In this document: positions 1-62,534 of the stretch, piece by piece
Position numbering within the stretch: position 1 is the stretch's first letter
Layout: the number at the start of each line of letters is the position of its first letter
Origin: Pseudonocardiales bacterium
GTDB taxonomy: Bacteria; Actinomycetota; Actinomycetes; Mycobacteriales; Pseudonocardiaceae
DNA: 62,534 nt
NCBI GenBank assembly: GCA_023252195.1
Contig: JAHEXI010000019.1
Location: 1 to 62,534, forward strand
Reading direction: 5' to 3'
Translations under genes and position numbers: made by a program
The notes under the pieces: model-generated
Databases searched by the model: none
What the model saw: only the letters and a program-made list of their open reading frames with translations
Told to the model about the DNA's origin: nothing

Positions 1-50
1 AAGACCGAGACCTCGGCCGCGTCCCGGCCGCAACCACCACCGACGAGTAA
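1..50 (+). CDS. C-terminal tail of a gene cut by the window edge, possibly IS21 IstB
   Basis: One frame is open from the left edge to a TAA at 48-50 and ends ...VPAATTTDE. The sixteen codons are too few to identify a family. The IS21-like terminal repeats that begin 15 bases further on make the end of an IstB helper ATPase the most economical guess. This rests on context, not on homology visible in the residues. Confidence 0.25.
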   Translation, partial: DRDLGRVPAATTTDE

Positions 51-65
51 AGACCAAACCACATG

Positions 66-115
66 CAGGGGGTCAACTTTCAGATGCCGTCAGGGGGTCA
101 GTTTTGGGTTGCCGT
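66..115. repeat. two 25-bp direct repeats, IS21-like terminal repeats
   Basis: Positions 66-90 and 91-115 are adjacent direct copies that both begin CAGGGGGTCA and end TGCCGT, with a diverged middle. Members of the IS21 family carry multiple terminal repeats of this kind, and the GGGGGTCA motif is familiar from actinobacterial IS21 ends. The likely element lies to the left of the window. Confidence 0.45.
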
Positions 116-274
116 TGACAGCCGTGTGGTTCTGCGATCAGATGGCGAGGGCGAGTTCGGCGAAGGCGGCCGGGAGCCGATGCTGTGGATCCTCATCCAC
201 GCGGCATCAGGTTGTTCAGCGTCTGGGGTGGCCGAGTTGTCTTCACCCGGGATGTGGCTCTGCGGCGACCGGGG

Positions 275-510
275 TCAGGCGGCTGCGGGCACGCCGACGA
301 CCTCGTTCCAGGCGGTGAATCGGGTGTCCATCTCGTGGCGGTAACCGGCTGCGGTGAGTTCTGTGTCGGCGGGGCCGAAAGTGCGGTGATATCCCGCTGA
401 ACGCCGACAGGAACCGCTGCGCGCCGCCCGGTGAGCGGAACTTTTTCATGGCCCGTTCGCGCTGGCGGGTGGGTTGGTGGGAGTTCTCCGCCCGATCGAA
501 CCACTCCCGC
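275..510 (-). pseudogene. IS6-family transposase, C-terminal remnant with frameshift
   Basis: In one minus frame, residues such as RAENSHQPTRQRERAMKKF and AQRFLSAFSGISPHFRPRRH match the C-terminal signature of IS6/IS26-type DDE transposases. The ending then continues in another frame as GYRHEMDTRFTAWNEVVGVP before a stop at 275-277. The N-terminal zinc/HTH region and most of the catalytic core are missing, so this is a dead fragment. No inverted repeat could be assigned. Confidence 0.7.
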
Positions 511-827
511 TTCTCCGTCTGCGGCCCCGCACCCGGTGAACGGCGGACCATCGCAACCCCCGAAGTACCCAAGTGTTGCGACGATCACTGGAATCCGCCC
601 GCCGACAACGGCCCCACCCGGGGCCAGATCAGGTGACCACACTCAGCTATGGTCCGGAAAGACAATTAGTGCCAAGTTCTGGCTATTACACATGCTAGCG
701 GCGATTCATTGGATCTCAAGACGTATAAGTGCTCGAGTTGGCACATGGACTGGTCGTTGGAGCGAACTATCTGTGCCGCAGGCAGGCGTAACCTGGTTAA
801 AAGCTTGACTCGGACTCGGGATGTGAC
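511..827. other. no gene seen
   Basis: Between the IS6 remnant and the next open frame I see no coherent coding frame, RNA gene or strong hairpin. The region becomes more AT-rich after about 650 and may contain the promoter for the ORF starting at 828. Confidence 0.5.
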
Positions 828-1829
828 ATGAAATTAATCAACGAGCGCGGGAGTGGTGTAGAAAGTCCGCACGGTGGTGCCTTTCGGGACGAGAGAGGGC
901 GAGTCGGGAGGAGGGTGGTTGGGCCTGTCCGGTCTGTGCCGGGGGGCCACGAGTCCACGGGAGTGGTTGGGCCTGTCCGGTCTGTGCCGGGGGGCCACGA
1001 GTCCACGGGAGCGGTTGGGCCTGTCCGGTCTGTGCCGGGGGGCCACGAACGCTGTATTACTCGGCCGGGCGCCGACGGTCGGTCATCAGCCACGAAGGAT
1101 GCATCCGGATTCGGAGGCCAAGCGGAGGCTAGAGCCCCCGTGGACGATGGGCGTGCACCGAGCGAGCTAGATGGCTCTGACCCCAGCGACCAAAAGCATA
1201 GCGGGGCGGGCATTGTCGATCTCGATCTGATGAAGTTTCGTGAGGCGATCTGCCATGGAGCAATCGAGGAGGCGTCCAGTTCCATTCGTAATTTCATCGA
1301 CAACATGTATCCCAGCGGACCGCCTACCTTGTTCGGTGAGGCCGCCGACGGGTTCGAGATAGTAGGGTCCATACCTCGGGTATGCGTAGAAAAATCTGTG
1401 GAATTGACAGCCAGGTGGTGTGGCGTGCCCGAGCCATTCCCATGGCTTGCAGGTCGAGTTGCTGGTTGGTGGGTACGATCCCTTGAGTCCTGTGATTCGG
1501 CCGCGCAAACTTTCCGTGTTTTCGATGTTGCAGTATACCCGGGAGATCTTGGGCGATGCAAGAGCGTTCGAGATCTTGTTCAGCACGCCTTGCAGGAAGA
1601 ATTCCAGGAGAAGCTCGAGCGCGCTGTGCAGCCCGAAGGAGAGAAACAGGTGGGCCGGCCTGGGCCTGTGCTAGTTTCGGAAAACATCTTGCGCATGTCT
1701 GTTGACTCGCCCATGGCTGCTGACTCAAGGTTACTGATTCTGGTGAGCAGTTTGGAAACGCCTTGCAAGTGTCGGAGCGCATCGTCTGCAGACTGTTTCT
1801 ATGCCATTGAGTGCCTGCATCGACGGTAG
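828..1829 (+). CDS. hypothetical protein with 16-residue tandem repeats
   Basis: A 333-codon open frame that I do not recognise. Residues about 30-74 are 2.8 copies of a 16-residue unit, VVGPVRSVPGGHESTG, encoded by an exact 48-bp tandem repeat. The part from residue 129 onward (IVDLDLMKFREAICHGAIEE...) reads like a soluble alpha-helical protein and is richer in AT-ending codons than the rest of the window, consistent with acquired DNA. The ATG at 828 has only a weak ribosome site. The repeat could be intergenic DNA that happens to stay open, in which case the real gene would start near residue 133. No neighbour clarifies its role. Confidence 0.35.
   Translation: MKLINERGSGVESPHGGAFRDERGRVGRRVVGPVRSVPGGHESTGVVGPVRSVPGGHESTGAVGPVRSVPGGHERCITRPGADGRSSATKDASGFGGQAEARAPVDDGRAPSELDGSDPSDQKHSGAGIVDLDLMKFREAICHGAIEEASSSIRNFIDNMYPSGPPTLFGEAADGFEIVGSIPRVCVEKSVELTARWCGVPEPFPWLAGRVAGWWVRSLESCDSAAQTFRVFDVAVYPGDLGRCKSVRDLVQHALQEEFQEKLERAVQPEGEKQVGRPGPVLVSENILRMSVDSPMAADSRLLILVSSLETPCKCRSASSADCFYAIECLHRR
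915..1048. repeat. 48-bp tandem repeat, 2.8 copies
   Basis: Units start at 915, 963 and 1011 with GTGGTTGGGCCTGTCCGGTC or the GCGGTT variant. The second copy is identical to the first, and the third stops after 38 bases. The period is divisible by three, so copy-number change would not shift the surrounding frame. The unit resembles a MIRU-like minisatellite. Confidence 0.9.
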
Positions 1830-2378
1830 GGTCCGGGCAGAAAAGGCCTGTCGGGTTCCAGAAGTTGGCCACAGGCCGTGAGCTGTGGATTCATGCTGCC
1901 CGCTCGTAGTCGTTGATCAGACCACCAAGGATCAGTCGACGTGCGACTCGCCTGTGATTGAGATCGGCAATGGGATGATCCGGGCGCGGAGGACGGGTCT
2001 GCACGAACTCGCCACCCGAGGCAAAACGAAGTGTGTGTGGTGGTCGGGCGGGCGCGATCCCGGCTCCGGCTGAGCACCAGTGTCGGGCGCCGGGTGCTGC
2101 ATGGTTGCCCGGTGGCCGTTGCCCTGCCGTGCCGTGACCTCAAACCGCGGGCCGGGATCGACGACATCGTCCTGGGCTCGATCTTCATTCCTTCAACAGC
2201 ACCCAGTCACCGACACACATCCGCTTCTGCCGCTGTCCGTGCGTGGGTGCCTAGCACACCGGGCCCGAGCGGCCTGTAAAGGACCCCATTGTGGGCATGA
2301 TGTCGCCAAGCGGTGCCGACTGTGGACAGCGCTGGTGTTGCCTGACGTCCCGTCGCTTATTGCGCGAAGCGCAAGTGG
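1830..2378. other. no gene seen
   Basis: Several short open frames occur, but none shows a recognisable motif or a convincing ribosome site. No tRNA, strong hairpin or repeat was found. It separates the repeat-bearing ORF from the convergent methyltransferase gene. Confidence 0.5.
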
Positions 2379-3218
2379 TTAGGCAGCTAAGGTGTTCTGC
2401 ACGAGTCCGGGTATCTCGTATGCGTCGTTGGAGCGGTAAGGGGCGACGACTTCTTCGACTCGGGCTCGTAATGCACGCTGCTTCTCATCTGTCAGATTGG
2501 CGATTGAGAGCGCGATCGCCCCCGCCAACTGGGTGAGGAACCGCCAGTAGGCATCGAAGTCCTGAAACCGCCAGCTCAGCTCCAGGTTCTCCCACCGTCG
2601 CACCTCGAACCCCGCGGCGGCCAGCAGGGAGCGTGTCCGCTCGGGATCGGCCATAGCGAAGATCCCGGGAGCGGTGGGATCGGGAGGGGAGGCGCCGGTG
2701 CACTCCAAAAGGGCGCGGCCGGGAAGGCTTGCCCAGGGGTTATCTTTGGGAGAGCCCCAGACCGACAGCACCAGCCCACCGCCGTCGCGGAGCACGCGTC
2801 GGGTTTCCCGCAGCGCCGCCGCAGGGTGGGCCATGAGCATGTAGCCCCAGCGGCAGAGCACACCGTCCACGCTGTCGTTGTCCAGGTCCATGCGTTCGGC
2901 GTCGAGCTGTCGGTGCTCGACGTTGCCCAGCCTCAGCCGCTGCGATTCGGCGCGCGCGGCCTGCACCATGTTCGGCGCAAAGTCTGTGCAGATCAGCCTG
3001 CCCTGGTCACCGAGCGCGGCTGCGGCGGCAAACCCCGTTTCACCTATGCCGGAGGCGAGCTCGAGGATCGTGTGACCCGGTTGTGGGGCGAGCGCCTGGA
3101 CCATCCACTCGCTTACCGCGTGCGAGGTCTCCCACAACCAGCGACGCTCTCGATCCCAACCTTCGGCCATCCGTTGCCAGACGTCGAAGCTGACTTGACG
3201 GTAGTCCTCACCGGCCAT
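2379..3218 (-). CDS. class I SAM-dependent methyltransferase
   Basis: Predicted soluble 279-residue methyltransferase of the UbiE/Methyltransf_11 type. The SAM-binding glycine motif ELASGIGETG lies at residues 53-62, followed by the acidic residue of motif II (CTDFAP, about 79) and motif III around RVLRDGGGLVLSVWG. These features establish the Rossmann methyltransferase fold. The acceptor substrate cannot be read from the sequence, and neighbours give no pathway. The length is usual for the family and the frame is intact. The start ATG follows an AT-rich stretch without a strong ribosome site. Confidence 0.85.
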   Translation of the reverse strand: MAGEDYRQVSFDVWQRMAEGWDRERRWLWETSHAVSEWMVQALAPQPGHTILELASGIGETGFAAAAALGDQGRLICTDFAPNMVQAARAESQRLRLGNVEHRQLDAERMDLDNDSVDGVLCRWGYMLMAHPAAALRETRRVLRDGGGLVLSVWGSPKDNPWASLPGRALLECTGASPPDPTAPGIFAMADPERTRSLLAAAGFEVRRWENLELSWRFQDFDAYWRFLTQLAGAIALSIANLTDEKQRALRARVEEVVAPYRSNDAYEIPGLVQNTLAA

Positions 3219-3307
3219 GGCGCGATTATAAGTTCGCGCCCTCCATGAGCCTCGACGCGGTTTGAGGAGCGTTGAGCCACCCGGCGCCAGATCGAGCTGT
3301 CGGATGC

Positions 3308-3682
3308 TCAGTTGGTGGCAGCGAGGGTGGCCAGGGTACGGATGGCGTCGTCGGCCCGGTCATGGGGCACAAACAGGTGGTCATGGGTGAATCCGGCGAC
3401 CACGTTGGCGCTGATCCCCGCCTCAGCCAAGACGCGGCTGACCGCCGCGGTCAAGCCGATGGCACTGAGGGCCGAATGAACCTGCAGGGTGATCCAGGCG
3501 GCGATGAAATCGTAGGGCAGACCAAGGTCATCGGCTTGCTGCTGAGGCAAAACCAGTGTCAATCCTTCGCCCTCGCGTACGACAACGACAGGGACCGCGC
3601 CCGGCGGGATGGCCTTGGAAACGATCGTGTAGACGTACGCGCCTTCACGCAGCTGCGGAGACAAACGGCGCAGTAAGGCCAC
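3308..3682 (-). CDS. ACT-domain protein
   Basis: A 124-residue protein matching the small ACT-domain family of COG3602 type (YTIVSKAIPPGAVPVVVVREGEGLTLVLP, ... HDHLFVPHDRADDAIRTLATLA). ACT domains bind amino acids or other small ligands and usually regulate enzymes; here the domain stands alone, so a sensor or chaperone-like role is possible but unproven. It is intact and of normal length. It lies downstream of nothing obviously related. Confidence 0.75.
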   Translation of the reverse strand: MALLRRLSPQLREGAYVYTIVSKAIPPGAVPVVVVREGEGLTLVLPQQQADDLGLPYDFIAAWITLQVHSALSAIGLTAAVSRVLAEAGISANVVAGFTHDHLFVPHDRADDAIRTLATLAATN

Positions 3683-3918
3683 AAGTCAGTCTCTGCATGC
3701 ACCGCTACACCATCATGCTCGTCGCTGCACTAGTCACATTCATCGAGCCCGACGGTGCACCCCAGCGCCTCCGTCCTGGGGCAAACTTCTTATCGGCACA
3801 TGTCCACTTCGGCGCGGAGCGCCTCACGAGACCGTCCGGACGTGCTCTTCTGCCGAGAAGCGTGTGCAGCTGTGGTCCGACAATCACGGTTGGCTATGCC
3901 GATGCTTGGCGTAATGGG

Positions 3919-4335
3919 TCACCCCGTGACTCGCCCGCGCGCTTGGGTGTAGTGCTTGTGCAACGCGCCGACGTGGCTAGCCCAGAAGAGTTGACGATCA
4001 TCGGTGGTGGCAGGTACCGGTAGCCCCTTGTTCTTGGCGAGGGCATAAAAGCCGGGCCCGGCGTCGTTGGCGTCGAGGTACTGGACGAGCGCGCTGATCA
4101 GCAGCCCGCCAGTCTCGGCGACGGTCTCTTCGGAGATCTGCCCGAGCAATTGGCCGATTGCGGCGCGGTCGGCCTCGAGGTCGAAGTTGAAGCCCGCGGT
4201 GTCGGTGCGGTTGATGAGGGCAGCGTTGAGTTCGGTGTACGAGGTGGTCCGCTGCATGGTGGCTCGCTCGATGAGGAACTTCTTCCCGACGTCCACCAGC
4301 CTTGTCCACTCCTCGTCGGAACGCCCGTACCGCAC
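3919..4335 (-). CDS. conserved actinobacterial hypothetical protein
   Basis: A 138-residue protein of a family I recognise by pattern (VRYGRSDEEW..., TTSYTELNAAL, LISALVQYLDANDAGPGFY) but not by function. The GTG at 4335 is chosen because GAAGGGAGG lies six bases upstream; an ATG further upstream at 4368 has no comparable site. The sequence is probably soluble, with no signal or membrane segment. The family often sits near mobile or defence-like loci, but nothing here supports a specific role. Confidence 0.6.
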   Translation of the reverse strand: MRYGRSDEEWTRLVDVGKKFLIERATMQRTTSYTELNAALINRTDTAGFNFDLEADRAAIGQLLGQISEETVAETGGLLISALVQYLDANDAGPGFYALAKNKGLPVPATTDDRQLFWASHVGALHKHYTQARGRVTG

Positions 4336-4548
4336 GATCGTCCTCCCTTCCATGCAGACCTTTGCCAAACCTCACTGACGTCTGTGTGAGAGTCGGAAAA
4401 ATCCATGCCAGCCCTACCGAGCCGGAGCGCCGTCGGCGAAGAAGCCCGGATGGCCTCACCGAGCCGGGTGTGCTCATCCCGGCCAAGGGCGTAGTGACCT
4501 TACGCCACGAACGTCGTCGAATGCCTCTCCCCCATCGGATGCACGGTC

Positions 4549-4626
4549 ATGCTTGATATGCAGGTAATCGTGAGGCTCCTTGTCCTTGAGGTACAGCGCC
4601 GCCGCGATTACCTGCATATCAAGCAT
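4549..4626. repeat. perfect 22-bp inverted repeat with 34-nt loop
   Basis: Arms 4549-4570 and 4605-4626 are exact reverse complements (ATGCTTGATATGCAGGTAAT and so on). The IS1595 copy starts two bases after the right arm, and its left target duplication overlaps that arm. A related motif, GATTACCCGCAT, recurs at about 5783 on the far side of the insertion. On the minus strand a 50-codon frame runs from 4626 to 4474 through the hairpin; I cannot tell whether it is a gene. Confidence 0.85.
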
Positions 4627-4627
4627 T

Positions 4628-5735
4628 GGGGCTATCCATTTAACCGGAGGGGTGCTGGTCGGTGGTTCTCCACGGGCGGTTTGCTGGTGGGCGCTCCAGG
4701 CTCGGTGGGCGCCCGCGTGTCGGTGGCGGCGTGGGCGGCACTGTCCGTGGTCGTTTGCTGGCGATGAGGTCCTGGTAGCGCACCGGCTGGTGGGCGACGG
4801 CGAGTTCGAGCACCCGGTAGAACACCAGCCCGCGGCTGCGAGAGCGGCGGCGGTTGAAGCGGAACACGAACTCGTTGAGGTAGCTGATCAGATGGGCGAC
4901 CTCGACCGAGCCTTGGTGGGTACCCAGCAGCCACCGTTTGACCAGCGAGGCGACCCGGTGCACCGCCGGCAGAAGCTCGCCAGGATCCTCCCCGCGGGCA
5001 CGGGCGGCGCGCTGGCTGCGCCGGTCGTGGAGGTAGCCAAGCTTGTCCAGCCCGCGATATCCCTGCCAGGCGTCGGTGATGACCCTCGTGCCCGGCTCGA
5101 TGTGATCGGTCACAAAAGCGTGCAACGAGGCGGCCGAGGCGTCAGACAGCGGCGCGATCCGGCACCGACCGAGTCCCTTCGGCTCGTGAACCTCGACTGC
5201 AATGCAGGTCAGAACTTTCTTGCCACGGGCCCGCCCGCCGCGCAGCCCGGCTTCCTCACCGCCGATGTAGGTCTCATCCACCTCCACTGTCCCGGCCAGT
5301 CGGTCTCGCCCAGGGCGCACCAGCACCCAGCGCAACCGGTGCAGCATCGTCCACGCGGTCTGATACGAGCCGATCTCCAGCGTCCGCTGCAGGCTCAGCG
5401 CGGAGATGCCGTCCTTGCCGGCGGCGGACAGCCAACAGGCGGTGAACCATACCGTCAGCGGCGTGCGCGTCCGATCGAAGATCGTGCCCGCTGTCGTCGA
5501 CGTGCGAGCTTGGCACCGGCCACACTCGAATCGGCCATCACCTAACCGCCAGCCCCGGGCGTAACCGCAGCCGGGACAGACGAACCCCGCTGGCCAGCGC
5601 AGCCACTCCAGGTAGTCCAGACAGTCCACATCAGTCCGAAACCAGGCCTGCAACTCACCCACCGACCTCGGGTAATGCACGCCGGCACGAGGGCGATCCA
5701 CCGCACCAGGTTACTCCGGTTAAATGGATAGCCCC
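4628..5735 (-). mobile_element. complete IS1595-family insertion sequence
   Basis: Inverted repeats GGGGCTATCCATTTAACCGG at 4628 and its complement ending at 5735 agree over 22 bases. The 10-bp sequence ATCAAGCATT is present immediately outside both ends (4618-4627 and 5736-5745), so insertion boundaries are unambiguous. IS1595 elements are usually reported with 8-bp duplications, so ten is slightly unusual. The element carries one gene, the transposase. Confidence 0.93.
4640..5701 (-). CDS. IS1595-family transposase
   Basis: A 353-residue DDE-type transposase of the ISXO2-like family. A zinc ribbon (CPGC ... CGRC) occupies residues about 43-68. The catalytic core shows VEVDETYIGGEE and VITDAWQGY, and the late HRVASLVKRWLLGTHQG region supplies the third acidic/amide position. 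The gene fills the element between its inverted repeats, starting at GTG 5701, and is uninterrupted, so the copy may still be active. The C-terminal tail is proline- and arginine-rich. Confidence 0.9.
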   Translation of the reverse strand: MDRPRAGVHYPRSVGELQAWFRTDVDCLDYLEWLRWPAGFVCPGCGYARGWRLGDGRFECGRCQARTSTTAGTIFDRTRTPLTVWFTACWLSAAGKDGISALSLQRTLEIGSYQTAWTMLHRLRWVLVRPGRDRLAGTVEVDETYIGGEEAGLRGGRARGKKVLTCIAVEVHEPKGLGRCRIAPLSDASAASLHAFVTDHIEPGTRVITDAWQGYRGLDKLGYLHDRRSQRAARARGEDPGELLPAVHRVASLVKRWLLGTHQGSVEVAHLISYLNEFVFRFNRRRSRSRGLVFYRVLELAVAHQPVRYQDLIASKRPRTVPPTPPPTRGRPPSLERPPANRPWRTTDQHPSG

Positions 5736-5794
5736 ATCAAGCATTATGCGGCCCGGTAGGGCGAAGGTAATCTCCGATTACCCGCATGAGGATG

Positions 5795-7529
5795 TCACGA
5801 ACCTCGTAGTTCGGCGACGGTCCGGTGGTCATTTAGGCGGCTTCGCGGGTCTGATTGTGCATCGTTGATGCTGACATTTTCGGTTGCGACATGCCGTTCG
5901 AGCGCGGTGCGCACCGAACGCAGATGCAGGTGGCCGTTGACGCGGCGGAACTGGGTGCTGGCTTCGACCATGCCGGCGGCGCACCAGCGCAGGGCCATCT
6001 GTCCGTTTCTCCAGCGTTTGACGTTGCGGGAGTGGTCTCGACAGATCCCGATCAAGCTCTCCACACAGTTGGTCGACCGCAGAGATCCGGCCAGGGTGGG
6101 CGGCACACCCAGGCGCGGCACGGTCAGCGTCTCGGCCCTCGCGTAGGGACGCCGCCGCGCCGGGGTGAGTGCGGTCCAGCTCGCCGGCCAAGGTTTCCAG
6201 CTGGGCTTGGGCGCTTAGCGCGGTCTCGGCGCGGTAGGCCGCGCGCATCCGCTTGCCCACCACTAAGCGCAGCTTCTTCGGAAGCCGATCTTGGACATTT
6301 CTCTCTTTGTGCAGTTTATGCCGACCTCCGGATTATGCCAATCAAGCCGATGCGACCATCGTTTCCACTGGTCATCGTGGTGGTAGGTATGGCGGCGTCG
6401 GCATAATCCGGGCTGTTTGAGGCGAGACCCTCCGTCAGATCGCGATCTCGAGGATATGGCAACGGTAACGAGCCGCGCACAGTCGAGGAACAGCCACCCG
6501 GATCTACGTGCAACGCTTACCCTCGCGCCACAAAGCGGGACCTGGCCAGCGTCGCATGCCCGAACAATCACAACCGCGCTTGCAGCGCGTCCGACTTCGT
6601 GTTCGCCGTTCCGGAGGGCCTTTGATTATGCCGACTTCATCACCTCCGGCACTGCCACCACCAGCTCCTTCAGACCAGACGTCGGCATAATCCGGAGATC
6701 GGCATAATGCAGTTGACACCTGGCGATCACCGGGTGATCGAACACATCGCCCACGCCGCGGCGTAGTGCCTTGGCCCCGTCGATCACGACCAGGATCGGG
6801 CAGGTGACGTCCAGGCCGCGCTCACGCAGCCCGACCAGCAGCTCGCGCACCAGGGTGGCGTTCTCCGTGGAGCCTTCCACCAGTGACAACGGGTGCTTCA
6901 CCCCGTCGATGTCGATCCCGAGCGCGACCACGCAGCAGTGCTCACCGAAGTGCACCCCGTCGACCACCAGCGCCACTAGATCCAGCCCGGACAGATCCGC
7001 GGCCAACAGCTCGGCCAGGGCAGCCTCGGTCGCAGCGACGAACCGGCGCGACACCGCCGACTTGCTGGTGGCGGTAGCGGCCTGCTCGACACGAACACCG
7101 ACCGGTTCCAGCCCGACCGGGTAGCACCGGGTCGAAAGCCCCGCCAGCATCCGCTGCATCGCCATGCGACCGAGCACCTCGGTCTGGGAGAACAGCTCAT
7201 AGGTCGGCACCGGTAGTTCTCCGGAACCATCGGTCGCGCGCATCCTGGGCCGCTCGACCGGTACCCGGCGCCCACCCAAGCTCACCGAGCCAGCCTCGTG
7301 GCCATGCCGGGTGGCCGTGCGCTGCTGATCGTGGCGACCCTTGACCCCGCACACCGCGGTCACGTCGGCTTCCATCATCGCGGTCATCACCTCCCGTCCC
7401 GGTGCCGACCGCGAGGGCCAGCAGACCCTCACGAACCGCACCAACCAACTCAGTCAGCGCCACGCTCACCTGCTCCGGCACGACAGGCTGGCTCATGCCG
7501 AGCTCGTCGTTCTGGTACTTCTTTCCCAC
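5795..7529 (-). pseudogene. IS256-family (mutator-type) transposase, interrupted and frameshifted
   Basis: The N-terminal half (7529 to 6714, minus) contains TSKSAVSRRFVAATEAALAE, the catalytic VVDGVHFGEHCCVVALGID and VVIDGAKALRRGV, and reaches VIARCQLH. The C-terminal half resumes at 6312 with KERNVQDRLPKKLRLVVGKR and continues to the NCVESLIGICRDHSRNVKRW region. Between them sits a 392-bp insertion. Two further lesions are visible: an extra base near 7390 after LLALAVGTG, and an apparent 5-bp loss near 6130 after SLREG. All residues expected of the family are otherwise present, so decay is recent. No terminal repeats of this IS could be matched confidently. Confidence 0.88.
6316..6707. mobile_element. 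392-bp MITE-like element inserted in the IS256 gene
   Basis: Both ends read TTATGCCGA-Y-CTCCGGAT followed by TATGCC in inverted orientation, 24 bases with one mismatch. TGCAGT is duplicated at 6310-6315 and 6708-6713. Removing the element and one duplicate restores the reading RCQLHKERNV in the transposase, which proves insertion. Each end holds two direct TTATGCC motifs 17 bases apart; two more copies face each other inside, at about 6394-6410 and 6624-6637. No ORF of the element looks coding, so it must be mobilised in trans. Confidence 0.9.
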
Positions 7530-7770
7530 GGCGGTCCCCTTCCTCGGGCCGTTCTTGGTCAGACACCCGAGTACCTACCGCACGGCAGGACTCAGGCGGG
7601 GGACCGCCGCCTGAAAATCCACGAGCCCTGGGACAACCTCCCTACATGGCCTCGGGCACATGCCACGAGCATGTCGATCAGCAGCCGTACGTACTGGAAT
7701 GCCGATGAGCGTGCGCATGCAGGATATTCCGCACAGGCAGGTTGTGCTCTCGCGGCAGAGCGCGCGAAGT

Positions 7771-9033
7771 TCAGGATTGACACTCAGTGTCGCCAAGGCG
7801 GCCGGATGCATGGTTTTCCGCGAGTAGCCAGGCGGCGATCGCGGCTCCGTCTGAGGCGACTCGCTCGGCGGCGGTTCGTGCCTGAGCTGCGATGGCGGGT
7901 TGGAGGGCTTCCTGCAGTGCTGCGGTCAGAGCTTCGCCGGTCAGTGTTCCGATCGTCACAGATGTTCCGATGCCGAGGTTACACATTCGGCTGGCCCAAT
8001 AAAATTGATCGCTGAACATCGGGATCACGACCTGCGGCACGCCCGCACGGGCGGCGGCGAGGGTTGTTCCGGCTCCGCCGTGGTGCACGATGACCGCGAC
8101 CCTGGGGAACAGGGCCTGCTGGTTGACGTTGCCGATCGCGATGCAGTCGGGCTCGTCGTCGATCAGGCCTAGGTCGGCCCATCCTCGGGACAGAATTACC
8201 CGCCGCCCAACGGTCCGTGCGACGTCGACCAGTGTGCGGCTCGTGTCCGCGGGCAAGGGCATGCTGCCGAAGCCGATATGAACGGGCGGGTCGCCGTCGT
8301 CGAGGAACGCTTCCAGTTCCGGCGTCAACGGGCTTGAGTCCGGCAGGATCCACGCGCCGGTCTGAGTGACCTGCATGCCGGGTGTGGAGGGTAGTGGAGC
8401 CAGGGTGGGGTCGGCGGCGAGCCAGGGATGATCGGTCAGGATGTGACCGAGCACGTCGTAGATAGGTTCCAAGGCGAGGCGTATCCGGTTGTGGTTGATT
8501 CGTTCGAGGGCTCTGTCATTCCAGGCTTTGGCGTTGTCGTTCCACCGCTGCTCGTTGTCAGCGGACTGCCCGGGTTCCCAGATCTGACCGGCGGCAGGTG
8601 GCGGCGCGTGATCCGGGGAGGGCAGTGCTATCGGCGCGTAGAGGGCGTTGACGTAGGGAATGTCGTTGAGTTCCGCGATCGAGCGCGCTGCGTATTGGTG
8701 CGCGTTGGCGCCGAGGACCACGTCGCATCCCTTGGCTGCGGCACCGACTGTGTCGAACTGGTCGGTGATCAGGTCAGGCATCCGTTCACGCATCTGACGT
8801 AATTGTTCTGCTGTGGGTGGTGTGACGGGGGCAGACGAAGCGGTACCGGATCGGGGATGGCGCATCACCACGCCCATCGGTGTCACGTCGATCCCGAAAC
8901 CACCGACCCAGTCCAGGAAGTTCGGCGGCACGCACAACCGGACCTGGTGTCCGAGCTTGCGTACCTCCAAGGCCAGTGCCAGCACCGGTTGCACGTCTCC
9001 GCGCGTCCCTGCTGACGACACCAACACACGCAT
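7771..9033 (-). CDS. GT1-family glycosyltransferase (sterol/glycopeptide type)
   Basis: A 420-residue UDP- or TDP-sugar glycosyltransferase of the GT-B fold. The N-terminal MRVLVSSAGTRGDVQPVLAL is the acceptor-domain signature of the family that includes sterol and vancomycin-aglycone glycosyltransferases. The C-terminal nucleotide-sugar motif HHGGAGTTLAAARAGVPQVV precedes SDQFYWA. The start at 9033 is preferred over upstream codons because GAGAAGAGG lies just before it and homologues begin at MRVLV. Sugar donor and acceptor are unknown; no biosynthetic neighbours are present. A second, distinct GT1-type enzyme lies at 29.1 kb. Confidence 0.88.
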   Translation of the reverse strand: MRVLVSSAGTRGDVQPVLALALEVRKLGHQVRLCVPPNFLDWVGGFGIDVTPMGVVMRHPRSGTASSAPVTPPTAEQLRQMRERMPDLITDQFDTVGAAAKGCDVVLGANAHQYAARSIAELNDIPYVNALYAPIALPSPDHAPPPAAGQIWEPGQSADNEQRWNDNAKAWNDRALERINHNRIRLALEPIYDVLGHILTDHPWLAADPTLAPLPSTPGMQVTQTGAWILPDSSPLTPELEAFLDDGDPPVHIGFGSMPLPADTSRTLVDVARTVGRRVILSRGWADLGLIDDEPDCIAIGNVNQQALFPRVAVIVHHGGAGTTLAAARAGVPQVVIPMFSDQFYWASRMCNLGIGTSVTIGTLTGEALTAALQEALQPAIAAQARTAAERVASDGAAIAAWLLAENHASGRLGDTECQS

Positions 9034-9561
9034 CGTCTTCCTCTTCTCCCTCACCTCGACCTGCCGAGGATGGGGCCGTCTCGTCGACCGTGAGCCGGTT
9101 CGGCTCGTGGCCACGAATTCTGGACGAGTACCGGGGCCTTGCCACAAGCCCCAAGGGCGTTCGGCAAAATCGTGGGCTGTGGGTTTGCACAGGTCCGGGG
9201 CAGTCGAGCCGGATGATTATGATCGGGTAGCGGCAGGGTGTTGGGGTGAGAACGCAACAGAGCTCCCGCGAGGAGTGTCGATCGACCAAGATCCGCCACT
9301 TCCCTGAGAGCTCCGATGCCTGCTCAGTCTGTCACTTTCGCAGTGATCCGCACCTCGACCCATCCGGGCCACTCTTCATCAACCCACCGAACGGCCTCGG
9401 CACGCACGAAATCACACGGTGCCAATCCAGGCGTGGTTCGGATCACGGGCGTCGACCAAGAGCGTCACCGCCGTCGGATGTCCGCTATTGCCGCTGAGCG
9501 CGATGCGGTGTTGAGCGGCGATTCATAGTTGATGGAGCCCGCGCGGCCATATTCTGGCGGC
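9034..9561. other. intergenic, with a short coding-like fragment at 9324-9446 (minus)
   Basis: On the minus strand 9446 to 9324 a short frame ends in VRAEAVRWVDEEWPGWVEVR..., which has the composition and phrasing of a conserved actinobacterial protein tail and a TGA at 9324. It has stops close upstream and no start context, so it is at most a remnant. The rest shows no gene. Confidence 0.3.
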
Positions 9562-10028
9562 ATGTTGGAGGCCAGAAAGGTCAGCCTGTGGCGTAACCGC
9601 TACGAAATCGTTGCCGACGGCCAGTCACTTGCGATGTGGGAGGGTCGTGTCTGGCGCAGTGGTGGGGCCTTCGAGCTGGCGGGACGCCGCTATGACGTGA
9701 AGTCCAACGTGTGGGTACGCGATTCGAGATGACCGACGAGGCATCGATGATCGTCGCAACGGCCGATCGGGTCGGCCGTAAGCGGTGGACGGTGGAGGCG
9801 AGCGGTCGAACATACCGCTTTCAGCGAGTGTCATGGTGGCGATCCGAGGAGTTACTCGTCGCCGATGGCCGGCCGGTGGGTTCCGTTCGGCGGGTGAGCC
9901 GCTGGCGAAGCGACGCTGTGGCCGACCTGCCTGACCTGCCGCTGCCGTTGCAGGTCTTCGTCGTTGTTGTCGTTATGACCATGTGGGACGCGCAGGCTGC
10001 GGCCGCCGCGACCGGTGCTGGTGGGTGA
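9562..10028 (+). pseudogene. conserved LURP-one-like hypothetical protein, 1-bp frameshift
   Basis: Two overlapping frames together give one protein of about 155 residues. MLEARKVSLWRNRYEIVADG to SNVW is read in the first frame. GTRFEMTDEA to LTMW-like AQAAAAA is read in the second. The break lies at TGTGGGTACG (about 9710-9716), where one G less than expected (TGGGGT) accounts for the shift. The beta-strand-rich, Trp-rich character is that of tubby/LURP-one-like proteins, whose function is unknown in bacteria. A single missing base in a G run could also be a sequencing error. Confidence 0.6.
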
Positions 10029-10646
10029 GGACCCAGGTCTTCCCCCAATCACGAGCCGCGCACTCGGCGGCGGCACGCCGAGCGGCACACTCTCATGCCG
10101 CTGACAGCACGATCTGCCGACCACGGGTAGCCAGTGAGGCCGATGGCGAGCCTCGACCTCATCCTCGCCGGGGTGTGGCTGGTACTGGGTTCCTCGATGC
10201 TGGCACCACCATCGGCGCCACCGGCCGGGGCTGACAGTCAGCGCCAAGGCGATCGGTGCTGGTAATGGGCGCGGTCATATACCGGCTCACGCTGACGCAC
10301 TCACCGCGCTGGGGCCCGATCGGCGCCGCGGGTCCGGCCCTACTCATGCGCGCTCTCGGGACCGATCATCGCCCGAGGGCCACCGCCCGTTCATCGACCA
10401 TAGCGAAGCGCAACGCACAGAAAACCTGACCCAGGCAGGTAGGCGAGCTCCGGAAACACTTTCCGAGCGAGACCCTCAGCCGTCCGTCGGTTCCGAGATC
10501 ACGATGGTCAGCTTTGCCCTCGACCCGCACCCAATACCCAAGGACTGGCGTGTCAGGTTGCTGGCGACCAGCTCGACCAGATCGTGGCAGGTCATCCGCT
10601 GACAGACGGCGGGTGCCTGCTCGGAAAGGGTGCTGTTCCCGGACGT
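10029..10646. other. no convincing gene upstream of the integrase
   Basis: Short frames occur on both strands (for example 10143-10235, plus) but none matches excisionase, replication or regulator families expected beside an AICE integrase. The integrase start may lie within the end of this interval, at 10584. Confidence 0.4.
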
Positions 10647-11984
10647 GTGTACAAACGCTGTGGATGCCTCAATCCCGACACCCGGCGGCCGTGGGGAAGC
10701 CACTGTCCCCAGCTGGGCCGGACAGGGCACGGGAGCTGGTATCTAACGGTCGAATTACCCACCGGACCCAGCGGAACGCGGCGACGGCTGCGGCGAGGCG
10801 GTTACCGCACCCGCGCCGAGGCCCACCAGGCCCTGACCGGATTGCGCCCACCGCATCCCACCGACCCACACCGGGCGCTGCTGACCACCGGGCAGTGGCT
10901 CATGCACTGGCTGGCCACCCGCCTTCGGCCCCGGCCCGCCACGCTGCGCAGCTACCACCAGCACATCCACCAGCACCTCATCCCCCACCTCGGTGGGATC
11001 CTGCTGCGCGAGCTGTGCCTGGATGACGTGCAGACCACCTTCGCGATCCTGGCCCGCACCCCCACCCGCTACGGCCGGCCCCGCGCTGCCTCCACCCTGC
11101 ATCGCATCCGCGCCACCCTGCGGGTAGCGCTCAACGCCGCGATGCGACACGGCCTGATCGAGGCCAACCCAGCCCGCAACCTGGAATTGCCCCCGACCTC
11201 ACGACCCAAGGCGGTGGTATGGACCCAACCGCGGGTGGCGCACTGGCGCGCCACCGGTGAACACCCCACGGTTGCGGTCTGGACCGCCCCGCAGACCGCG
11301 CGGTTCCTCCACCACATCCGCCAGCACCGCCTCTACCCGCTGTTCCGGCTGATCACCCTGGTCGGACTGCGCCGCGGCGAAGCCTGCGCCCTGCGCTGGT
11401 GCGACCTGGACCTCCAGCACCGGGCACTCTTGATTAGCCGGCAACTCCAGCACCACCGTGGCGAACTGGCCCTCTGCGAGACCAAGACCGCCGGCAGCGT
11501 TCGCCTGATCGCACTCGACCGGCTCACCATCACCGTCCTGCGCCGCCACCACGCCACCACCACCCTTGAGGGCCACAGGGGTGGCTTCATGTTCACCAAC
11601 ACCCGCGGCGACCCGATCAAACCCGACCGGCTCGGCGAGCTGTTCCACCGCCTGGTCCGGGACGCCGACCTGCCCCCGATCCGGCTGCATGACCTGCGCC
11701 ACGGCGCGGCCAGCCTATCCCTCGCCGCCGGCAATGACCTCAAAACCGTGCAGACGATGCTCGGCCACTCCAGCATCGTGCTCACCGCCGACACCTACAC
11801 CAGCGTGCTGCCCGACCTCGCCCACCACGCCGCCGAGGCCACCGCGCGCCTGGTCCTCACCTCCGCCACCACCACCTCCCGTGCCCTCCGCAACGGCCAT
11901 CACACCAGCCACCAACGCCCGGCGAAACGATCGCCACGTGTCACCATCCCGCCACAGCGATCAACACCGCCCTCCTATCGCTGA
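10647..11984 (+). CDS. int: tyrosine integrase of an integrated element
   Basis: Site-specific recombinase of about 445 residues. It has an N-terminal arm-binding-like segment (GSWYLTVELP...), a SAM-like core-binding domain (about 90-190), and a catalytic domain with all expected residues: the first Arg in TLVGLRRGEACALRW, HDLRH, then LGHSSIVLTADTYTSVLP with the His and nucleophilic Tyr. The gene points at tRNA-Lys 197 bases downstream, the usual arrangement of actinomycete integrative elements with their tRNA att site. GTG 10647 begins the conserved VYKRCGC; an in-frame start at 10584 is possible. No xis or rep gene is seen next to it, so the element is probably a remnant. Confidence 0.88.
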   Translation: MYKRCGCLNPDTRRPWGSHCPQLGRTGHGSWYLTVELPTGPSGTRRRLRRGGYRTRAEAHQALTGLRPPHPTDPHRALLTTGQWLMHWLATRLRPRPATLRSYHQHIHQHLIPHLGGILLRELCLDDVQTTFAILARTPTRYGRPRAASTLHRIRATLRVALNAAMRHGLIEANPARNLELPPTSRPKAVVWTQPRVAHWRATGEHPTVAVWTAPQTARFLHHIRQHRLYPLFRLITLVGLRRGEACALRWCDLDLQHRALLISRQLQHHRGELALCETKTAGSVRLIALDRLTITVLRRHHATTTLEGHRGGFMFTNTRGDPIKPDRLGELFHRLVRDADLPPIRLHDLRHGAASLSLAAGNDLKTVQTMLGHSSIVLTADTYTSVLPDLAHHAAEATARLVLTSATTTSRALRNGHHTSHQRPAKRSPRVTIPPQRSTPPSYR

Positions 11985-12029
11985 CGATTCCCCCGCAGAT
12001 CTGAGCGAGCAGAGGCACGAGAAACGGTG

Positions 12030-12109
12030 GTGGGGCCGACCGGCCTGGATCGACATCACGTCATGTGAGCGTTTGGCAACTGGGTGTCATGGCCTCACGT
12101 CGGCCCCAC
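12030..12109. repeat. 11-bp perfect inverted repeat between integrase and tRNA
   Basis: GTGGGGCCGAC at 12030-12040 is the exact complement of GTCGGCCCCAC at 12099-12109, with a 58-base interval. It may be an integrase arm site or a hairpin ending the integrase transcript; there is no T tract. Confidence 0.5.
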
Positions 12110-12180
12110 ACGAGATCACTCGGGCTAAATCAAGATCCAGTACGGCGACTAAATCGCAGGTCAACGCCTATATTGTCTTG

Positions 12181-12253
12181 TGGGCCGCCTGGGGATCGAA
12201 CCCAGAACCCAAGGATTAAAAGTCCTTTGCTCTGCCAGTTGAGCTAACGGCCC
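12181..12253 (-). tRNA. tRNA-Lys (anticodon TTT)
   Basis: The minus strand folds as a complete 73-nt cloverleaf. The acceptor stem is GGGCCGT with GCGGCCC and discriminator A; the D arm contains GCTC/GAGC; the anticodon loop is CTTTTAA with TTT; the T arm is CTGGG-TTCGATC-CCCAG. CCA is not encoded. Its 3' end faces the integrase gene, so it is the likely att site. I found no second copy of the tRNA 3' end to the left within the window. Confidence 0.97.
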
Positions 12254-12287
12254 CGCGGGCTGATGGTAGCCAACGCGGCATCGCTCC

Positions 12288-14036
12288 TCATGGTCGGTGG
12301 AGGGTGTGGAGCGTACGAGGGCTCCCGGGTTCGGCGTCGGTACTGGACAGTCGGTGGGCGACGAAAGTGATCAGCCCTGTCCAGAGCGCCACCATGATGG
12401 CCAGCCCGCTGTAGCCGGCCAGGGCCGGCCAGGTTGGTCCGGCGTGCTGCTCGCGGAGCAGCAGCGCGGTGTTGCGGACGAAGGTCGCGTGCCGCTCGGG
12501 CAGGGCCGCGATCGCGGGCGCGTTGATCTCAGGGTCGGTCGGTAGGTACACCGGGACGGCCATGACCTCGTCGCCTCGCTGCAGGCCCACGATGGTCTTC
12601 CAGTCACCGGTCACGGGCAGGGGGCGCGACGAGACGTAGTGGCCGGGGCCGACTTCGTTGAGCTTGGCGCTGACCCGGCCCCCACCCTGCCAGGCAACGA
12701 CCCCGAACGCCGTCGCGCGGCGCGCCGCGTCAGGCGGTGCAAGCTCGACCGCGACGACGGCCTGCTGGCCGACGGAATTGAGGCGGATGACTGCGTCGAC
12801 GTGGCCTACGTTTCGCGGCAACAGGGCCAGCAGCGTGCCGGCTAGGACCAGCCCGGCCAATCCGGCGGCCAGCGCGGGTACGGTCCGTTCGGCCCATACC
12901 GGCAGGCTCAGTGCTCCTCCGAGCACGGCGGCGGCCACCGCCGCGGCCGGGACGACGACGAAGACGCGGGCGTCGTTGGCCGGCAAGTCACCCCAGCCCG
13001 ACAGCTTCACCCAGGCCAGTTCACCGACCATGCCCACGGTGGCGATAGCCACCCCGGAGGTGAGGGCGTAGCGCAGGCGATCGTTGGTGCCCAGCCAGAC
13101 CGCTACTGCTTCCACCATCACGGCACTGGCCAGGTAGAGCGGGAAGCGAGGGAAGGTGTGGTGGAGGGGACCGGAGATGATGAGCGCGACGCCGCCGCGC
13201 ACTATGAAGTACGCTACGACCGCCTTGACCGCCCCCCACGGTCCCAGCGTGGCTCGGGCCAGGACGAGGGTGAAGCCGGCTGTGGCGGCGATCAGTACTG
13301 GCAGGTAGAGCACCTGGAACTGGGGGACGCCGAAGTCGAACTCGCCCTCGAAGCAGGACAGGCCGACCAGGATGGCGCCCAGGGCCAGCGCGGTGATGGC
13401 CCGTCCCAGCACGGTGGCGCGCCCTGTCGGCCGGCCCTCCATGAGCATCAGCCAGACCGCGATGGTGCCGAGGCCACCACCGCCCACCAGCATCAGGTGA
13501 GTCGGGCTCCACAGGGTGACGTCGATCCCGTAGGCCTCGTGCCACAGGGCGTCGAGCGGGAAGCCGACCAATGCACCGACGCCGAGCGCGGCCATAGCTA
13601 TGGCCGAGTAGGGGATCCGGAGGCCCAGGATGCGCACCCCGACCGGCGCGTCGTCGAGGGTGGCGAAGAGCACGGCGATACCCGCGCTGTAGATGATGCC
13701 GGCCAGCCCGATGACGATCATGGTGTGGGGCGGGGTGAACAGTGCCTTGTCCCGCCCGAGGTCGATGTGCCAGCCGACGTCCCAGTAGAGACCCAGCGCG
13801 GCGGTGGCCAGGGCCCACAGGCCGCTCAGCGCGCCGGCCATGGCCCAACCTGGATAGCCGGTCACCCGCTCCAGTCCAGCGGAAATGCTCTTGAAAAAGA
13901 TCACCAGTGCATTTCGCTGGAGGTGCACCCGGAAGCTCGACTCCAATCCCAAGACAGCCAGGGCCAACACGATGGCGCCGTAGATGAGGAAGGGCGCTAT
14001 CACGTAGTTCCACTGGTCGGGGGTTACGTGCTTCAT
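12288..14036 (-). CDS. polytopic membrane protein with extracytoplasmic C-terminal domain, unknown function
   Basis: A 582-residue protein with about twelve hydrophobic segments (residues 8-430), then a soluble stretch of some 120 residues, and one last helix (about 545-570). Conserved-looking polar motifs sit in the membrane part: GWHIDLGRD, PPHTMIV and WHEAYGIDVTLWSPTHLML. The soluble stretch (EVGPGHYVSSRPLPVTGDWK, AVPVYLPTDPEI) resembles FixH/YtkA-like domains found near copper and oxidase functions. The start ATG shares one base with the MerR stop (TGATG), so the two are translationally coupled. A decayed fragment of a second copy lies at 25.8 kb. Metal or redox stress is a reasonable guess from context; the reaction is unknown. 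Confidence 0.6.
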   Translation of the reverse strand: MKHVTPDQWNYVIAPFLIYGAIVLALAVLGLESSFRVHLQRNALVIFFKSISAGLERVTGYPGWAMAGALSGLWALATAALGLYWDVGWHIDLGRDKALFTPPHTMIVIGLAGIIYSAGIAVLFATLDDAPVGVRILGLRIPYSAIAMAALGVGALVGFPLDALWHEAYGIDVTLWSPTHLMLVGGGGLGTIAVWLMLMEGRPTGRATVLGRAITALALGAILVGLSCFEGEFDFGVPQFQVLYLPVLIAATAGFTLVLARATLGPWGAVKAVVAYFIVRGGVALIISGPLHHTFPRFPLYLASAVMVEAVAVWLGTNDRLRYALTSGVAIATVGMVGELAWVKLSGWGDLPANDARVFVVVPAAAVAAAVLGGALSLPVWAERTVPALAAGLAGLVLAGTLLALLPRNVGHVDAVIRLNSVGQQAVVAVELAPPDAARRATAFGVVAWQGGGRVSAKLNEVGPGHYVSSRPLPVTGDWKTIVGLQRGDEVMAVPVYLPTDPEINAPAIAALPERHATFVRNTALLLREQHAGPTWPALAGYSGLAIMVALWTGLITFVAHRLSSTDAEPGSPRTLHTLHRP

Positions 14037-14785
14037 CACTGCACCTCCTGGTTCAGCGCTGGCCCGTCCTCGGAGATCAACTTGACTTGGCCGTTGGTGC
14101 ACGCTGCCGATTGGTGTTCCATGGCCTGGGCGAGCATGGCCTGGACCGCCGTAGCCGCCTGCGGACGCATGCGCCGGAGTGCCTCGGTGACCTGCGGGAG
14201 CCGCTCGGGCGGCATCCCTGCCGTCACGAAGGGCTGCCACACGTAGCGCTCGAAGAGCTCGACGAAGCGAGCCGCGACGCGCTCCAGGTCGCCGCGCAAG
14301 GCCGCAAACTCGTCCTGAGTAGCGGCCAGCGGAATGCCGGCGGCGACCAGTTCGGCGCCGGCCCGCAGCATGGTCGGGCTGGGGACACGGAACCGCTCCC
14401 CCTCAGGCTCGATGAGCCCGAGCTCGACAGCTCGCAGGCCCAGCGAGACGTCCTGCGCTGCCTGCGGGAATAGGTCGAGTAGCTCCTGGGCGGTCAGGTA
14501 CTCGGGCTCCTCCAGGTTCCAGGGTTCGGTGAGGGCCTGCTCGAAACCGAGAAGGTCACCCAGGCTTCGGCCCTGCTCCCACGCCTGAACCAGCTCGCGG
14601 ATCCCCGCTAAGGCGAAGCCCTGCTCCTGGAGGCGGGCGATAAGCCGCAGGCGCCCCAGGTGTCCCTCGTCGTAATAGCCAACTCGCCCAACCAGCGACG
14701 GTGGCGGGAGCAGCCCGAGGCTCTGGTAGTTGCGGATGTTGCGGGTGGTGGTGCGCGCCCGGAGGGCCAGCGCGTCCACCGTCAT
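14036..14785 (-). CDS. MerR-family transcriptional regulator
   Basis: A 249-residue regulator. MTVDALALRARTTTRNIRNY is the MerR winged helix, followed by GYYDEGHLGRLRLIARLQEQGF and a dimerisation helix. The C-terminal effector part (about 90-249) is long and contains a single Cys near the end (SAACTNGQ), so a classic three-cysteine metal site is not apparent. The start ATG at 14785 has GGAGG upstream; a TTG at 14812 is possible. It overlaps the membrane-protein start by one base, so both are one operon. The dyad at 14844-14859 in its leader is a candidate operator. Confidence 0.85.
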   Translation of the reverse strand: MTVDALALRARTTTRNIRNYQSLGLLPPPSLVGRVGYYDEGHLGRLRLIARLQEQGFALAGIRELVQAWEQGRSLGDLLGFEQALTEPWNLEEPEYLTAQELLDLFPQAAQDVSLGLRAVELGLIEPEGERFRVPSPTMLRAGAELVAAGIPLAATQDEFAALRGDLERVAARFVELFERYVWQPFVTAGMPPERLPQVTEALRRMRPQAATAVQAMLAQAMEHQSAACTNGQVKLISEDGPALNQEVQ

Positions 14786-14843
14786 TCCCACCGGATCCTC
14801 CACCACAAACAAAGCATACGATTAATTCGCCATAGAAAGAAGT

Positions 14844-14859
14844 TACATCGTCTGATGTA
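14844..14859. promoter_or_regulatory. dyad upstream of merR-type gene, candidate operator
   Basis: TACATC-GTCT-GATGTA is a perfect 6+4+6 palindrome 59 bases ahead of the MerR start codon, in an AT-rich leader otherwise rare in this window. Its position fits autoregulation of the regulator/membrane-protein operon. I could not place -35 and -10 boxes with certainty. Confidence 0.5.
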
Positions 14860-14980
14860 TCTAAGAAGGATGTTGTATGACCAGGAGCTCGACGTGTGCG
14901 CGGCACACTCGTGCGCGAAGGGTAGGGCCGCCACTGGGCTTCCCTTCGTAGCGTGGAGACATCGCCTTAAGGAGGCGGCG

Positions 14981-15277
14981 ATGGCGGAGTCACGACGGAA
15001 GTTTGATCAGGATTTTAAGGAGGGTGCGGTTCGGCTGGTCCGGGAGACCGGGCGCTCGATCGCGCAGATCGCGAAGGACCTGGGGATCAACGCGGGGACG
15101 TTGGCTAACTGGGTGGCCCTGGATCGGCAGGGCAGGGATGGTGACGGGCGACTGGATGAGGATGAGCGCCTGGAGTTGGCTCGGTTGCGGCGGGAGAACG
15201 CCGAGTTGGCGATGGAGCGTGATGAGCTCAAGCGCTCGGTGGCCCTCTGGGTCAAGGACGCGATGGGTCGGCGGTAG
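14981..15277 (+). CDS. IS3-family transposase OrfA
   Basis: A 98-residue helix-turn-helix protein (RRKFDQDFKEGAVRLVRETG, SIAQIAKDLGINAGTLANWV) followed by the leucine-zipper segment typical of IS3 OrfA (LARLRRENAELAMERDELKR). AAGGAGG stands directly before the ATG. It is full length, but the OrfB that should complete the transposase is broken just downstream. Confidence 0.9.
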   Translation: MAESRRKFDQDFKEGAVRLVRETGRSIAQIAKDLGINAGTLANWVALDRQGRDGDGRLDEDERLELARLRRENAELAMERDELKRSVALWVKDAMGRR

Positions 15278-15279
15278 CC

Positions 15280-15595
15280 GTGGCCGAGTTCATCGCCCTC
15301 CAGAGGGCCGAGTTCGGGGGTGCCGCACGCGGTGACGTGTCGGGCGTTGGGGGTGTCCCAGGCCTGGTTTTACAAGTGGTGCCATGGCGATGGCTCGTCG
15401 CGGCGGGCGCGGCGGCGGGCCTTGGCGGCGCTGGTCGCGGCGTTGTTCGCCCAGCACAGGGGCACCTACGGCGCGCCGAGGATTACCGCGGATGCGCGGG
15501 AATTGGGGTGGCGGGTCAGCCAGAACACCATCGCGGCGATCATGGCCGAGCAGGGTCTGAAAGCCCGGGCACGTCCAAGGGAGAACCCCCAATGA
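15280..15595 (+). pseudogene. IS3-family transposase OrfB, N-terminal fragment with frameshift
   Basis: VAEFIALQRAEFG is read from 15280, then after an extra G in a GGGGG run near 15317 the family continues in another frame (VPHAVTCRALGVSQAWFYKW, RGTYGAPRITADARELGWRV, IAAIMAEQGLKAR) to a stop at 15595. The DDE catalytic domain is absent. The following 180 bases up to the permease stop contain no gene; I could not locate the right inverted repeat. Confidence 0.85.
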
Positions 15596-15773
15596 TCGAC
15601 GAATCCCAATAACCCAGCCTCCAACGAACCGGGGGAAGGGAACACTTCGACAAATGCTGCCTTGGGGAGTCATCGGCTACGGCACCGCGCGTCCGCGATC
15701 CTGGCCGCCGCCCTGGTCGCACTCGCCGTTCGCCCCCGGCGGCCAGTGCCGTCAGCGATGCTGCCCGTCGTGG

Positions 15774-17000
15774 TCATGGCCTATGTGGTGCTCGCTTGGG
15801 CGGGACGGATTTCTCGTCCGTTCGGTGCGGGTGCCCGGTGTGGCTGGAGTGGTCATGCTCGGCCGCGCCGTCGGGGGAGCCGCCCATCATGGCCAGCATG
15901 GCGATCCCGCCGGTGCGTACGAATCGAACGATGAGTACGGCGGCCAAGATCAGGAAGGCGATGTTGAGCCAGGTGGTGTAGTTCCACGTGATGCCTTCGG
16001 CCATCACCATCGCCGACCGTTGGGCTGGAATCAGCCCAGTGACGCCGAAGAACAGTTCCACGAGGTATCCGGCGCCGACCATGGCGGCATAGAAGGTGCC
16101 CAGTAGCACCAGCGTCATCCGGGGTCCGTAGTACTTCCGGTAAATGTTCAGGATCGGCAGGATCAGTAGATCGGCGAAGATGAACGCGACCACGCCGCCG
16201 AAGCTGATGCCACCGGTCCACAACACGGCCGCCAGCGGGACGTTGCCGATCGAGCAGACGAACGACAGGATCGCCACGATCGGCCCGACGATCGGTCCCC
16301 ACAGCGCCGAGGCCAGCGGGTGATCGGTGAAGAACAAGGCGCGCCACCACGAATCGGGCACCCACGCACCGATCGCCCCGGCGAGGAGCAGGCCGATCAC
16401 GACATCGCGCAGGATCGCGGCCCACTCCATGACGAAAACGTGCGCCACCGCGGTGAAACCCTCGGCCGAACCCAGCCTGGCCCAGAACGAGCCCTCGGCC
16501 GCAACGGACATGTCCATCGCGGCGTGGCCCTCCATCGAGCCGGCGACGCCCTTGTCGGCCTGCACGCGAGCCTTGTCGATCAACTGCTTACGCACGAAGA
16601 ACCGGAACAGCACGGCCACCAACACGATCATGATCGGACCGCCGACGAACTCGGCTACGGTGAACTGCCAGCCCAGCAACAGCGCCAGGATCACGCCCAT
16701 CTCGATCACCAGGTTGGTGGAGCCGATCTCGAAGGCCATCGCCGGGGTGAAGTTCGCGCCCTTGCGGAACAGCGACCGCGCCAGCGCCACCGCGGCGTAG
16801 GAGCACGACGAAGACGCCGCCCCCAGGACGGAGGCGGCCGCCAGGGTGCGGGGGCGGTCATCACCGAGCAGCCGGACGATCGTGGATTTCCGCACCACCG
16901 CCTGCACCAGCGCGGACAGGGCGAACCCGAGGACCAACGCCCACAGGATCTCCCAGGTCATCGACCCCGCCAATGCCAGCGCGTGACCGATCGCACCCAC
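15774..17000 (-). CDS. DUF318/COG0701-family permease
   Basis: A 408-residue permease with about nine membrane helices. Family hallmarks are ASSSCSYAAVALARSLFRKG in the first half and FVCSIGNVPLAAVLWTGGIS in the second, both conserved cysteine-containing loops of the YraQ/ArsP/DUF318 group, some of which export metalloids or metals. The C terminus is His-rich (AEHDHSSHTGHPH), a plausible metal-binding tail. The GTG at 17000 follows AAGGAGG with good spacing. A CsoR-type palindrome lies 18 bases further upstream. It is a paralogue of the permease at 34.0-35.3 kb, sharing long identical motifs (NIYRKYYG-like, WNYTT). The exported substrate is not known. Confidence 0.85.
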   Translation of the reverse strand: MGAIGHALALAGSMTWEILWALVLGFALSALVQAVVRKSTIVRLLGDDRPRTLAAASVLGAASSSCSYAAVALARSLFRKGANFTPAMAFEIGSTNLVIEMGVILALLLGWQFTVAEFVGGPIMIVLVAVLFRFFVRKQLIDKARVQADKGVAGSMEGHAAMDMSVAAEGSFWARLGSAEGFTAVAHVFVMEWAAILRDVVIGLLLAGAIGAWVPDSWWRALFFTDHPLASALWGPIVGPIVAILSFVCSIGNVPLAAVLWTGGISFGGVVAFIFADLLILPILNIYRKYYGPRMTLVLLGTFYAAMVGAGYLVELFFGVTGLIPAQRSAMVMAEGITWNYTTWLNIAFLILAAVLIVRFVRTGGIAMLAMMGGSPDGAAEHDHSSHTGHPHRTDEKSVPPKRAPHRP

Positions 17001-17017
17001 GATAACCACCTCCTTGT

Positions 17018-17034
17018 ATACCCTGTGGGGGTAT
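17018..17034 (-). promoter_or_regulatory. CsoR-type operator ahead of permease 1
   Basis: Read toward the permease, ATACCCCCACAGGGTAT is a G/C-tract palindrome of the CsoR/RcnR class. It agrees with the site upstream of the csoR gene (35597-35613) at 12 of 17 positions, including all outer bases ATACCCCC...GTAT. Regulation in trans by the CsoR encoded at 35.3 kb is inferred. Confidence 0.6.
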
Positions 17035-17289
17035 CTGATGGTGGAACTGTAGTCCGCAGAATCGCGGTTGTCACGGTGTCCCGCATGGCGTCCGCCGCCC
17101 TCGTGCGCGGTGGTCTCGGCCGGCTCACGCTCGCCAGCGCGATGTGGTCGGCGTCGAAAGCGTGCCGGGTCCCGAAGGAGATTTGCTGCGCACACCACCT
17201 CGTTTCCTGTTCCGCTGAACTCCCGGATATGGGGCTCGCGTGAGTACCGTGGGCCGCACCGGGCCAGTGGAACAGCGACGGGAGACACG

Positions 17290-17745
17290 GTGAGCGGCAG
17301 CGCACTCTCGGCGCGGGCCACCGCCCGTCTGGTCGCCGTGGGTGCGGTGCTTTCCGGGCTGTTCTTCATGCACGGGCTGGCCACCCAGGGATGTGCCGGC
17401 GACGCGCAAGCATCGGCATCATCGATGACCCACCCGGCGGCGGTGGCCACTGCAATGATCCGGCCCGATACGACCGCAGGTGCCATGGTCGCGACGGCCA
17501 GCCGACCGCTGGCGCATTCCGCGTCGGGGACAGATGCCGGTGAATCGGCTGCGTTGTGCATGTCGACACCCCCACCACCAGGGTGGGTCGGGCTACTGGC
17601 GCTGCTGCTGGGTGCCAGCGTCCTCGGACTGGCAAGCATCCCGGACTCACCAGACAGGGCGACTCGCCCGAGCAACCAGCGGCGCCGCGCTCCCCCGCTG
17701 GCCGGGTCCACCCTACTGATGAACCTGTGCGTCTCCCGGAGCTGA
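17290..17745 (+). CDS. small membrane protein, DUF6153-like
   Basis: A 151-residue protein with a signal-like or membrane helix at residues 9-28 (LVAVGAVLSGLFFMHGLATQ), a Met/His/Cys-containing linker, and a second helix near 100-118 (GWVGLLALLLGASVLGLASI). This two-helix layout with MHG and SSMTHP motifs is that of the actinobacterial DUF6153 family, often encoded next to copper genes. GTG 17290 has GGAGA upstream. It is divergent from permease 1 and directly ahead of the lipoprotein gene. Function unknown. Confidence 0.6.
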   Translation: MSGSALSARATARLVAVGAVLSGLFFMHGLATQGCAGDAQASASSMTHPAAVATAMIRPDTTAGAMVATASRPLAHSASGTDAGESAALCMSTPPPPGWVGLLALLLGASVLGLASIPDSPDRATRPSNQRRRAPPLAGSTLLMNLCVSRS

Positions 17746-17848
17746 CAGGCGCCCGCTGACCGAGCCCATCGACTCGGGTCAGCCACCGCGCCCTGTTCAT
17801 CGTGCGCCGCCATGCGGCGCGCTGTCCGGAAAGGCTCACTGACCACCG

Positions 17849-18763
17849 ATGTTGACATCAACTCATTCGCGCACTGCTGCACGTCGCGCCCTGGTCGCCA
17901 TCTCCCTCACAGCCATCGCGGGATTCATGGTGACCGCCTGCGGTGGCTCCACCGGTTCCGCCGGCGGGCCGGGGAATCACGGCCCGACGACCGCTGTGAC
18001 CGGGTCCAACCATGACGGCATGCCAGGCATGGCCGACATGCCCACCGGCGACGGCTTGACCGCCGACGCCTCCGGTTTCCGGTTCGCTGGCGCAACATCC
18101 TCGCTGCCGGCCGGTCAACCGGCCTCGTTCCAGTTCCGCATCCTCAATGCGGACAGCAAACCGGTCACCGCGTTCGAGCCCGACCAGACGAAGCTGATGC
18201 ACTTCTACCTGATCCGCTCCGACCTCACCGGATTCCAGCATATCCATGCCACCATGAGCACCGACGGGACCTGGACCGCCCCCTTGGCCCCAGCCCAGCC
18301 GGGGACCTACCGGGCGTACGCGTCGTTCATCACCAAAGACGCCTCCGGTAAGGCGGTGGCGCTGGTGCTCAGCCAACTGGTCACCGTCCCAGGAACCGCC
18401 ATTGTGACGCCGCTACCGGCCGCGTCGCCGACAACCCAGGTCGACGGCTATACCGTGACCCTGTCCGGTGATCGAATCATGGCCGGCATCGAACACCCGC
18501 TGACTGCCACGGTGTCGAAGGACGGCCAGCCGGTCACCGACCTGCAGCTCTACCTCGACACTTACGCGCACCTGACGGCCTTCCACGACCCCGACCTCGC
18601 GTTCGCTCACCTGCATCCGCACGGCGCGGTCAATGGGGACCACGGAGGCCCGGTCCTGTCATTCGAGGCGATACTACCCAAGTCCGGTAACTGGCGACTG
18701 TTCCTGCAGTTCCAAACCGCCGGCGTCCTACATACCGCCGCGATGACCCTCTCCGTCGGATAA
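17849..18763 (+). CDS. secreted lipoprotein, likely metal-associated
   Basis: A 304-residue protein with an N-terminal signal and lipobox ending VTAC (Cys 31), so it should be anchored outside the membrane. A Met/His segment (NHDGMPGMADMP) follows the lipobox, like metal-binding stretches of periplasmic copper proteins. Two beta-sandwich-like domains follow; histidines recur in HFYLIRSDLTGFQHIHATM and AFHDPDLAFAHLHPHG. It lies between the DUF6153-like gene and a strong hairpin at 18828-18879, opposite permease 1. A role in extracytoplasmic copper binding is inferred from motifs and context. Confidence 0.65.
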   Translation: MLTSTHSRTAARRALVAISLTAIAGFMVTACGGSTGSAGGPGNHGPTTAVTGSNHDGMPGMADMPTGDGLTADASGFRFAGATSSLPAGQPASFQFRILNADSKPVTAFEPDQTKLMHFYLIRSDLTGFQHIHATMSTDGTWTAPLAPAQPGTYRAYASFITKDASGKAVALVLSQLVTVPGTAIVTPLPAASPTTQVDGYTVTLSGDRIMAGIEHPLTATVSKDGQPVTDLQLYLDTYAHLTAFHDPDLAFAHLHPHGAVNGDHGGPVLSFEAILPKSGNWRLFLQFQTAGVLHTAAMTLSVG

Positions 18764-18827
18764 CCGGCTGGCCAATCCGCCAGACGTGCGACAGGCTGGC
18801 GACCAAGACCGAACGCCGTGATGAAGC

Positions 18828-18879
18828 CGGCGCGGGGACGGGTGCACTGAGTTACCCACTGTGTACCGTCCCCGCGCCG
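18828..18879. terminator. 14-bp perfect hairpin after the lipoprotein gene
   Basis: CGGCGCGGGGACGG (18828-18841) pairs with CCGTCCCCGCGCCG (18866-18879) around a 24-nt loop, 65 bases past the stop codon. There is no T tract, as is common for actinobacterial terminators. Confidence 0.65.
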
Positions 18880-19571
18880 TCCAACCCATCAGGCAACGAC
18901 GAGGTCGGTACTGCCCAGGCTAACGTCAAGGAAGTTCCGTCTCGCGGGCATTGGAACCGAAGATCCGAGCCAGTCGGGGTATCGGGTCCACCCGGAGCCA
19001 GAAGACAACTCCACACGGATCGATGCTGCCCTAGCCGGCGTCGGATGTCACTGCGTCCCAGCGCCCCCGAGTGCGGTGATCACGGTCGGGGTGTCCACGA
19101 ATAGCGGACCGTCCGCGCCCAACTGGTTGAATCCACAACAGCGCGCTGTCCGGTGCCTGAGCCGATCTCGACACACGCGCCGGTCGTGGGAACCACGCCC
19201 CGACACAGCGCGTCGATGAGCGCGTCGAACCGGTTGGTGGCGTGCTCACTGTCCCAGCTCGTCGCCAGTTCAGCACCCTCGCGCGCTGAGTGCACACCGG
19301 AATAACCCCGTGCCCCGACAGGTGCGGGATCACCCGGGCGGCATGAACACCACACCGCATCGGCCAGCCAGCCGGTGTCGGACAGGGTCTCGTGTCCTGC
19401 GACGCCCATTGGGTCTACCGCTTCGAGCAACAGCACGAGGTCGGCAGCCCTGCTGGTGAATCGCCAGACCGTCAGCACCGCCGCCGACCCGAGATGCACG
19501 GCCACGGCCAACCCGATATGCACGGCGATGGCCAGCCCGCCGGATACCGCCAGCACCCTCGTCCCGAGGTG
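18880..19571. other. decayed region with a methyltransferase-like scrap
   Basis: On the minus strand at 19259-19140 a frame reads NRFDALIDALCRGVVPTTGA then CVEIGSGTGQ, which looks like the start of a SAM methyltransferase (glycine motif). It is flanked by unrelated sequence and ends in nonsense. I see no intact gene in the interval. Confidence 0.35.
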
Positions 19572-19778
19572 TCATGGCTCCCGGTTGAGACGCGGGTCAG
19601 GTGTCGAGACGGCGTGACCGGGTAGCCCGACGGGCTGTAGTGGCCGCCAGGTCACCGTCAGCTGCTCACGTCGACCGAACCGTTCGATGTTTCGCGTGAT
19701 GATGTCTTGGAGCCGTTGCAGGTCGGGCTCGTCGCCCGCCTCAATACGCAGCCTCAGCAGGTGCGCGGTGGCCGCCAT
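19572..19778 (-). pseudogene. DUF2218-family protein, C-terminal fragment
   Basis: From residue MAATAHLLRLRIEAGDEPDL through IITRNIERFGRREQLTVTW the sequence matches the C-terminal half of small DUF2218 proteins. The usual N-terminal half (PARYxKQLxxHLGxK) is missing and replaced by unrelated sequence, so this is a broken copy. Function of the family is unknown. Confidence 0.55.
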
Positions 19779-19810
19779 CGTGCAGCCCGCGGTCGACCGG
19801 CTCGTCACGA

Positions 19811-19924
19811 TCACGTTGGCTGGGCTGCGCCCGCGATGACTTCTCGTAACGAAGCGTCGAGAAGTCCGCCGACTGACAGGCTGAGGTGGGCGGTGAGCGC
19901 GAACTTTCGGAAACGGGACGACAT
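19811..19924 (-). pseudogene. N-terminal scrap of a membrane protein (DUF2269-like)
   Basis: The minus frame starting ATG 19924 reads MSSRFRKFALTAHLSLSVGG, the opening of a small actinobacterial multi-helix protein family, then stops after 37 residues. It is fused by deletion to the DUF2218 fragment. Identification rests on a short stretch. Confidence 0.3.
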
Positions 19925-20061
19925 GATCATCCAAGACCCCACTCGGATTGCCTATAGCCAGCAGGGGACGTGTGGCCCGCCACGCTGCCGAACCTACCCT
20001 GGCGCGGATGGATCTCTACCGGCTCGCGACCAAGACCGACGCCTCCCGGCCCGCTGGGCCA

Positions 20062-20637
20062 TCATGCTTGCTGAGCGGGCCGCCAGGGCTGGGCCCAGGG
20101 TTGGGCGGCCCAACCTTCCGCAGCGGCCATCAGCGGGAACGCCGTGGCGCCATCCAGTGACTCCCGGACGATGTCAGCGTGGCCGGCGTGACGAGCAGTC
20201 TCCTCGATCAGGTGGAGCAGCACCCACCGCACCGACCACGCCATCACACCAGGCGCAAAGGGCACCCCCGGCGGGACCGGCACCGCTTGCCCGAGGTCGG
20301 GGATGCCCGCGATGATCGCGTCGGTCTCACCGGCCGCCTGCTCGTAGAGCTCGAGTGTCCCCATCAGGGTCTCGCCAGGCCCGAGCCGGAAGCTGGCCGC
20401 GTGCTTCTCCGGCGACCACTCCCGGTCGCGCCCCAGAACGGTTGCCATCCAGCCCCGCTCCGCGCGCGCAACGTGCTTGATCAACCCCCCGACGCTGAGG
20501 GGGCTGGCGGTGGGCGTCGCCCGGGCTTGGTCGTCAGTCAGCCCGTACGCGCTGAGGCGGAGCGCCAGGCGCTGCTGGGCGAGGTAAGCCAGGAGCCCCT
20601 CGCGTTCATCAGCTACCGGCGCAGCAACTGCAGGCAT
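20062..20637 (-). CDS. DinB-fold DUF664 protein (putative mycothiol-dependent)
   Basis: A 191-residue four-helix-bundle protein. GGLIKHVARAERGWM supplies the first metal-site His, and LHLIEETARHAGHADIVRES the paired His residues, matching the DUF664 branch of the DinB superfamily, in which some members are mycothiol or bacillithiol S-transferases. The start at 20637 has AGGAGG seven bases upstream; earlier in-frame starts would add a non-homologous leader. The frame is intact. Substrate unknown. Confidence 0.85.
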   Translation of the reverse strand: MPAVAAPVADEREGLLAYLAQQRLALRLSAYGLTDDQARATPTASPLSVGGLIKHVARAERGWMATVLGRDREWSPEKHAASFRLGPGETLMGTLELYEQAAGETDAIIAGIPDLGQAVPVPPGVPFAPGVMAWSVRWVLLHLIEETARHAGHADIVRESLDGATAFPLMAAAEGWAAQPWAQPWRPAQQA

Positions 20638-20895
20638 GTCGGACGCCTCCTCCTGCGGAATCGACAGATGGACCCGTTCATGGTGGCATCGGTCCCCGAC
20701 AGTCTCGGGCCACCGCCGCCTCCACATCGGTGTTAGTGGCACACCCTCGGGTGAATTGGCCATTGACGGTGTATCAGTACATTCCCGCTGGGACGGCGCC
20801 GGAAGTGCGCGCTGGCCTGGTCGTCCAAGCCGGTCCGGTCGAGGATGCGGCGACCACGCTGCTAGCGCCGCGCGGACAGTCGGCCGCCGCGGTGG

Positions 20896-21057
20896 TTAAA
20901 AATAGCCCATGTGTCTCCCGTAATTCGGGTAGAGTTCCATCTCGCCGGGCTTACCGCCGTTGCCGTAGAAGCGGATGGTTCCCTTGCGCGCCCAACGGGC
21001 GATGTCGTCGAGATCGAGGTGGACGGCTTCGGCGATGCGGCAGTCGGCGCAGAATGG
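20896..21057 (-). pseudogene. tyrosine recombinase fragment
   Basis: RIAEAVHLDLDDIARWARKG followed by TIRFYGNGGKPGEMELYPN is the beginning of a tyrosine-recombinase catalytic domain: the first catalytic Arg context, then the beta-hairpin with GKGGK-type loop. It ends at TAA 20896 with no C-terminal HxxR or Tyr. The 60-bp repeat at 21095 lies about 40 bases upstream of it, which suggests that the two belong to the same former element. Confidence 0.6.
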
Positions 21058-21094
21058 CGCCGGTTCCGTGCAGTTCGCACCAGCGGCGAAACGA

Positions 21095-21154
21095 CCGAAA
21101 CCGAGTGATGGCCGTGCGATCCTGCACGGTGACCGCTCACTATTGACGATCTTG
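21095..21154 (+). repeat. 60-bp inverted repeat, left copy
   Basis: This 60-bp block is matched in inverted orientation at 32170-32229 with 55 of 60 identities and no gaps; the inner 44 bases differ once. Within it CCGTGC-GATCCT-GCACGG forms a small hairpin. It stands beside the recombinase fragment. Confidence 0.85.
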
Positions 21155-21750
21155 CGAACGCGGGGCCGCCATCAGGCGTGCTCGCGCGGATATGGACGTG
21201 AGCAATCCTCATCCTTAAGGGTCGGGGTGCCGCTGCGCTCTTCAACCCGCCGTATAGGCCGACTCCGGTGAAAGATCCGGAATGGTGACTCGTGTGCTCT
21301 GTGCCGTCATGGAGCACGCCGGTGTAGGCGGTTTGCCGCCGTTGAGCTTACGGATCCGCGGCTTGCCAGGTGGGTCCTGTTGACGTTGTTGATCGGCGCT
21401 GCGACCCGACGATCCGAGTATCGGCATAGGTTACGATCGTCGCGGTCGCGGGTCCGTCGCCGCAGTGTGATGGGACTTGACTGCGCCAACATGGCGCGCT
21501 GGATCAACGTTCTGGCGCTGATCGGCTATCACGCTACCAAGGACCCAGTCCATACTTGATTAAGGCGTCACCGGATCATCCGTTGCTGTCTCTACTCGCC
21601 AAGAGTAGAGCGCTACGGCACGGCCGCCTTATTAAGCATTACTGACGGTCTGCGGAACATAAATCTGTAGCGGTGTGACCGGCGATGTGCTGAGGTCGCG
21701 GGGTGGCCCAGAAGGCGTTGGGGAGGGGAAGGAACCACATGACCAGGACC
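21155..21750. other. no gene seen
   Basis: About 600 bases of lower coding quality with many stops in all frames. No RNA gene or transposase motif found. AT-rich patches occur around 21540-21670. Confidence 0.5.
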
Positions 21751-21905
21751 GTGAGAGATCGGTCGCCGACCCGACCGCTACGCCGGATTCACTGCCGTGC
21801 CCCTCCAGGATCCCCCGGCCGCAGCAGCGGAGTTACGCCGCTGCGTGCACGAACTCGGCTTCGTCGGCACACTGATCAACGGCTACACCTATGTCAGGTT
21901 CGCAG
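21751..21905 (+). pseudogene. amidohydrolase family 2 fragment
   Basis: The frame reads RPDRYAGFTAVPLQDPPAAA then ELRRCVHELGFVGTLINGYT, the diagnostic interior of gamma-resorcylate decarboxylase-like amidohydrolases. Both ends of the enzyme, with its metal ligands, are missing. The open frame runs on into the next gene, so gene-finders may call a chimeric start for the lipase. Confidence 0.65.
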
Positions 21906-21958
21906 AAAGCGGGCATCCAAATGCTGGGCAACCAGCAGACGACCGAAGGGAGGGCACG

Positions 21959-23233
21959 ATGCGCACGACGAGGTACCAGACAATGGTGGTTGCGGTCCTG
22001 GCAACGCTGGTCATCCTGGCCGGCTGCCAGGCAGGCGGATCGGGGTCCACGGCCGCTGGCAACCCCCGCACGCCAGTTGTGCTGTTTCCGGCGTTTCACC
22101 TGACCAAGCTGCTGATCACCGTCCACGATCAGGTGGTAGCCCCTGAGTGCCCCCGCTCGGGCAGCTTCGAAGACTGGTTCCGCAACGACCACCCCAGCAC
22201 GATCTTCAACCAGGTCTGCCAGGACAAGCTGCTCACTCTGCGCTACAACCCCAGCCCGTCCATACCGATGCCGCAACGGTTTTCCAACCAGCAAGGAGTC
22301 ACCGTCGAGGTCAAAGACTATGGCACCACCGACAGCGCACCGTTTTACGAGCCGCTCTACAAAACGCTCGAATCCACCGGTTACCGGCGGAATCGCGACA
22401 TCCGCGTCGCGGGCTACGACGCACGGCTCACCCCCGACATCGGTGAGTTCCTGCAACGCACTCAAAAGATCATCGAAGACACCTACCGGGACAACGGCGA
22501 CCGTCCGGTGCATCTCATCGGTCACTCCAACGGACCGCTGTACGCCCACTACCTGCTCACCCACACCACGCGGGCTTGGCGTGCTCAGTACATTCACGGC
22601 TTCACCTCCCTGGCCGGCAACTTCCCGGGCCAGGGTCTGCTCTACCCAGTCCTATTCACCGGGCTGAACATCGAGGACTTTGGCTATCCTGCGACGAAGG
22701 ACAACGCTGCGAGCAGTGCCCGGCTTTACCAGACTGCACCGTCGACCTATCTGAGTGCCTCCGATCCAACAGTCTTCGGCGATCGCGAGACCGTCATCGA
22801 AGACGCGTCCACCGGCCGCACCTACACACCGCGCGACTACCGAAAACTGATCACGGACGCGAATCTGGGCTGGGCCAAAGACATGGCCGACTACTACGTC
22901 GGCTTCGTCAAGATCGCTGAGCCGGGTTCGTTCCCCGACGTCGACGTCTATGCCGAAAAGGGATCCGGAGTCCCCACCGTCGTCGGGGCGCGGCTAGACA
23001 ACCTGGCGTCCGGACAGATCGTCACCGCCTCCACGAAGCTGTTCATCCGTGACGGCGACGGGAACCAAGAAGACATCACCAACAACGCCGTCCTTGCCTG
23101 GCGGGCGATGCGCTGCTTCCACTTCAGCCTCACCGACAACCCGGGTGTCGACCACTTCGCCCTACCCAGCAATCCCAACATGCTCCACCGACTGCTCGTC
23201 GACCTAACCCTCCCGCCTCACACGTGTCCTTGA
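21959..23233 (+). CDS. LCAT-like secreted lipase/acyltransferase lipoprotein
   Basis: A 424-residue alpha/beta hydrolase related to lecithin:cholesterol acyltransferase and phospholipid lipases. The leader (VVAVLATLVILAGC) carries a lipobox, so the enzyme is probably attached to the outer face of the membrane. VHLIGHSNGPLYAHYLL holds the nucleophile Ser in GHSNG; GVDHFALPSNPNML near the C terminus supplies the catalytic His; the Asp lies in between and is not assigned with certainty. The ATG at 21959 is chosen for its GAAGGGAGGG site and signal peptide. It overlaps the P450 remnant by ten bases. Physiological substrate unknown. Confidence 0.8.
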   Translation: MRTTRYQTMVVAVLATLVILAGCQAGGSGSTAAGNPRTPVVLFPAFHLTKLLITVHDQVVAPECPRSGSFEDWFRNDHPSTIFNQVCQDKLLTLRYNPSPSIPMPQRFSNQQGVTVEVKDYGTTDSAPFYEPLYKTLESTGYRRNRDIRVAGYDARLTPDIGEFLQRTQKIIEDTYRDNGDRPVHLIGHSNGPLYAHYLLTHTTRAWRAQYIHGFTSLAGNFPGQGLLYPVLFTGLNIEDFGYPATKDNAASSARLYQTAPSTYLSASDPTVFGDRETVIEDASTGRTYTPRDYRKLITDANLGWAKDMADYYVGFVKIAEPGSFPDVDVYAEKGSGVPTVVGARLDNLASGQIVTASTKLFIRDGDGNQEDITNNAVLAWRAMRCFHFSLTDNPGVDHFALPSNPNMLHRLLVDLTLPPHTCP

Positions 23234-24098
23234 GCCACATTGTCAGCCGGCCATCGCGGTCAGTGCCGGAGGAGTCTCCGTTTGATCCGGCTGATCGGAG
23301 TTTTGTGGCTGATCCGTATCCGGTCTTCGCGGCCATGCGCCGCAAGACCGCGGTTCATTGGCATCTCCAGCTGGGGCAGGCGGTGGCTGTGACGCATGCG
23401 GCCTGCTCGGCGGTGTTGCGTCACCGGTTGCTGGGGCGGGTCTGGACAGATGCCCGTCCGGTAGAGCGGTTCACCGCCTTCAAGCTGCTGCATCGCAACT
23501 CATTGTTGGAGAGTGAGCCGCCCACCCAAGGCAGACTGCGCGGACCGGTGTCTGCGGCATTTGGCCACGGTCATGTGCAACGTCTGCAGCCCTGGGTGGC
23601 CCAGCGGGCCCAGACGCTAGTCGACCAGCTGGCTGAACGGATTGACGCCGACGGCTCGGCTGACCTATTGACCACCCTGGCGGCACCCTTGCCGATCGAG
23701 GTCATCGCCGAGCTCCTGGGCATCCCCGCAGCCGATCGATCCTTGCTGCGGCCCTGGTCCAACAAGATCGTGAAGATGTATGAGTTGGACCTTGACCCAT
23801 CCCGCCAGCGCGACGCTGAGCAGGCCGCGGCTGATTTCACCGCCTACCTGCGCGGCCTACTCGCCCAGCGGCGCAAGCACACCCAACGCGGCAACGATCT
23901 GATCAGCGACCTGGTCGCGGTCACCGACACCGACGGAGCCCGGCTGAGCGAGGACGAGCAAGTTCCCCTGCCCGCCGGAGGCAAAATCGCCGTCCTGCTC
24001 GGCGCGGCCGGACGGGATCCCCACGTCTTCGCCCAGCCAGACCACCTGGACATCAGCCGCACCCCCAACCCGCACCTCGGCTTCGGCGCCAGCATCCA
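23224..24098 (+). pseudogene. cytochrome P450, internally deleted and truncated
   Basis: The N-terminal P450 half is clear (SFVADPYPVFAAMRR, ESEPPTQGRLRGPVSAAFG, PLPIEVIAELLGIP). After ARLSEDEQ the sequence jumps to VPLPAGGKIAVLLGAAGRDP, so the I helix with its oxygen-binding motif and the ExxR region are lost. The protein breaks off at HLGFGAS, exactly where the heme-Cys loop should follow. It cannot bind heme. The start at 23224 overlaps the lipase stop; GTG 23263 is an alternative. Confidence 0.85.
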
Positions 24099-25363
24099 AT
24101 CCCGGCGGTCCGGGCGGATCAGGGGTGGATTTCGTCAAGCAGAGCTATCCCGCACAGTCTGGCAAGCCGTCGCATTTCGACCCCGCGCTGCGAGCCGACT
24201 TCGACATCGTCGGCTTCGACCCGCGAGGAGTGGGCCAAAGTGCACCGATCGACTGCCTCACCGACACCCAGCTCGATCAGTACAACCGGCTAGATCCCGC
24301 CCCGAACACCCCGGGCGAGGTGGCTGCGCTGGTGGCCGGGGACAAGACCTTCGCCGTTGGCTGCCAAACCCACTCGGCGATGCTGTTGCCTTACGTCGGC
24401 ACCCCGAACGCTGCGCGCGACATGGACGTCCTCCGCGCTGCGCTCGGTGACCAGAAGATGTATTACCTCGGCGCCTCTTACGGCACCTACCTCGGCGCGG
24501 TCTACGCCGAACTGTTCCCGACCCACATCGCACGCGCGGTGCTGGACGGCCCGGAGGCCCCTAACCTGACGACCAAGCAACTCGATCTCGAGCAGGCACA
24601 AGGCTTCCAAACCGAGCTGACCCGATTCATCGCCGACTGCGTCACCCAACCTGATTGCCCGCTGGGCACGGATGCGACCACCGCGGGACACAAATTAGCG
24701 GATTTCCTCGCCTCAACCCAGGTTCACCCACTACCCACGGGCACCAGCCGCACGCTTGATGAGTCGCTCGCCGAAACCGGCGTGGTGGTCACCATGTACG
24801 ACAGCCCGCAGAGCTAGCCGACCCTGCGCAGCGCCTTGGCTACGGCGATGGCCGGTAACGGGCGCGAGTTGCTCACGTTGTCAGATCTGTATGACGAGCG
24901 TGATCCGCAGACTGGGCACTATTCCAACGAAATCGAGGCCAACATCGCCATTGATTGTCTGGACCACCCCGACCCGGTGCGGACGATTGGCGATGTCCAG
25001 GCCGAGCTGCCCGCCTACGAAGATGCCTCCCCCCTCATCGGTGCCTCCTTCGCCTGGGCTGACCTGATGTGCGCGTACTGGCCAGTCCCGGCGAAGAGCC
25101 AGCCGCACCCGATCCACTACGCGGGATCGCCGCCGATCCTGGTGGTGGGCACGATCCACGATCCTGCAACGCCATATCCTTCTGCTCAAGATATGGCCCA
25201 GCAGTTGGGTTCCGCGGTGTTGCTCACCTATAACGGCGACGGGCACACCGCCTATGGTCGGGGCAGCAAGTGCATCGACTCGGCAGTGGATACTTACCTG
25301 GCCCAGGGCGCGGTGCCGGCAGCGGGCACGGTCTGCCAACCTGATCCGGCACCCCCCGGTTAG
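24092..25363 (+). pseudogene. tripeptidyl aminopeptidase-like hydrolase, 5'-truncated with amber stop
   Basis: From NPGGPGGSGVDFVKQ the sequence is a TAP/SlpD-type secreted peptidase. The oxyanion segment is followed by the nucleophile in YYLGASYGTYLGA, the Asp in VGTIHDPATPYPSAQD and the His in YNGDGHTAYGRGSKCID. The signal peptide and first residues are replaced by the P450 remnant. At 24815-24817 a TAG interrupts the frame (SPQS-stop-PTLRSALATAM) where homologues have Trp, a one-base TGG to TAG change; the frame is otherwise open to 25363. It is inactive unless restarted or read through. Confidence 0.85.
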
Positions 25364-25403
25364 ACCGACATGGCCGTCTCGATGCGGGTGCAGCCGGTCC
25401 GTC

Positions 25404-25697
25404 TTATTGGGTGCCAGCCGAGGTCAGAGGTGTCGGTCCACTCGGCACTGGCAGACCACCGCCTCCGCCGGGGTCGCCACCAGGGTTGGTGTCGACCCAA
25501 ATCCGAACCCGATGGCCGCGGTTGACCTGGCGACCGGCCACGGGTTCCTGCACCGCCACGACGCCCGCCACAGTCGGCGTGTGGCTGGGATCCTGGTCGA
25601 CGGCGAGCAGTTGCGCGTCCAGCGCTACGTCATGGGCCACCGCGGTCGCAAGGCCTACCAGTGGGGGGACCACCGTCCCATCTTCTCCTTGTCCCAT
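25404..25697 (-). CDS. small PASTA-domain protein
   Basis: A 97-residue frame. Its residues 8-69 (TVVPPLVGLATAVAHDVALD ... VAVQEPVAGRQVNRGHRVRI) match one PASTA repeat, a module that binds muropeptides or beta-lactams in Ser/Thr kinases and penicillin-binding proteins. A Gly/Pro-rich tail follows. There is no membrane helix, so it may be an orphan fragment of a larger PASTA protein. GGAGG sits only one base ahead of the ATG, which weakens the start. Confidence 0.5.
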   Translation of the reverse strand: MGQGEDGTVVPPLVGLATAVAHDVALDAQLLAVDQDPSHTPTVAGVVAVQEPVAGRQVNRGHRVRIWVDTNPGGDPGGGGGLPVPSGPTPLTSAGTQ

Positions 25698-25795
25698 ACC
25701 TCCACGGTAGCGCGGTTCGCCGCGCTGCTGGTTCGTTGAGTAGCCGCGCAAACCCGGTAGCCGGCGACCGCCGCTGCTGGCGGTCACACTCATCG

Positions 25796-25883
25796 CGATG
25801 GTGGCAAGCCACCGCCGCCCACCAGCATCAGGTGAGTCGGCCTCCACAGGGTCACGTCGATTCCGTAAGCCTCGTCCTTGAGG
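25796..25883 (-). pseudogene. fragment of a second copy of the 12.3-kb membrane protein gene
   Basis: The minus strand reads DEAYGIDVTLWRPTHLMLVG and GGGL, nearly identical to WHEAYGIDVTLWSPTHLMLV of the protein at 12288-14036, and the DNA matches at roughly nine bases in ten. Sequence on both sides is unrelated. It is the only piece of that copy I can see. Confidence 0.8.
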
Positions 25884-25917
25884 TCTAGGGATCGAGCAGC
25901 CGGCCGGACACAGCCGG

Positions 25918-26274
25918 CTACGCGGTTTCGGGATCGCGCAGTCCCAGGCGTAGGTGCTCACTGTGGTAGACGGCCTCGTCAAGCAGCATCGCGACGTGGT
26001 TGTCGTGCAGGCCATAAACGATGCGCTGGCCGGCGCGGGTGCCGGTGACCAGCCCGAGGTTGCGCAGTAGTCGCAGTTGGTGGGACACGGCGGACTGCTG
26101 CATGCCGATCGCTTCGGCCAGCTCGGTGACCGAGCAGGGCGCCTGTCGCAGCCGGGACAAGATCAGCAGTCGACTGGGCGTGGCCAGGGCCTGCAGGGTC
26201 GCGGCCACGGTGGCCGCCGTATCGGCGTCCAACACCGCGGGTGGGGTATCCCGGCCCTCCACGCCATGACCCAT
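25918..26274 (-). CDS. ArsR/SmtB-family metal-sensing repressor
   Basis: A 118-residue winged-helix repressor. DNA-binding helices are CSVTELAEAIGMQQSAVSHQ and LRLLRNLGLV. The last helix, DNHVAMLLDEAVYHSEH, has the D-x-H-x10-H-x2-H spacing of the alpha-5 metal site of SmtB, CzrA and NmtR, which sense zinc, cobalt or nickel. It is divergent from the P1B-4 ATPase gene with the dyad at 26288-26327 between them, so it should repress the exporter until metal binds. Intact. Confidence 0.9.
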   Translation of the reverse strand: MGHGVEGRDTPPAVLDADTAATVAATLQALATPSRLLILSRLRQAPCSVTELAEAIGMQQSAVSHQLRLLRNLGLVTGTRAGQRIVYGLHDNHVAMLLDEAVYHSEHLRLGLRDPETA

Positions 26275-26287
26275 CTGCTCATCCTAT

Positions 26288-26327
26288 ATACAGGCGTGTA
26301 TGAATAGATGTTCATATACGCCTGTAT
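26288..26327. promoter_or_regulatory. ArsR/SmtB operator between repressor and ATPase genes
   Basis: ATACAGGCGTGTATGAA (26288-26304) and TTCATATACGCCTGTAT (26311-26327) are inverted with one mismatch around six bases. The centre, TATGAA-N6-TTCATA, resembles the 12-2-12 SmtB-class operator. It starts 14 bases from the repressor ATG and ends 41 bases from the ATPase start. Confidence 0.85.
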
Positions 26328-26367
26328 GGTGGGTTCGTCATGTCGATTCGAAGACAGGGAGGTTGCG

Positions 26368-28326
26368 GTGGCTGTGACCGCGACCGAGCCGAGCTTTGCG
26401 ACGCCGTCCGCGGTGACGCGGCGTTCCCACGCCAGGGTGTGGTCGTTGCCGGAAATCCAGTGGGCGGCCGCGGCCACCGTGCTGTTCGGTGTTGGTCTGC
26501 TCACACATTTCGCGGGTGGACCCAGTTGGGTGTCGTGGACTCTGTTTCTGGTCTGCTATGTCACCGGCGGGTGGGAACCGGGCTGGGCCGGGTTGCAGGC
26601 CCTGCGGAACAAGACGCTGGACGTCGATCTGCTGATGGTCGCCGCCGCGGTCGGCGCGGCAGCCATCGGGCAGGTTCTCGACGGCGGTCTGTTGATCGTC
26701 ATCTTCGCTGTCTCCGGGGCGTTGGAGGCGGTGGCCACCCACCGCACGGCCGAGTCAGTGCGTGGGCTGCTTGACCTCGCCCCCGAACACGCCACCCGCC
26801 TCACCGAGATCGGCGAGGAGAGCGTCGCGACCGCGAGGCTGGCTGTCGGGGACATGATCCTGGTGCGCCCAGGCGAGCGGATCGGCGCGGACGGCCAGGT
26901 GCTCGACGGCACCAGCGATGTCGACCAGGCCACTATCACCGGTGAGGGGATGGCCGTGGTCAAGTCGGTCGGCGATGAGGTCTTCGCCGGAACCGCCAAC
27001 GGCACCGGGGCACTGCGGGTGCGGGTGGGCCGGCTGGCCCACGACAGCGTGGTCGCCCGGATCGTCACGATGGTGGAGCAGGCATCGGCTACCAAAGCAA
27101 AGACGCAGCTGTTCATCGAGAAGATCGAGCAGCGCTACTCCATCGGCATGGTCACCGCCACAGTGGCGCTGTTCGTGATCCCCCTGATGTTCGGCGCCGC
27201 ATTGCAGCCCACGCTGCTTCGCGCGATGACCTTCATGATCGTCGCGTCGCCGTGCGCGGTGGTGCTGGCCACGATGCCGCCGCTGCTCTCGGCGATGGCC
27301 AACGCCGGGCGTCACGGTGTGCTGGTGAAATCTGCGGTGGTGATGGAACAGCTCGGCCAGATCACCCGAGTCGCCTTCGACAAGACCGGCACGCTGACCC
27401 AGGGCACCCCACGCGTGGCCGACATCCGGGTCCTGCCCGAGACCGGCGTGGACAAGGCCGAACTGCTTGCGCTGGCCGCCGCCGCGGAGAACCCGTCGGA
27501 GCACCCGCTGGCCCGCGCTGTGGTCACCGCCGCGCACGAGGCCGGTGTGCCACTACGCCATGCCGAGCAGTTCACTTCGGCCCCCGGACGCGGCGTCAGC
27601 GCTCAGCTGGACGAGCGCCTGGTCGAGGTCGGCAGTCCCACCCATCTCGGCGGCGCCGCCGGAGGGCACCCGGCAGCGGCCATCGTCGCGGACCTGGAAG
27701 CCTCCGGTCGGACCACGGTCGTGGTCCGCCTGGACACCCGACTGGTCGGGGTGCTGGGCATCGCCGACCAGCTCCGCGCGGGCGGCGCGGACACCATCAC
27801 AGCGATCACCGCCCTGACCGGCGCCGGCCCGCTGTTGCTGACCGGGGACAACCCCCGTGCCGCGGCCGCGTTGGCCACCGAGGCCGGCATCACCGACGTG
27901 CGGGCCGGGTTGCTGCCGCAGGACAAGGTCGACGCCGTGCGCGCCCTGCAGGCCCAAGGTCAGCGAGTGATGCTGATCGGCGACGGTGTCAACGACGCCC
28001 CCGCCCTGGCCGCCGCGCACACCGGGGTCGCGATGGGACGCGCCGGGTCCGACCTCGCCCTGGACACCGCAGACGCAGTCATCGTCCGCGACGAGCTCGC
28101 GACCGTTCCCGCGGTGATCGCGCTGTCGCGCCGCGCCCGCCGCTTGGTGATCGCGAACCTGGTAATCGCCGCGACGTTCATCACCGGCCTGGCTATCTGG
28201 GACCTGGCCGGCACCCTGCCACTGCCGCTGGGCGTGCTCGGACACGAGGGCTCCACGGTCGTCGTCGGCCTCAACGGACTGCGCCTGTTGTCCACCGGCG
28301 TCTGGCGCCGCGCCCTGCGCGGCTAG
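26368..28326 (+). CDS. P1B-4-type heavy-metal exporting ATPase
   Basis: A 652-residue membrane pump that couples ATP hydrolysis to metal efflux. Diagnostic sites are IVASPCAVVLA in the sixth helix (SPC, not CPC), phosphorylation motif AFDKTGTLTQG, HP motif PSEHPLARAV, hinge MLIGDGVNDAPAL, and HEGSTVVVGLNGLRLL near the C terminus. SPC plus HEGST defines the P1B-4 subgroup (CtpD/CoaT), linked to cobalt, iron or zinc. There is no N-terminal metal-binding domain. The actuator motif reads TGEG rather than the usual TGES. GTG 26368 is chosen for its AGGGAGG site; earlier in-frame ATG codons lie inside the operator region. Confidence 0.93.
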   Translation: MAVTATEPSFATPSAVTRRSHARVWSLPEIQWAAAATVLFGVGLLTHFAGGPSWVSWTLFLVCYVTGGWEPGWAGLQALRNKTLDVDLLMVAAAVGAAAIGQVLDGGLLIVIFAVSGALEAVATHRTAESVRGLLDLAPEHATRLTEIGEESVATARLAVGDMILVRPGERIGADGQVLDGTSDVDQATITGEGMAVVKSVGDEVFAGTANGTGALRVRVGRLAHDSVVARIVTMVEQASATKAKTQLFIEKIEQRYSIGMVTATVALFVIPLMFGAALQPTLLRAMTFMIVASPCAVVLATMPPLLSAMANAGRHGVLVKSAVVMEQLGQITRVAFDKTGTLTQGTPRVADIRVLPETGVDKAELLALAAAAENPSEHPLARAVVTAAHEAGVPLRHAEQFTSAPGRGVSAQLDERLVEVGSPTHLGGAAGGHPAAAIVADLEASGRTTVVVRLDTRLVGVLGIADQLRAGGADTITAITALTGAGPLLLTGDNPRAAAALATEAGITDVRAGLLPQDKVDAVRALQAQGQRVMLIGDGVNDAPALAAAHTGVAMGRAGSDLALDTADAVIVRDELATVPAVIALSRRARRLVIANLVIAATFITGLAIWDLAGTLPLPLGVLGHEGSTVVVGLNGLRLLSTGVWRRALRG

Positions 28327-28949
28327 CCGATCGGCTCTTGCCTTCCGGGACCGGAGAGGCGCCCGATAACGGGAAGGAATCGGCCGACGGCTCCGGCGTA
28401 GCGCAGGTAGTCCTCGCCGTGTACGCGGCTCAGGTGGGGTTCCTCCACGCGGCGAGTCTGTAGCTGCAGCGCCGAGAGGCACACCAGGACGGCGACGAGC
28501 GCGGCGGGAGTAGGCACCAGCAGGCCCAGGGCGAGGCTGTTGGCGAGCAGGCTGGTGTAGGTGGGATTGCGCACTACCCGGAACGGGCCGGTAGTGACCA
28601 GCGGCGCTGGATGATCGGGGTCGATACTGGTGCGCCAGGCCTGGCCCATGTGGTGTTGGCCGGCCACGGCCAGCACCACGCTGGCGACGGACAGGCCCGC
28701 GCCAGCCGCTGCCACGGCCACTGGAAAAGTGACCCGGGGCAGCGCGACGCCGGCCAGAACCAGCGCTGGGTTGCCGAGCTCCAGCCCGCAGCCGAGCAGG
28801 AACATCGCGCTCGCAGTCTTCTCCGCGGCGGTGGCGCCCAGACTCGCTACCCACCCTGAGGCTCCGGTCCGCCAGCGAAGCCGCAGCGGCTCCACGATGA
28901 ACACCACGACGACGTAACAGATGCCGAGCACCAGGGCAACCGTCGCCAT
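28323..28949 (-). CDS. isoprenylcysteine carboxyl methyltransferase-like membrane protein
   Basis: A 208-residue protein with about five membrane helices and the ICMT/PEMT signature: GPFRVVRNPTYTSLLANSLA and the late EEPHLSRVHGEDYLRYAGAV. Bacterial members of this family methylate unknown lipids or proteins using SAM. It is convergent with the ATPase gene and overlaps its 3' end by four bases, leaving no room for a terminator between them. Another family member lies at 43.2 kb. Confidence 0.8.
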   Translation of the reverse strand: MATVALVLGICYVVVVFIVEPLRLRWRTGASGWVASLGATAAEKTASAMFLLGCGLELGNPALVLAGVALPRVTFPVAVAAAGAGLSVASVVLAVAGQHHMGQAWRTSIDPDHPAPLVTTGPFRVVRNPTYTSLLANSLALGLLVPTPAALVAVLVCLSALQLQTRRVEEPHLSRVHGEDYLRYAGAVGRFLPVIGRLSGPGRQEPIG

Positions 28950-29074
28950 GAGCCCCCCGCTAGCGCCGGGCGGTGTCGCGGAGCAGGCGCTCCGCTTTTC
29001 TCTACAACGCCGGTATCACCGTGGACGTCCACCGGCTCTATGAGGCACGGCCCGCCCGAGAACTGGAGAATTAT

Positions 29075-30253
29075 ATGCGCATCCTGTTCACCAGCTGCCC
29101 GGCCTACGGGCACGTCAACCCGATGCTGCCGCTGGCGCAGCAGGCGCAGCTGGCCGGCCACGAGGTGGCCTTCGCGACCGGTGCCGAGCTGGCGCCCGAG
29201 GTCGAGCGCCGGAATTTCAAGACCTGGCTGGTCGGCCCTAGCCGCACGGAGGCAGCCACGTCCGCCCGTGCGGCCCACCCGAACTTGGCGGATCTTCCGG
29301 CTGAGCAGCGGATGCGGGTGCAGATAGAGGGCGTATTCATCGAGCCCGCGACCAAGCGAGCGGTCGAGCTAGTTCCGCGGGCCCAGCAGTGGAGGCCCGA
29401 CATTATCGTGCACGAGTTCACCGAGCTCGCTGGCGCGCTCGCCGCGGCGCATACCGGTGCCCACCATGTCGTGCACGGCCTGGGGCTTTTGCCACCGACC
29501 GACTTGTGGCAGGCCTGGTTCGCACCGGGGTTTGCGAAGCTGTGTGCGCAGTGGCAGGTGCCCGAGCTAGCCGAGGAGATCAAACTCGCCACATACCTCG
29601 ACATCTGCCCACCGGGCTTGCGTGGTGACGGTGAACCTACCTGGCAGCGGATCATGCCGCTGCGCCCGGCGACAGGGGAGCCCACGGCGGACGAGCGGTT
29701 GCCCGAGGCGCTAGCGACGCTACCGCATCCGCAGACCATCCACCTGACTCTCGGCACGGTCTTCCATGAGGCACCTGGCGTGTTCGAAACAGCGATCGCC
29801 GGGCTGCGCGAGCTACCGCTGAACCTGGTCGTCACGACCGGCCCCGGCACGGACCCCGCTCGGTTCGGGCCGCAACCCCCGCACGTCCTGCTGGTGCCCT
29901 ACATCCCGCACACCCTGCTGCTGCCGCGCTGCAGCCTCGTCGTGTCCCACGGTGGCGCGGGCATCATGCTCGGCGCGCTCGCGCACGGGTTACCCCAACT
30001 CATCCTGCCGCAGGGTGCCGACCAGTTCATGAACGCAGCCGCCGGCCAAAACGCCCGCGTCGCACTCGCGTTGACGCCCGACGAGCTCTCCGCAGAGGCG
30101 GTCGCTGCTGCGGCCGGCCGCCTGATCACCGAGCCGGGATTCGAGGCCGCCGCGGCCCACATCCGCGCCGAGATCGGCGCCATGCCGACCGCTGCCGACG
30201 TGCTCGCCAGCGACCTGCTAGGGGCCAGGCGTGATAACCATGTGCCTGCATGA
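29075..30253 (+). CDS. GT1-family glycosyltransferase (MGT type)
   Basis: A 392-residue GT-B glycosyltransferase. MRILFTSCPAYGHVNPMLPL is the acceptor domain; the donor domain has LLPRCSLVVSHGGAGIMLGA followed by HGLPQLILPQGADQF. Macrolide- and flavonoid-type enzymes share this layout; donor and acceptor are unknown. Start ATG 29075 follows CTGGAGA and matches the conserved N terminus. It stands alone between divergent and convergent genes, so it is likely monocistronic. Confidence 0.88.
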   Translation: MRILFTSCPAYGHVNPMLPLAQQAQLAGHEVAFATGAELAPEVERRNFKTWLVGPSRTEAATSARAAHPNLADLPAEQRMRVQIEGVFIEPATKRAVELVPRAQQWRPDIIVHEFTELAGALAAAHTGAHHVVHGLGLLPPTDLWQAWFAPGFAKLCAQWQVPELAEEIKLATYLDICPPGLRGDGEPTWQRIMPLRPATGEPTADERLPEALATLPHPQTIHLTLGTVFHEAPGVFETAIAGLRELPLNLVVTTGPGTDPARFGPQPPHVLLVPYIPHTLLLPRCSLVVSHGGAGIMLGALAHGLPQLILPQGADQFMNAAAGQNARVALALTPDELSAEAVAAAAGRLITEPGFEAAAAHIRAEIGAMPTAADVLASDLLGARRDNHVPA

Positions 30254-30292
30254 TCACCCCGCACGAGCACCGGAAAGGTCAGGTGGCGGTCG

Positions 30293-30904
30293 CTACGTGG
30301 GGTCGGTGTCGTCGTCCAGCGCGCCGAGCGCTCGCCGCAGCGATGGGACGACCCTGCTGCGTAGCACGACCGCAGTGCCCGCGCGGTTGTCGTCGGGTTG
30401 ACCGATGGTGACGGTGTCCACGCAGGCCCGCATGAGGGGGATACCGCGGCGGCGGTTGTCATCGTCGATCGGTGGCGCGCGCCAGCGGCCGTGGTCGCGC
30501 ACGATGACAGTAACCCGGCGCTGACCGCCCGGTACCGCTTCAACTTCGCCGGTGATGTCCACCACTTCGGGGAGCTGATCGTCACGGTAGGCGTGTTCGA
30601 CCGCGTTGCTGACGGCCTCGCTGACTGCCAGAACGATGTCTTCCTGCTGACCTGGCGGCCAGCAGGACCCGGTAAGCCAGTGCCGCACCCGGTTCCGGGC
30701 CACCGACGGCGCAATCGGGTCCGCCGGTAACTGCAGGCGCAGCGCCTGTTTCGCCGGTGCTCCGAGGACCGCCGGGTCCGTGGAGGGACGCCGGTCGCAA
30801 GGCGACGTATCTGGCCGCAAGGTGTCGTCATTACCGATTGGGGGCATCGGGGCGTCATTGTTGCGGTCGCCGCGGCCTTCCGCAACAGCAGAACCGACGG
30901 ACAT
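30293..30904 (-). CDS. anti-sigma regulatory ATP-binding protein (RsbW-like)
   Basis: A 203-residue protein whose residues 60-180 form a GHKL ATPase: QEDIVLAVSEAVSNAVEHAY is the N box and VIVRDHGRWRAPP the G1 region, followed by RRRGIPLMRA. Proteins of this HATPase_c_2 class bind and inhibit sigma factors and phosphorylate STAS antagonists. It lies directly downstream of a STAS gene on the same strand, the usual partner-switch arrangement. No sigma factor gene is present, so the target must be elsewhere. The acidic N terminus is probably disordered. Confidence 0.85.
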   Translation of the reverse strand: MSVGSAVAEGRGDRNNDAPMPPIGNDDTLRPDTSPCDRRPSTDPAVLGAPAKQALRLQLPADPIAPSVARNRVRHWLTGSCWPPGQQEDIVLAVSEAVSNAVEHAYRDDQLPEVVDITGEVEAVPGGQRRVTVIVRDHGRWRAPPIDDDNRRRGIPLMRACVDTVTIGQPDDNRAGTAVVLRSRVVPSLRRALGALDDDTDPT

Positions 30905-30909
30905 CAAGA

Positions 30910-31389
30910 TCAGGAGGTTACGGCCTGGTCAACGGTGTGGAACAGCGCGAGAACGTCGTCGAGTCCAGCCAGCTCGATGGGACGGATCACTGGACGAGTG
31001 TAATCGACCGCGATATGCAGCGGCTCGCTGCGCCGCCGCGCAGCGCGCGTGGCGTCGACCAAAGCCTGTAAACCCGGCGAGCCCAAAAACGTCACGTCGG
31101 TCATGTCGATCACCAGAGTCGCCCCGTCGGGGAGCTGCTCGAACCCGGCGGCGACCGCTGCCCGGAGCCGGTCGACGGTGAGCACATCGATCTCCCCGGC
31201 CACCGTCACCACCAGCGCCTCGCGCCCGCCATGGACCACCCGGCCGGTATCGATCCGCACCAACTGCTCGGCGGCCGGACCCCGCCCAGCACCGGGATCA
31301 GAGTCGGGATCGCCAACGCCTGGCTCATGCACCCGCACACCATATCGGCCGGGTGACACCGGTGCGGTCGTCGGCGCGGCTGTTCGCAT
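30910..31389 (-). CDS. STAS-domain anti-sigma factor antagonist
   Basis: A 159-residue protein with a flexible first 45 residues and a STAS domain after it (ALVVTVAGEIDVLTVDRLRA, LVIDMTDVTFLGSPGLQALV). The FLGSPG segment carries the serine normally phosphorylated by the partner kinase. It precedes the RsbW-like gene by five bases, so the pair is one translationally linked operon controlling an unseen sigma factor. The ATG at 31389 is chosen because it leaves a plausible leader; longer starts read through unrelated, arginine-poor sequence. Confidence 0.82.
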   Translation of the reverse strand: MRTAAPTTAPVSPGRYGVRVHEPGVGDPDSDPGAGRGPAAEQLVRIDTGRVVHGGREALVVTVAGEIDVLTVDRLRAAVAAGFEQLPDGATLVIDMTDVTFLGSPGLQALVDATRAARRRSEPLHIAVDYTRPVIRPIELAGLDDVLALFHTVDQAVTS

Positions 31390-31507
31390 CAATAGCGGGT
31401 AGTGGCCAGGGTCGGACCGGTCCCCGCGCGGGCGCGCGACACAGATCACGACACAGATAAGGACATCCACGGTGCTGAGAAGAACCTTGAGAGGGTCAGG
31501 TAACCAG

Positions 31508-32161
31508 ATGGCACGTCCGCGATCGGGCGCTGGCCCGGTGGCACTCGCGGTCGCCGTGGCGCTGGGCTTGGCGTTGCAGAGCTGCGGGGCGTCTGCGACC
31601 AACCCGGCTGGCCCAGCGGGCCAGTCGGCCAGCCCAGCGGGACCAGAGGGGATCGCGGTGGAGACCGGACCGGGGTTGGCGCCAGCGTCTACCGCTGCCG
31701 ACGGTGCACCGGTGGACGGGATCCAGTGTGACACCAGCGAACAGGTCGCTTACCACATACACAGCCATCTGCTGGTGTTCGTCAACGGTGAACCGCGCAG
31801 CCTTCCCTACGGGATCGGCCTCGTGGCGCCGGTGGCTCAGAAGACCGGACCGAATGCATTCGCGCAGGCCAGCCGTTGCTACTACTGGCTGCACGTGCAC
31901 GCCGGCGACGGGATCATCCACGTCGAGTCGCCAACCCAACAGACGTACACGTTGGGCCAGTTCTTCGCGCTCTGGCGGCAACCGCTGAGCTCCGACGCGG
32001 TCGGCCCGGCCACCGGAACGGTCACCGCCTACGTCAACGGAAAGCCGTTCACCGGCGACCCGGCCACGATCCCACTCAAAGATCACGAAGACATCCAGCT
32101 CGACGTCGGCACGCCCGCTCCAGCACCTGTGAGCGTGGACTGGTCGCACGCCCGGCTGTGA
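31508..32161 (+). CDS. secreted lipoprotein with HIHSH motif
   Basis: A 217-residue lipoprotein: signal helix VALAVAVALGLALQSC with the lipid-acceptor Cys at 26, a Pro/Ala-rich linker, then a compact domain. That domain contains CDTSEQVAYHIHSHLLVFVN, CYYWLHVHAGDGIIHVESP and LGQFFALWRQPLSS, a family seen in actinobacteria and Chloroflexi without assigned function. The paired His motifs and two cysteines suggest metal or redox binding, an inference. ATG 31508 gives a normal signal-peptide length; the in-frame 31472 would add twelve residues. The right copy of the 60-bp repeat starts nine bases after its stop. Confidence 0.6.
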   Translation: MARPRSGAGPVALAVAVALGLALQSCGASATNPAGPAGQSASPAGPEGIAVETGPGLAPASTAADGAPVDGIQCDTSEQVAYHIHSHLLVFVNGEPRSLPYGIGLVAPVAQKTGPNAFAQASRCYYWLHVHAGDGIIHVESPTQQTYTLGQFFALWRQPLSSDAVGPATGTVTAYVNGKPFTGDPATIPLKDHEDIQLDVGTPAPAPVSVDWSHARL

Positions 32162-32169
32162 GTACGGCT

Positions 32170-32229
32170 CAAGATCGTCAATAGTGAGCGGTGACCGTGC
32201 AGGATCGCACGGCAATCGCTCAGTTCCGG
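32170..32229 (-). repeat. 60-bp inverted repeat, right copy
   Basis: Reverse-complement partner of 21095-21154 (55 of 60 bases). It begins nine bases after the lipoprotein stop codon. Together the two copies bracket an 11-kb block that runs from the amidohydrolase fragment to this lipoprotein. Confidence 0.85.
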
Positions 32230-32298
32230 TGATCATGGCAGGTCGCTGGACCGTCGGCGGAATCCGCCAGAGGACCTTCTGCCGGGAGATCTTGCACC

Positions 32299-32511
32299 TC
32301 AGTTTTCGAGTGGGGTGTCTCCTGCGTGGTCCGCGCTCATCTGTAGGCAGCTGGCTGCGGCGAGCCAGAACATCTGTTCACGAATGGACGTTGCAGTTCC
32401 CCAGCCGCGATCGGCCCAGGTGTCACCTGCCAGTGAGTCACCGGCGTAGACCAGCTGAGCGAAGGCCACGTTGCGGTAGCGTGCCACGGCGAAGAGGGCA
32501 ACGGATAAGTA
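32299..32511 (-). pseudogene. nucleoside phosphorylase-like C-terminal fragment
   Basis: YLSVALFAVARYRNVAFAQL followed by VYAGDSLAGDTWADRGWGT and an REQMFWLAAASCLQMS helix resembles the C-terminal end of uridine/purine nucleoside phosphorylases, where an Asp after the strand contacts the base. The rest of the enzyme is missing. Further left, 32530-32600 carries a short minus-strand stretch (SSMTHPATVAAT) similar to the DUF6153-like protein at 17.3 kb. Confidence 0.45.
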
Positions 32512-32625
32512 CGGGTCGCCGCTGCGACCCTGGCTGCCTGGTCGGGTCGGCGGTGGCCGCCACGGTCGCCGGGTGCGTCATCGACGATGTGGACAGCGTA
32601 CGGCGGCTTCCATGATCGGAGTTCT

Positions 32626-32662
32626 GGAAGAATGAGCCGCGGTCAGCGCGGCTCATTCTTCC
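32626..32662. terminator. 16-bp perfect hairpin after the L,D-transpeptidase gene
   Basis: GGAAGAATGAGCCGCG (32626-32641) and CGCGGCTCATTCTTCC (32647-32662) pair fully around GTCAG. Outer bases GAGTT/AACTC and CATGATCG/CGATCATG extend the palindrome to about 32611-32679. The arms end in TTCTTCC on the transcript side, so it fits a factor-independent terminator for the minus-strand operon above. Confidence 0.85.
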
Positions 32663-32723
32663 CAACTCGCGATCATGACTCCTAGCTGATCGGAGACGAG
32701 ACACCCTGGCCTGGTCAGCATCG

Positions 32724-33947
32724 CTAGTTGAGAGCGCTGCCCGCTTGCCACTGCGACCACGACAGGGTCCAGTCGCCGTAGGTGTCCCAGACCGGTAGTG
32801 GATGTCCGCCGGAGTTGATGATCTCGACGACGTCGCCGAGGCCGAAGTGGTCGTAGAACCATTGCGCGTTGGCCGGGCTGAGGTTCACGCAGCCGTGTGA
32901 GACGTTGCTGTCGCCCTGCTGGCCGACCGACCAGGGCGCCGAGTGGACGAATTCGCCGTCGTTGGAGATCCGCTCGTCGAGATCGACCCGTTCCCGGTAA
33001 TAGCCGGGCTGACCCTTGCAGACACCGTAGGTGCACGAGTCCATGATGATGCTGGGTTGTTTGTCCGAGATCACGTGCGGACCGTTATGGGTGGGGAACC
33101 CGGGAGAGCCGAGGCTGATCGGCATGGTCTTGACCAGCTGATCGTTGTTGAAGATCTGCATGGTCTTGGTGGCGCCGTCGGCCTTGGCGATCCACGCGTC
33201 ATGCACGCGGAAGGTCCCGGTCCGATCCGTCTGGCCGTAGACACCGTCGCCGAGGTCGACGCCGTAGAGCCGGGCATTGACTGTCACAGTGCTGCCGGGC
33301 TGCCAGTAGCTTTGCGGCCGGTAGTGGACCTCGGTGTTCGACATCCAGAACCAGCTTCCCGGTTGCGGCGGGTTAGCGGTGACCGTCAACGCCTTTTCCG
33401 TCGCGGCCCGGTCGGTGACGGCCGTGTCGAAGCGGACCACGACCGGCTGACCGACTCCGACCTCGGAGTCTGGAGCCGGGATCAGGGACGGGTAGGCCTG
33501 TGCCGCCGGGGATAGTGTCGTCACAGTCTTAGTCCGGTGGACCGGCGCACGGTTGCCCGCTGTCGCCGTCGCATCGATCCGGTAGCTCGAGCTGTAGCCG
33601 AGCGGTTCGGTCGAGGTCCACGTCGTGCGATCGGGGGAGCTCTCGCCGCGGACGACCGTGCCGCTCGCGGCGTTGACCACGGTGACCGACTGCAGCGTGC
33701 CCATCACGGCCCGAACGACGATCGGGGTCGTGGGGTTGATCGCCGCTGTGCCATCCGGGAGGATCTGCACCGCGCGCTCCGGCGGGATGGTCGTGATGGT
33801 GGCAGCGGGAGCACCGCCTCCCGCTGCGTGGTTCGGAGCCACGCCGACTGACCGGCCCACCGTCAACGCCAAGCCGACTCCCATCACGAGGACCGCCAGC
33901 ACAGCAACACCGACCAGCACCTGGCGGCGCACCACGCTGCGGTTCAC
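32724..33947 (-). CDS. L,D-transpeptidase
   Basis: A 407-residue cell-wall enzyme that makes 3-3 peptidoglycan cross-links, the main cross-link type in many actinobacteria. An N-terminal membrane anchor (residues 9-28) precedes two Ig-like domains (about 60-270) and a YkuD catalytic domain with GFPTHNGPHVISD and the active-site motif SNVSHGCVNLSPANAQWFYD (catalytic Cys about 353). The layout matches LdtMt2-type proteins. It is immediately downstream of the permease-YHS gene on the same strand (19-base gap), so it may be co-induced with the metal module; a strong hairpin ends the unit. Confidence 0.92.
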   Translation of the reverse strand: MNRSVVRRQVLVGVAVLAVLVMGVGLALTVGRSVGVAPNHAAGGGAPAATITTIPPERAVQILPDGTAAINPTTPIVVRAVMGTLQSVTVVNAASGTVVRGESSPDRTTWTSTEPLGYSSSYRIDATATAGNRAPVHRTKTVTTLSPAAQAYPSLIPAPDSEVGVGQPVVVRFDTAVTDRAATEKALTVTANPPQPGSWFWMSNTEVHYRPQSYWQPGSTVTVNARLYGVDLGDGVYGQTDRTGTFRVHDAWIAKADGATKTMQIFNNDQLVKTMPISLGSPGFPTHNGPHVISDKQPSIIMDSCTYGVCKGQPGYYRERVDLDERISNDGEFVHSAPWSVGQQGDSNVSHGCVNLSPANAQWFYDHFGLGDVVEIINSGGHPLPVWDTYGDWTLSWSQWQAGSALN

Positions 33948-33966
33948 AGCTCCCCCTGCACAGTGG

Positions 33967-35289
33967 TCACGGCGATGGAGTCGGCATCGACGGCGAAGGT
34001 GTTACGGCGGCCCGTTCGGTGGTGTAGCGGTGCGGCGCGGCGGTGAAGCGGGCCTGGCAGTGGTCGGAGCAGAAGGAGAAGCTGTGGCCGTCGTGCACTG
34101 CCGTGGCCGGCGCCGCCGCGGTCTCGACCTGCATGCCGCAGACCGGGTCCTGTGCGTAGCCAGCGCCGCCGCCGAAGCGTTCCCGGTTGCGATAGAGCCA
34201 GTACAGCACGGCGAACACCACCAGGGCGATGATGTTGAGGATGGTGGTGTAGTTCCAGGACACACCTTCCATCGCGACAGTCGGCGGGTGCCCGGTGGGC
34301 ACCAGGTGCAGTGCGGCGAAGAGGTACTCGGTGGCCAGCCCAGCGACACTCATCACCGCCCAGAACACCGCCAGCAGCCGCAGGGTCAACGGGGTTCCAT
34401 AGTACTTGCGGTAGATGAACAGCAGCGGCAACGTGATCAGATCGGCGAAGACGAAGGAGATCACCCCGCCGAAGCTGATCCCCCCGACCCACAGCGCAGC
34501 TGCCAACGGCACGTTCCCGACCGAGCAGACGAAAGCCAGTATCGCCAGCAGCGGGCCCAGCGCCACATTCTCCAGGGATGACCAGAACCCGTGGCCGGTG
34601 AGGAACAGTGATTGCCACACCGCAGTGGGCACCAGCACGGTGGCTAAGCCGGCGACGAGGAAGCCGATCAGCAGCTCCTTGCGGAGCATGGTCAGGTCGC
34701 TGATGGTGTAGCTGGCGGCGTCTGACCAGCCGGCGCGACTACGGATTCGCTGCGCCAGCGGCCGCCGCTGCTCGGGGCCGTCGAGGTCATCGCCCGGCTG
34801 GCCGTGGTGGGCATGCCCGTCCGGCTCACGCTTGTTGAGCCCGGCGCGGGCGTTTTCGACGTCTCGCCGGGGGATGAACCGGGGCAGCACCAAGGCCAGC
34901 AGGACGATCATGATAACGCCGCCGACAAGCTCAGCGAGAGCGAACTGCCAGCCCAGTAGCAGCCACAATACGATGCCCAGCTCCACCACGAGGTTGGTGG
35001 ACGCGAACATGAACACCATCGAGGCGGTGAAGTCCGCGCCGCGAGCGAACAGTGATTTGGCCAGCGCGGCGGCAGCGTAGGAACAGGAGGAGGACACCAT
35101 CCCGAGGAACCCGGCCTTGCCCACGGTCGCCGGCCGGTGATCTCCCAGGACGCGGCGCATCTGCCCCCGGCTGACAAAGGCCTGCACCGCACCGGAGAGG
35201 CCGAACCCGAGCACCAGCGCCCAGAGGGTCTCCCAGAACATCGAGAACGCCTCATAGAAGCTGTTGCCGATCGCGGTGAGCACGGTCAT
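33967..35289 (-). CDS. DUF318-family permease with C-terminal YHS domain
   Basis: A 440-residue permease, paralogue of the one at 15.8-17.0 kb, with SSSCSYAAAALAKSLFARG and FVCSVGNVPLAAALWVGGIS. The two halves are joined by a charged, His-bearing loop (DGHAHHGQPGDD). After the last helix a YHS domain is fused (DPVCGMQVETAAAP, HSFSFCSDHCQARF), a cysteine-rich module seen in copper ATPases. The start ATG overlaps the csoR stop by four bases (ATGA), so both are cotranslated. A copper(I) exporter or loader is the natural reading given the CsoR ligands; transport has not been shown for this fusion as far as I know. Confidence 0.85.
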   Translation of the reverse strand: MTVLTAIGNSFYEAFSMFWETLWALVLGFGLSGAVQAFVSRGQMRRVLGDHRPATVGKAGFLGMVSSSCSYAAAALAKSLFARGADFTASMVFMFASTNLVVELGIVLWLLLGWQFALAELVGGVIMIVLLALVLPRFIPRRDVENARAGLNKREPDGHAHHGQPGDDLDGPEQRRPLAQRIRSRAGWSDAASYTISDLTMLRKELLIGFLVAGLATVLVPTAVWQSLFLTGHGFWSSLENVALGPLLAILAFVCSVGNVPLAAALWVGGISFGGVISFVFADLITLPLLFIYRKYYGTPLTLRLLAVFWAVMSVAGLATEYLFAALHLVPTGHPPTVAMEGVSWNYTTILNIIALVVFAVLYWLYRNRERFGGGAGYAQDPVCGMQVETAAAPATAVHDGHSFSFCSDHCQARFTAAPHRYTTERAAVTPSPSMPTPSP

Positions 35290-35570
35290 GACCTGACCAG
35301 CCGGGTGATCGCCGCGGTGGCCTCGCGAACCTTCTCCTGCGCCAGCTCGCCGCCTTGGGCCGCGGCCTCGACTACGCAGTGCTTAAGGTGGTCATCGAGC
35401 AGCTCCAACGCGACCGCTTGCAGCGCCCGGGTGGTCGCCGATACCTGGGTCAGCACGTCGATGCAGTACTTGTCGCCCTCGACCATCCTGGCCAGGCCGC
35501 GGACCTGGCCCTCGATGCGCGCCAGGCGGGCCAGCAGTGCGGCCTTGTCATCGATGTATCCGTTCATCAT
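35286..35570 (-). CDS. csoR: CsoR-family copper-sensing repressor
   Basis: A 94-residue all-helical repressor. RLARIEGQVRGLARMVE is the family hallmark. Cys36, His61 and Cys65 occupy the positions of the three Cu(I) ligands known from Mycobacterium tuberculosis CsoR, so copper is the likely signal. It heads the csoR-permease-YHS operon, and a palindrome of the CsoR class lies 27 bases upstream. The same palindrome ahead of permease 1 suggests a two-operon regulon. Confidence 0.92.
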   Translation of the reverse strand: MMNGYIDDKAALLARLARIEGQVRGLARMVEGDKYCIDVLTQVSATTRALQAVALELLDDHLKHCVVEAAAQGGELAQEKVREATAAITRLVRS

Positions 35571-35596
35571 CCGACCTCCACGCCCGACTATAACCC

Positions 35597-35613
35597 ATAC
35601 CCCCTACCAGTAT
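35597..35613 (-). promoter_or_regulatory. CsoR-type operator ahead of csoR
   Basis: ATACCCCCTACCAGTAT lies 27 bases upstream of the csoR ATG, with the C tract and ATAC/GTAT ends characteristic of CsoR sites. See the matching site at 17018-17034. Confidence 0.6.
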
Positions 35614-35740
35614 TCCACGCCTCACCAGCCGCCGCGCTGCGCCAAGTGGAACCTATTAGCGGCTCCGTGTCGGCACCGGGCGCCAAGTGGCACCAATCGG
35701 CGGTAAGCAGCTCGGGCGCGAAAACGGGTACTGCACGACC

Positions 35741-35920
35741 ATGAAGAAGATTCTGGAGCTGCTGGTCTGCTTCCTGCATCCGATAGCTGTAGTGCTCGTC
35801 TGGATCAACCTTGCGGGGCGCAGGGACATCAACGGAGGCGCGAAGCTCGCCTGGGGCATCTTCGCGCTCATCCCGCTGGTCCCGTTTCTCTACGTGCTCA
35901 CCGGTGGCGACCTGTGGTGA
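35741..35920 (+). CDS. small two-helix membrane protein (PLDc_N-like)
   Basis: Fifty-nine residues with two membrane helices (LLVCFLHPIAVVLVWINLAG and WGIFALIPLVPFLYVLTGG), like the phospholipase-D-nuclease N-terminal domain found as stand-alone small proteins. ATG 35741 lacks a strong ribosome site. Convergent with the ArsR gene that ends five bases downstream. Confidence 0.5.
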   Translation: MKKILELLVCFLHPIAVVLVWINLAGRRDINGGAKLAWGIFALIPLVPFLYVLTGGDLW

Positions 35921-35924
35921 GGGG

Positions 35925-36287
35925 TCAATCGTGGTCGGGGGCGCCGGTGAGGTGATGGTCGGCTGCGGCCAGCACCTCAGCGACCAGCCGCCGTACATGC
36001 CCACCACGAGCGGTGTACACGGCCCGCCGTCCGTCGCGTCGCATCGTGACCAGCCCGGCGAGTTTCAGCTTCGCCAGGTGCTGCGACACCGACGGCCGGG
36101 CCGCCCCCACCGCGGCGGTGAGGCTGCCCACGTCGTACTCGCCGGTGCCCAGCAGCCACAGCAGTCGCAGTCGAGTCGGGTCAGCCAGCATCCGAAGTGC
36201 GGTCACCCCGGCATCGATCTGAGCGCCGGTGGGTGGCTGTTGCGCAGTAGCGGCCGTTGCCGTGTTGTCGCGTGCGTACATGAGCAC
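35925..36287 (-). CDS. ArsR-family repressor beside a CDF exporter
   Basis: A 120-residue winged-helix repressor (LRMLADPTRLRLLWLLGTGE, VGAARPSVSQHLAKLKLAGL). The C terminus has histidines (GGHVRRLVAEVLAAADHH ... DHD) near the alpha-5 position but not the exact SmtB spacing, so the metal set may differ from the repressor at 26 kb. It is divergent from the CDF gene with 43 bases between start codons, which must hold both promoters. An internal ATG two codons in (36281) is an alternative start. Confidence 0.85.
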   Translation of the reverse strand: MLMYARDNTATAATAQQPPTGAQIDAGVTALRMLADPTRLRLLWLLGTGEYDVGSLTAAVGAARPSVSQHLAKLKLAGLVTMRRDGRRAVYTARGGHVRRLVAEVLAAADHHLTGAPDHD

Positions 36288-36330
36288 CTATGGTGGCACA
36301 GCAGCGGTTATCACGCGAAAGGCCCCCACC

Positions 36331-37371
36331 ATGGGCGACGGGCACGGACATGGACACGGCCACGGTCATGGCTGGCGCCTGCCGCATCTGATCACCCCGC
36401 ACTCGCATGACAGTGCCGAGAAGATCGATGCCGCGATGGAGATGTCTCGCGACGGCATCCGCGCCTTGTGGATTTCGCTGGCCGTCCTCGGTGCCACCGC
36501 CGCGGTGCAGGGCCTGGTGGTGGCTGCGTCTGGGTCGGTGGCGCTGCTGGGCGACACCCTGCACAACGTCGCCGACGCCCTGACCGCCGTACCGTTGGGG
36601 ATCGCGTTCCTGCTCGGCCGCCGGGCCGCGACCCGGCGATACACCTACGGCTTCGGCCGCGCCGAAGACCTGGCCGGCATCGTCATCGTGGCGATCATCG
36701 CCGCCTCAGCGGCGCTGGCCGGCTACCAGGCCATCGGGCGGCTGCTGCACCCCGCGGATGTCTCGCACCTGCTCGCGGTCAGCGCTGCGGCGGTGATCGG
36801 CTTCGTCGGCAACGAGACCGTCGCCCGCTACCGCATCCGAGTGGGCCGGCGGATCGGCTCCGCAGCGCTGGTCGCCGACGGGCTCCATGCCCGCACCGAC
36901 GGGTTCACTTCGCTGGCGGTGCTGCTGGGTGCCGGCGGGGTGGCCATCGGCTGGCGATGGGCCGACCCCGTCGTCGGCCTGGCCATCACCGTCGCGATCC
37001 TGGTGGTGGTCAAAGACGCCGCCCGGGAGATCTACCGGCGGCTGATGGACGCGGTCGACCCGGTCCTGGTGGACCAGGTTGAGACCACCCTGCGGGCGAC
37101 GCCCGGCGTGCTCGACGTCGGTGCGGTCCAGCTGCGCTGGATCGGCCACCGGCTACGCGCCGAATGCGACATCGCCGTACCGGCTGACCTGACGGTTCTG
37201 GCCGCGCACACCATCGCCGTGGCGGCCGAACACCGGCTCATCCATGCCGTGCCGCGGCTGACGTCGGCCATCGTGCACACCGACCCGCACACTCACGACG
37301 GCGCCGACCACCACGCCGACCTCGCCCACCACCGGCCACCACCGGCCAGCCAGGCGCTCAGCTCGTCTTGA
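36331..37371 (+). CDS. CDF-family divalent cation efflux protein
   Basis: A 346-residue cation diffusion facilitator that exchanges Zn, Co or Cd for protons. It has a His/Gly-repeat N terminus (GDGHGHGHGHGHG), six helices, and the metal sites GDTLHNVADAL (helix 2, HxxxD) and DGLHARTDGF (helix 5, HxxxD). A cytoplasmic domain follows, then a second His-rich tail (HTDPHTHDGADHHADLAHHR). All expected ligands are present. The adjacent ArsR protein is its likely repressor. Confidence 0.92.
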   Translation: MGDGHGHGHGHGHGWRLPHLITPHSHDSAEKIDAAMEMSRDGIRALWISLAVLGATAAVQGLVVAASGSVALLGDTLHNVADALTAVPLGIAFLLGRRAATRRYTYGFGRAEDLAGIVIVAIIAASAALAGYQAIGRLLHPADVSHLLAVSAAAVIGFVGNETVARYRIRVGRRIGSAALVADGLHARTDGFTSLAVLLGAGGVAIGWRWADPVVGLAITVAILVVVKDAAREIYRRLMDAVDPVLVDQVETTLRATPGVLDVGAVQLRWIGHRLRAECDIAVPADLTVLAAHTIAVAAEHRLIHAVPRLTSAIVHTDPHTHDGADHHADLAHHRPPPASQALSSS

Positions 37372-37717
37372 CGACGCCGATCAGGTGCCCCTCCGGGTCG
37401 TTGAAAAGCCCGATCTCGATCTCTTCCATGACCTTCTCGGGACCCATCACCCGCGACCCGCCGAGGCTCTCCGCCTTGGCCAGCGCGGCCTCGACGTCGG
37501 GTACCCCGATGTAGAAGGTGACGTGACCGGGATAGCCCTCCGGCCCCGCCCCGATACCGCCACCGATTCCGCCGCCGTCGGCATCGTCGCGCTGCACTAC
37601 CCCGTAGTTCATCGGGTTGTTGGCATCGATCTTCCATCCGAACAGGTCGGAGTAGAAGGACTGCAGCGCGGCGCCGTCCTGACCGATGACCTCGAAGTGC
37701 ACTACCGGCTGTCCCAT
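37358..37717 (-). CDS. VOC/glyoxalase-fold protein
   Basis: A 119-residue single-module VOC protein (VVHFEVIGQDGAALQSFYSD, TFYIGVPDVEAALAKAESLG, FNDPEGHLIGVVK). Such proteins include glyoxalases, dioxygenases and resistance proteins; substrate cannot be assigned. Its 3' end overlaps the CDF gene's end by fourteen bases in convergent orientation. Confidence 0.85.
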   Translation of the reverse strand: MGQPVVHFEVIGQDGAALQSFYSDLFGWKIDANNPMNYGVVQRDDADGGGIGGGIGAGPEGYPGHVTFYIGVPDVEAALAKAESLGGSRVMGPEKVMEEIEIGLFNDPEGHLIGVVKTS

Positions 37718-37853
37718 GGTGTCTCCCTTGGCGTTCTTCAGATCCGCGCGCCGGCGAGCCGGCGGCGCGTCGTGTTTCTCAGGCCTTCGACCCTATGACT
37801 CCGGCCCGCCCGAGAACTCATCGCCGTGGCGCCGTGATAACGACGAAATCCGG

Positions 37854-38231
37854 CTAGTCGGCGATAGGAACGATGACCCGGCCGAGCGGCGTGAGAGACA
37901 CCGGGACCAGCTTGAGGTTCGCCAGGGCGAGCGGGAGCCCGATGATCGTCAGACCCAGCGCGATGGCTGTGAGCACGTGGGCGATGGCCAGCCAGAGACC
38001 AGCAAAGATGATCCAGATCACATTGCCGATGACCGAGGGTGCGCCCGCGTCGGCGCGTCGCACAAGCGTCCGACCGAAAGGCCACAGCGCGAAGCTCGCG
38101 ATCCGGAAGGAAGCCAAGCCGAACGGGATCGTGATGATCAGTAAGCAGCATATGACTCCCGCGACCAGATACCCCAGCGCCATCCAGATGCCACACAGCA
38201 GCAACCAGATGATGTTGAGTACGGTTCGCAC
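37854..38231 (-). CDS. yccF: YccF-family membrane protein
   Basis: A 125-residue protein with two copies of the YccF unit (NIIWLLLCGIWMALGYLVAG and NVIWIIFAGLWLAIAHVLTA), each followed by IP-G-LA. The function of YccF is unknown. GTG 38231 begins the conserved RTVLNIIW. Complete. Confidence 0.88.
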   Translation of the reverse strand: MRTVLNIIWLLLCGIWMALGYLVAGVICCLLIITIPFGLASFRIASFALWPFGRTLVRRADAGAPSVIGNVIWIIFAGLWLAIAHVLTAIALGLTIIGLPLALANLKLVPVSLTPLGRVIVPIAD

Positions 38232-38506
38232 ACCATCGAGTCTGCCAGGATTTGGGCGCCACAGCTGTCCGGTCCGTGGCCGACCAGCCCCCCGGAAGAT
38301 CGCTGTTTGGGTGCCTATCGCGACAAAAAATGTCGCTCCACGCACGCGCTGGTCGGTGCGTTGTTGAGCGCAAGCTGGTGGGTCTTCTTCCACTACCTGG
38401 CCCAACAGCCAGAGCTCACCGAACAGCACGTCGATGACGCGTTCTTCGGCCGTGAACGCCACCGAGCCGAGGCCGGCATGCTTCTTTACTCGGTGGGGCT
38501 CTCCGG
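38232..38506. other. no intact gene; possible membrane-protein scrap
   Basis: A plus frame around 38355-38515 reads GALLSASWWVFFHYLAQQPE and then RERHRAEAGMLLYSVGL, which has the look of a decayed membrane protein but could not be named. It abuts the LLM oxidoreductase fragment, another sign of deletion here. Confidence 0.3.
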
Positions 38507-38880
38507 GTGGGCGCAGCCGACCGGACCTACGCGGTGTTCTTCGCCGAGCACACTCACATCCCGGTCGTCGGAGAGAACGCCTGGCCGGAGGGATCTGACG
38601 GCGGTCCACTGCCGAGAAAGTACTGGCACTGCTACGACTTGTTCGTAGCGCTGACGGCTGCGGCCGCCGCGACATCGACACTGCGCGTCGGCAGCGGCAT
38701 CTGTCTGGTCGTCGAGCGCGACCCCATCATCACCGCCAACGAGGTGGCCAGTGTGGACCAGCTGTCCGGCGGCCGATTCGAGTTCGGCGCCGGCGCCGGC
38801 TGGAACCGGCAGGAGATGCGCCATCACGGCACCAAGCCGCGCCAGCGGATGAAGCTGCTAAGAGAACCTGTCGAGGCGGC
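38507..38880 (+). pseudogene. LLM-class F420-dependent oxidoreductase fragment
   Basis: RTYAVFFAEHTHIPVVGENA, YDLFVALTAAAAATSTLRVG and the hallmark VDQLSGGRFEFGAGAGWNRQ-EM are from the N-terminal half of luciferase-like, F420-using enzymes. The first strand and the whole C-terminal half are missing; after REPVEAA the frame is unrelated. Confidence 0.8.
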
Positions 38881-38961
38881 ACCGGACGGATCCTCGACAC
38901 CGATGCGCCCGACTGGTCGAGCTGGTCGGCTGCCGGAGACTAGGCATCAGCCGATCTGCGA

Positions 38962-39936
38962 CTAGACGTGTACGGAGCTCATGTTCGGGTAGCGGTCACC
39001 TGCGGCGGCGCCGACCGGGGCGGCAGCGTCGATGCGGGCCAGCCCGTCGTCGCTGAGTTTGACGTCGACCGCGGCGGCATTCTCCTCCAGGTAGCGCACC
39101 CGCTTGGTGCCCGGGATCGGTACGACGCCCTGGTGCAGCACCCAGGCCAGCGCGAGCTGTGCCGGTGTGATGCCTTTCTCCCCGGCGATCTGGCGCACCC
39201 GGTCCACGAGCTGGAAGTTGCGGGCGAAGTTCTCGCCGGTGAACCGCGGGTTGTGCCGGCGGAAGTCGTTTTCGTCGAGGTCGTCGATCGATTTGCTTTC
39301 CCCGGACAGGAAGCCGCGCCCGAGCGGGGAGTAGGCGACGAATCCGATACCCAGCTCGCGGCAGGTGTCCAGTACGCCGTTGTCCTCGGGGTCGCGGGTC
39401 CACAGCGAGTACTCGGTCTGCACGGCGGCCATCGGCGCCGTCGCGTTGGCGCGGCGGATCGTCGCGGGCGCGGCCTCGGAGATACCCAGATGCCGCACCT
39501 TGCCGACAGCGACCAGTTCACCCATCGCGCCCCAGGTGTCCTCGACGGGCACCTCGCGGTCGATCCGGTGCTGGTAGTACAGATCGATATGGTCCACACC
39601 GAGCCGCTTCAGCGATGCGTCGCAGGCTCGGTGCACGTACTCCGGACGGCCGTTGATCCCGAGCATCGAGCCGTCGGTACCCCGTTCGTTGCCGAACTTC
39701 GTGGCGAGCACCACCTCGTCGCGGCGGCCGGCGATCGCCCGCCCGACCAGCCGCTCGTTGGTGAACGGGCCATACATGTCCGCGGTGTCCAGGAACGTCA
39801 CGCCGAGCTCGAGTGCCCGGTGAATCGTCGCGATCGCCTCATGCTCGTCACTGCGTCCGTAGAACTCGCTCATCCCCATGCAGCCCAGGCCCTGCGCGGA
39901 GACGACCAAATCATTGCCCAGCGTGCGCTGCTCTAC
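38962..39936 (-). CDS. aldo/keto reductase with a lost or non-canonical start codon
   Basis: A 324-residue NADPH-dependent (beta/alpha)8 reductase of the YajO/AKR13-like group. The catalytic tetrad is visible: Asp and Tyr in FLDTADMYG, Lys in VVLATKFGN, His in [10 protein letters not shown]. The cofactor end has [16 protein letters not shown]. The family start EQRTLGNDL is preceded by GTA at 39936-39934 with GAAGGGA eight bases upstream, so the original start was probably GTG. The open frame continues to 40032 inside the upstream gene, giving a longer but unlikely protein. Expression is uncertain. Confidence 0.75.
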
Positions 39937-39964
39937 ACGAAGTCCCTTCGTTGGTTGCCTAATT

Positions 39965-40384
39965 TCAGTCGCGGTCGCGGGCCTGGCGGGTCTTGCGGTC
40001 GCTGGCCTTGCGCAGGGCGTCCACCAGTTCATCCTTGTTCATCGAGGAGCGGCCGCGCACGTCGAGCCGGCGCGCCTGGTCGAGAAGCTCTTGCTTGCTC
40101 GCGTTCGCATTCACACCACCGGCAGTGTCGCCGCTGGGTGGGCTTCCGGTTTCAGGGTCGACGCCGCCCTTCGCGCGCTCGTCTGAGGGACCCGCGTCGT
40201 CCTTCGGCTCCCAATGGTCGCCGACCTTCTGATGTGTGTGCTTCAGCGCCGCGAATGCGGTACGGTGCGACCGCTCGCCCTCGCCGTAGGTCTCGACGGC
40301 CGAGTCGTGCGCCTTCGACCACGTTCGCTGCGCCTTGTCCGGGGAACGCTGCAACGTGCTGGGCATCTCGTCCTTGGCTGGCAC
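39965..40384 (-). CDS. ChaB-like protein with Rho_N-type C-terminal domain
   Basis: A 139-residue protein. Residues 5-65 ([33 protein letters not shown]-like) form a ChaB domain. Residues 100-135 ([33 protein letters not shown]) form a Rho termination factor N-terminal-like SAP motif. Such fusions occur in actinobacterial stress loci; their role is unknown. GTG 40384 has CAGGAGG upstream. Confidence 0.8.
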
Positions 40385-40576
40385 CGGCCTCAACCTCCTG
40401 TGATTGATGCCAAGGGGTACCCCCGCAACGAGGACCTACACCGAGCGGCACGCCGTGGAGATCAGCTCGCCAGGACCTGAGGTGAGAGCACCTTGAACAT
40501 CGCCTTGGCCCATCGCATTTGACACAGCGATGGTGCCTTCGGACCAGCTCACCGGCCGGGTGGACCGGTCATCGGC

Positions 40577-40690
40577 TCAGGGCTGGCTGTCCGGCGGCAC
40601 GATGTCGAACAGGCGGTCTAACCCGGTTACTTGCAGCGTGCGAGCCACCACATGGTGGCTGGTGCCCCTGAGCTGCAGCACGGTGCCCTG
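40577..40690 (-). pseudogene. STAS-domain C-terminal fragment in a 450-bp gap
   Basis: GTVLQLRGTSHHVVARTLQV followed by TGLDRLFDIVPPDSQP is the C-terminal helix-strand of a STAS antagonist, ending at TGA 40577; a TAA precedes it in frame, and the rest is absent. No other gene is visible between the ChaB-like gene (40384) and the lytic transglycosylase end (40835). Confidence 0.5.
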
Positions 40691-40834
40691 TTAGCTGGCA
40701 GTGTGTCGTGCTTCCCGCGCACCCGACCGATTGATGTCTGCGGGTGTCGCAGCCGCGGGCTGCACATCGTGGCCGCATTGGCCCGGAACTGGGGTGCGGA
40801 CCAGCACGCGGACTGCAAGACGATCTGGGGAACC

Positions 40835-41761
40835 TCATCGGGGCCGCGTGGCCAGCCACTGTTGCACCGGCATCGTCTGGGAAGACGCGTACCCGGTCGG
40901 TAACAGGACCGTCCCGAGGTTGGTGCGGTAGTAGACCTGCCAGGCATGAAAACCCTGGAATGCGCGCTCGTCGACCTGCATCAGCGCGGCGTAGTGCCGC
41001 ACTGCCTGGACATAACGAGAGTCGTTGTTGTAGCTGTACAGAGCCTTGTCGAGGCCTGCGTCAGTGCCGTCGACGGCGCCCTGCGCGGCCAGGTAGTTGG
41101 CCGCGCCGAGGATCGCGTCGCGGGTGTTCCACACATCGCCGCCCATGCCGTAGCGCGTCCAGGTATCCGGAAGGAACTGCATCGGACCCTGCGCGTTGGC
41201 GGTGGACAGCCCAACAATCCGCCCCATCCTGGTCTCGACCAGATGCACCGCGGCCAGCACCGACCACGGCACCCGGAAACGCCGCTGCGCCTCGGCGTAG
41301 TACGCCCGCAACTGCGGCGCGGGGAGGGGCTCGACGATCCGCCAGGCTGGCACGGTCGTCGGCGACCGGGTGGTCATCGCCCGCAGCTCGCGGCCGGCGG
41401 CGGTGTTGCGGCGCACCACGTCACGCACCTGCGCCGGGACGTCAGCCAGCACAGCAGCGTCCCAGTCCGGCCGGTCAAGCAGCGCAAGGTAGGCCACCTG
41501 CGCCGTTGCTCCGGCCGCGGCGACCAGCTCGGGCAGCGTCGACCGGTCCCGGACGGCGGTCTCGGCGACGGTGAGCTGCCGGGCCAGCGCGCGAGGATCC
41601 TCCGCCGCGGCCCGCGGGTGCTTGCCAGTCAGCGCCGGAACCAGGATCGGATCAGCCGATCGGGCCAGTTCCAGCATGTGCGTAGAAGACTGGCCCGCAG
41701 CCCCGCACCCGACCAGTGTCGTGGTCACGAGCATGATCACCGCTACTGCCCTGGCCGCCAC
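40835..41761 (-). CDS. lytic transglycosylase lipoprotein
   Basis: A 308-residue secreted murein hydrolase. The leader VAVIMLVTTTLVGC ends in a lipobox Cys (19). The SLT-type catalytic domain shows VPWSVLAAVHLVETRMGRIV (catalytic Glu), NAQGPMQFLPDTWTRYG and YLAAQGAVDGTDAGLDKALY-SYNN, which is the full motif set of the soluble lytic transglycosylase fold used to cleave glycan strands. Intact and of usual length. Confidence 0.9.
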   Translation of the reverse strand: MAARAVAVIMLVTTTLVGCGAAGQSSTHMLELARSADPILVPALTGKHPRAAAEDPRALARQLTVAETAVRDRSTLPELVAAAGATAQVAYLALLDRPDWDAAVLADVPAQVRDVVRRNTAAGRELRAMTTRSPTTVPAWRIVEPLPAPQLRAYYAEAQRRFRVPWSVLAAVHLVETRMGRIVGLSTANAQGPMQFLPDTWTRYGMGGDVWNTRDAILGAANYLAAQGAVDGTDAGLDKALYSYNNDSRYVQAVRHYAALMQVDERAFQGFHAWQVYYRTNLGTVLLPTGYASSQTMPVQQWLATRPR

Positions 41762-41796
41762 GAGACCGCACGCTACCGCCCTCGACCGTGATCAGT

Positions 41797-41835
41797 GTGT
41801 GCCTGGCGCGACACATTCTGTCGTCCCAGGCACAC
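41797..41835. terminator. nested hairpin between ABC permease and transglycosylase genes
   Basis: GTGTGCCTGG (41797-41806) pairs with CCAGGCACAC (41826-41835); inside, CGACA pairs with TGTCG. It lies 32 bases after the ABC-permease stop and 36 ahead of the transglycosylase start on the same strand, so it may terminate the former or regulate the latter. TGATCA repeats flank it. Confidence 0.6.
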
Positions 41836-41867
41836 AATCCGTGATCACTGCGTGATCAGGGCAGCGG

Positions 41868-43085
41868 CTACTCGTAGCGGAGAGCCTCGACAGGCCGTAG
41901 CCGGGCGGCGCGGTTGGCCGGATAGCCGCCGGCGACGAGTCCGATCACGAGGCTGATCCCGAACGACAGCAGCACCGAGGAAATCGACACTGCGGGGGCG
42001 AAGGTGCCGACGGTGGAGCCGAAGGACGGCGCGATGGCGGCACCGAGCACAGACAGCCCGACCCCAACGCCGACCCCGATAATCCCACCGAGACCGGCCA
42101 GCACGACGGACTCGATGAGGAACTGTTGAAGGATCGCCCGGCGGGTGGCCCCGATCGCTTTGCGGATACCGATCTCGCGGGTTCGCTCGGTGACCGAGAC
42201 CAGCATGATGTTCAAGACGCCGATGGCGCCGACAAAAAGCGAGATCGCCGCGACGGACGCGGTGAACAGGGTGAGGAGCTGGAGGATCTGGTTGAAGGTG
42301 TCCAGCCGGCTGCGCAGCGATTGAACCTCGAAATCCCGCTTTGCGGGGTCTTGGATTCGGTGCCGGTCACTGAGGGTGCGGATCACGTCCTGCTCGGCAG
42401 CAGGCACGGCGGCCGCTTGGGTGGCTTGCACGATGATCTGGTTGAGCTTGTCGCCGCCGCCGAAGACGTAGCGGCGCGCGGTGTCCAGCGGCATGACCAC
42501 ATCGTTGTCGCCCGGCTCGCCCACCGACTGCATCACGCCGATGACCCTGAATGTCTGGTGGTTGACCCGCACCGTCTGACTTAGCGCGCCTTCGGCGTCA
42601 CCGAACAGAGTGCTCGCGACGGTAGGTCCAATGACCACCACCCTGGCGATGGAACGTACCTGGGCCTCATCGAAGAACGACCCCACCTGAAGATCCCGGT
42701 TGCTCACCGCCAGCCATTGATCCGTGGAACCGATTACAGCCGCGCGGAACTGGGTGGTGTCCGTCTCGGCCAGGGCTTGACCAGTAGCGGCTGGAATGAC
42801 CGCGGCAGCGTCAGGTACTTGCTTCCGCAGCGCCGTGACGTCGTCGTCGATCAAGTCCTTGGGTGGGCCGCCGCCGGGCACGTTGCCGGTCGAGGGCACG
42901 ATGGTGATCAGGTTGGCCAGCGGTTGGACCTTTGCGTTGACCGAGGACTGCACCCCATTTCCGATGGCGACCAGAAAAATCACCGCCGCGACTCCGATGA
43001 TGATGCCGAGCATCGTCAACACGGAGCGTAGCCGGTGCGCACGCAATCCCCGAAGCGCTATCCGGACCGCCTCTCGCAGGCTCAT
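41868..43085 (-). CDS. MacB-type ABC transporter permease
   Basis: A 405-residue permease with the four-helix MacB/FtsX layout: an N-terminal helix (SVLTMLGIIIGVAAVIFLVA), a large extracytoplasmic MacB_PCD domain (about 45-250), then three helices including NIMLVSVTERTREIGIRKAI, the conserved coupling loop. MacB systems move peptides, lipoproteins or antibiotics. The partner ATPase and adaptor are not adjacent, so it would have to borrow them or be an orphan. Confidence 0.88.
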   Translation of the reverse strand: MSLREAVRIALRGLRAHRLRSVLTMLGIIIGVAAVIFLVAIGNGVQSSVNAKVQPLANLITIVPSTGNVPGGGPPKDLIDDDVTALRKQVPDAAAVIPAATGQALAETDTTQFRAAVIGSTDQWLAVSNRDLQVGSFFDEAQVRSIARVVVIGPTVASTLFGDAEGALSQTVRVNHQTFRVIGVMQSVGEPGDNDVVMPLDTARRYVFGGGDKLNQIIVQATQAAAVPAAEQDVIRTLSDRHRIQDPAKRDFEVQSLRSRLDTFNQILQLLTLFTASVAAISLFVGAIGVLNIMLVSVTERTREIGIRKAIGATRRAILQQFLIESVVLAGLGGIIGVGVGVGLSVLGAAIAPSFGSTVGTFAPAVSISSVLLSFGISLVIGLVAGGYPANRAARLRPVEALRYE

Positions 43086-43193
43086 TCGTCAAGACGTAAC
43101 CCGCTATCGACGTCGCGCACAAGGGGTTTACTACGGACACCGGCGCTATTGTGACGCTCGGCGCGTCGCAGCCGCGAAGAGGAGGCTTTACGC

Positions 43194-43793
43194 ATGCCTG
43201 CCGCCGGGCTGTGGCACTGGCTGCCAGCCCTGATCGTCACGGGCTGCTGGGCGTTGTTCGCGCTGGTCTGGCTGGCCGGGGCGATCTACAACTCTCGTCG
43301 AGCACCGGCCGTGCGGGAACGGTCGGTTTCGGTGTCGCCGTGGTTCATCGGACCCGCCGCCGTCCTGGTGCTCGGCTGGCTTGTGCCCGCGCGGTGGTGG
43401 CGTTCGGTCACGGTGGACGCCAGGTGGCTCGTTGTGCTCGGTATTGCAGTCCTCGTCGCCTCCACCGCCTTCACCCTGTGGGCCCGAGTGGCGCTCGGCA
43501 CGATGTGGACATCGTCCGCCGTGGTCAAGGACGACCACGCGCTACGCACTGATGGGCCATACGGCATCACCAGGCACCCGATCTACACCGGCCTGCTCGG
43601 CATGCTGGCCGGCACCTCCGCGATCGATGGGCTGGGCCGATGGGTAGCTTTCTTCGGATTGGGCGTGCTACTGGTCGGGTTGAAGATCCGCGCCGAGGAA
43701 CGGTTACTCGACCGCACCCTCGGGGGTGCCTATGACCAGTACCGCCAGCGGGTACCACTGATCGTCCCTGGGTTGCGCCCGGTCAGGAGGTAG
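43194..43793 (+). CDS. isoprenylcysteine carboxyl methyltransferase-like membrane protein
   Basis: A 199-residue protein with about five helices and the ICMT C-terminal signature (GPYGITRHPIYTGLLGMLAG, RAEERLLDRTLGGAYDQYRQ). ATG 43194 has GAGGAGG about ten bases upstream. Second member of the family in this window. Substrate unknown. Confidence 0.82.
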   Translation: MPAAGLWHWLPALIVTGCWALFALVWLAGAIYNSRRAPAVRERSVSVSPWFIGPAAVLVLGWLVPARWWRSVTVDARWLVVLGIAVLVASTAFTLWARVALGTMWTSSAVVKDDHALRTDGPYGITRHPIYTGLLGMLAGTSAIDGLGRWVAFFGLGVLLVGLKIRAEERLLDRTLGGAYDQYRQRVPLIVPGLRPVRR

Positions 43794-43940
43794 CGGGACG
43801 GTGGGTCACCAGGCAGCGCCTGCACACCCATTGTGTACCCTCATCCCGCTCCCGCGACTCGCGGGCAACCGGCGTGCCGGCCTGCCGGACGCTGAGAGTG
43901 AGAGACCTGAACTCGGCGTCATACAGGAGGAAAAGCTCGC

Positions 43941-44816
43941 ATGCACCACCGCATCGTGAAACGCCCCCGCCGCGTGGTCCGCACTGTTGTGACGAGCGCA
44001 GCCACGGCGTTGGCCACTGTCGCGGCGGTGGTGTCAGTCGCTGTCATGGTTCCCGGTACCGCCGCAGCCGCCGGGCCGGTCTGGGCACCCGCGGCGCAGG
44101 CGACCATCCGTCCAGGGGTGAACACCATCACCGGACAAGGTGAGTGCACCGCCAACTTCATCTTCTACAACGCCACCGATGAGTTCATCGGACAGGCCGC
44201 GCACTGCGCAGGCACCGGCGCTCCGACCGAGACCAGCGGCTGCACCTCGGCGACCATGCCACTGGGCACGCCGGTCAAAATCGCGGGCGCCAGCAAGCCG
44301 GGCACGCTGGTATACAGCTCGTGGATCACCATGGCCAAAAACGGCGAGAAGGACGCCAATACCTGCGACTTCAATGATCTGGCACTCGTCAAGATCGACC
44401 CGGCCGACTACGGCAAGGTCAACCCGAGCGTGCCGTTCTTCGGTGGACCGAGCGGCATCTCCACCACCGCTATCGCCGTCGGTGATCGGATTCTGACCTA
44501 CGGTAACTCACCGCTACGGGCCGGGGTCTCCGCGCTGTCCCCCAAGGTGGGCTTCAGCCTGGGCGACGAGGGCGGTGGCTGGTCACACACCTGCTACACG
44601 CTCACACCCGGCGTCCCCGGCGATTCGGGGAGCGCCGTGCTGACCAACGATGGCAAGGCGCTGGGTGTGCTGACGTCGCTGGCGTTGGCGCCGCTGGCCG
44701 GCAGCAATGGCGTTGGGGACATGTCCCGAGAGCTGAGTTACCTCAACACTCACGGCGGCCTGGGCACTGTCGCACTCGCTCTCGGTACCGAGGCCTTCCA
44801 CAGTCCCGCGCCGTAG
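43941..44816 (+). CDS. secreted trypsin-like serine protease
   Basis: A 291-residue S1-fold protease with a long twin-Arg-like signal peptide ending AAAAG (about 45). The catalytic triad is visible: His88 in GQAAHC, Asp146 in FNDLALVKID, Ser229 in PGDSGSAVL. Cysteine pairs (69/89, 101/142) suit an exported, disulphide-stabilised enzyme. AGGAGG precedes the ATG. Substrate unknown; complete. Confidence 0.88.
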   Translation: MHHRIVKRPRRVVRTVVTSAATALATVAAVVSVAVMVPGTAAAAGPVWAPAAQATIRPGVNTITGQGECTANFIFYNATDEFIGQAAHCAGTGAPTETSGCTSATMPLGTPVKIAGASKPGTLVYSSWITMAKNGEKDANTCDFNDLALVKIDPADYGKVNPSVPFFGGPSGISTTAIAVGDRILTYGNSPLRAGVSALSPKVGFSLGDEGGGWSHTCYTLTPGVPGDSGSAVLTNDGKALGVLTSLALAPLAGSNGVGDMSRELSYLNTHGGLGTVALALGTEAFHSPAP

Positions 44817-44948
44817 CCCAGCGAGCTTCTGCCCACTGCGCGGCGCTTCCCGAACTCCACAGCAGAGCTCTCGCAGGCCGGCCGAACAGCTCCCGTCCGA
44901 TCGGGCTGTCCCAACTTGCCCGGGCCCAATTACCCCGAGGAGCTGAAA

Positions 44949-45887
44949 TTATGGTGCGGCTGCGCTGACCAAGGCTGCCAATGCGCCGGCGCCAGCGGTG
45001 ACCACCGCGGGGACCGTGGAGTACGAGTTTGCCGGCGCGGATGCCAGCACCACGACCACGTAGCGCAGATCCGTCCCGACCAGGCCGGTGCTGTCCATCA
45101 CCGCTTGGGAGCCGCTGGTGCCCCAGCCCTGCTTGATCGCCCAGGTGGTGTGCGGCATGCCGTCCGGAATGCCGAAGTACTGGTTGAAGCCGTCCGCGGC
45201 AATCCTCGGGGCGTCGCCGAGCGCACCGAGCAACAAATCCCGGTCGGCGCCGGGTACCTGCTCGGTGATGTAGCGATACACCGTGACCATGTCCTGTGGC
45301 GTGATCAGCGTGTCACCCCACTCGCCGGGATCATCAGGCGGCTCGGTGCCGGTGAGGCCGAGCTGGCCAACCATTCTGGTCACGATGGCGGGACCACCGC
45401 CGGCAGTCCAGAGACGGTTTGCGATCTCGTCATCGCTGTCCGCGAGCATCTGGTGTATATCCTGTGGTGTCGCGCCATCCGGGGTTTCGTAGTTATTGCG
45501 AGCCAATGCATCAAGGGCGATCAGCAACTTGACCACAGACATGGCGGCGAATTGCTGGCCGGCGTTGTGACTGGTGAGCACCGCGCCGGCCTGTAGGTCG
45601 AAGACCTCGAATCCGTCCTGGGCGTTCGGGAGTACTGCGTGCATCGCCTGCTGAGCCGTCGTCGCCGCGGTGCTGGCTTGGTCAGCTGCTGACGCAACCG
45701 CTGCCATCTGTGCGGCCGCAGCGGTATCGCCGCTGGCAGCGGGCGCGGTAATACGTTGGGGTGGGGTCGGCGTCGAGTGCCTGGCCACCATCGATGCGTG
45801 AGCTGCCGGCGCGATCTCCGCAGAGGCCAGTCCCGCACCAGCAGTGCAGAGTAGCGCTGTCACCGCCAGCGTCAGTACGCACTTCAT
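44949..45887 (-). CDS. secreted class A beta-lactamase-fold serine hydrolase
   Basis: A 312-residue protein with signal peptide (residues 1-23) and an Ala/Thr-rich linker to about 85. The active-site set reads SVVK (117-120, SxxK), SDD (151-153, SxN position, Asp replacing Asn) and KQGWGTSG (KTG position). With Asp in the second motif and no obvious omega-loop Glu, beta-lactamase activity is doubtful; a cell-wall peptidase or inactive homologue is equally possible. Confidence 0.82.
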   Translation of the reverse strand: MKCVLTLAVTALLCTAGAGLASAEIAPAAHASMVARHSTPTPPQRITAPAASGDTAAAAQMAAVASAADQASTAATTAQQAMHAVLPNAQDGFEVFDLQAGAVLTSHNAGQQFAAMSVVKLLIALDALARNNYETPDGATPQDIHQMLADSDDEIANRLWTAGGGPAIVTRMVGQLGLTGTEPPDDPGEWGDTLITPQDMVTVYRYITEQVPGADRDLLLGALGDAPRIAADGFNQYFGIPDGMPHTTWAIKQGWGTSGSQAVMDSTGLVGTDLRYVVVVLASAPANSYSTVPAVVTAGAGALAALVSAAAP

Positions 45888-46019
45888 GCCCGTTGGATCG
45901 CGGCGCTGGGCTCAATTGGTACGCCTCATGACGATTTCTCGGGAAACCTTCAGGGAAATCCCAGGCTTTTTACGTGCCATTATTCTCGCGGCTGTCGGGC
46001 GTTCCATTCCGCGCCGTGA

Positions 46020-47516
46020 TTAGCGGGAGTACCGGTGCTTGACGCCGGCGGGGAAGTAGTCCGGGTCGCAGGGCGGGTGCAGGGTCACCCGCGGGAGCTG
46101 GTGCGCCAGCGGCGTGTAGTGGGCGAACTCGCTGTTGAGCCTGCGGAGCTGACCGGCGATCGACTGTGCGATCCCGTCTCGCATCTCCTCGGTGCCGGTC
46201 ACCCCCGCAGCCAGCTCGACCGCGATGGCCAGGTACCGGTCGTGGTCGGCGTCTTCCTTGGACTCCATCACGAACTTGCCGGTGACCCACGCCGCGACCG
46301 GTGGCTGCTCCAGACCGATGGTGACGTTCTCCGGGTAGATGTTCGCGCCGAAGTAGGACACCGTGAACTGCGAGCGGCCGAACACATGCACGAACGGCAG
46401 CGCGCGGATGCCTCGCCGACCGGCACCGAGCTCGGCGGCCGGGGCGAAGCCGTGATCGGTCAGAAAAGCGAGCATCGCGTCGAACGAGGTGAGCCCGCCG
46501 GTATCGGCGATGTGGTAGCGGATCAGCGGGATCCCGTTGTCGCCGGTGAACAGCAGGGTGTCTTCGTGGGTCTCGAACAACCGGGTGCGGGGGTCGTACT
46601 GGGCGAGTGTGGGCAGCCGCGCCGCGCCGAACAACTCCAGCGCGACGTCCGGGTGCGCTGCCAGGTAACGGCGGATGCAGATCGACAGCGGCGTCTCGGT
46701 GGCCAGCACACCCGCATCGGCGGTGCCGTAGAGCGAGGCTGAGCCGAAACAGGGCTCGCCACCGCCTAGACGCTCGCCCACCAGCGCGCGCCATTCCTCG
46801 CTGAACACCTCACCGGCCAGCACCAGCTTGACGTGGTAGTCCGGCCATGGCACGCCACGGGTCAGCCCGGTGTCGATGACGCCCTTGAGGAACGGCGGGT
46901 ACCCCAGCAACACCACCTGCTCGAACTGCGGGCCCAGCGCGGTGATCACCCGCAGGATCTCGTCGACATCGCTACCTGGCGTGATCACCGTGATCGGGTA
47001 GCCCTTGGTGGACAGGTGCCGGCAGCAGCTCGCGGTGTACATCCCGCCGACCCAGGTCCCCAGCGCGAAGCACACCACAGCCAGCGTCGTGCGCTGATCA
47101 GCGTCGAAGCTGTCGTGGAAGATTTGCTCGAACCGGGTGGCCACCGCGAACTCGTCGGCCACCGACCGCGGCCAGAAGGTGGGTTCGCCGGTGGAGCCGG
47201 AGGACACCGCGATTATGTCGCAGCTCACCAACTCGCCGTCCCGGCATAGCTGCGCCAGCGGGTGTCGGCGCAGATAGTTGTCCTTCGTGAGCAGCGGTAG
47301 CGCCCGGAAGTCATCGACGGTCCGCACCGCCGCCGGGTCGACGTCGTGCTCGGCGAGGAACGTCCGGTAGGCCGGTACCATCGCCACCACCGACGTGAAC
47401 AGCGCCAGCGCGCGCTGCTCCGCCTCGCCGGGCGCCGGGCAGGAGAGGGCATCGCCAAGCCCAGTGGCCTGAAACCGGTCGAGCGCTGCTCGCAGTACGT
47501 TGCCTCGCAGCGCCAT
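46020..47516 (-). CDS. PaaK/CapK-type adenylate-forming enzyme
   Basis: A 498-residue member of the phenylacetate-CoA ligase/coenzyme F390 synthetase branch of the ANL superfamily. The ATP-binding loop is VSSGSTGEPTFWPRSV. Downstream come ASLYGTADAG, YDPRTRLFETHEDTLLFTGD and GIPLIRYHIADTGG, the conserved Arg/Asp positions. It activates a carboxylate as an acyl-AMP; the acid is unknown. ATG 47516 has GGAGGGCGG upstream. Divergent from the PPOX gene with an 88-base gap, so both may share a control region. Confidence 0.85.
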   Translation of the reverse strand: MALRGNVLRAALDRFQATGLGDALSCPAPGEAEQRALALFTSVVAMVPAYRTFLAEHDVDPAAVRTVDDFRALPLLTKDNYLRRHPLAQLCRDGELVSCDIIAVSSGSTGEPTFWPRSVADEFAVATRFEQIFHDSFDADQRTTLAVVCFALGTWVGGMYTASCCRHLSTKGYPITVITPGSDVDEILRVITALGPQFEQVVLLGYPPFLKGVIDTGLTRGVPWPDYHVKLVLAGEVFSEEWRALVGERLGGGEPCFGSASLYGTADAGVLATETPLSICIRRYLAAHPDVALELFGAARLPTLAQYDPRTRLFETHEDTLLFTGDNGIPLIRYHIADTGGLTSFDAMLAFLTDHGFAPAAELGAGRRGIRALPFVHVFGRSQFTVSYFGANIYPENVTIGLEQPPVAAWVTGKFVMESKEDADHDRYLAIAVELAAGVTGTEEMRDGIAQSIAGQLRRLNSEFAHYTPLAHQLPRVTLHPPCDPDYFPAGVKHRYSR

Positions 47517-47604
47517 GATCCGCCCTCCGTGTTTGACCTTACGTCGTCGCCGCGTAGGCCCTAATCCGCTGTGCGTCGAGTCGGCTGACGTGGACACTGG
47601 GTTC

Positions 47605-48225
47605 ATGACGGAGATCACCTCGGAGGCGCAGTTGCGCGAGCTGCTCGGCGAGCCGCTACCTAGAGTCGCCGAAAAGGCCAGGCCCGGGCTGCACGACTAC
47701 GACAAGCAGTGGCTCGCCAGCTCGCCGTTGTGCCTGGTCGCCACCTCGCATGCCGACGGCAGTTGCGATGTCTCCCCCAAGGGCGACCCGCCGGGCTTCA
47801 CCCGCGTGCTCGACGACACGACCATCGCCATCCCGGAACGACCGGGCAACCGGCGCCTCGACGGCTTCCGCAACATTCTGACCAACCCGCACGTCGGCCT
47901 GATCTATCTCATTCCCGGCCGTGCGGACACCTTGCGGATCAACGGTAGAGCGCGACTGGTGCGCGACGCACCGTTCTTCGATCAGATGCGAGTCAAGGGC
48001 CACCGGCCGCTGCTGGCGCTCGTCGTCGCGATCGACCAGGTGTTCTACCACTGCGCCAAAGCATTTCTGCGCTCGAATCTGTGGCAACCGGCCAGCTGGG
48101 ATCCGCAAGCCGCGCCGTCCCGGGCCCAGATCGCCCAGCGGTTGGAACGACCGAACGATGCGCTGGAGGACCTGGAACGCTACTACGGCCCCGCCTACGC
48201 CGAGGGTCTCTACCGGATCAGCTGA
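47605..48225 (+). CDS. PPOX-class FMN flavoprotein, MSMEG_1061-like
   Basis: A 206-residue split-barrel protein (WLASSPLCLVATSHADGSCD, VSPKGDPPGFTRVLDDTTIA, GFRNILTNPHVGLIYLIPGR, HCAKAFLRSNLW) of the pyridoxamine-phosphate-oxidase-like family that binds FMN or F420. Reaction unknown. Followed after 17 bases by the P450 gene on the same strand, so the two were an operon. Confidence 0.88.
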   Translation: MTEITSEAQLRELLGEPLPRVAEKARPGLHDYDKQWLASSPLCLVATSHADGSCDVSPKGDPPGFTRVLDDTTIAIPERPGNRRLDGFRNILTNPHVGLIYLIPGRADTLRINGRARLVRDAPFFDQMRVKGHRPLLALVVAIDQVFYHCAKAFLRSNLWQPASWDPQAAPSRAQIAQRLERPNDALEDLERYYGPAYAEGLYRIS

Positions 48226-48242
48226 TACGCGGTACTCCGGTG

Positions 48243-49092
48243 GTGGAGTGGCCTCGTCGCCGGTACACCATCCCGCCGACCATCGAGGACGGCGGCCGCA
48301 TCCTGCTGCCCTGGCTGCGCGAGATGCGCGACGAGCACCCGGTGTGGCGCGATGCCTACGGCATCTGGCACGTCTTCCGCTACGCCGACGTGGCGGAAGC
48401 GATCTCCGACCCGCAGGTGTTCTCCTCCGAGGTTGGTCGGGTGTTTCCGGTGGGAGAGAAGTTCTCCCAGGGCAATCTGACCCGGACCGACCCGCCTCGC
48501 CACCGCACTTTGCGCCGGCTGGTGGGTGCAGTGTTCAGCCCGAAGATCGTCATGGGACTGGCTCCCCGGATCGCCGAGGTCACCGGCGAGTGTTGCTGAT
48601 CGCGGGACACATCACCACCACCGCGCTGCTCGGCAACACCGTGTTGTGCCTGGATGAGCACCCGAGGTATGGGCACAGCTGCAGGCGGACCGCTCGCTGG
48701 TGGAGCCCGCCATCGAGGAGGTGCTGCGCTACCGCTCCTCGTTCACCCAGGTCGGCCGGGTGACCACGGTCGCGGCCGAGCTCAGCGGGCAGGTTATCCC
48801 GGCGGATGTGGTCGTCACGCCCTGGCTGCTGTCCGCCAACCGGGACGAACGCGAGTTCCCCGACCCGGACCGGTTCGACATCCATCGCTCCGGCAAGCAC
48901 CACGTTGCCTTCGGCTACGGCATCCACTTCTGCATCGGCCAGCTACTTGCCCGGGTGGAGGGCAGAGTCGCGGTGGGCGTAATGCTGGACCGCTTCACCG
49001 AGATCCGGCTGACTCCCGGGGTGCCGTTGGAGTTCTACAGCCGGGGAATCTTCGCCGCTCGCAACGTCCCGGTGACCGTACGATCCGCTTGA
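48243..49092 (+). pseudogene. cytochrome P450, internal deletion and frameshift
   Basis: The N-terminal part (ILLPWLREMRDEHPVWRDAY, VFSSEVGRVF, DPPRHRTLRRLVGAVFSPKI) runs to RIAEVTGE and then stops. The family resumes in another frame with LLIAGHITTTALLGNT (I helix), so some 40-60 codons between are deleted. A further one-base loss near 48668 (CCCGAGG for CCCGGAGG) shifts the frame before EEVLRYR, the ExxR motif. The heme loop FGYGIHFCIGQLLARVE is intact near 48910. No functional enzyme can be made. GTG 48243 is the likely original start. Confidence 0.9.
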
Positions 49093-49264
49093 ATCATGCC
49101 AGCGGTGAGAACACCCCGTTCATGATCACAGATCGGGAAACCGCGATCTTCCTGGGGTTCCTGGGTTCCGACCTGCTCGCAGGGCACCTGGTGGCTTGTA
49201 TCCCAGCCACCCGCTGTTGGTTGGCGTAGCGACGCGCCGCCCTGCCGACCCCAGGTAAGAGGGA

Positions 49265-49975
49265 TCAGCGGTAGTCGGGGTTCTCGAAGTCGAAGCGGCA
49301 CCCTGCGTCCCATTCGGATCTTTGGTTGCCGTGCGCGGGAATGCCACCGGCGTCCTTGAGCATCCGGGCGAGGTGCATCAGGTTCCAGGTCATGAAGGTG
49401 GTGTTCCGGTTGGTGAACTCGTTTTCCGGCCCGCCCGATCCGGGGTCCAGGTAGGACGGACCCGGTCCGGCTTCGCCGATCCAGCCCGCGTCGGCCTGTG
49501 GGGGAATGGTGTAGCCGAGGTGTTGGAGGCTGTAGAGCACGTTCATCGCGCAGTGCTTGACACCGTCCTCGTTGCCGGTGATCAGGCAGCCGCCCACCCG
49601 GCCGTAATAAGCATATTGACCGGCGTCGTTGAGCAGGTGCGAACATGCATAGAGCCGTTCGATGATCTGCCTGGTCACGGAGCTGTTGTCCCCCAGCCAG
49701 ATCGGCCCGGCGATCACCAGGATGTCGGCGGCCAGCACCTTCTGGTAGATCTCGGGCCACGCGTCGCTCGCCCAGCCGTGCTCGGTCATGTCGGGCCACA
49801 CCCCGATGGCGATATCGTGGTCGATCGCCCGCAACACCTCGACGTGCACACCGTGCTTTGCCATGATGCGGGTACTCACCTCCACCAGCCCCGCGGTGTT
49901 GCTGGGCTCGGGTGAGCGCTTCAACGTGCAGTTGATGAACAATGCCTTCAGATCGTCGTAACGCGGTTCGGTCAT
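49265..49975 (-). CDS. NAD(P)H-dependent FMN reductase/flavodoxin-like protein
   Basis: A 236-residue flavodoxin-fold protein. ALFINCTLKRSPEPSNTAGL binds the FMN phosphate, and ILVIAGPIWLGDNSSVTRQI is the isoalloxazine loop. It probably supplies reduced flavin or electrons. GAGGAGC precedes the ATG. It follows the Rieske-TPP gene by 26 bases on the same strand, so the pair likely works together. Confidence 0.88.
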   Translation of the reverse strand: MTEPRYDDLKALFINCTLKRSPEPSNTAGLVEVSTRIMAKHGVHVEVLRAIDHDIAIGVWPDMTEHGWASDAWPEIYQKVLAADILVIAGPIWLGDNSSVTRQIIERLYACSHLLNDAGQYAYYGRVGGCLITGNEDGVKHCAMNVLYSLQHLGYTIPPQADAGWIGEAGPGPSYLDPGSGGPENEFTNRNTTFMTWNLMHLARMLKDAGGIPAHGNQRSEWDAGCRFDFENPDYR

Positions 49976-50001
49976 GACCTGCTCCTCGGGCTCGAATCGG
50001 G

Positions 50002-51806
50002 TTACAAGAGCTCGGCGTCCTGTTCGACGCACAACAATGCAGGGCCGTCGGAGGCGAATAATGCCCGCATCGCCTCGTCGAGCTGATCGCGGCTGGTCAC
50101 CCGGATTCCGGTGGCACCGCACAGCCGGGCGTAGCCGGCCCAGTCCGGATTGTGCAATGAGGTGTGCCACACCGGATAATCCTCGGCGAGCTGCTCCTTG
50201 CTGATCTTGCCGAGAGCGTGGTTGTTCAGCAGCACGTGCTTGATCGGGATGCCGTATTTCACCGCGGTGGTGAGCTCGGTGGCGTACTGACCGAAGCCAC
50301 CGTCGCCGGTAACAGCGACGATGGGCCGATCGGGCGCCGCCGCCCAGGCTCCCATTGCGGCGGGGTAACCGAAGCCGATGGAACCGAGGTAGCCCGACAT
50401 GACCACCGGTTGGCCCTTGGACTCCAGGTACCGGCCCAGCGAGTAGGCGTGATTGCCGACGTCCACGGTGACCACGGCGTCGGCTGGCAGATGGTCCGAC
50501 AGGGCCTGGAACACCGCGGCGGCACCTACCCCCCGCCCGCGGTCATCCGCAACGCGGCGGACTTTCTCGGCTCGCCAGATTGCCCAGCGTTCAGCCACAT
50601 CCGGCCGCTGGTCTGTGGCCTTCACCTCGCCCAGGGCGTCGGTCAGGGCGGTCAAGGTGATCGCCGCGTCGCCCAGCACGTCGGCGGTGACGGCGTCGAA
50701 TCGTCCGATCGCGGCGTGGTCGTCGTCTATCTGCACGATCGGTTTGTACGGCGCGATGCCGGTGTGGTTCGAAAACGACGCCCCGATGACGACGAGAAGG
50801 TCGGATTCATTCATCAGCCAGCTCGCCACCGGGGTGCCGCTGCGCCCGAGCACACCGGCACCCAGCGGATGGGTGTCCGGCACGAGTCCCTTGGCTTTGA
50901 AGGTGGTCAGCACCGGCGCGTTCAGCCGTTCGGCGAGTACCCGCACCTCGTCGGCCGCGCTGCGGGCGCCGTGTCCGACGATGATCACCGGTCGCCTCAG
51001 CACGAGATGCGCCACGCCCCGTCCGTCGATCGCGTGTTTCACCGCCAGCGCCGCGAGCTCCGCGTGGTCGCTGCCACTGTTGACCGTGGTGGTCGACACC
51101 GCCACGTCCTTGAACACCGCAGACAGGTCGACATCTTGGAAAGCGCCGCGCCCAGCACCTTCGACGGGACCTGGCCGGAGATCGCCACGACTGGGGACTG
51201 GTCGAGCTTGGCGTCGTACAGACCGGTCAGCAGGTTCGTCGAGCCAGGGCCGGCGATCGCGAAACAGGCGGCCGGACGGCCGGTCAGCTTCCCGTAGGCG
51301 CTCGCCGCGAACGCCGCGGCACCCTCGTGCCGGATCCCGATGTAGGTCAGCTCGCCGCGTTGTTCCGCCCGGCGCAGCGCATCGGCGAAGCCGAGATTCG
51401 AATGCCCGACCATGCCGAACACCCGGGTCACACCGTGCGCGACCAGTGTCTCCACCATGACGTCGGCGACCGTGCGGACCTCGGTGCGCAGCGGCGGGAG
51501 CTGCACGTACACGCCGTCGGCGCGCTCGTCGACCCGGTAGGCCGCGACACCGTCGGAAAAGCCCTCAGGTGGCTTACCCGTCAACGGGTCGTAGTCGTAA
51601 CCGTGCCACGGGCACCGCAGCAGGCCCTTCTCGATGGAGCCCTCACCCAGCGGACCGCCCTGATGTGGGCAGCGGTTCTCCAGAGCGCCCAGCCGTGCAC
51701 CGCACCGGGACAGTGCCACGGTGCGACCGTCGACGACGACGCTGCGCACCCGCCCGTCATCCGGTACGTCGGCCGGGTCCACCCTGTGCCAGCCGTTCTG
51801 CGACAC
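50002..51806 (-). pseudogene. Rieske-TPP fusion enzyme, single-base frameshift
   Basis: Two frames join into one protein of about 600 residues. Residues 1-100 are a Rieske [2Fe-2S] domain with C46-P-H48 and C65-PW-H68. The rest is a complete thiamine-diphosphate enzyme of the acetolactate synthase/pyruvate oxidase type: activating Glu in GIRHEGAAAFAASAYG, central domain, and VAVTGDGGFGQYATELTT with the downstream NN of the GDG...NN motif. The shift is near 51145, where GTGCTGGGCGCGG lacks one C of the expected GGCCGCGG. GTG 51806 is chosen for its AGGGAGG site. Without the missing base only the first 220 residues are made. If it is an assembly error the gene is intact. Confidence 0.85.
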
Positions 51807-51922
51807 GTCACGCCTCCCTACCTCGTGCACGAACGTCAGTGCCGATTCGGATCAGATCGTTACACGAACTCGATCATGACACCAGAATCCGGCAGGACGC
51901 CGGGGCTGGCAAGATCGTGGCA

Positions 51923-52549
51923 GTGACGGTCGATCCGAAATGTGCTGCAGTCCTAGCGCTGCACTGGCAGGTCAACGTGATCAAGCCGGAGGGATTCTTC
52001 GGTTCTGTGCTGAGCGAGCCAGTAGCGCGTAGTGGTGTAGTGCAGCGCGCGGCGCGGTTTCACGAGTCGGTTCGAGCGGCCGGTGTGCCGGTGATTTTCA
52101 CCCGGTTCACCGTGCCTGTCGGTGAGGGCGGCCTAGTCCGGAACACCGTATTCATGAAGGCGGTGGGCGATGCTCAGGAAGCCTTCCGGCCGGATGCCGT
52201 GGGCAGCCAGTTGATCGCGGAGATGTCGGCGGGAGCTGACCGTGTCGTCGATAACCAGAAACTGTCCGGGTTCGCGGGGAACGATCTTTCCCAGTGGCTG
52301 GCCGGGCGTGGGATCGACACTGTGTTCGTGACCGGTGTCGCCACCAATCTCACCATCGAGCAGACCGCCCGGCATGGAACCGATCTCGGCCTCACTGTGC
52401 ACCCAGTTCGTGATTGCATCGCCGCAGCCACAGACGCGGTGCACTGCGCGTCGCTGGCCAACCTGGATCTGACGACGGCGGGCTGCCTGACCGCCGAGCA
52501 TGCGCTCACCCTGCTCCGCCGCCCGTCAAGCGACGTCGTAGCGTCGTGA
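51923..52549 (+). CDS. isochorismatase-fold protein with altered catalytic residues
   Basis: A 208-residue cysteine-hydrolase-fold protein (AGVPVIFTRFTVPVGEGG, DRVVDNQKLSGFAGNDL, VFVTGVATNLTIEQTARHGT). The expected Asp-x-Gln of strand 1 reads LHWQ, and the nucleophilic Cys of the GVATNxCVE loop is Thr, while the Lys is kept. It therefore probably does not hydrolyse like isochorismatase or nicotinamidase and may be a binding protein or use a different reaction. GTG 51923 begins the conserved part. Convergent with the MFS gene. Confidence 0.8.
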   Translation: MTVDPKCAAVLALHWQVNVIKPEGFFGSVLSEPVARSGVVQRAARFHESVRAAGVPVIFTRFTVPVGEGGLVRNTVFMKAVGDAQEAFRPDAVGSQLIAEMSAGADRVVDNQKLSGFAGNDLSQWLAGRGIDTVFVTGVATNLTIEQTARHGTDLGLTVHPVRDCIAAATDAVHCASLANLDLTTAGCLTAEHALTLLRRPSSDVVAS

Positions 52550-52605
52550 ACTCGACAGGAGCGACGTCGCGCTGGGGGACCAACGTCCGTGCTGTCGAGT
52601 TCACG
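52545..52605. terminator. 14-bp hairpin between convergent genes
   Basis: CGTGAACTCGACAG (52545-52558) and CTGTCGAGTTCACG (52592-52605) are exact complements. The hairpin includes the last bases of both flanking genes, so it could terminate transcription from either side. Confidence 0.7.
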
Positions 52606-54292
52606 GCCGTCCCCCCGGGGCGCCGGCGCGGCTGCGAGGTGGTCGGGTCGCGACGGTGGCCGACGACGGCATGAGGATGCGCTCGGGTGCCGGCCGGCCG
52701 TTGGTGGATGGTGATCCGGAGGCCGGTGGGACGGGGCCGATCGCAGCCGCGGGGGCACGTCCGGACCGCATCAGCAGCGCCCCCAGCGCAGTCAGTGCGC
52801 AGAGTGCGGCGAAGATCAGAAACAGGTTGTCGATCGCCCCGACGAACGCCCGCAGCTCGGCCTGCTGGTAGGTGGCGTACAGATCCGCCCCGGGCGGGGC
52901 TGTCGGACCGAGATTCGCCAGTGGGGCGTTTGCGGGCATCAAGGCAGCTCGGCCAGCCATCAGTTGCGCCTGTTGGGTGGTCAGGATCGCGGTGCACACC
53001 GCTACTCCGAACGCGCCCGACGTGCGCTGCACGACGTTGTTGCATGCACTGGCGGCGTTGGCGTGCGCGGTAGGGATCACCGCGAGTCCCGAGCTGAAGA
53101 TCGGCATCATCCCGATTCCCAGTCCGGCGTATTGCAGCATCAGCAACAACATGATGTGCTCACGGGAGGTGTCGAGATTGATCGTATGCAGCAGGTAGTT
53201 GCCAACGGCCGCGATCGTTAAGCCGATAGCCGCCGGCCAACGGGGTCCGATGCGGTCATAGATCTGCCCGGAAACGGGCATCAACACTCCCATCACCAGC
53301 GCTGGCGGCAGCAGGATGAGTCCAGTATCGAACGCCCCCAGTCCCTGGCCTCGCTGCAGGAACTGTGGCACGTAGAACACCACCGCAAACAGCACCACTG
53401 ACAACGATGAGATCAACAACAGTGAGTGGGTGAACGCCCCGTATCTGAACACTCGAAGATCGAGCAGCGGGTCGTCGACCTCAAGCTCGATCACCACGAA
53501 CAACGCCAGGCTCAGGACGCTAAAGGTGATCAGACCCAGGATCCGATATGAGTCCCATCGCCAGTCCTCACCCTTCGACAGCGCTAGCAGCAGGGTGAAC
53601 AGCCCGCCGGCCACGGTGACGAAGCCGAGCACGTCGAACCGCCGCTTGGTACGTCCAGGGAACGCCGGCAATACCAGTGCGGCGGCTATCGCGCCGAGGA
53701 TCCCGATCGGCACGTTGATGAAGAAGATCAACCGCCAGTCAACGTACTCGACCAGGTACCCACCCAGCGCCGGTCCGATCGCCGGGGCGACCACTGCTCC
53801 CAGGCCGTACATGCCAAAGGCAGTGCCGAGCCGGTCCTTGGGCACGATCCGTAGCAAGATCGCCATCGTGATCACTGGCAGGATCCCACCCAGAATCCCC
53901 TGAACAACCCGGAAGATCACCAGACTGTTCAGGCTCCACGCCAGCCCGCACAGCGCCGAGCCACCGGCGAACCCCAGCAGCGCCAGGTTGTAGACCTTGG
54001 TCACCCCGAAACGGTCCCCCAACCAAGCACTGACCGGGACGACCACACCCTCCGCCAGCGAGTAGCCGGTGACCACCCATTGCGCGTCGCTGGTGGCCGC
54101 ACCGAACTCGTTCTGAATGGTGGGCAGGGCCACATTGACGATGCTGAGGTCCAGGATCGACATGAACATCCCGGCGATCAGCACCACCAGCGGCAGCCGC
54201 CAGCCTGCCTGGTCGCCGTCTCCGCCAAGCCGCGTACCAGCCGGCCGTGCGGTCAGCCTATTGGCCGGTGCTACCCCCGACTCCCTCGCCAC
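52601..54292 (-). CDS. DHA2-family (14-TM) multidrug efflux transporter
   Basis: A 563-residue proton antiporter of the EmrB/QacA type. Helix 1 carries the DHA2 motif IAGMFMSILDLSIVNVALPT; motif A reads GDRFGVTKVYNL; motif C is GPALGGYLVEYVDWRLIFFI. The hydrophilic C-terminal tail is proline/arginine-rich. It is about 60% similar along its length to the next gene by eye, so the two arose by tandem duplication. Same strand as the paralogue with a 63-base gap. Confidence 0.92.
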   Translation of the reverse strand: MARESGVAPANRLTARPAGTRLGGDGDQAGWRLPLVVLIAGMFMSILDLSIVNVALPTIQNEFGAATSDAQWVVTGYSLAEGVVVPVSAWLGDRFGVTKVYNLALLGFAGGSALCGLAWSLNSLVIFRVVQGILGGILPVITMAILLRIVPKDRLGTAFGMYGLGAVVAPAIGPALGGYLVEYVDWRLIFFINVPIGILGAIAAALVLPAFPGRTKRRFDVLGFVTVAGGLFTLLLALSKGEDWRWDSYRILGLITFSVLSLALFVVIELEVDDPLLDLRVFRYGAFTHSLLLISSLSVVLFAVVFYVPQFLQRGQGLGAFDTGLILLPPALVMGVLMPVSGQIYDRIGPRWPAAIGLTIAAVGNYLLHTINLDTSREHIMLLLMLQYAGLGIGMMPIFSSGLAVIPTAHANAASACNNVVQRTSGAFGVAVCTAILTTQQAQLMAGRAALMPANAPLANLGPTAPPGADLYATYQQAELRAFVGAIDNLFLIFAALCALTALGALLMRSGRAPAAAIGPVPPASGSPSTNGRPAPERILMPSSATVATRPPRSRAGAPGGRP

Positions 54293-54355
54293 AGCACCAC
54301 GGTGTCATGAGGGACGCCCCGTGCTCTACTCATTATTGCGCGACAGCAGGGTTGA

Positions 54356-56056
54356 TCAAGCCTGTCGGGAGCTCACCTTGCGGGACGGGTCGGGTGGGGT
54401 TGAGTTGACGCTGGCGGACGGGACAAGATGGCGCACCTCGCCGTTGGGCGATGCCGGCGGCGCGGGCGCCGGTTGTGGCGTGGTGAAGCCGGCCGGAGTC
54501 GCGGGAGCGGGTCCGGATCGCAGCAGCACCAGTGCCCCCACCGCGGCCAGCGCACTGAGACCGGAAGCGATCAGGAACAGGTCGTCGATCGCGCCGACGA
54601 ATACCTGCAGCTTCGTCAGCGTGTAGGTGGCGTACACACCCGCTCCCGGTGGGGCGGTCGGACCGAGATCGGGGGTGGGCATATTCGCGGGCATCAGCGC
54701 GGCGCGCCCGGCCATCTGTTGGGCCTGCTGGGTGGTCAGAATCGCGGTGAGCACGGCCAACCCGAGTGCACCCGAGACCCGCTGCACGACGTTGTTGAAC
54801 GCACTGGCGGCATTGACCTCGGTCATCGGGATGACCGCGATACCTCCGGTGAAGATCGGCATCATCGCCATCCCCAGACCGGCACCTTGGATCACCAGCA
54901 ACCACATGACGTGCCCACGGGAGCTGTCGAGGGTCAGCGTGTGCAGCTGATAGGTACCGATCGCGACGATCGCCAGGCCGATCGCGGCCGGCCAGCGGGG
55001 CCCGATGCGGTCATAGATCCGCCCGGCGATCGGCATCAAGAACCCCATCACCAGCGCCTGAGGCAGCAGGGTGAGCCCGGCGTCGAATGCCCCCAGTCCC
55101 TGGGCCTGCTGCAGGAACAACGGGATGTAGAACAGCACTCCGAACATGACCACCATCAGCACCGCGATCAACAGCAGCGTGTAGGTGAACGCGCGGTGGC
55201 GGAAGATGCGGATATCCAGCAACGGGTCGGCCACCTGCAGCTCGATCACCACGAACAGCGCCAGGCTCAGCGCGCTGTAGGTGATCAGCATCAGGACCCG
55301 GTAGGACGTCCATCCCCAGGATTCGCCCTCCGACAGCGCCAGCAACACCGCGAACAAGCCACTGGCGATGGTCACAAAGCCCAGCACATCGAAGCGGCGG
55401 CCCGCCACCGTCGAGAACCGGGGCAACACCAGCGCCGCGGCCACCGCGCCCAGTATCCCGACCGGCACGTTGATGTAGAAGATCAGCCGCCAGTCCACGT
55501 ACTCGACCAGATAGCCGCCCAACGTCGGGCCGACCGCCGGGGCGAACACGATGCCCAGGCCGTACAGGCCCATCGCGGCACCGAGCTTCTCCCGCGGCAC
55601 GATCCGGTACAGGATCGACAGCGTGATCACCGGCAGGATCCCACCGGGGATCGCCTGGACGATCCGGAAGATCACCAGGCTGTTGAGATCCCAGGCCAGG
55701 CCGCACAGCGCCGAGCCAGCGGCGAACGCCAGCAGCGCGAGGTTGTAGACCCGGCTCAGGCCGAAGCGGTCCCCCAACCACGCGGTGACCGGCACCACCA
55801 CGCCCAACGCCAAGGTGTACCCGGTGACCACCCACTGCACATCGTCGGTGGTCGCCCCGAAGTCGTTCTGAATGGTGGGGATGGCCACATTGACGATGCT
55901 GATGTCCAGGACCGACATGAACATCCCGGCGACCAACACCGCCAGCGGCAGCCCCCAGCCGCCCGAAACGGCCGCGTTGCGCGCTCCAGCACCTACCGGC
56001 CGGGCGGCGGCCCCGTTGGGGCTCGCAGCCGAGCTCGCTACCGCAGGACGGCTCAT
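54356..56056 (-). CDS. DHA2-family (14-TM) multidrug efflux transporter, paralogue
   Basis: A 566-residue transporter with the same motifs as its neighbour (VAGMFMSVLDISIVNVAIPT, GDRFGLSRVYNL, GPTLGGYLVEYVDWRLIFYI). It is first in the operon and divergent from the TetR gene, with the likely operator in the 94-base gap. The HlyD-type adaptor encoded at 56.9 kb is the expected partner for EmrB-like pumps, although actinobacteria lack the classical outer membrane. Confidence 0.92.
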   Translation of the reverse strand: MSRPAVASSAASPNGAAARPVGAGARNAAVSGGWGLPLAVLVAGMFMSVLDISIVNVAIPTIQNDFGATTDDVQWVVTGYTLALGVVVPVTAWLGDRFGLSRVYNLALLAFAAGSALCGLAWDLNSLVIFRIVQAIPGGILPVITLSILYRIVPREKLGAAMGLYGLGIVFAPAVGPTLGGYLVEYVDWRLIFYINVPVGILGAVAAALVLPRFSTVAGRRFDVLGFVTIASGLFAVLLALSEGESWGWTSYRVLMLITYSALSLALFVVIELQVADPLLDIRIFRHRAFTYTLLLIAVLMVVMFGVLFYIPLFLQQAQGLGAFDAGLTLLPQALVMGFLMPIAGRIYDRIGPRWPAAIGLAIVAIGTYQLHTLTLDSSRGHVMWLLVIQGAGLGMAMMPIFTGGIAVIPMTEVNAASAFNNVVQRVSGALGLAVLTAILTTQQAQQMAGRAALMPANMPTPDLGPTAPPGAGVYATYTLTKLQVFVGAIDDLFLIASGLSALAAVGALVLLRSGPAPATPAGFTTPQPAPAPPASPNGEVRHLVPSASVNSTPPDPSRKVSSRQA

Positions 56057-56084
56057 GACATCTACTGTGCCATCGGAACGCCAC

Positions 56085-56135
56085 GTGCTCTAGCCTGTTC
56101 TTCCGCTACGTGACATTCTGTAATAGCTAGGGCAC
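56085..56135. promoter_or_regulatory. inverted repeat in the MFS/TetR intergenic region
   Basis: GTGCTCTAGC (56085-56094) and GCTAGGGCAC (56126-56135) are inverted with one mismatch, lying between the divergent MFS and TetR starts. This is where a TetR operator is expected, though the 31-base spacing is long for one dimer and may mean two sites. Confidence 0.4.
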
Positions 56136-56150
56136 AAGGAGGTGTCGACG

Positions 56151-56783
56151 TTGAGCAGCGTCAGCGAGACTCGCGAGCAGAACCAGTCCGTGAATGTTGC
56201 GATCGATCACCGCAAGGGGCCACGACGCCGCGGTGACGCGCTCTACGCCGCGATCTTCGAAGCCACTCTCGATGAGCTGACCGCGGTCGGCTACGCCGAA
56301 CTGAAGATGGAACACGTGGCCAGCCGAGCCCGGGCGAGCAAGGGATCCCTGTACCGGCGCTGGTCGAGCCGCGCCGAGCTGGTGGCCGACGCGGTCCACC
56401 ACACCATTCCCGGCTGCGGCGAGGCACCGGACACCGGCAGCGTTCGTGAGGACATCCTCGGCGGCCTGCGTGGATTCGCCAAACTGCTCAACGGCCCCTC
56501 CGGCGAAGCGGTCCGTGGCCTGATGGCCGAGACCATCCGAGACCCCGACCTCATGGAAGTCATCCGGACCCGCTTCGTCGAACCCGGCGTCAACGTCTTT
56601 CTCAATGTGCTCCGGCGCGGCGCCGTACGCGGCGAGGTCCGTCCCAGCGCACTGACCACCCGCATCGCGAGCGTGGCTCCTGAACTACTGCGCCAACATT
56701 TCCTGGCGCACCGCTCACCGGTTCCAGACCAGGTGCTGATCGAGATCGTCGATGAGGTGATCATGCCACTGGTCCGCATGTGA
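56151..56783 (+). CDS. TetR-family repressor
   Basis: A 210-residue regulator. The HTH reads LDELTAVGYAELKMEHVASR followed by ARASKGSLYRRWSSRAELVA; the C-terminal ligand domain (about 90-205) is of the TetR_C type. TTG 56151 is chosen because AAGGAGG ends eight bases upstream; GTG 56142 would overlap that site. Divergent from the two MFS genes and followed by the adaptor gene, so it should control the efflux set. Confidence 0.88.
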   Translation: MSSVSETREQNQSVNVAIDHRKGPRRRGDALYAAIFEATLDELTAVGYAELKMEHVASRARASKGSLYRRWSSRAELVADAVHHTIPGCGEAPDTGSVREDILGGLRGFAKLLNGPSGEAVRGLMAETIRDPDLMEVIRTRFVEPGVNVFLNVLRRGAVRGEVRPSALTTRIASVAPELLRQHFLAHRSPVPDQVLIEIVDEVIMPLVRM

Positions 56784-56891
56784 GCTGAATAACTCCGTCG
56801 CGCTGGCAGCCTCGCCAAATTAGCTCCCCAAATTAGGGTACGGCACGTAGCCTATGGGTGAGGCTCTCCCACATCGACGGAAGGTGTGCGC

Positions 56892-57650
56892 ATGGAAGGC
56901 CCGGTATCGGCGCCCCCCGCACAGACCGATCAGGCGCCCACCGACGGTGCCGCGGCGGCTACCCCGCCCCGGCGCAAGCTCAAGCGCTCCACTCGCATCG
57001 GCCTGATTATCATCCTGATCTTGGCTCTGGTCGCCGCGGCCGGCTTCGCCACGAGCTACTTCATCAATGCCCGCAACTACGTCAGCACCGACAACGCCCA
57101 GGTCGACGGCGACAAGATCAGCATCAACGCTCCCACCACCGGCACCCTCGCCGACTGGCGGATCAATCAGGGCAGCGCCGTACACGAAGACCAGGTGGTC
57201 GGGCGCGTGAAGATCCAGGACGGGTTCGCGCAACCGCTGATGAGCATCAAGGCCCCGGCCGATGGCACCGTGGCGGTCGACAACGGCGTGCCAGGCACGT
57301 TCGTCACCGCCGGCACCCCGCTCGCCGTCGCCTACAACCTGAACAACATCTTCGTCACCGCCCGCGTCGACGAGACTGACATCCAATCGGTCCATGTCGG
57401 GCAGGTGGTCGACATCGACGTCGACGCCTACCCGAGTACCCCGCTCACCGGCCGCGTCCGGGAGATCCAAGGGGGAGCCGCCGCGGTGTTCTCGCTGTTC
57501 CCGCAAAGCAACAGCGGCGGAAACTTCCAGAAGGTCACCCAGGTCATCCCAGTCAAGATCGGGTTCGACAACGTCGATAGCCTCGACCTCGTTCCCGGCA
57601 TGAACGTCACGGTGCACATCCACAAGAACCCACCTGCCACAGGGCACTGA
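56892..57650 (+). CDS. HlyD/EmrA-type membrane fusion adaptor
   Basis: A 252-residue adaptor: cytoplasmic Pro/Ala-rich N terminus, one helix (IGLIIILILALVAAAGFATS), then a short biotinyl-lipoyl-like domain (ISINAPTTGTLADWRINQGS, IKAPADGTVAVDNGVPGTFV) and a beta-barrel (VDIDVDAYPSTPLTGRVREI). The coiled coil of Gram-negative EmrA is absent, as expected in a monoderm. ATG 56892 has GGAAGG upstream. Its 3' end overlaps the convergent DUF4143 gene by 44 bases. Confidence 0.88.
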   Translation: MEGPVSAPPAQTDQAPTDGAAAATPPRRKLKRSTRIGLIIILILALVAAAGFATSYFINARNYVSTDNAQVDGDKISINAPTTGTLADWRINQGSAVHEDQVVGRVKIQDGFAQPLMSIKAPADGTVAVDNGVPGTFVTAGTPLAVAYNLNNIFVTARVDETDIQSVHVGQVVDIDVDAYPSTPLTGRVREIQGGAAAVFSLFPQSNSGGNFQKVTQVIPVKIGFDNVDSLDLVPGMNVTVHIHKNPPATGH

Positions 57651-58359
57651 TCGGCATCGCCCGCAGCCGCGGCCCGAAGGGAAGCGTCTGGGCCCCGGTG
57701 TAAAGCACCAGCCCGACGAGGAAGTCGTCGCCGAGCCGGTCCGCGAGGTGCCGTAACCCACGGAAGTCCTCCTCGCGGACCGTCGACCCAGCCTTGACCT
57801 CAATTCCAACGACATGCCCCTGCCGGTTTTCCAGGACCGCATCGACCTCGACTTTGTCCTTGGTGCGGTAGTGGTACAGCTCTGCCCGCTGATTCGACCA
57901 GGTCAGCTGGCGAGACAACTCCATCAGCACGAAACCTTCAAGAAGCGGACCCCAAGGGCCGCCCGGTTGCAACAACCGATCGATGCCGGCATCGAGGAGG
58001 TTGGCGGCAATGCCGGAATCGACCATCGCCACCTTGGGTGTGCCGACCGCACGTGCACTGATGTTGCGCGACCATGCCGGGATGCGTTTGATCAGAAATA
58101 CCTCCTCCAAGAGGCTGAGGTAGCGGACGATGGTATTCCTGGAGAGTCCGAGTGCGCTGCCCATGCTGGCCGTGACGACCAACTGACCGGAGCGTGCAGC
58201 CAACAGCCGGGTCAAGGCACGCATCTCGGCGCCTCGTTCGATCTCCGAGAGCTGGATCACGTCTCGATTGATCAAATCGGCCAGATAGGAATCGAAGAAG
58301 CGGGCCCGGCGACGTTGGTCGTTCCGTGCGACCGCCTCCGGGAATCCGCCCCTAACCAC
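57607..58359 (-). pseudogene. AAA_14/DUF4143 ATPase, N-terminal half missing
   Basis: RGGFPEAVARNDQRRRARFF, LGLSRNTIVRYLSLLEEVFL and VVGIEVKAGSTVREEDFRGL are the C-terminal DUF4143 part with its PD-(D/E)xK-like fold of the large bacterial ATP-binding protein family. The Walker A and B AAA domain that should precede it (about 200 residues) is gone; upstream sequence is homologous for only some ten more residues (AGYAARVV). It is probably a truncated, inactive copy. Confidence 0.8.
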
Positions 58360-58698
58360 CCGCGCGGCATATCCAGCGCGACTCGCAGCAAGCGTCCGAG
58401 CGGCGACGCTGGAGCGGTTGGCATGGCGTCATCATGCCAGTTCGACGCGACCGCTTGGACACTTGGTCGCATGCATGCTGGACGTTTGGTCGCCAGAATG
58501 CTGTGCGATTGGTCGCTATCGCCTGGACGTATCGGGTGCCGCTGCGGTCGCGGCCCGCGAGGAATGTGACGGATCCTCTGCCGATCGGCCGATGTTCGCA
58601 CGGGCGATCGGCCCTAGCGTTGCAGGCGCGAAGGCTTCACCGCAGCCGGACGCACCGACCGTTCGCTCTGGCCCCTAGGCGGCCACGAGGAGGACACA
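58360..58698. other. no gene seen; degenerate TTGGTCGC repeats
   Basis: TTGGTCGC occurs at about 58463, 58487 and 58511, spaced 24 bases apart, with GGAC or ATGC elements between, suggesting a short degenerate tandem array. No gene is visible. GAGGAGGACACA ahead of 58699 is the ribosome site of the FAD oxidoreductase. Confidence 0.45.
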
Positions 58699-60096
58699 AT
58701 GACGCAGACCCTCGGCGCGGGAATCGAGACGTTGCGCACCGCGATGGTTGGCCCGGTGATCAGCCCAGGAGACCTCGAATACGACGACGCCCGGTCAGTA
58801 TGGAACGCCGACATAGATCGGCGGCCCGCGGTGGTCGCGCGGTGCGCGACCACGGCCGATGTCAGTGCCGCGCTCGGGTTCGCCCGGCAGCACCGACTCG
58901 AGGTTACCGTTCGCGGCGGTGCGCACGGCGTCGCCGGCAACGCCGTGTCCGACAACGGGCTGATGGTCGACCTGAGCCTGCTGCGTGAGATCACCATCGA
59001 CCCGGTGACTCAGCGAGCTCACGTCGGCGGCGGTGCGCTGCTCGCCGATCTCGACGCAGCCGCCCAGGCCCACGGCCTGGCCACGCCGGCCGGAATGGTC
59101 AGCCACACTGGGATCGGTGGACTGACTCTCGGCGGCGGGATGGGCTGGCTTACCCGCAAGTTCGGGCTGGCCATCGACAACCTGGTCTCGGCCGAGGTCG
59201 TGGTGGCCGACGGCCGGGTGCTGCGGGCCGCCGCTGACGAGAACGCAGATCTGCTCTGGGCGATCCGCGGTGGTGGCGGCAATTTCGGCGTCGTCACGAC
59301 TTTCGAGTTCCAGCTCCACGAGGTGGGACCGATCGTGCAGTTCGGCATGTTCTTCTGGAGCCTCGACCAAGGTGAGCAGGCGCTGCGCCTGGCCAGGCAG
59401 GTCACCACCGCACTGCCAGCAGAAATCAACGTGATCATCGCGGCGCTCAATGCACCACCAGCGCCGTTCGTGCCCGACCAGTTCCACCACCAGCCCGGTT
59501 TCGCTCTATTGGTCGCCGGCTTCGGCTCGCCTGAGGAACATGCCCGGCTCGCCACGCGCATCCGCGAGGCGCTGCCACCGACCTTCGACATGGTCACCCC
59601 GATGCCCTACGTCCAACTCCAGCAGCTCATCGACGAACCCACGGCTTGGGGTTTCCACCGCTACGACAAAGGCGCCTTCGCTGCGGAATTGTCCGATGAC
59701 GTGATCACCGTCCTGGCCGAGCACATGCCGAGCAAGAACTCACCACTGTCGGCCATGCTGATCTACCGGCTCGACTCGGCCTTCAGCGACGTGGTCGACG
59801 ACGCCACCGCGTTCGGGGGCACCCGGACACCGCAGTACTACATCGTAGTGACGGCGGCCGCACCGACGTCCGAGCTGCTCCTGCGCGAGCGGGAATGGGT
59901 CCGCTCCCTCTGCCAGACGCTGCCCGCATACGTCGTTGGCCACGGCAGCTACGTCAACACAGGCAAGCTCGATGACGCCCAGGTACGGGTGAGCTACGGC
60001 CCCAAGTACGAGCGCCTCGCCGCCATCAAGGCCGTCTACGACCCCGACAACGTGTTCCACCGCAATGCCAACATTCGGCCGGCCGCCCGCGGCTGA
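58699..60096 (+). CDS. BBE-type FAD-dependent oxidoreductase
   Basis: A 465-residue flavoenzyme. Residues 35-210 form the PCMH FAD-binding domain; RGGAHGVAGNAV holds the His that usually carries the covalent 8-alpha flavin bond, and GMVSHTGIGGLTLGGGMGWL the diphosphate contacts. The C-terminal berberine-bridge motif reads YVNTGKLDDAQVRVSYGPKY followed by RLAAIKAVYDPDNVFHRNAN. No second covalent Cys (CxxV/CPTV) is seen, so flavin is probably mono-covalent. Typical substrates are sugars or alkaloid-like compounds; not determinable here. Confidence 0.9.
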   Translation: MTQTLGAGIETLRTAMVGPVISPGDLEYDDARSVWNADIDRRPAVVARCATTADVSAALGFARQHRLEVTVRGGAHGVAGNAVSDNGLMVDLSLLREITIDPVTQRAHVGGGALLADLDAAAQAHGLATPAGMVSHTGIGGLTLGGGMGWLTRKFGLAIDNLVSAEVVVADGRVLRAAADENADLLWAIRGGGGNFGVVTTFEFQLHEVGPIVQFGMFFWSLDQGEQALRLARQVTTALPAEINVIIAALNAPPAPFVPDQFHHQPGFALLVAGFGSPEEHARLATRIREALPPTFDMVTPMPYVQLQQLIDEPTAWGFHRYDKGAFAAELSDDVITVLAEHMPSKNSPLSAMLIYRLDSAFSDVVDDATAFGGTRTPQYYIVVTAAAPTSELLLREREWVRSLCQTLPAYVVGHGSYVNTGKLDDAQVRVSYGPKYERLAAIKAVYDPDNVFHRNANIRPAARG

Positions 60097-60107
60097 GCCT
60101 CGTGACC

Positions 60108-60140
60108 GCACCCACCCAGCACGCCACACTGGGTGGGTGC
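60108..60140. promoter_or_regulatory. 12-bp perfect hairpin covering the kinase start codon
   Basis: GCACCCACCCAG (60108-60119) pairs with CTGGGTGGGTGC (60129-60140). It could terminate the FAD oxidoreductase transcript twelve bases after its stop, and it contains the GGGTGGGT ribosome-site candidate and the GTG start (60137) of the histidine kinase in the right arm. Confidence 0.75.
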
Positions 60141-61231
60141 GCCTGACCGGAGATCGGGCCGCGGTGCTGGCCGCGGCGCTGGTGTGGCTCGTCATGCTCG
60201 GGTTCCCGGTGGCCTACGCGGTGAGCGGGGCGGTATCAGAAGTTGCGCTCGGGGTAGCGCTGGCCGCGCTCGCCCTGCTGGTCGGGGTATACCTGCGGGC
60301 TGCGCTGCGCAGTGCCCGGGACGGGGCGCCCCGGCCGGCGCCGCTGTCGCTGGTGGTGGTGGCCGTGGTCGCGATAGCGCTGCCGTCGGTGGTGGGTACG
60401 GCGTGGTTCGGCGGGACGGTGTTCCTGGCGGCGTTGCTCGGCCTGAGCCTGCCCACCCGGCGGGCGCTGATCGGGATAGCAGCGGCCACCGGGCTCGCTG
60501 TCGCGCAGGCGATGCTGATCGACGTCGCATCCCCGCAAGCGATCTCGGTTCCGTTGCTGACCGCGGTCGCCGGGGTGGTCGTGGTAGTCGTGGTTCGCCA
60601 GAGCGTGCTCACCCGGGAACTCGCCGAGTCCCGGCGGACCGCCGAGCGCCTCGCCGTCGAAGCTGAGCGGCTACGGCTGGCCCGCGAGCTGCACGACTCG
60701 GTCAAGCAGCAGGCCTTCGTCGCCGCGTTGGAGCTGGCCAGTGCGCGGAGCCGGTTGGGTCCGGACCAGCATCTCGACGCCGCCGCCGACGCGGTGGCCA
60801 CGGTGCAGCGTCAGCTCGGTGAGGTCATCGAGCAGGTGCGGCCGCCACAGCGGGAGCTGCTTGCAGCACTGCGGGAGCATCTCGCCGAGTGGTCGCGGCG
60901 CACCGGCGTTCCCGCCAACCTCACGGTGCACCCCGCTCAAGTGCTCCCGGCCGAGGACCTTGCGGCCGAGCCGCTGCTGACGGTGGCGGCCGAGGCGCTC
61001 ACCAACGTCGCCCGGCACGCCGGGGCCAGTCAGGTCGCCGTCACACTCAGCGGACGCGACGGCCGGGCGGTGCTCGAGATCACCGACGACGGGCGCGGGT
61101 TCGACGTGCAGCGGTCGCCGTTCGGCCAGGGACTGCGGGGCATGCGGGAACGCCTGGCCGAGCGCGGCGGCACCCTGGACGTGCGTTCCAAGCCCGGCTG
61201 CACCACCGTTGTCGCGAGCTACCCGGCGTGA
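60137..61231 (+). CDS. NarL-type sensor histidine kinase
   Basis: A 364-residue membrane kinase with about six helices in residues 1-170. A HisKA_3 dimerisation helix follows (RLRLARELHDSVKQQAFVAA, phospho-acceptor His), then a GHKL ATPase domain (LLTVAAEALTNVARHAGASQ, EITDDGRGFDVQ, GLRGMRERLAERGG). No large extracellular sensor is present, so it may sense membrane state. Its stop overlaps the regulator start by four bases (GTGA), a standard two-component pair. Later in-frame starts exist if GTG 60137 is wrong. Confidence 0.9.
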   Translation: MRLTGDRAAVLAAALVWLVMLGFPVAYAVSGAVSEVALGVALAALALLVGVYLRAALRSARDGAPRPAPLSLVVVAVVAIALPSVVGTAWFGGTVFLAALLGLSLPTRRALIGIAAATGLAVAQAMLIDVASPQAISVPLLTAVAGVVVVVVVRQSVLTRELAESRRTAERLAVEAERLRLARELHDSVKQQAFVAALELASARSRLGPDQHLDAAADAVATVQRQLGEVIEQVRPPQRELLAALREHLAEWSRRTGVPANLTVHPAQVLPAEDLAAEPLLTVAAEALTNVARHAGASQVAVTLSGRDGRAVLEITDDGRGFDVQRSPFGQGLRGMRERLAERGGTLDVRSKPGCTTVVASYPA

Positions 61232-61881
61232 TCACCGTGTTGGTCGCCGAGGACCACCCGCTGGTGCGTCGAGGCATCGTCGGGTTCCTGCGCACCCAGC
61301 CCGACCTGACCGTGGTCGCGGAAGCTGGGGACGGCGTCGACGCAGTCCGGCTCGCTGTCGAGCACCACCCCGACGTCGCAGTCATCGACTTACTGCTGCC
61401 CCGCCTCGACGGGATCGAGGTCATCCGGCGGCTAACCCGAGACTGCCCCGGCACCCGAGTGGTGGTGTTGACCTCGCACACCGCCGACGCCGACATCTTC
61501 CCCGCCATTCACGCCGGGGCGTTGAGCTACCTGCTCAAGGAGGCCACCCCCGACGATCTGGCCGACGCCGTGCGGGCGGCCGCGGCCGGCGAGGCGGTGC
61601 TGCACCCTCGCGTGGCGGCTCGGGTGGTCGCCGAGCTGCGGAGCGGCCACGCGGAGGCGCCCAACGCGCTGCGGGACCTCACCGAGCGCGAATTGGGCGT
61701 GCTGAGGTTGATCGGGCAGGGGCTGTCCAACGCCGAGATCGCCCAGCGTCTGGTGATCGGAGAGAAGACGGTGAAGACCCACGTCAGCTCGATCCTGATG
61801 AAGCTGCAGCTCACTGATCGCACCCAGGCCGCGGTGCACGCATGGCGCCACGGCGTTCTCCGCCGCGAGACCGACCCCTAA
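61228..61881 (+). CDS. NarL/LuxR-family response regulator
   Basis: A 217-residue regulator. The receiver domain has the acidic pocket VAEDHPLVRRG, phospho-acceptor Asp in VAVIDLLLPRLDGIEV, Thr/Ser in VVVLTSHTADADI and Lys in SYLLKEAT. The LuxR HTH reads LTERELGVLRLIGQGLSNAE and KTVKTHVSSILMKLQ. Cognate to the kinase. It probably controls the nearby DUF1772 or FAD genes, which is inferred from location only. Confidence 0.93.
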   Translation: MITVLVAEDHPLVRRGIVGFLRTQPDLTVVAEAGDGVDAVRLAVEHHPDVAVIDLLLPRLDGIEVIRRLTRDCPGTRVVVLTSHTADADIFPAIHAGALSYLLKEATPDDLADAVRAAAAGEAVLHPRVAARVVAELRSGHAEAPNALRDLTERELGVLRLIGQGLSNAEIAQRLVIGEKTVKTHVSSILMKLQLTDRTQAAVHAWRHGVLRRETDP

Positions 61882-61931
61882 CCCGTCGCGAGACAGATCC
61901 GCCAAGCCCGGACCGCCCGCACGCTGGTGAC

Positions 61932-62513
61932 ATGACTCGAATGACTCGCGCCACCCAGGTGCTGAGCCTGTTGCTGGTGGCGCTCACCATGGGGCTGGAG
62001 TTCGCCCACACCCTGGAACTCGGCCCGAAGCTGAACTACCCACCGGAGCAGTATCTCCGGCTGAACACCTCGCTCTACGCCTGGTTCGGCATCGCCCCAC
62101 CTGTGGGCGGCGCGATCTGGCTCGGCGCGATGGTCTCGACCGGGATGCTGCTCTTGTTGTTGCGCCAGCGGCCTGTGCGGCTGTTCACCGGTGCCTCGCT
62201 CGTGCTGCAGTTGGCGGCCTTCGCGAACTACTTCGCACGCGTGGAACCCGTCAATGTCCGCTTCCGCGCGCTGACGCCCGGGCAGGTGCCACCCGACTTC
62301 GCCGCCCTGCGCACCCAGTGGGAATACGGCCACGCAGTCGGTTTCGCACTGTTCACCGTAGCGTTCCTGCTGCTGCTCATCGCGCTGGTCACGGTCGTGA
62401 AGTCGACAGCACCGGGCGGTGTCAGCCGGTGGAAGCAATTGAGCTGGCCAGGAGGTCGGCGAAGACTTCTGCTGGGGTTCGGTAGTCCAGGATACGGCGT
62501 GGTCGGTTGTTGA
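61932..62513 (+). CDS. DUF1772-family membrane protein with IS30-derived tail
   Basis: A 193-residue frame. Residues 1-155 are a four-helix DUF1772 protein (VLSLLLVALTMGLEFAHTLE, AIWLGAMVSTGMLLLLLRQR, LRTQWEYGHAVGFALFTVAF), related to anthrone-oxygenase-like proteins. From about residue 160 (GVSRWKQLSWPGG...) the codons run through sequence that on the other strand encodes an IS30 transposase end, so the native stop was replaced when the IS inserted or was deleted. Helices are intact, so the protein may still work. Confidence 0.8.
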   Translation: MTRMTRATQVLSLLLVALTMGLEFAHTLELGPKLNYPPEQYLRLNTSLYAWFGIAPPVGGAIWLGAMVSTGMLLLLLRQRPVRLFTGASLVLQLAAFANYFARVEPVNVRFRALTPGQVPPDFAALRTQWEYGHAVGFALFTVAFLLLLIALVTVVKSTAPGGVSRWKQLSWPGGRRRLLLGFGSPGYGVVGC

Positions 62514-62534
62514 GTTCGGCGGCTACGCAGTCGA
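62422..62534 (-). mobile_element. IS30-family transposase 3' end, cut by the window edge
   Basis: Read leftward from the edge: DCVAAELNNRPRRILDYRTP then AEVFADLLASSIAS and a TGA at 62422-62424. LNNRPRKxLxxxTPxExF is the diagnostic C-terminal end of IS30 transposases. The rest lies outside the window. Confidence 0.88.

Follow-up and report, generated by a model that had tools for sequence, protein, structure and literature searches.

Results

Structure of the insert and of the interrupted gene

The stretch analysed, here called the window, comprises 62,534 nt of contig JAHEXI010000019.1 from a Pseudonocardiales bacterium (assembly GCA_023252195.1, genome G000 below). On its minus strand it contains an IS256 transposase gene, which is split by a 392-bp insert at positions 6316-6707. 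The 5' part of the gene (6714-7529, minus strand), delimited by Pfam and by alignment to the uninterrupted paralog L198 (G000:C46), ends in ..ARCQL/H, its PF00872 match stopping at profile position 254. The 3' part (5795-6309, minus strand), delimited by the same alignment, reads LH/KERNV.., carries frame-breaking indels and by itself has no Pfam match. The paralog is 80% identical to the window gene over 1428 bp and aligns across the junction without the insert, restoring the IS256 reading as an earlier note on this DNA had claimed. That note had also considered that IS256 relatives might contain the segment as normal coding DNA, and the paralog lacks it. The 6-mer TGCAGT lies on both sides of the insert (left copy 6310-6315, right copy 6708-6713), and the empty site in L198 has a single ACTGCA at the junction where the window has the 6-mer twice. 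Independently of the insertion, the window copy (5784-7598) shows frame-breaking indels relative to L198, and L198 is itself broken by an in-frame TGA.

End comparison and motif scanning delimit terminal inverted repeats of 24 nt that are 96% complementary, the left one at 6316-6339 (plus strand), with the form TTATGCC-N10-TTATGCC, and the right one at 6684-6707 (minus strand). The 62.5-kb window has two occurrences of this double motif; 0 of 100 shuffles contain it. The site scan returned six exact TTATGCC sites, three per strand, at element positions 1>, 18>, 85<, 311>, 369< and 386<: site 1 (6316-6322, plus), an outer core half-site; site 2 (6333-6339, plus); the inner left site 3 (6400-6406, minus), whose offset of 84 is about one helical turn past the usual 74-77; the inner right site 4 (6626-6632, plus), at an offset of 75 from the right end; site 5 (6684-6690, minus); and site 6 (6701-6707, minus), the other outer core half-site. 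Each end consists of two direct copies 17 bp apart (1> and 18> on the left), as originally described, and together with its inner site it reads '> > <'. The inner pair do not face each other, as had been thought, since each points to its own end, and the core between them measures 219 bp (6407-6625) instead of 210.

The description of the core as gene-less was borne out by homology and Pfam searches, which gave neither significant recombinase homology nor a Pfam match. Within 6316-6707 the best recombinase hit (E 0.011) is a short terminal match to an antisense frame, and the candidate view of the core as a recombinase remnant was rejected on this ground. Pfam gives no match at E<=1 for a minus-strand ORF overlapping the insert (6263-6571), and 6316-6707 holds no set of three adjacent overlapping tyrosine-recombinase genes. 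The genome search found one copy of the insert in G000, and the window copy has no companion palindrome (described below) outside the element. The insert is confirmed as a real feature of this locus.

Full-length relatives with recombinase trios

A scan for the double motif yielded at least 117 stretches. Among the matches listed and the same-family genomes, several carry two facing copies 3.3-3.7 kb apart, and the earlier question of what full-length relatives with the same ends encode is answered by 3.35-kb elements with three overlapping tyrosine-recombinase ORFs (L060, L071 and, in the same genus, L167 and L169). PF00589 was matched by all six trio proteins tested, three from L167 and three from L169. 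Far from being unique to this locus, the ends thus recur on further copies, and the proposal of a MITE-like element with recombinase-arm-like paired sites, linked to recombinase-in-trio (RIT) elements, is supported, with the addition that a third, inner site belongs to each end. The ends of the 392-bp insert are laid out as in these trio elements, and we refer to it as a mini-RIT.

All six sites are at the expected places with <=1 mismatch in 11 of 13 elements (3 small, 10 large), L129 and L178 having five, in a count that omits L104, whose ends are not consistent, and L120, which has 2 mismatches, and treats L180-L182 as copies of L178. RitA-, RitB- and RitC-like ORFs at >=70% coverage are present in 7 of the 10 large elements; a full-length RitC match is missing in L178 and L179, and the RitA match in L129.

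Third-site offsets were taken from the 95 of 133 loose ends that passed a filter, with multi-copy elements uncollapsed and some chance ends included. A third site within one mismatch was present in 78 of the 95, at an offset of 74-77 in 58 of them, 84-87 in 11, 65-66 in 3, 94 in 1 and elsewhere in 5; these steps of about 10 bp suggest helical phasing of the bound proteins. Shuffled loci gave 0 loose ends against the 133 in real loci, a control that speaks mainly to the third site because many loci had been fetched with the double motif. Beyond the 7-mers, columns -4, -1, +8 and +9 of sites 2 and 3 match above every shuffle (67 ends), which fits one shared recognition sequence; pairing of the two sites as a single-strand hairpin was considered and found weak.

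The closest partner of the window insert is the trio L169 of the same-genus genome G048, which interrupts an IS256 gene at exactly this codon, the PF00872 matches of both 5' parts ending at 254. The contig of L169 stops just before the right end of the element. The outer 26 bp of the window right end show no mismatch to two of three G048 ends, and the right 102 bp are 80% identical to the third, a remnant likewise located in IS256 sequence.

RITs of the same genome and of plasmids

No close helper trio was found in the insert's own assembly, where the best RitB-like protein (C44) is 29% identical. Given this low identity and the single copy of the insert, the helper may be absent or have been lost in assembly. 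The C44 trio (L195, G000:C44:26000-35000, about 2320-5907) is a second, divergent RIT with perfect inverted ends and the palindrome TTATGGGGAATTCCCCATAA beside it, and is not an evident partner of the insert; it is inserted at the LHDLRH motif of a tyrosine recombinase gene, cutting PF00589 at 134. Three further contig ends (both of L199, G000:C45, and one of L200, G000:C2) fall 113-114 bp inside a RIT-type end, TTATGCCGAGCCTTGCGTTAAGCC. They lie in IS3 genes at H-S-D or N-S-D, two of them meeting at rve 67/68, and probably represent a collapsed multi-copy RIT.

Plasmid RITs were picked by their RitB protein, 15 being fetched of 60 listed among 420 records. Inverted ends were present in 12 of the 15 (none in L252, L261 and L262) and the TTATGCC-type layout in 6 (L251, L253-L257); L249, L250, L259 and L260 have a different end sequence, and L248 (pHG1) and L258 fall outside the layout. 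Since only 6 of 15 share it, the layout is that of one large RIT group and not of all RITs. L251 again interrupts IS256 at the same position.

A dispersed family of small elements

Small elements were found in 4 of the 11 genomes searched in the genus, the own genome included: the window copy of 392 bp and copies of 374 bp in G191, 369 bp in G121 and about 474 bp in G138. The window core is 71% identical to the G191 element over element positions 83-223 and 69% identical to the G138 element over positions 82-229. As this core is common to the three, they form a dispersed family and not one local deletion; at 69-71% core identity these small relatives appear old, with no sign of recent movement.

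The element of G121 lacks the outermost left site and lies in IS256 at the same motif as the window copy. The G191 copy sits 24 bp past an ORF for the reverse transcriptase of a group II intron, which has RVT_1, maturase and HNH domains. It lies inside a hairpin; the 34 nt of this hairpin, once joined, have a folding energy of -21.3 kcal/mol (z -4.8). We take this hairpin to resemble domain V of a group II intron; an Rfam search of the locus for a split domain V gave only a sub-threshold match, located elsewhere. In G138, the copy interrupts the reverse transcriptase of a group II intron at Y-C-D-D, with RVT_1 reaching 144 on one side and resuming at 154 on the other. The companion palindrome is also found beside the G191 and G138 small elements. 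A 409-bp element from a Solirubrobacteraceae MAG (L136, 4167-4575) retains a ritC-like stretch, and its origin by deletion is plausible.

Target genes of the relatives

Interrupted genes were characterized by a Pfam scan of 60 fragments plus the 5' parts of the window and L169 genes; the fragments were chosen by hand, so that the counts below are not an unbiased rate. For IS256, all 11 fragments matching PF00872 are cut at profile position 254-256, the C-x-x-H motif, and represent nine insertion sites (the window, L169, M. intechi L071/L265, L126, L054, L172, L173, L245 and L251). The IS256 flank fragments without a PF00872 match are the window 3' part and L171. The target of the window insert is therefore of the same kind as that of its autonomous relatives.

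Fixed positions were also observed in IS66 (PF03050), with 4 of 4 fragments cut at 259 (L155, L053, L162, L137), and in the ArdC zincin (PF18818), with 4 of 4 at 52/53, that is, at HELxH (L121 on both sides, L095, L135). Tyrosine recombinase genes (PF00589) are cut at 128-134 (L136 and L249 on both flanks, L250, L195). Targets hit once are, among others, ISL3 (L167), DUF222-HNH (L179), a cytosine methylase (L142), an AAA ATPase (L255) and IS21, where rve begins (L260). No Pfam family was obtained for seven of the 60 fragments (L171, the window 3' part, L230, L056, L176, L177, L253). Left out of the Pfam-placed cuts were L229, L178, L256 and L109, with only helix-turn-helix matches before the cut, and L060, L174, L257 and L248, where the match ends short of the cut and the motif was identified by eye; the remaining motif names come from reading the translations. 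The motifs hit are catalytic or structural ones. In the recognised interrupted genes, insertions are mostly on conserved motifs of other mobile genes, which suggests that RIT-type elements are directed to conserved portions of such genes.

On a RitC tree of 35 rows, 26 of them labelled with 14 states (labels assigned partly by eye), target type requires 13 changes against a shuffle mean of 18.7, with 0 of 500 shuffles as low, and thus tracks descent more closely than shuffled labels do. A single clade of IS256 targeters was rejected on the same tree (6 rows, p-AU 5e-5); therefore, target choice shifts or arose more than once.

At five loci, the same half of the target gene flanks the element on both sides in inverted orientation: L136 (4167-4575) and L109 (216-3553), which are MAG contigs, and L248, L249 and L257, which are complete plasmids. 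This arrangement looks like inversion by recombination between an element end and the target. In L248 (pHG1 of Cupriavidus necator), the RIT lies between two identical inverted parts of a tyrosine-recombinase gene that is ritC-like by eye. RITs inserting into the genes of other RITs may explain the recombinase-gene 'maze' mentioned in the accessible part of PMC2864759.

Flanking 6-mers and the companion palindrome

Genome G341 holds five RIT copies that are identical over 3456 bp. All five are in IS3 genes, with Pfam matches to rve or rve_2/rve_3 on both sides and to rve on each 5' side, and their insertion codons read H-[S/A/T]-D. The 6-mers beside them (CAGCGA, CGCCGA, CTCCGA, CACCGA) vary around the target codons. 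In 5 of 5 copies a palindrome of 20 bp, P, is found 3' of the target, with the element in either orientation. From these sequences, the native 6-mer would be the 5' one in 4 of the 5 copies, L220 being ambiguous. A companion palindrome adjoins 10 of the 17 elements listed, with a variant at L120 in addition, and the two 6-mers bordering a relative often differ or stand inverted to each other.

In G176, a RIT present four times (L178, L180, L181, L182) is flanked by 6-mers drawn in mixed combinations from two sequences, GATGCC and GACGAC, and their complements, as expected for carried-over spacers.

In two Mesorhizobium elements (L251, 3569-9569, and L071/L265), located in two different IS256 genes, a 2.63-kb IS91-type module with genes for Y2_Tnp, Zn_Tnp_IS91 and a phage-type integrase (Pfam) lies between the element and P; the two elements are 98.4% identical and the modules 91.9%. 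Because of this position of the module, P behaves as a far terminus with a cargo slot, and the composites are apparently cargo-carrying RITs.

Discussion

Nature of the insert and rival explanations

The insert is, in our judgement, very probably a gene-less, MITE-like, non-autonomous derivative of a RIT element. A different origin for the same structure would be a full RIT in this very IS256 gene that lost its middle in place, leaving a small piece that was never mobile. The full trio at the same site in G048 fits such a history, and the ritC-like remnant kept by L136 indicates that internal deletion of RITs probably occurs. Nonetheless, the core (about positions 82-229) is common to the G191 and G138 small elements, which lie at unrelated targets (71% and 69% identity) and carry the companion palindrome, and it has no significant Rit homology, so that we regard deletion in place as unlikely.

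An ordinary MITE derived from a DDE insertion sequence, with a coincidental TTATGCC, would also be short and gene-less with inverted ends and a 6-bp direct repeat. Full-length elements with the same ends, however, encode tyrosine recombinases and match the six-site layout, insertions recur at fixed conserved motifs, and the 6-mers beside relatives frequently differ or are inverted, unlike a DDE duplication, all of which makes this origin very improbable. Hardly any weight can be given to an array of REP-like palindromes, a repeat or regulatory element unrelated to transposition: the multiple palindromic sites and the one copy per own genome recall such arrays, but the insertion into a coding motif is clean, the paralog L198 is uninterrupted, and related ends are found on a trio element with five identical copies in one genome (G341). 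The duplication described in the earlier note stands as a 6-bp repeat; because the 6-mers of relatives are unequal or inverted, TGCAGT is better read as a recombinase spacer, the overlap region of tyrosine-recombinase strand exchange, than as a DDE-type target duplication.

A possible mechanism of movement

For the RIT derivative preferred here, sequence comparison allows a route of movement to be proposed. Rit proteins acting in trans would join both ends around a 6-bp spacer (GGCATAA-N6-TTATGCC) to form a circle, the inner sites serving as arm sites, and the circle would recombine with a 6-bp target sequence at a conserved motif. The flanking 6-mers and P suggest such a circular intermediate, with the 6-mers as coupling sequences. 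Where P is part of the unit, the five G341 copies fit a circle of the form element-a-P-b, which would contain two 6-bp spacers and could open at either; the donor 6-mer would then remain on one side of the insertion and the target 6-mer on the opposite side. If donor and target 6-mers are equal, as is apparently true of the window insert, the product would look like a 6-bp duplication; equal 6-mers (ACTGCA in G048 and in the window) would give exactly the direct repeat observed.

Taken jointly, the observations are probably best read as RITs being widespread motif-homing transposons, the attB of each lineage being conserved, often active-site, motif DNA of another mobile gene: C-x-x-H of IS256, H-S-D of IS3, the vicinity of the third acidic residue of IS66, the first Asp of IS21 and rve, HxLRH of tyrosine recombinases, HELxH of ArdC, and domain V and YxDD of group II introns. 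The mobile unit would then consist of the element, a 6-bp spacer and the 20-bp companion palindrome as far terminus, with cargo possible in between, as for the IS91-type module of Mesorhizobium, and gene-less mini-RITs would be spun off from such units.

Relation to known systems

The window insert shares with ritA-ritB-ritC elements its end layout and target position, its 24-bp ends and inner inverted sites matching those of full trio elements. At 392 bp and without recombinase genes, against 3.3-3.7 kb, it is a derivative and not itself a RIT. Typical MITEs derive from DDE insertion sequences. With prokaryotic MITEs the insert has in common that it is short, gene-less and flanked by a repeat, that its ends are those of an autonomous partner by which it is presumably moved in trans, and that TGCAGT is found twice in the window against once in the unoccupied paralog L198. 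Unlike them, it is single-copy in its genome, derives from tyrosine-recombinase elements and has a 6-bp repeat that we read as a recombination overlap.

Group II introns home into other mobile elements by RNA-guided retrohoming at conserved target DNA. Both they and RITs parasitise mobile elements through conserved target DNA, by retrohoming in one case and tyrosine recombination in the other, and group II introns are themselves among the RIT-type targets. Strand-biased circularizing elements (SEs) and Tn554 (PMC10214605), like Tn916-type elements, resemble the present elements in the 6-bp spacer between end motifs and in that the donor 6-mer apparently ends up on one side of the insertion, as in the G341 copies; SEs and Tn554 differ in their protein sets (IntA, Tfp, IntB and Srap; TnpA, TnpB and TnpC). 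In PMC10214605, SE-6945 is stated to insert into insJ of IS3.

RITs as such are already known. The accessible parts of Van Houdt et al. (2012, PMC3414803) describe elements of around 3,500 bp whose genes overlap, together with a '28-9 bp inverted repeat' and an overlapping palindrome, and name a Tn6049-like transposase gene as a place of insertion; IS66 tnpA and radC appear as insertion sites in the available text of PMC2864759, and that of PMC8138268 assigns two core-binding domains to RitA and an extra helix to RitC. Neither six-site arms nor motif-specific targets are described in those parts of PMC3414803 and PMC2864759. According to the text available, RIT mobility 'remains to be experimentally demonstrated' in 2012 (PMC3414803), and target specificity is tabled as not tested in 2023 (PMC10214605). 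A literature search for the end sequence gave only unrelated titles among the matches listed, and neither a gene-less RIT nor a target rule at motif level was found in the openly accessible literature searched; both are thus new relative to that literature.

In the mini-RIT, the cis-acting DNA (two ends of some 90 bp with three sites each) stands apart from the protein genes, so that the need for a trio can be addressed by direct tests. If motif targeting is true, RITs would be hyperparasites that inactivate transposases, recombinases and ribozymes where these are most conserved, and would also constitute a new source of sequence-specific integrases.
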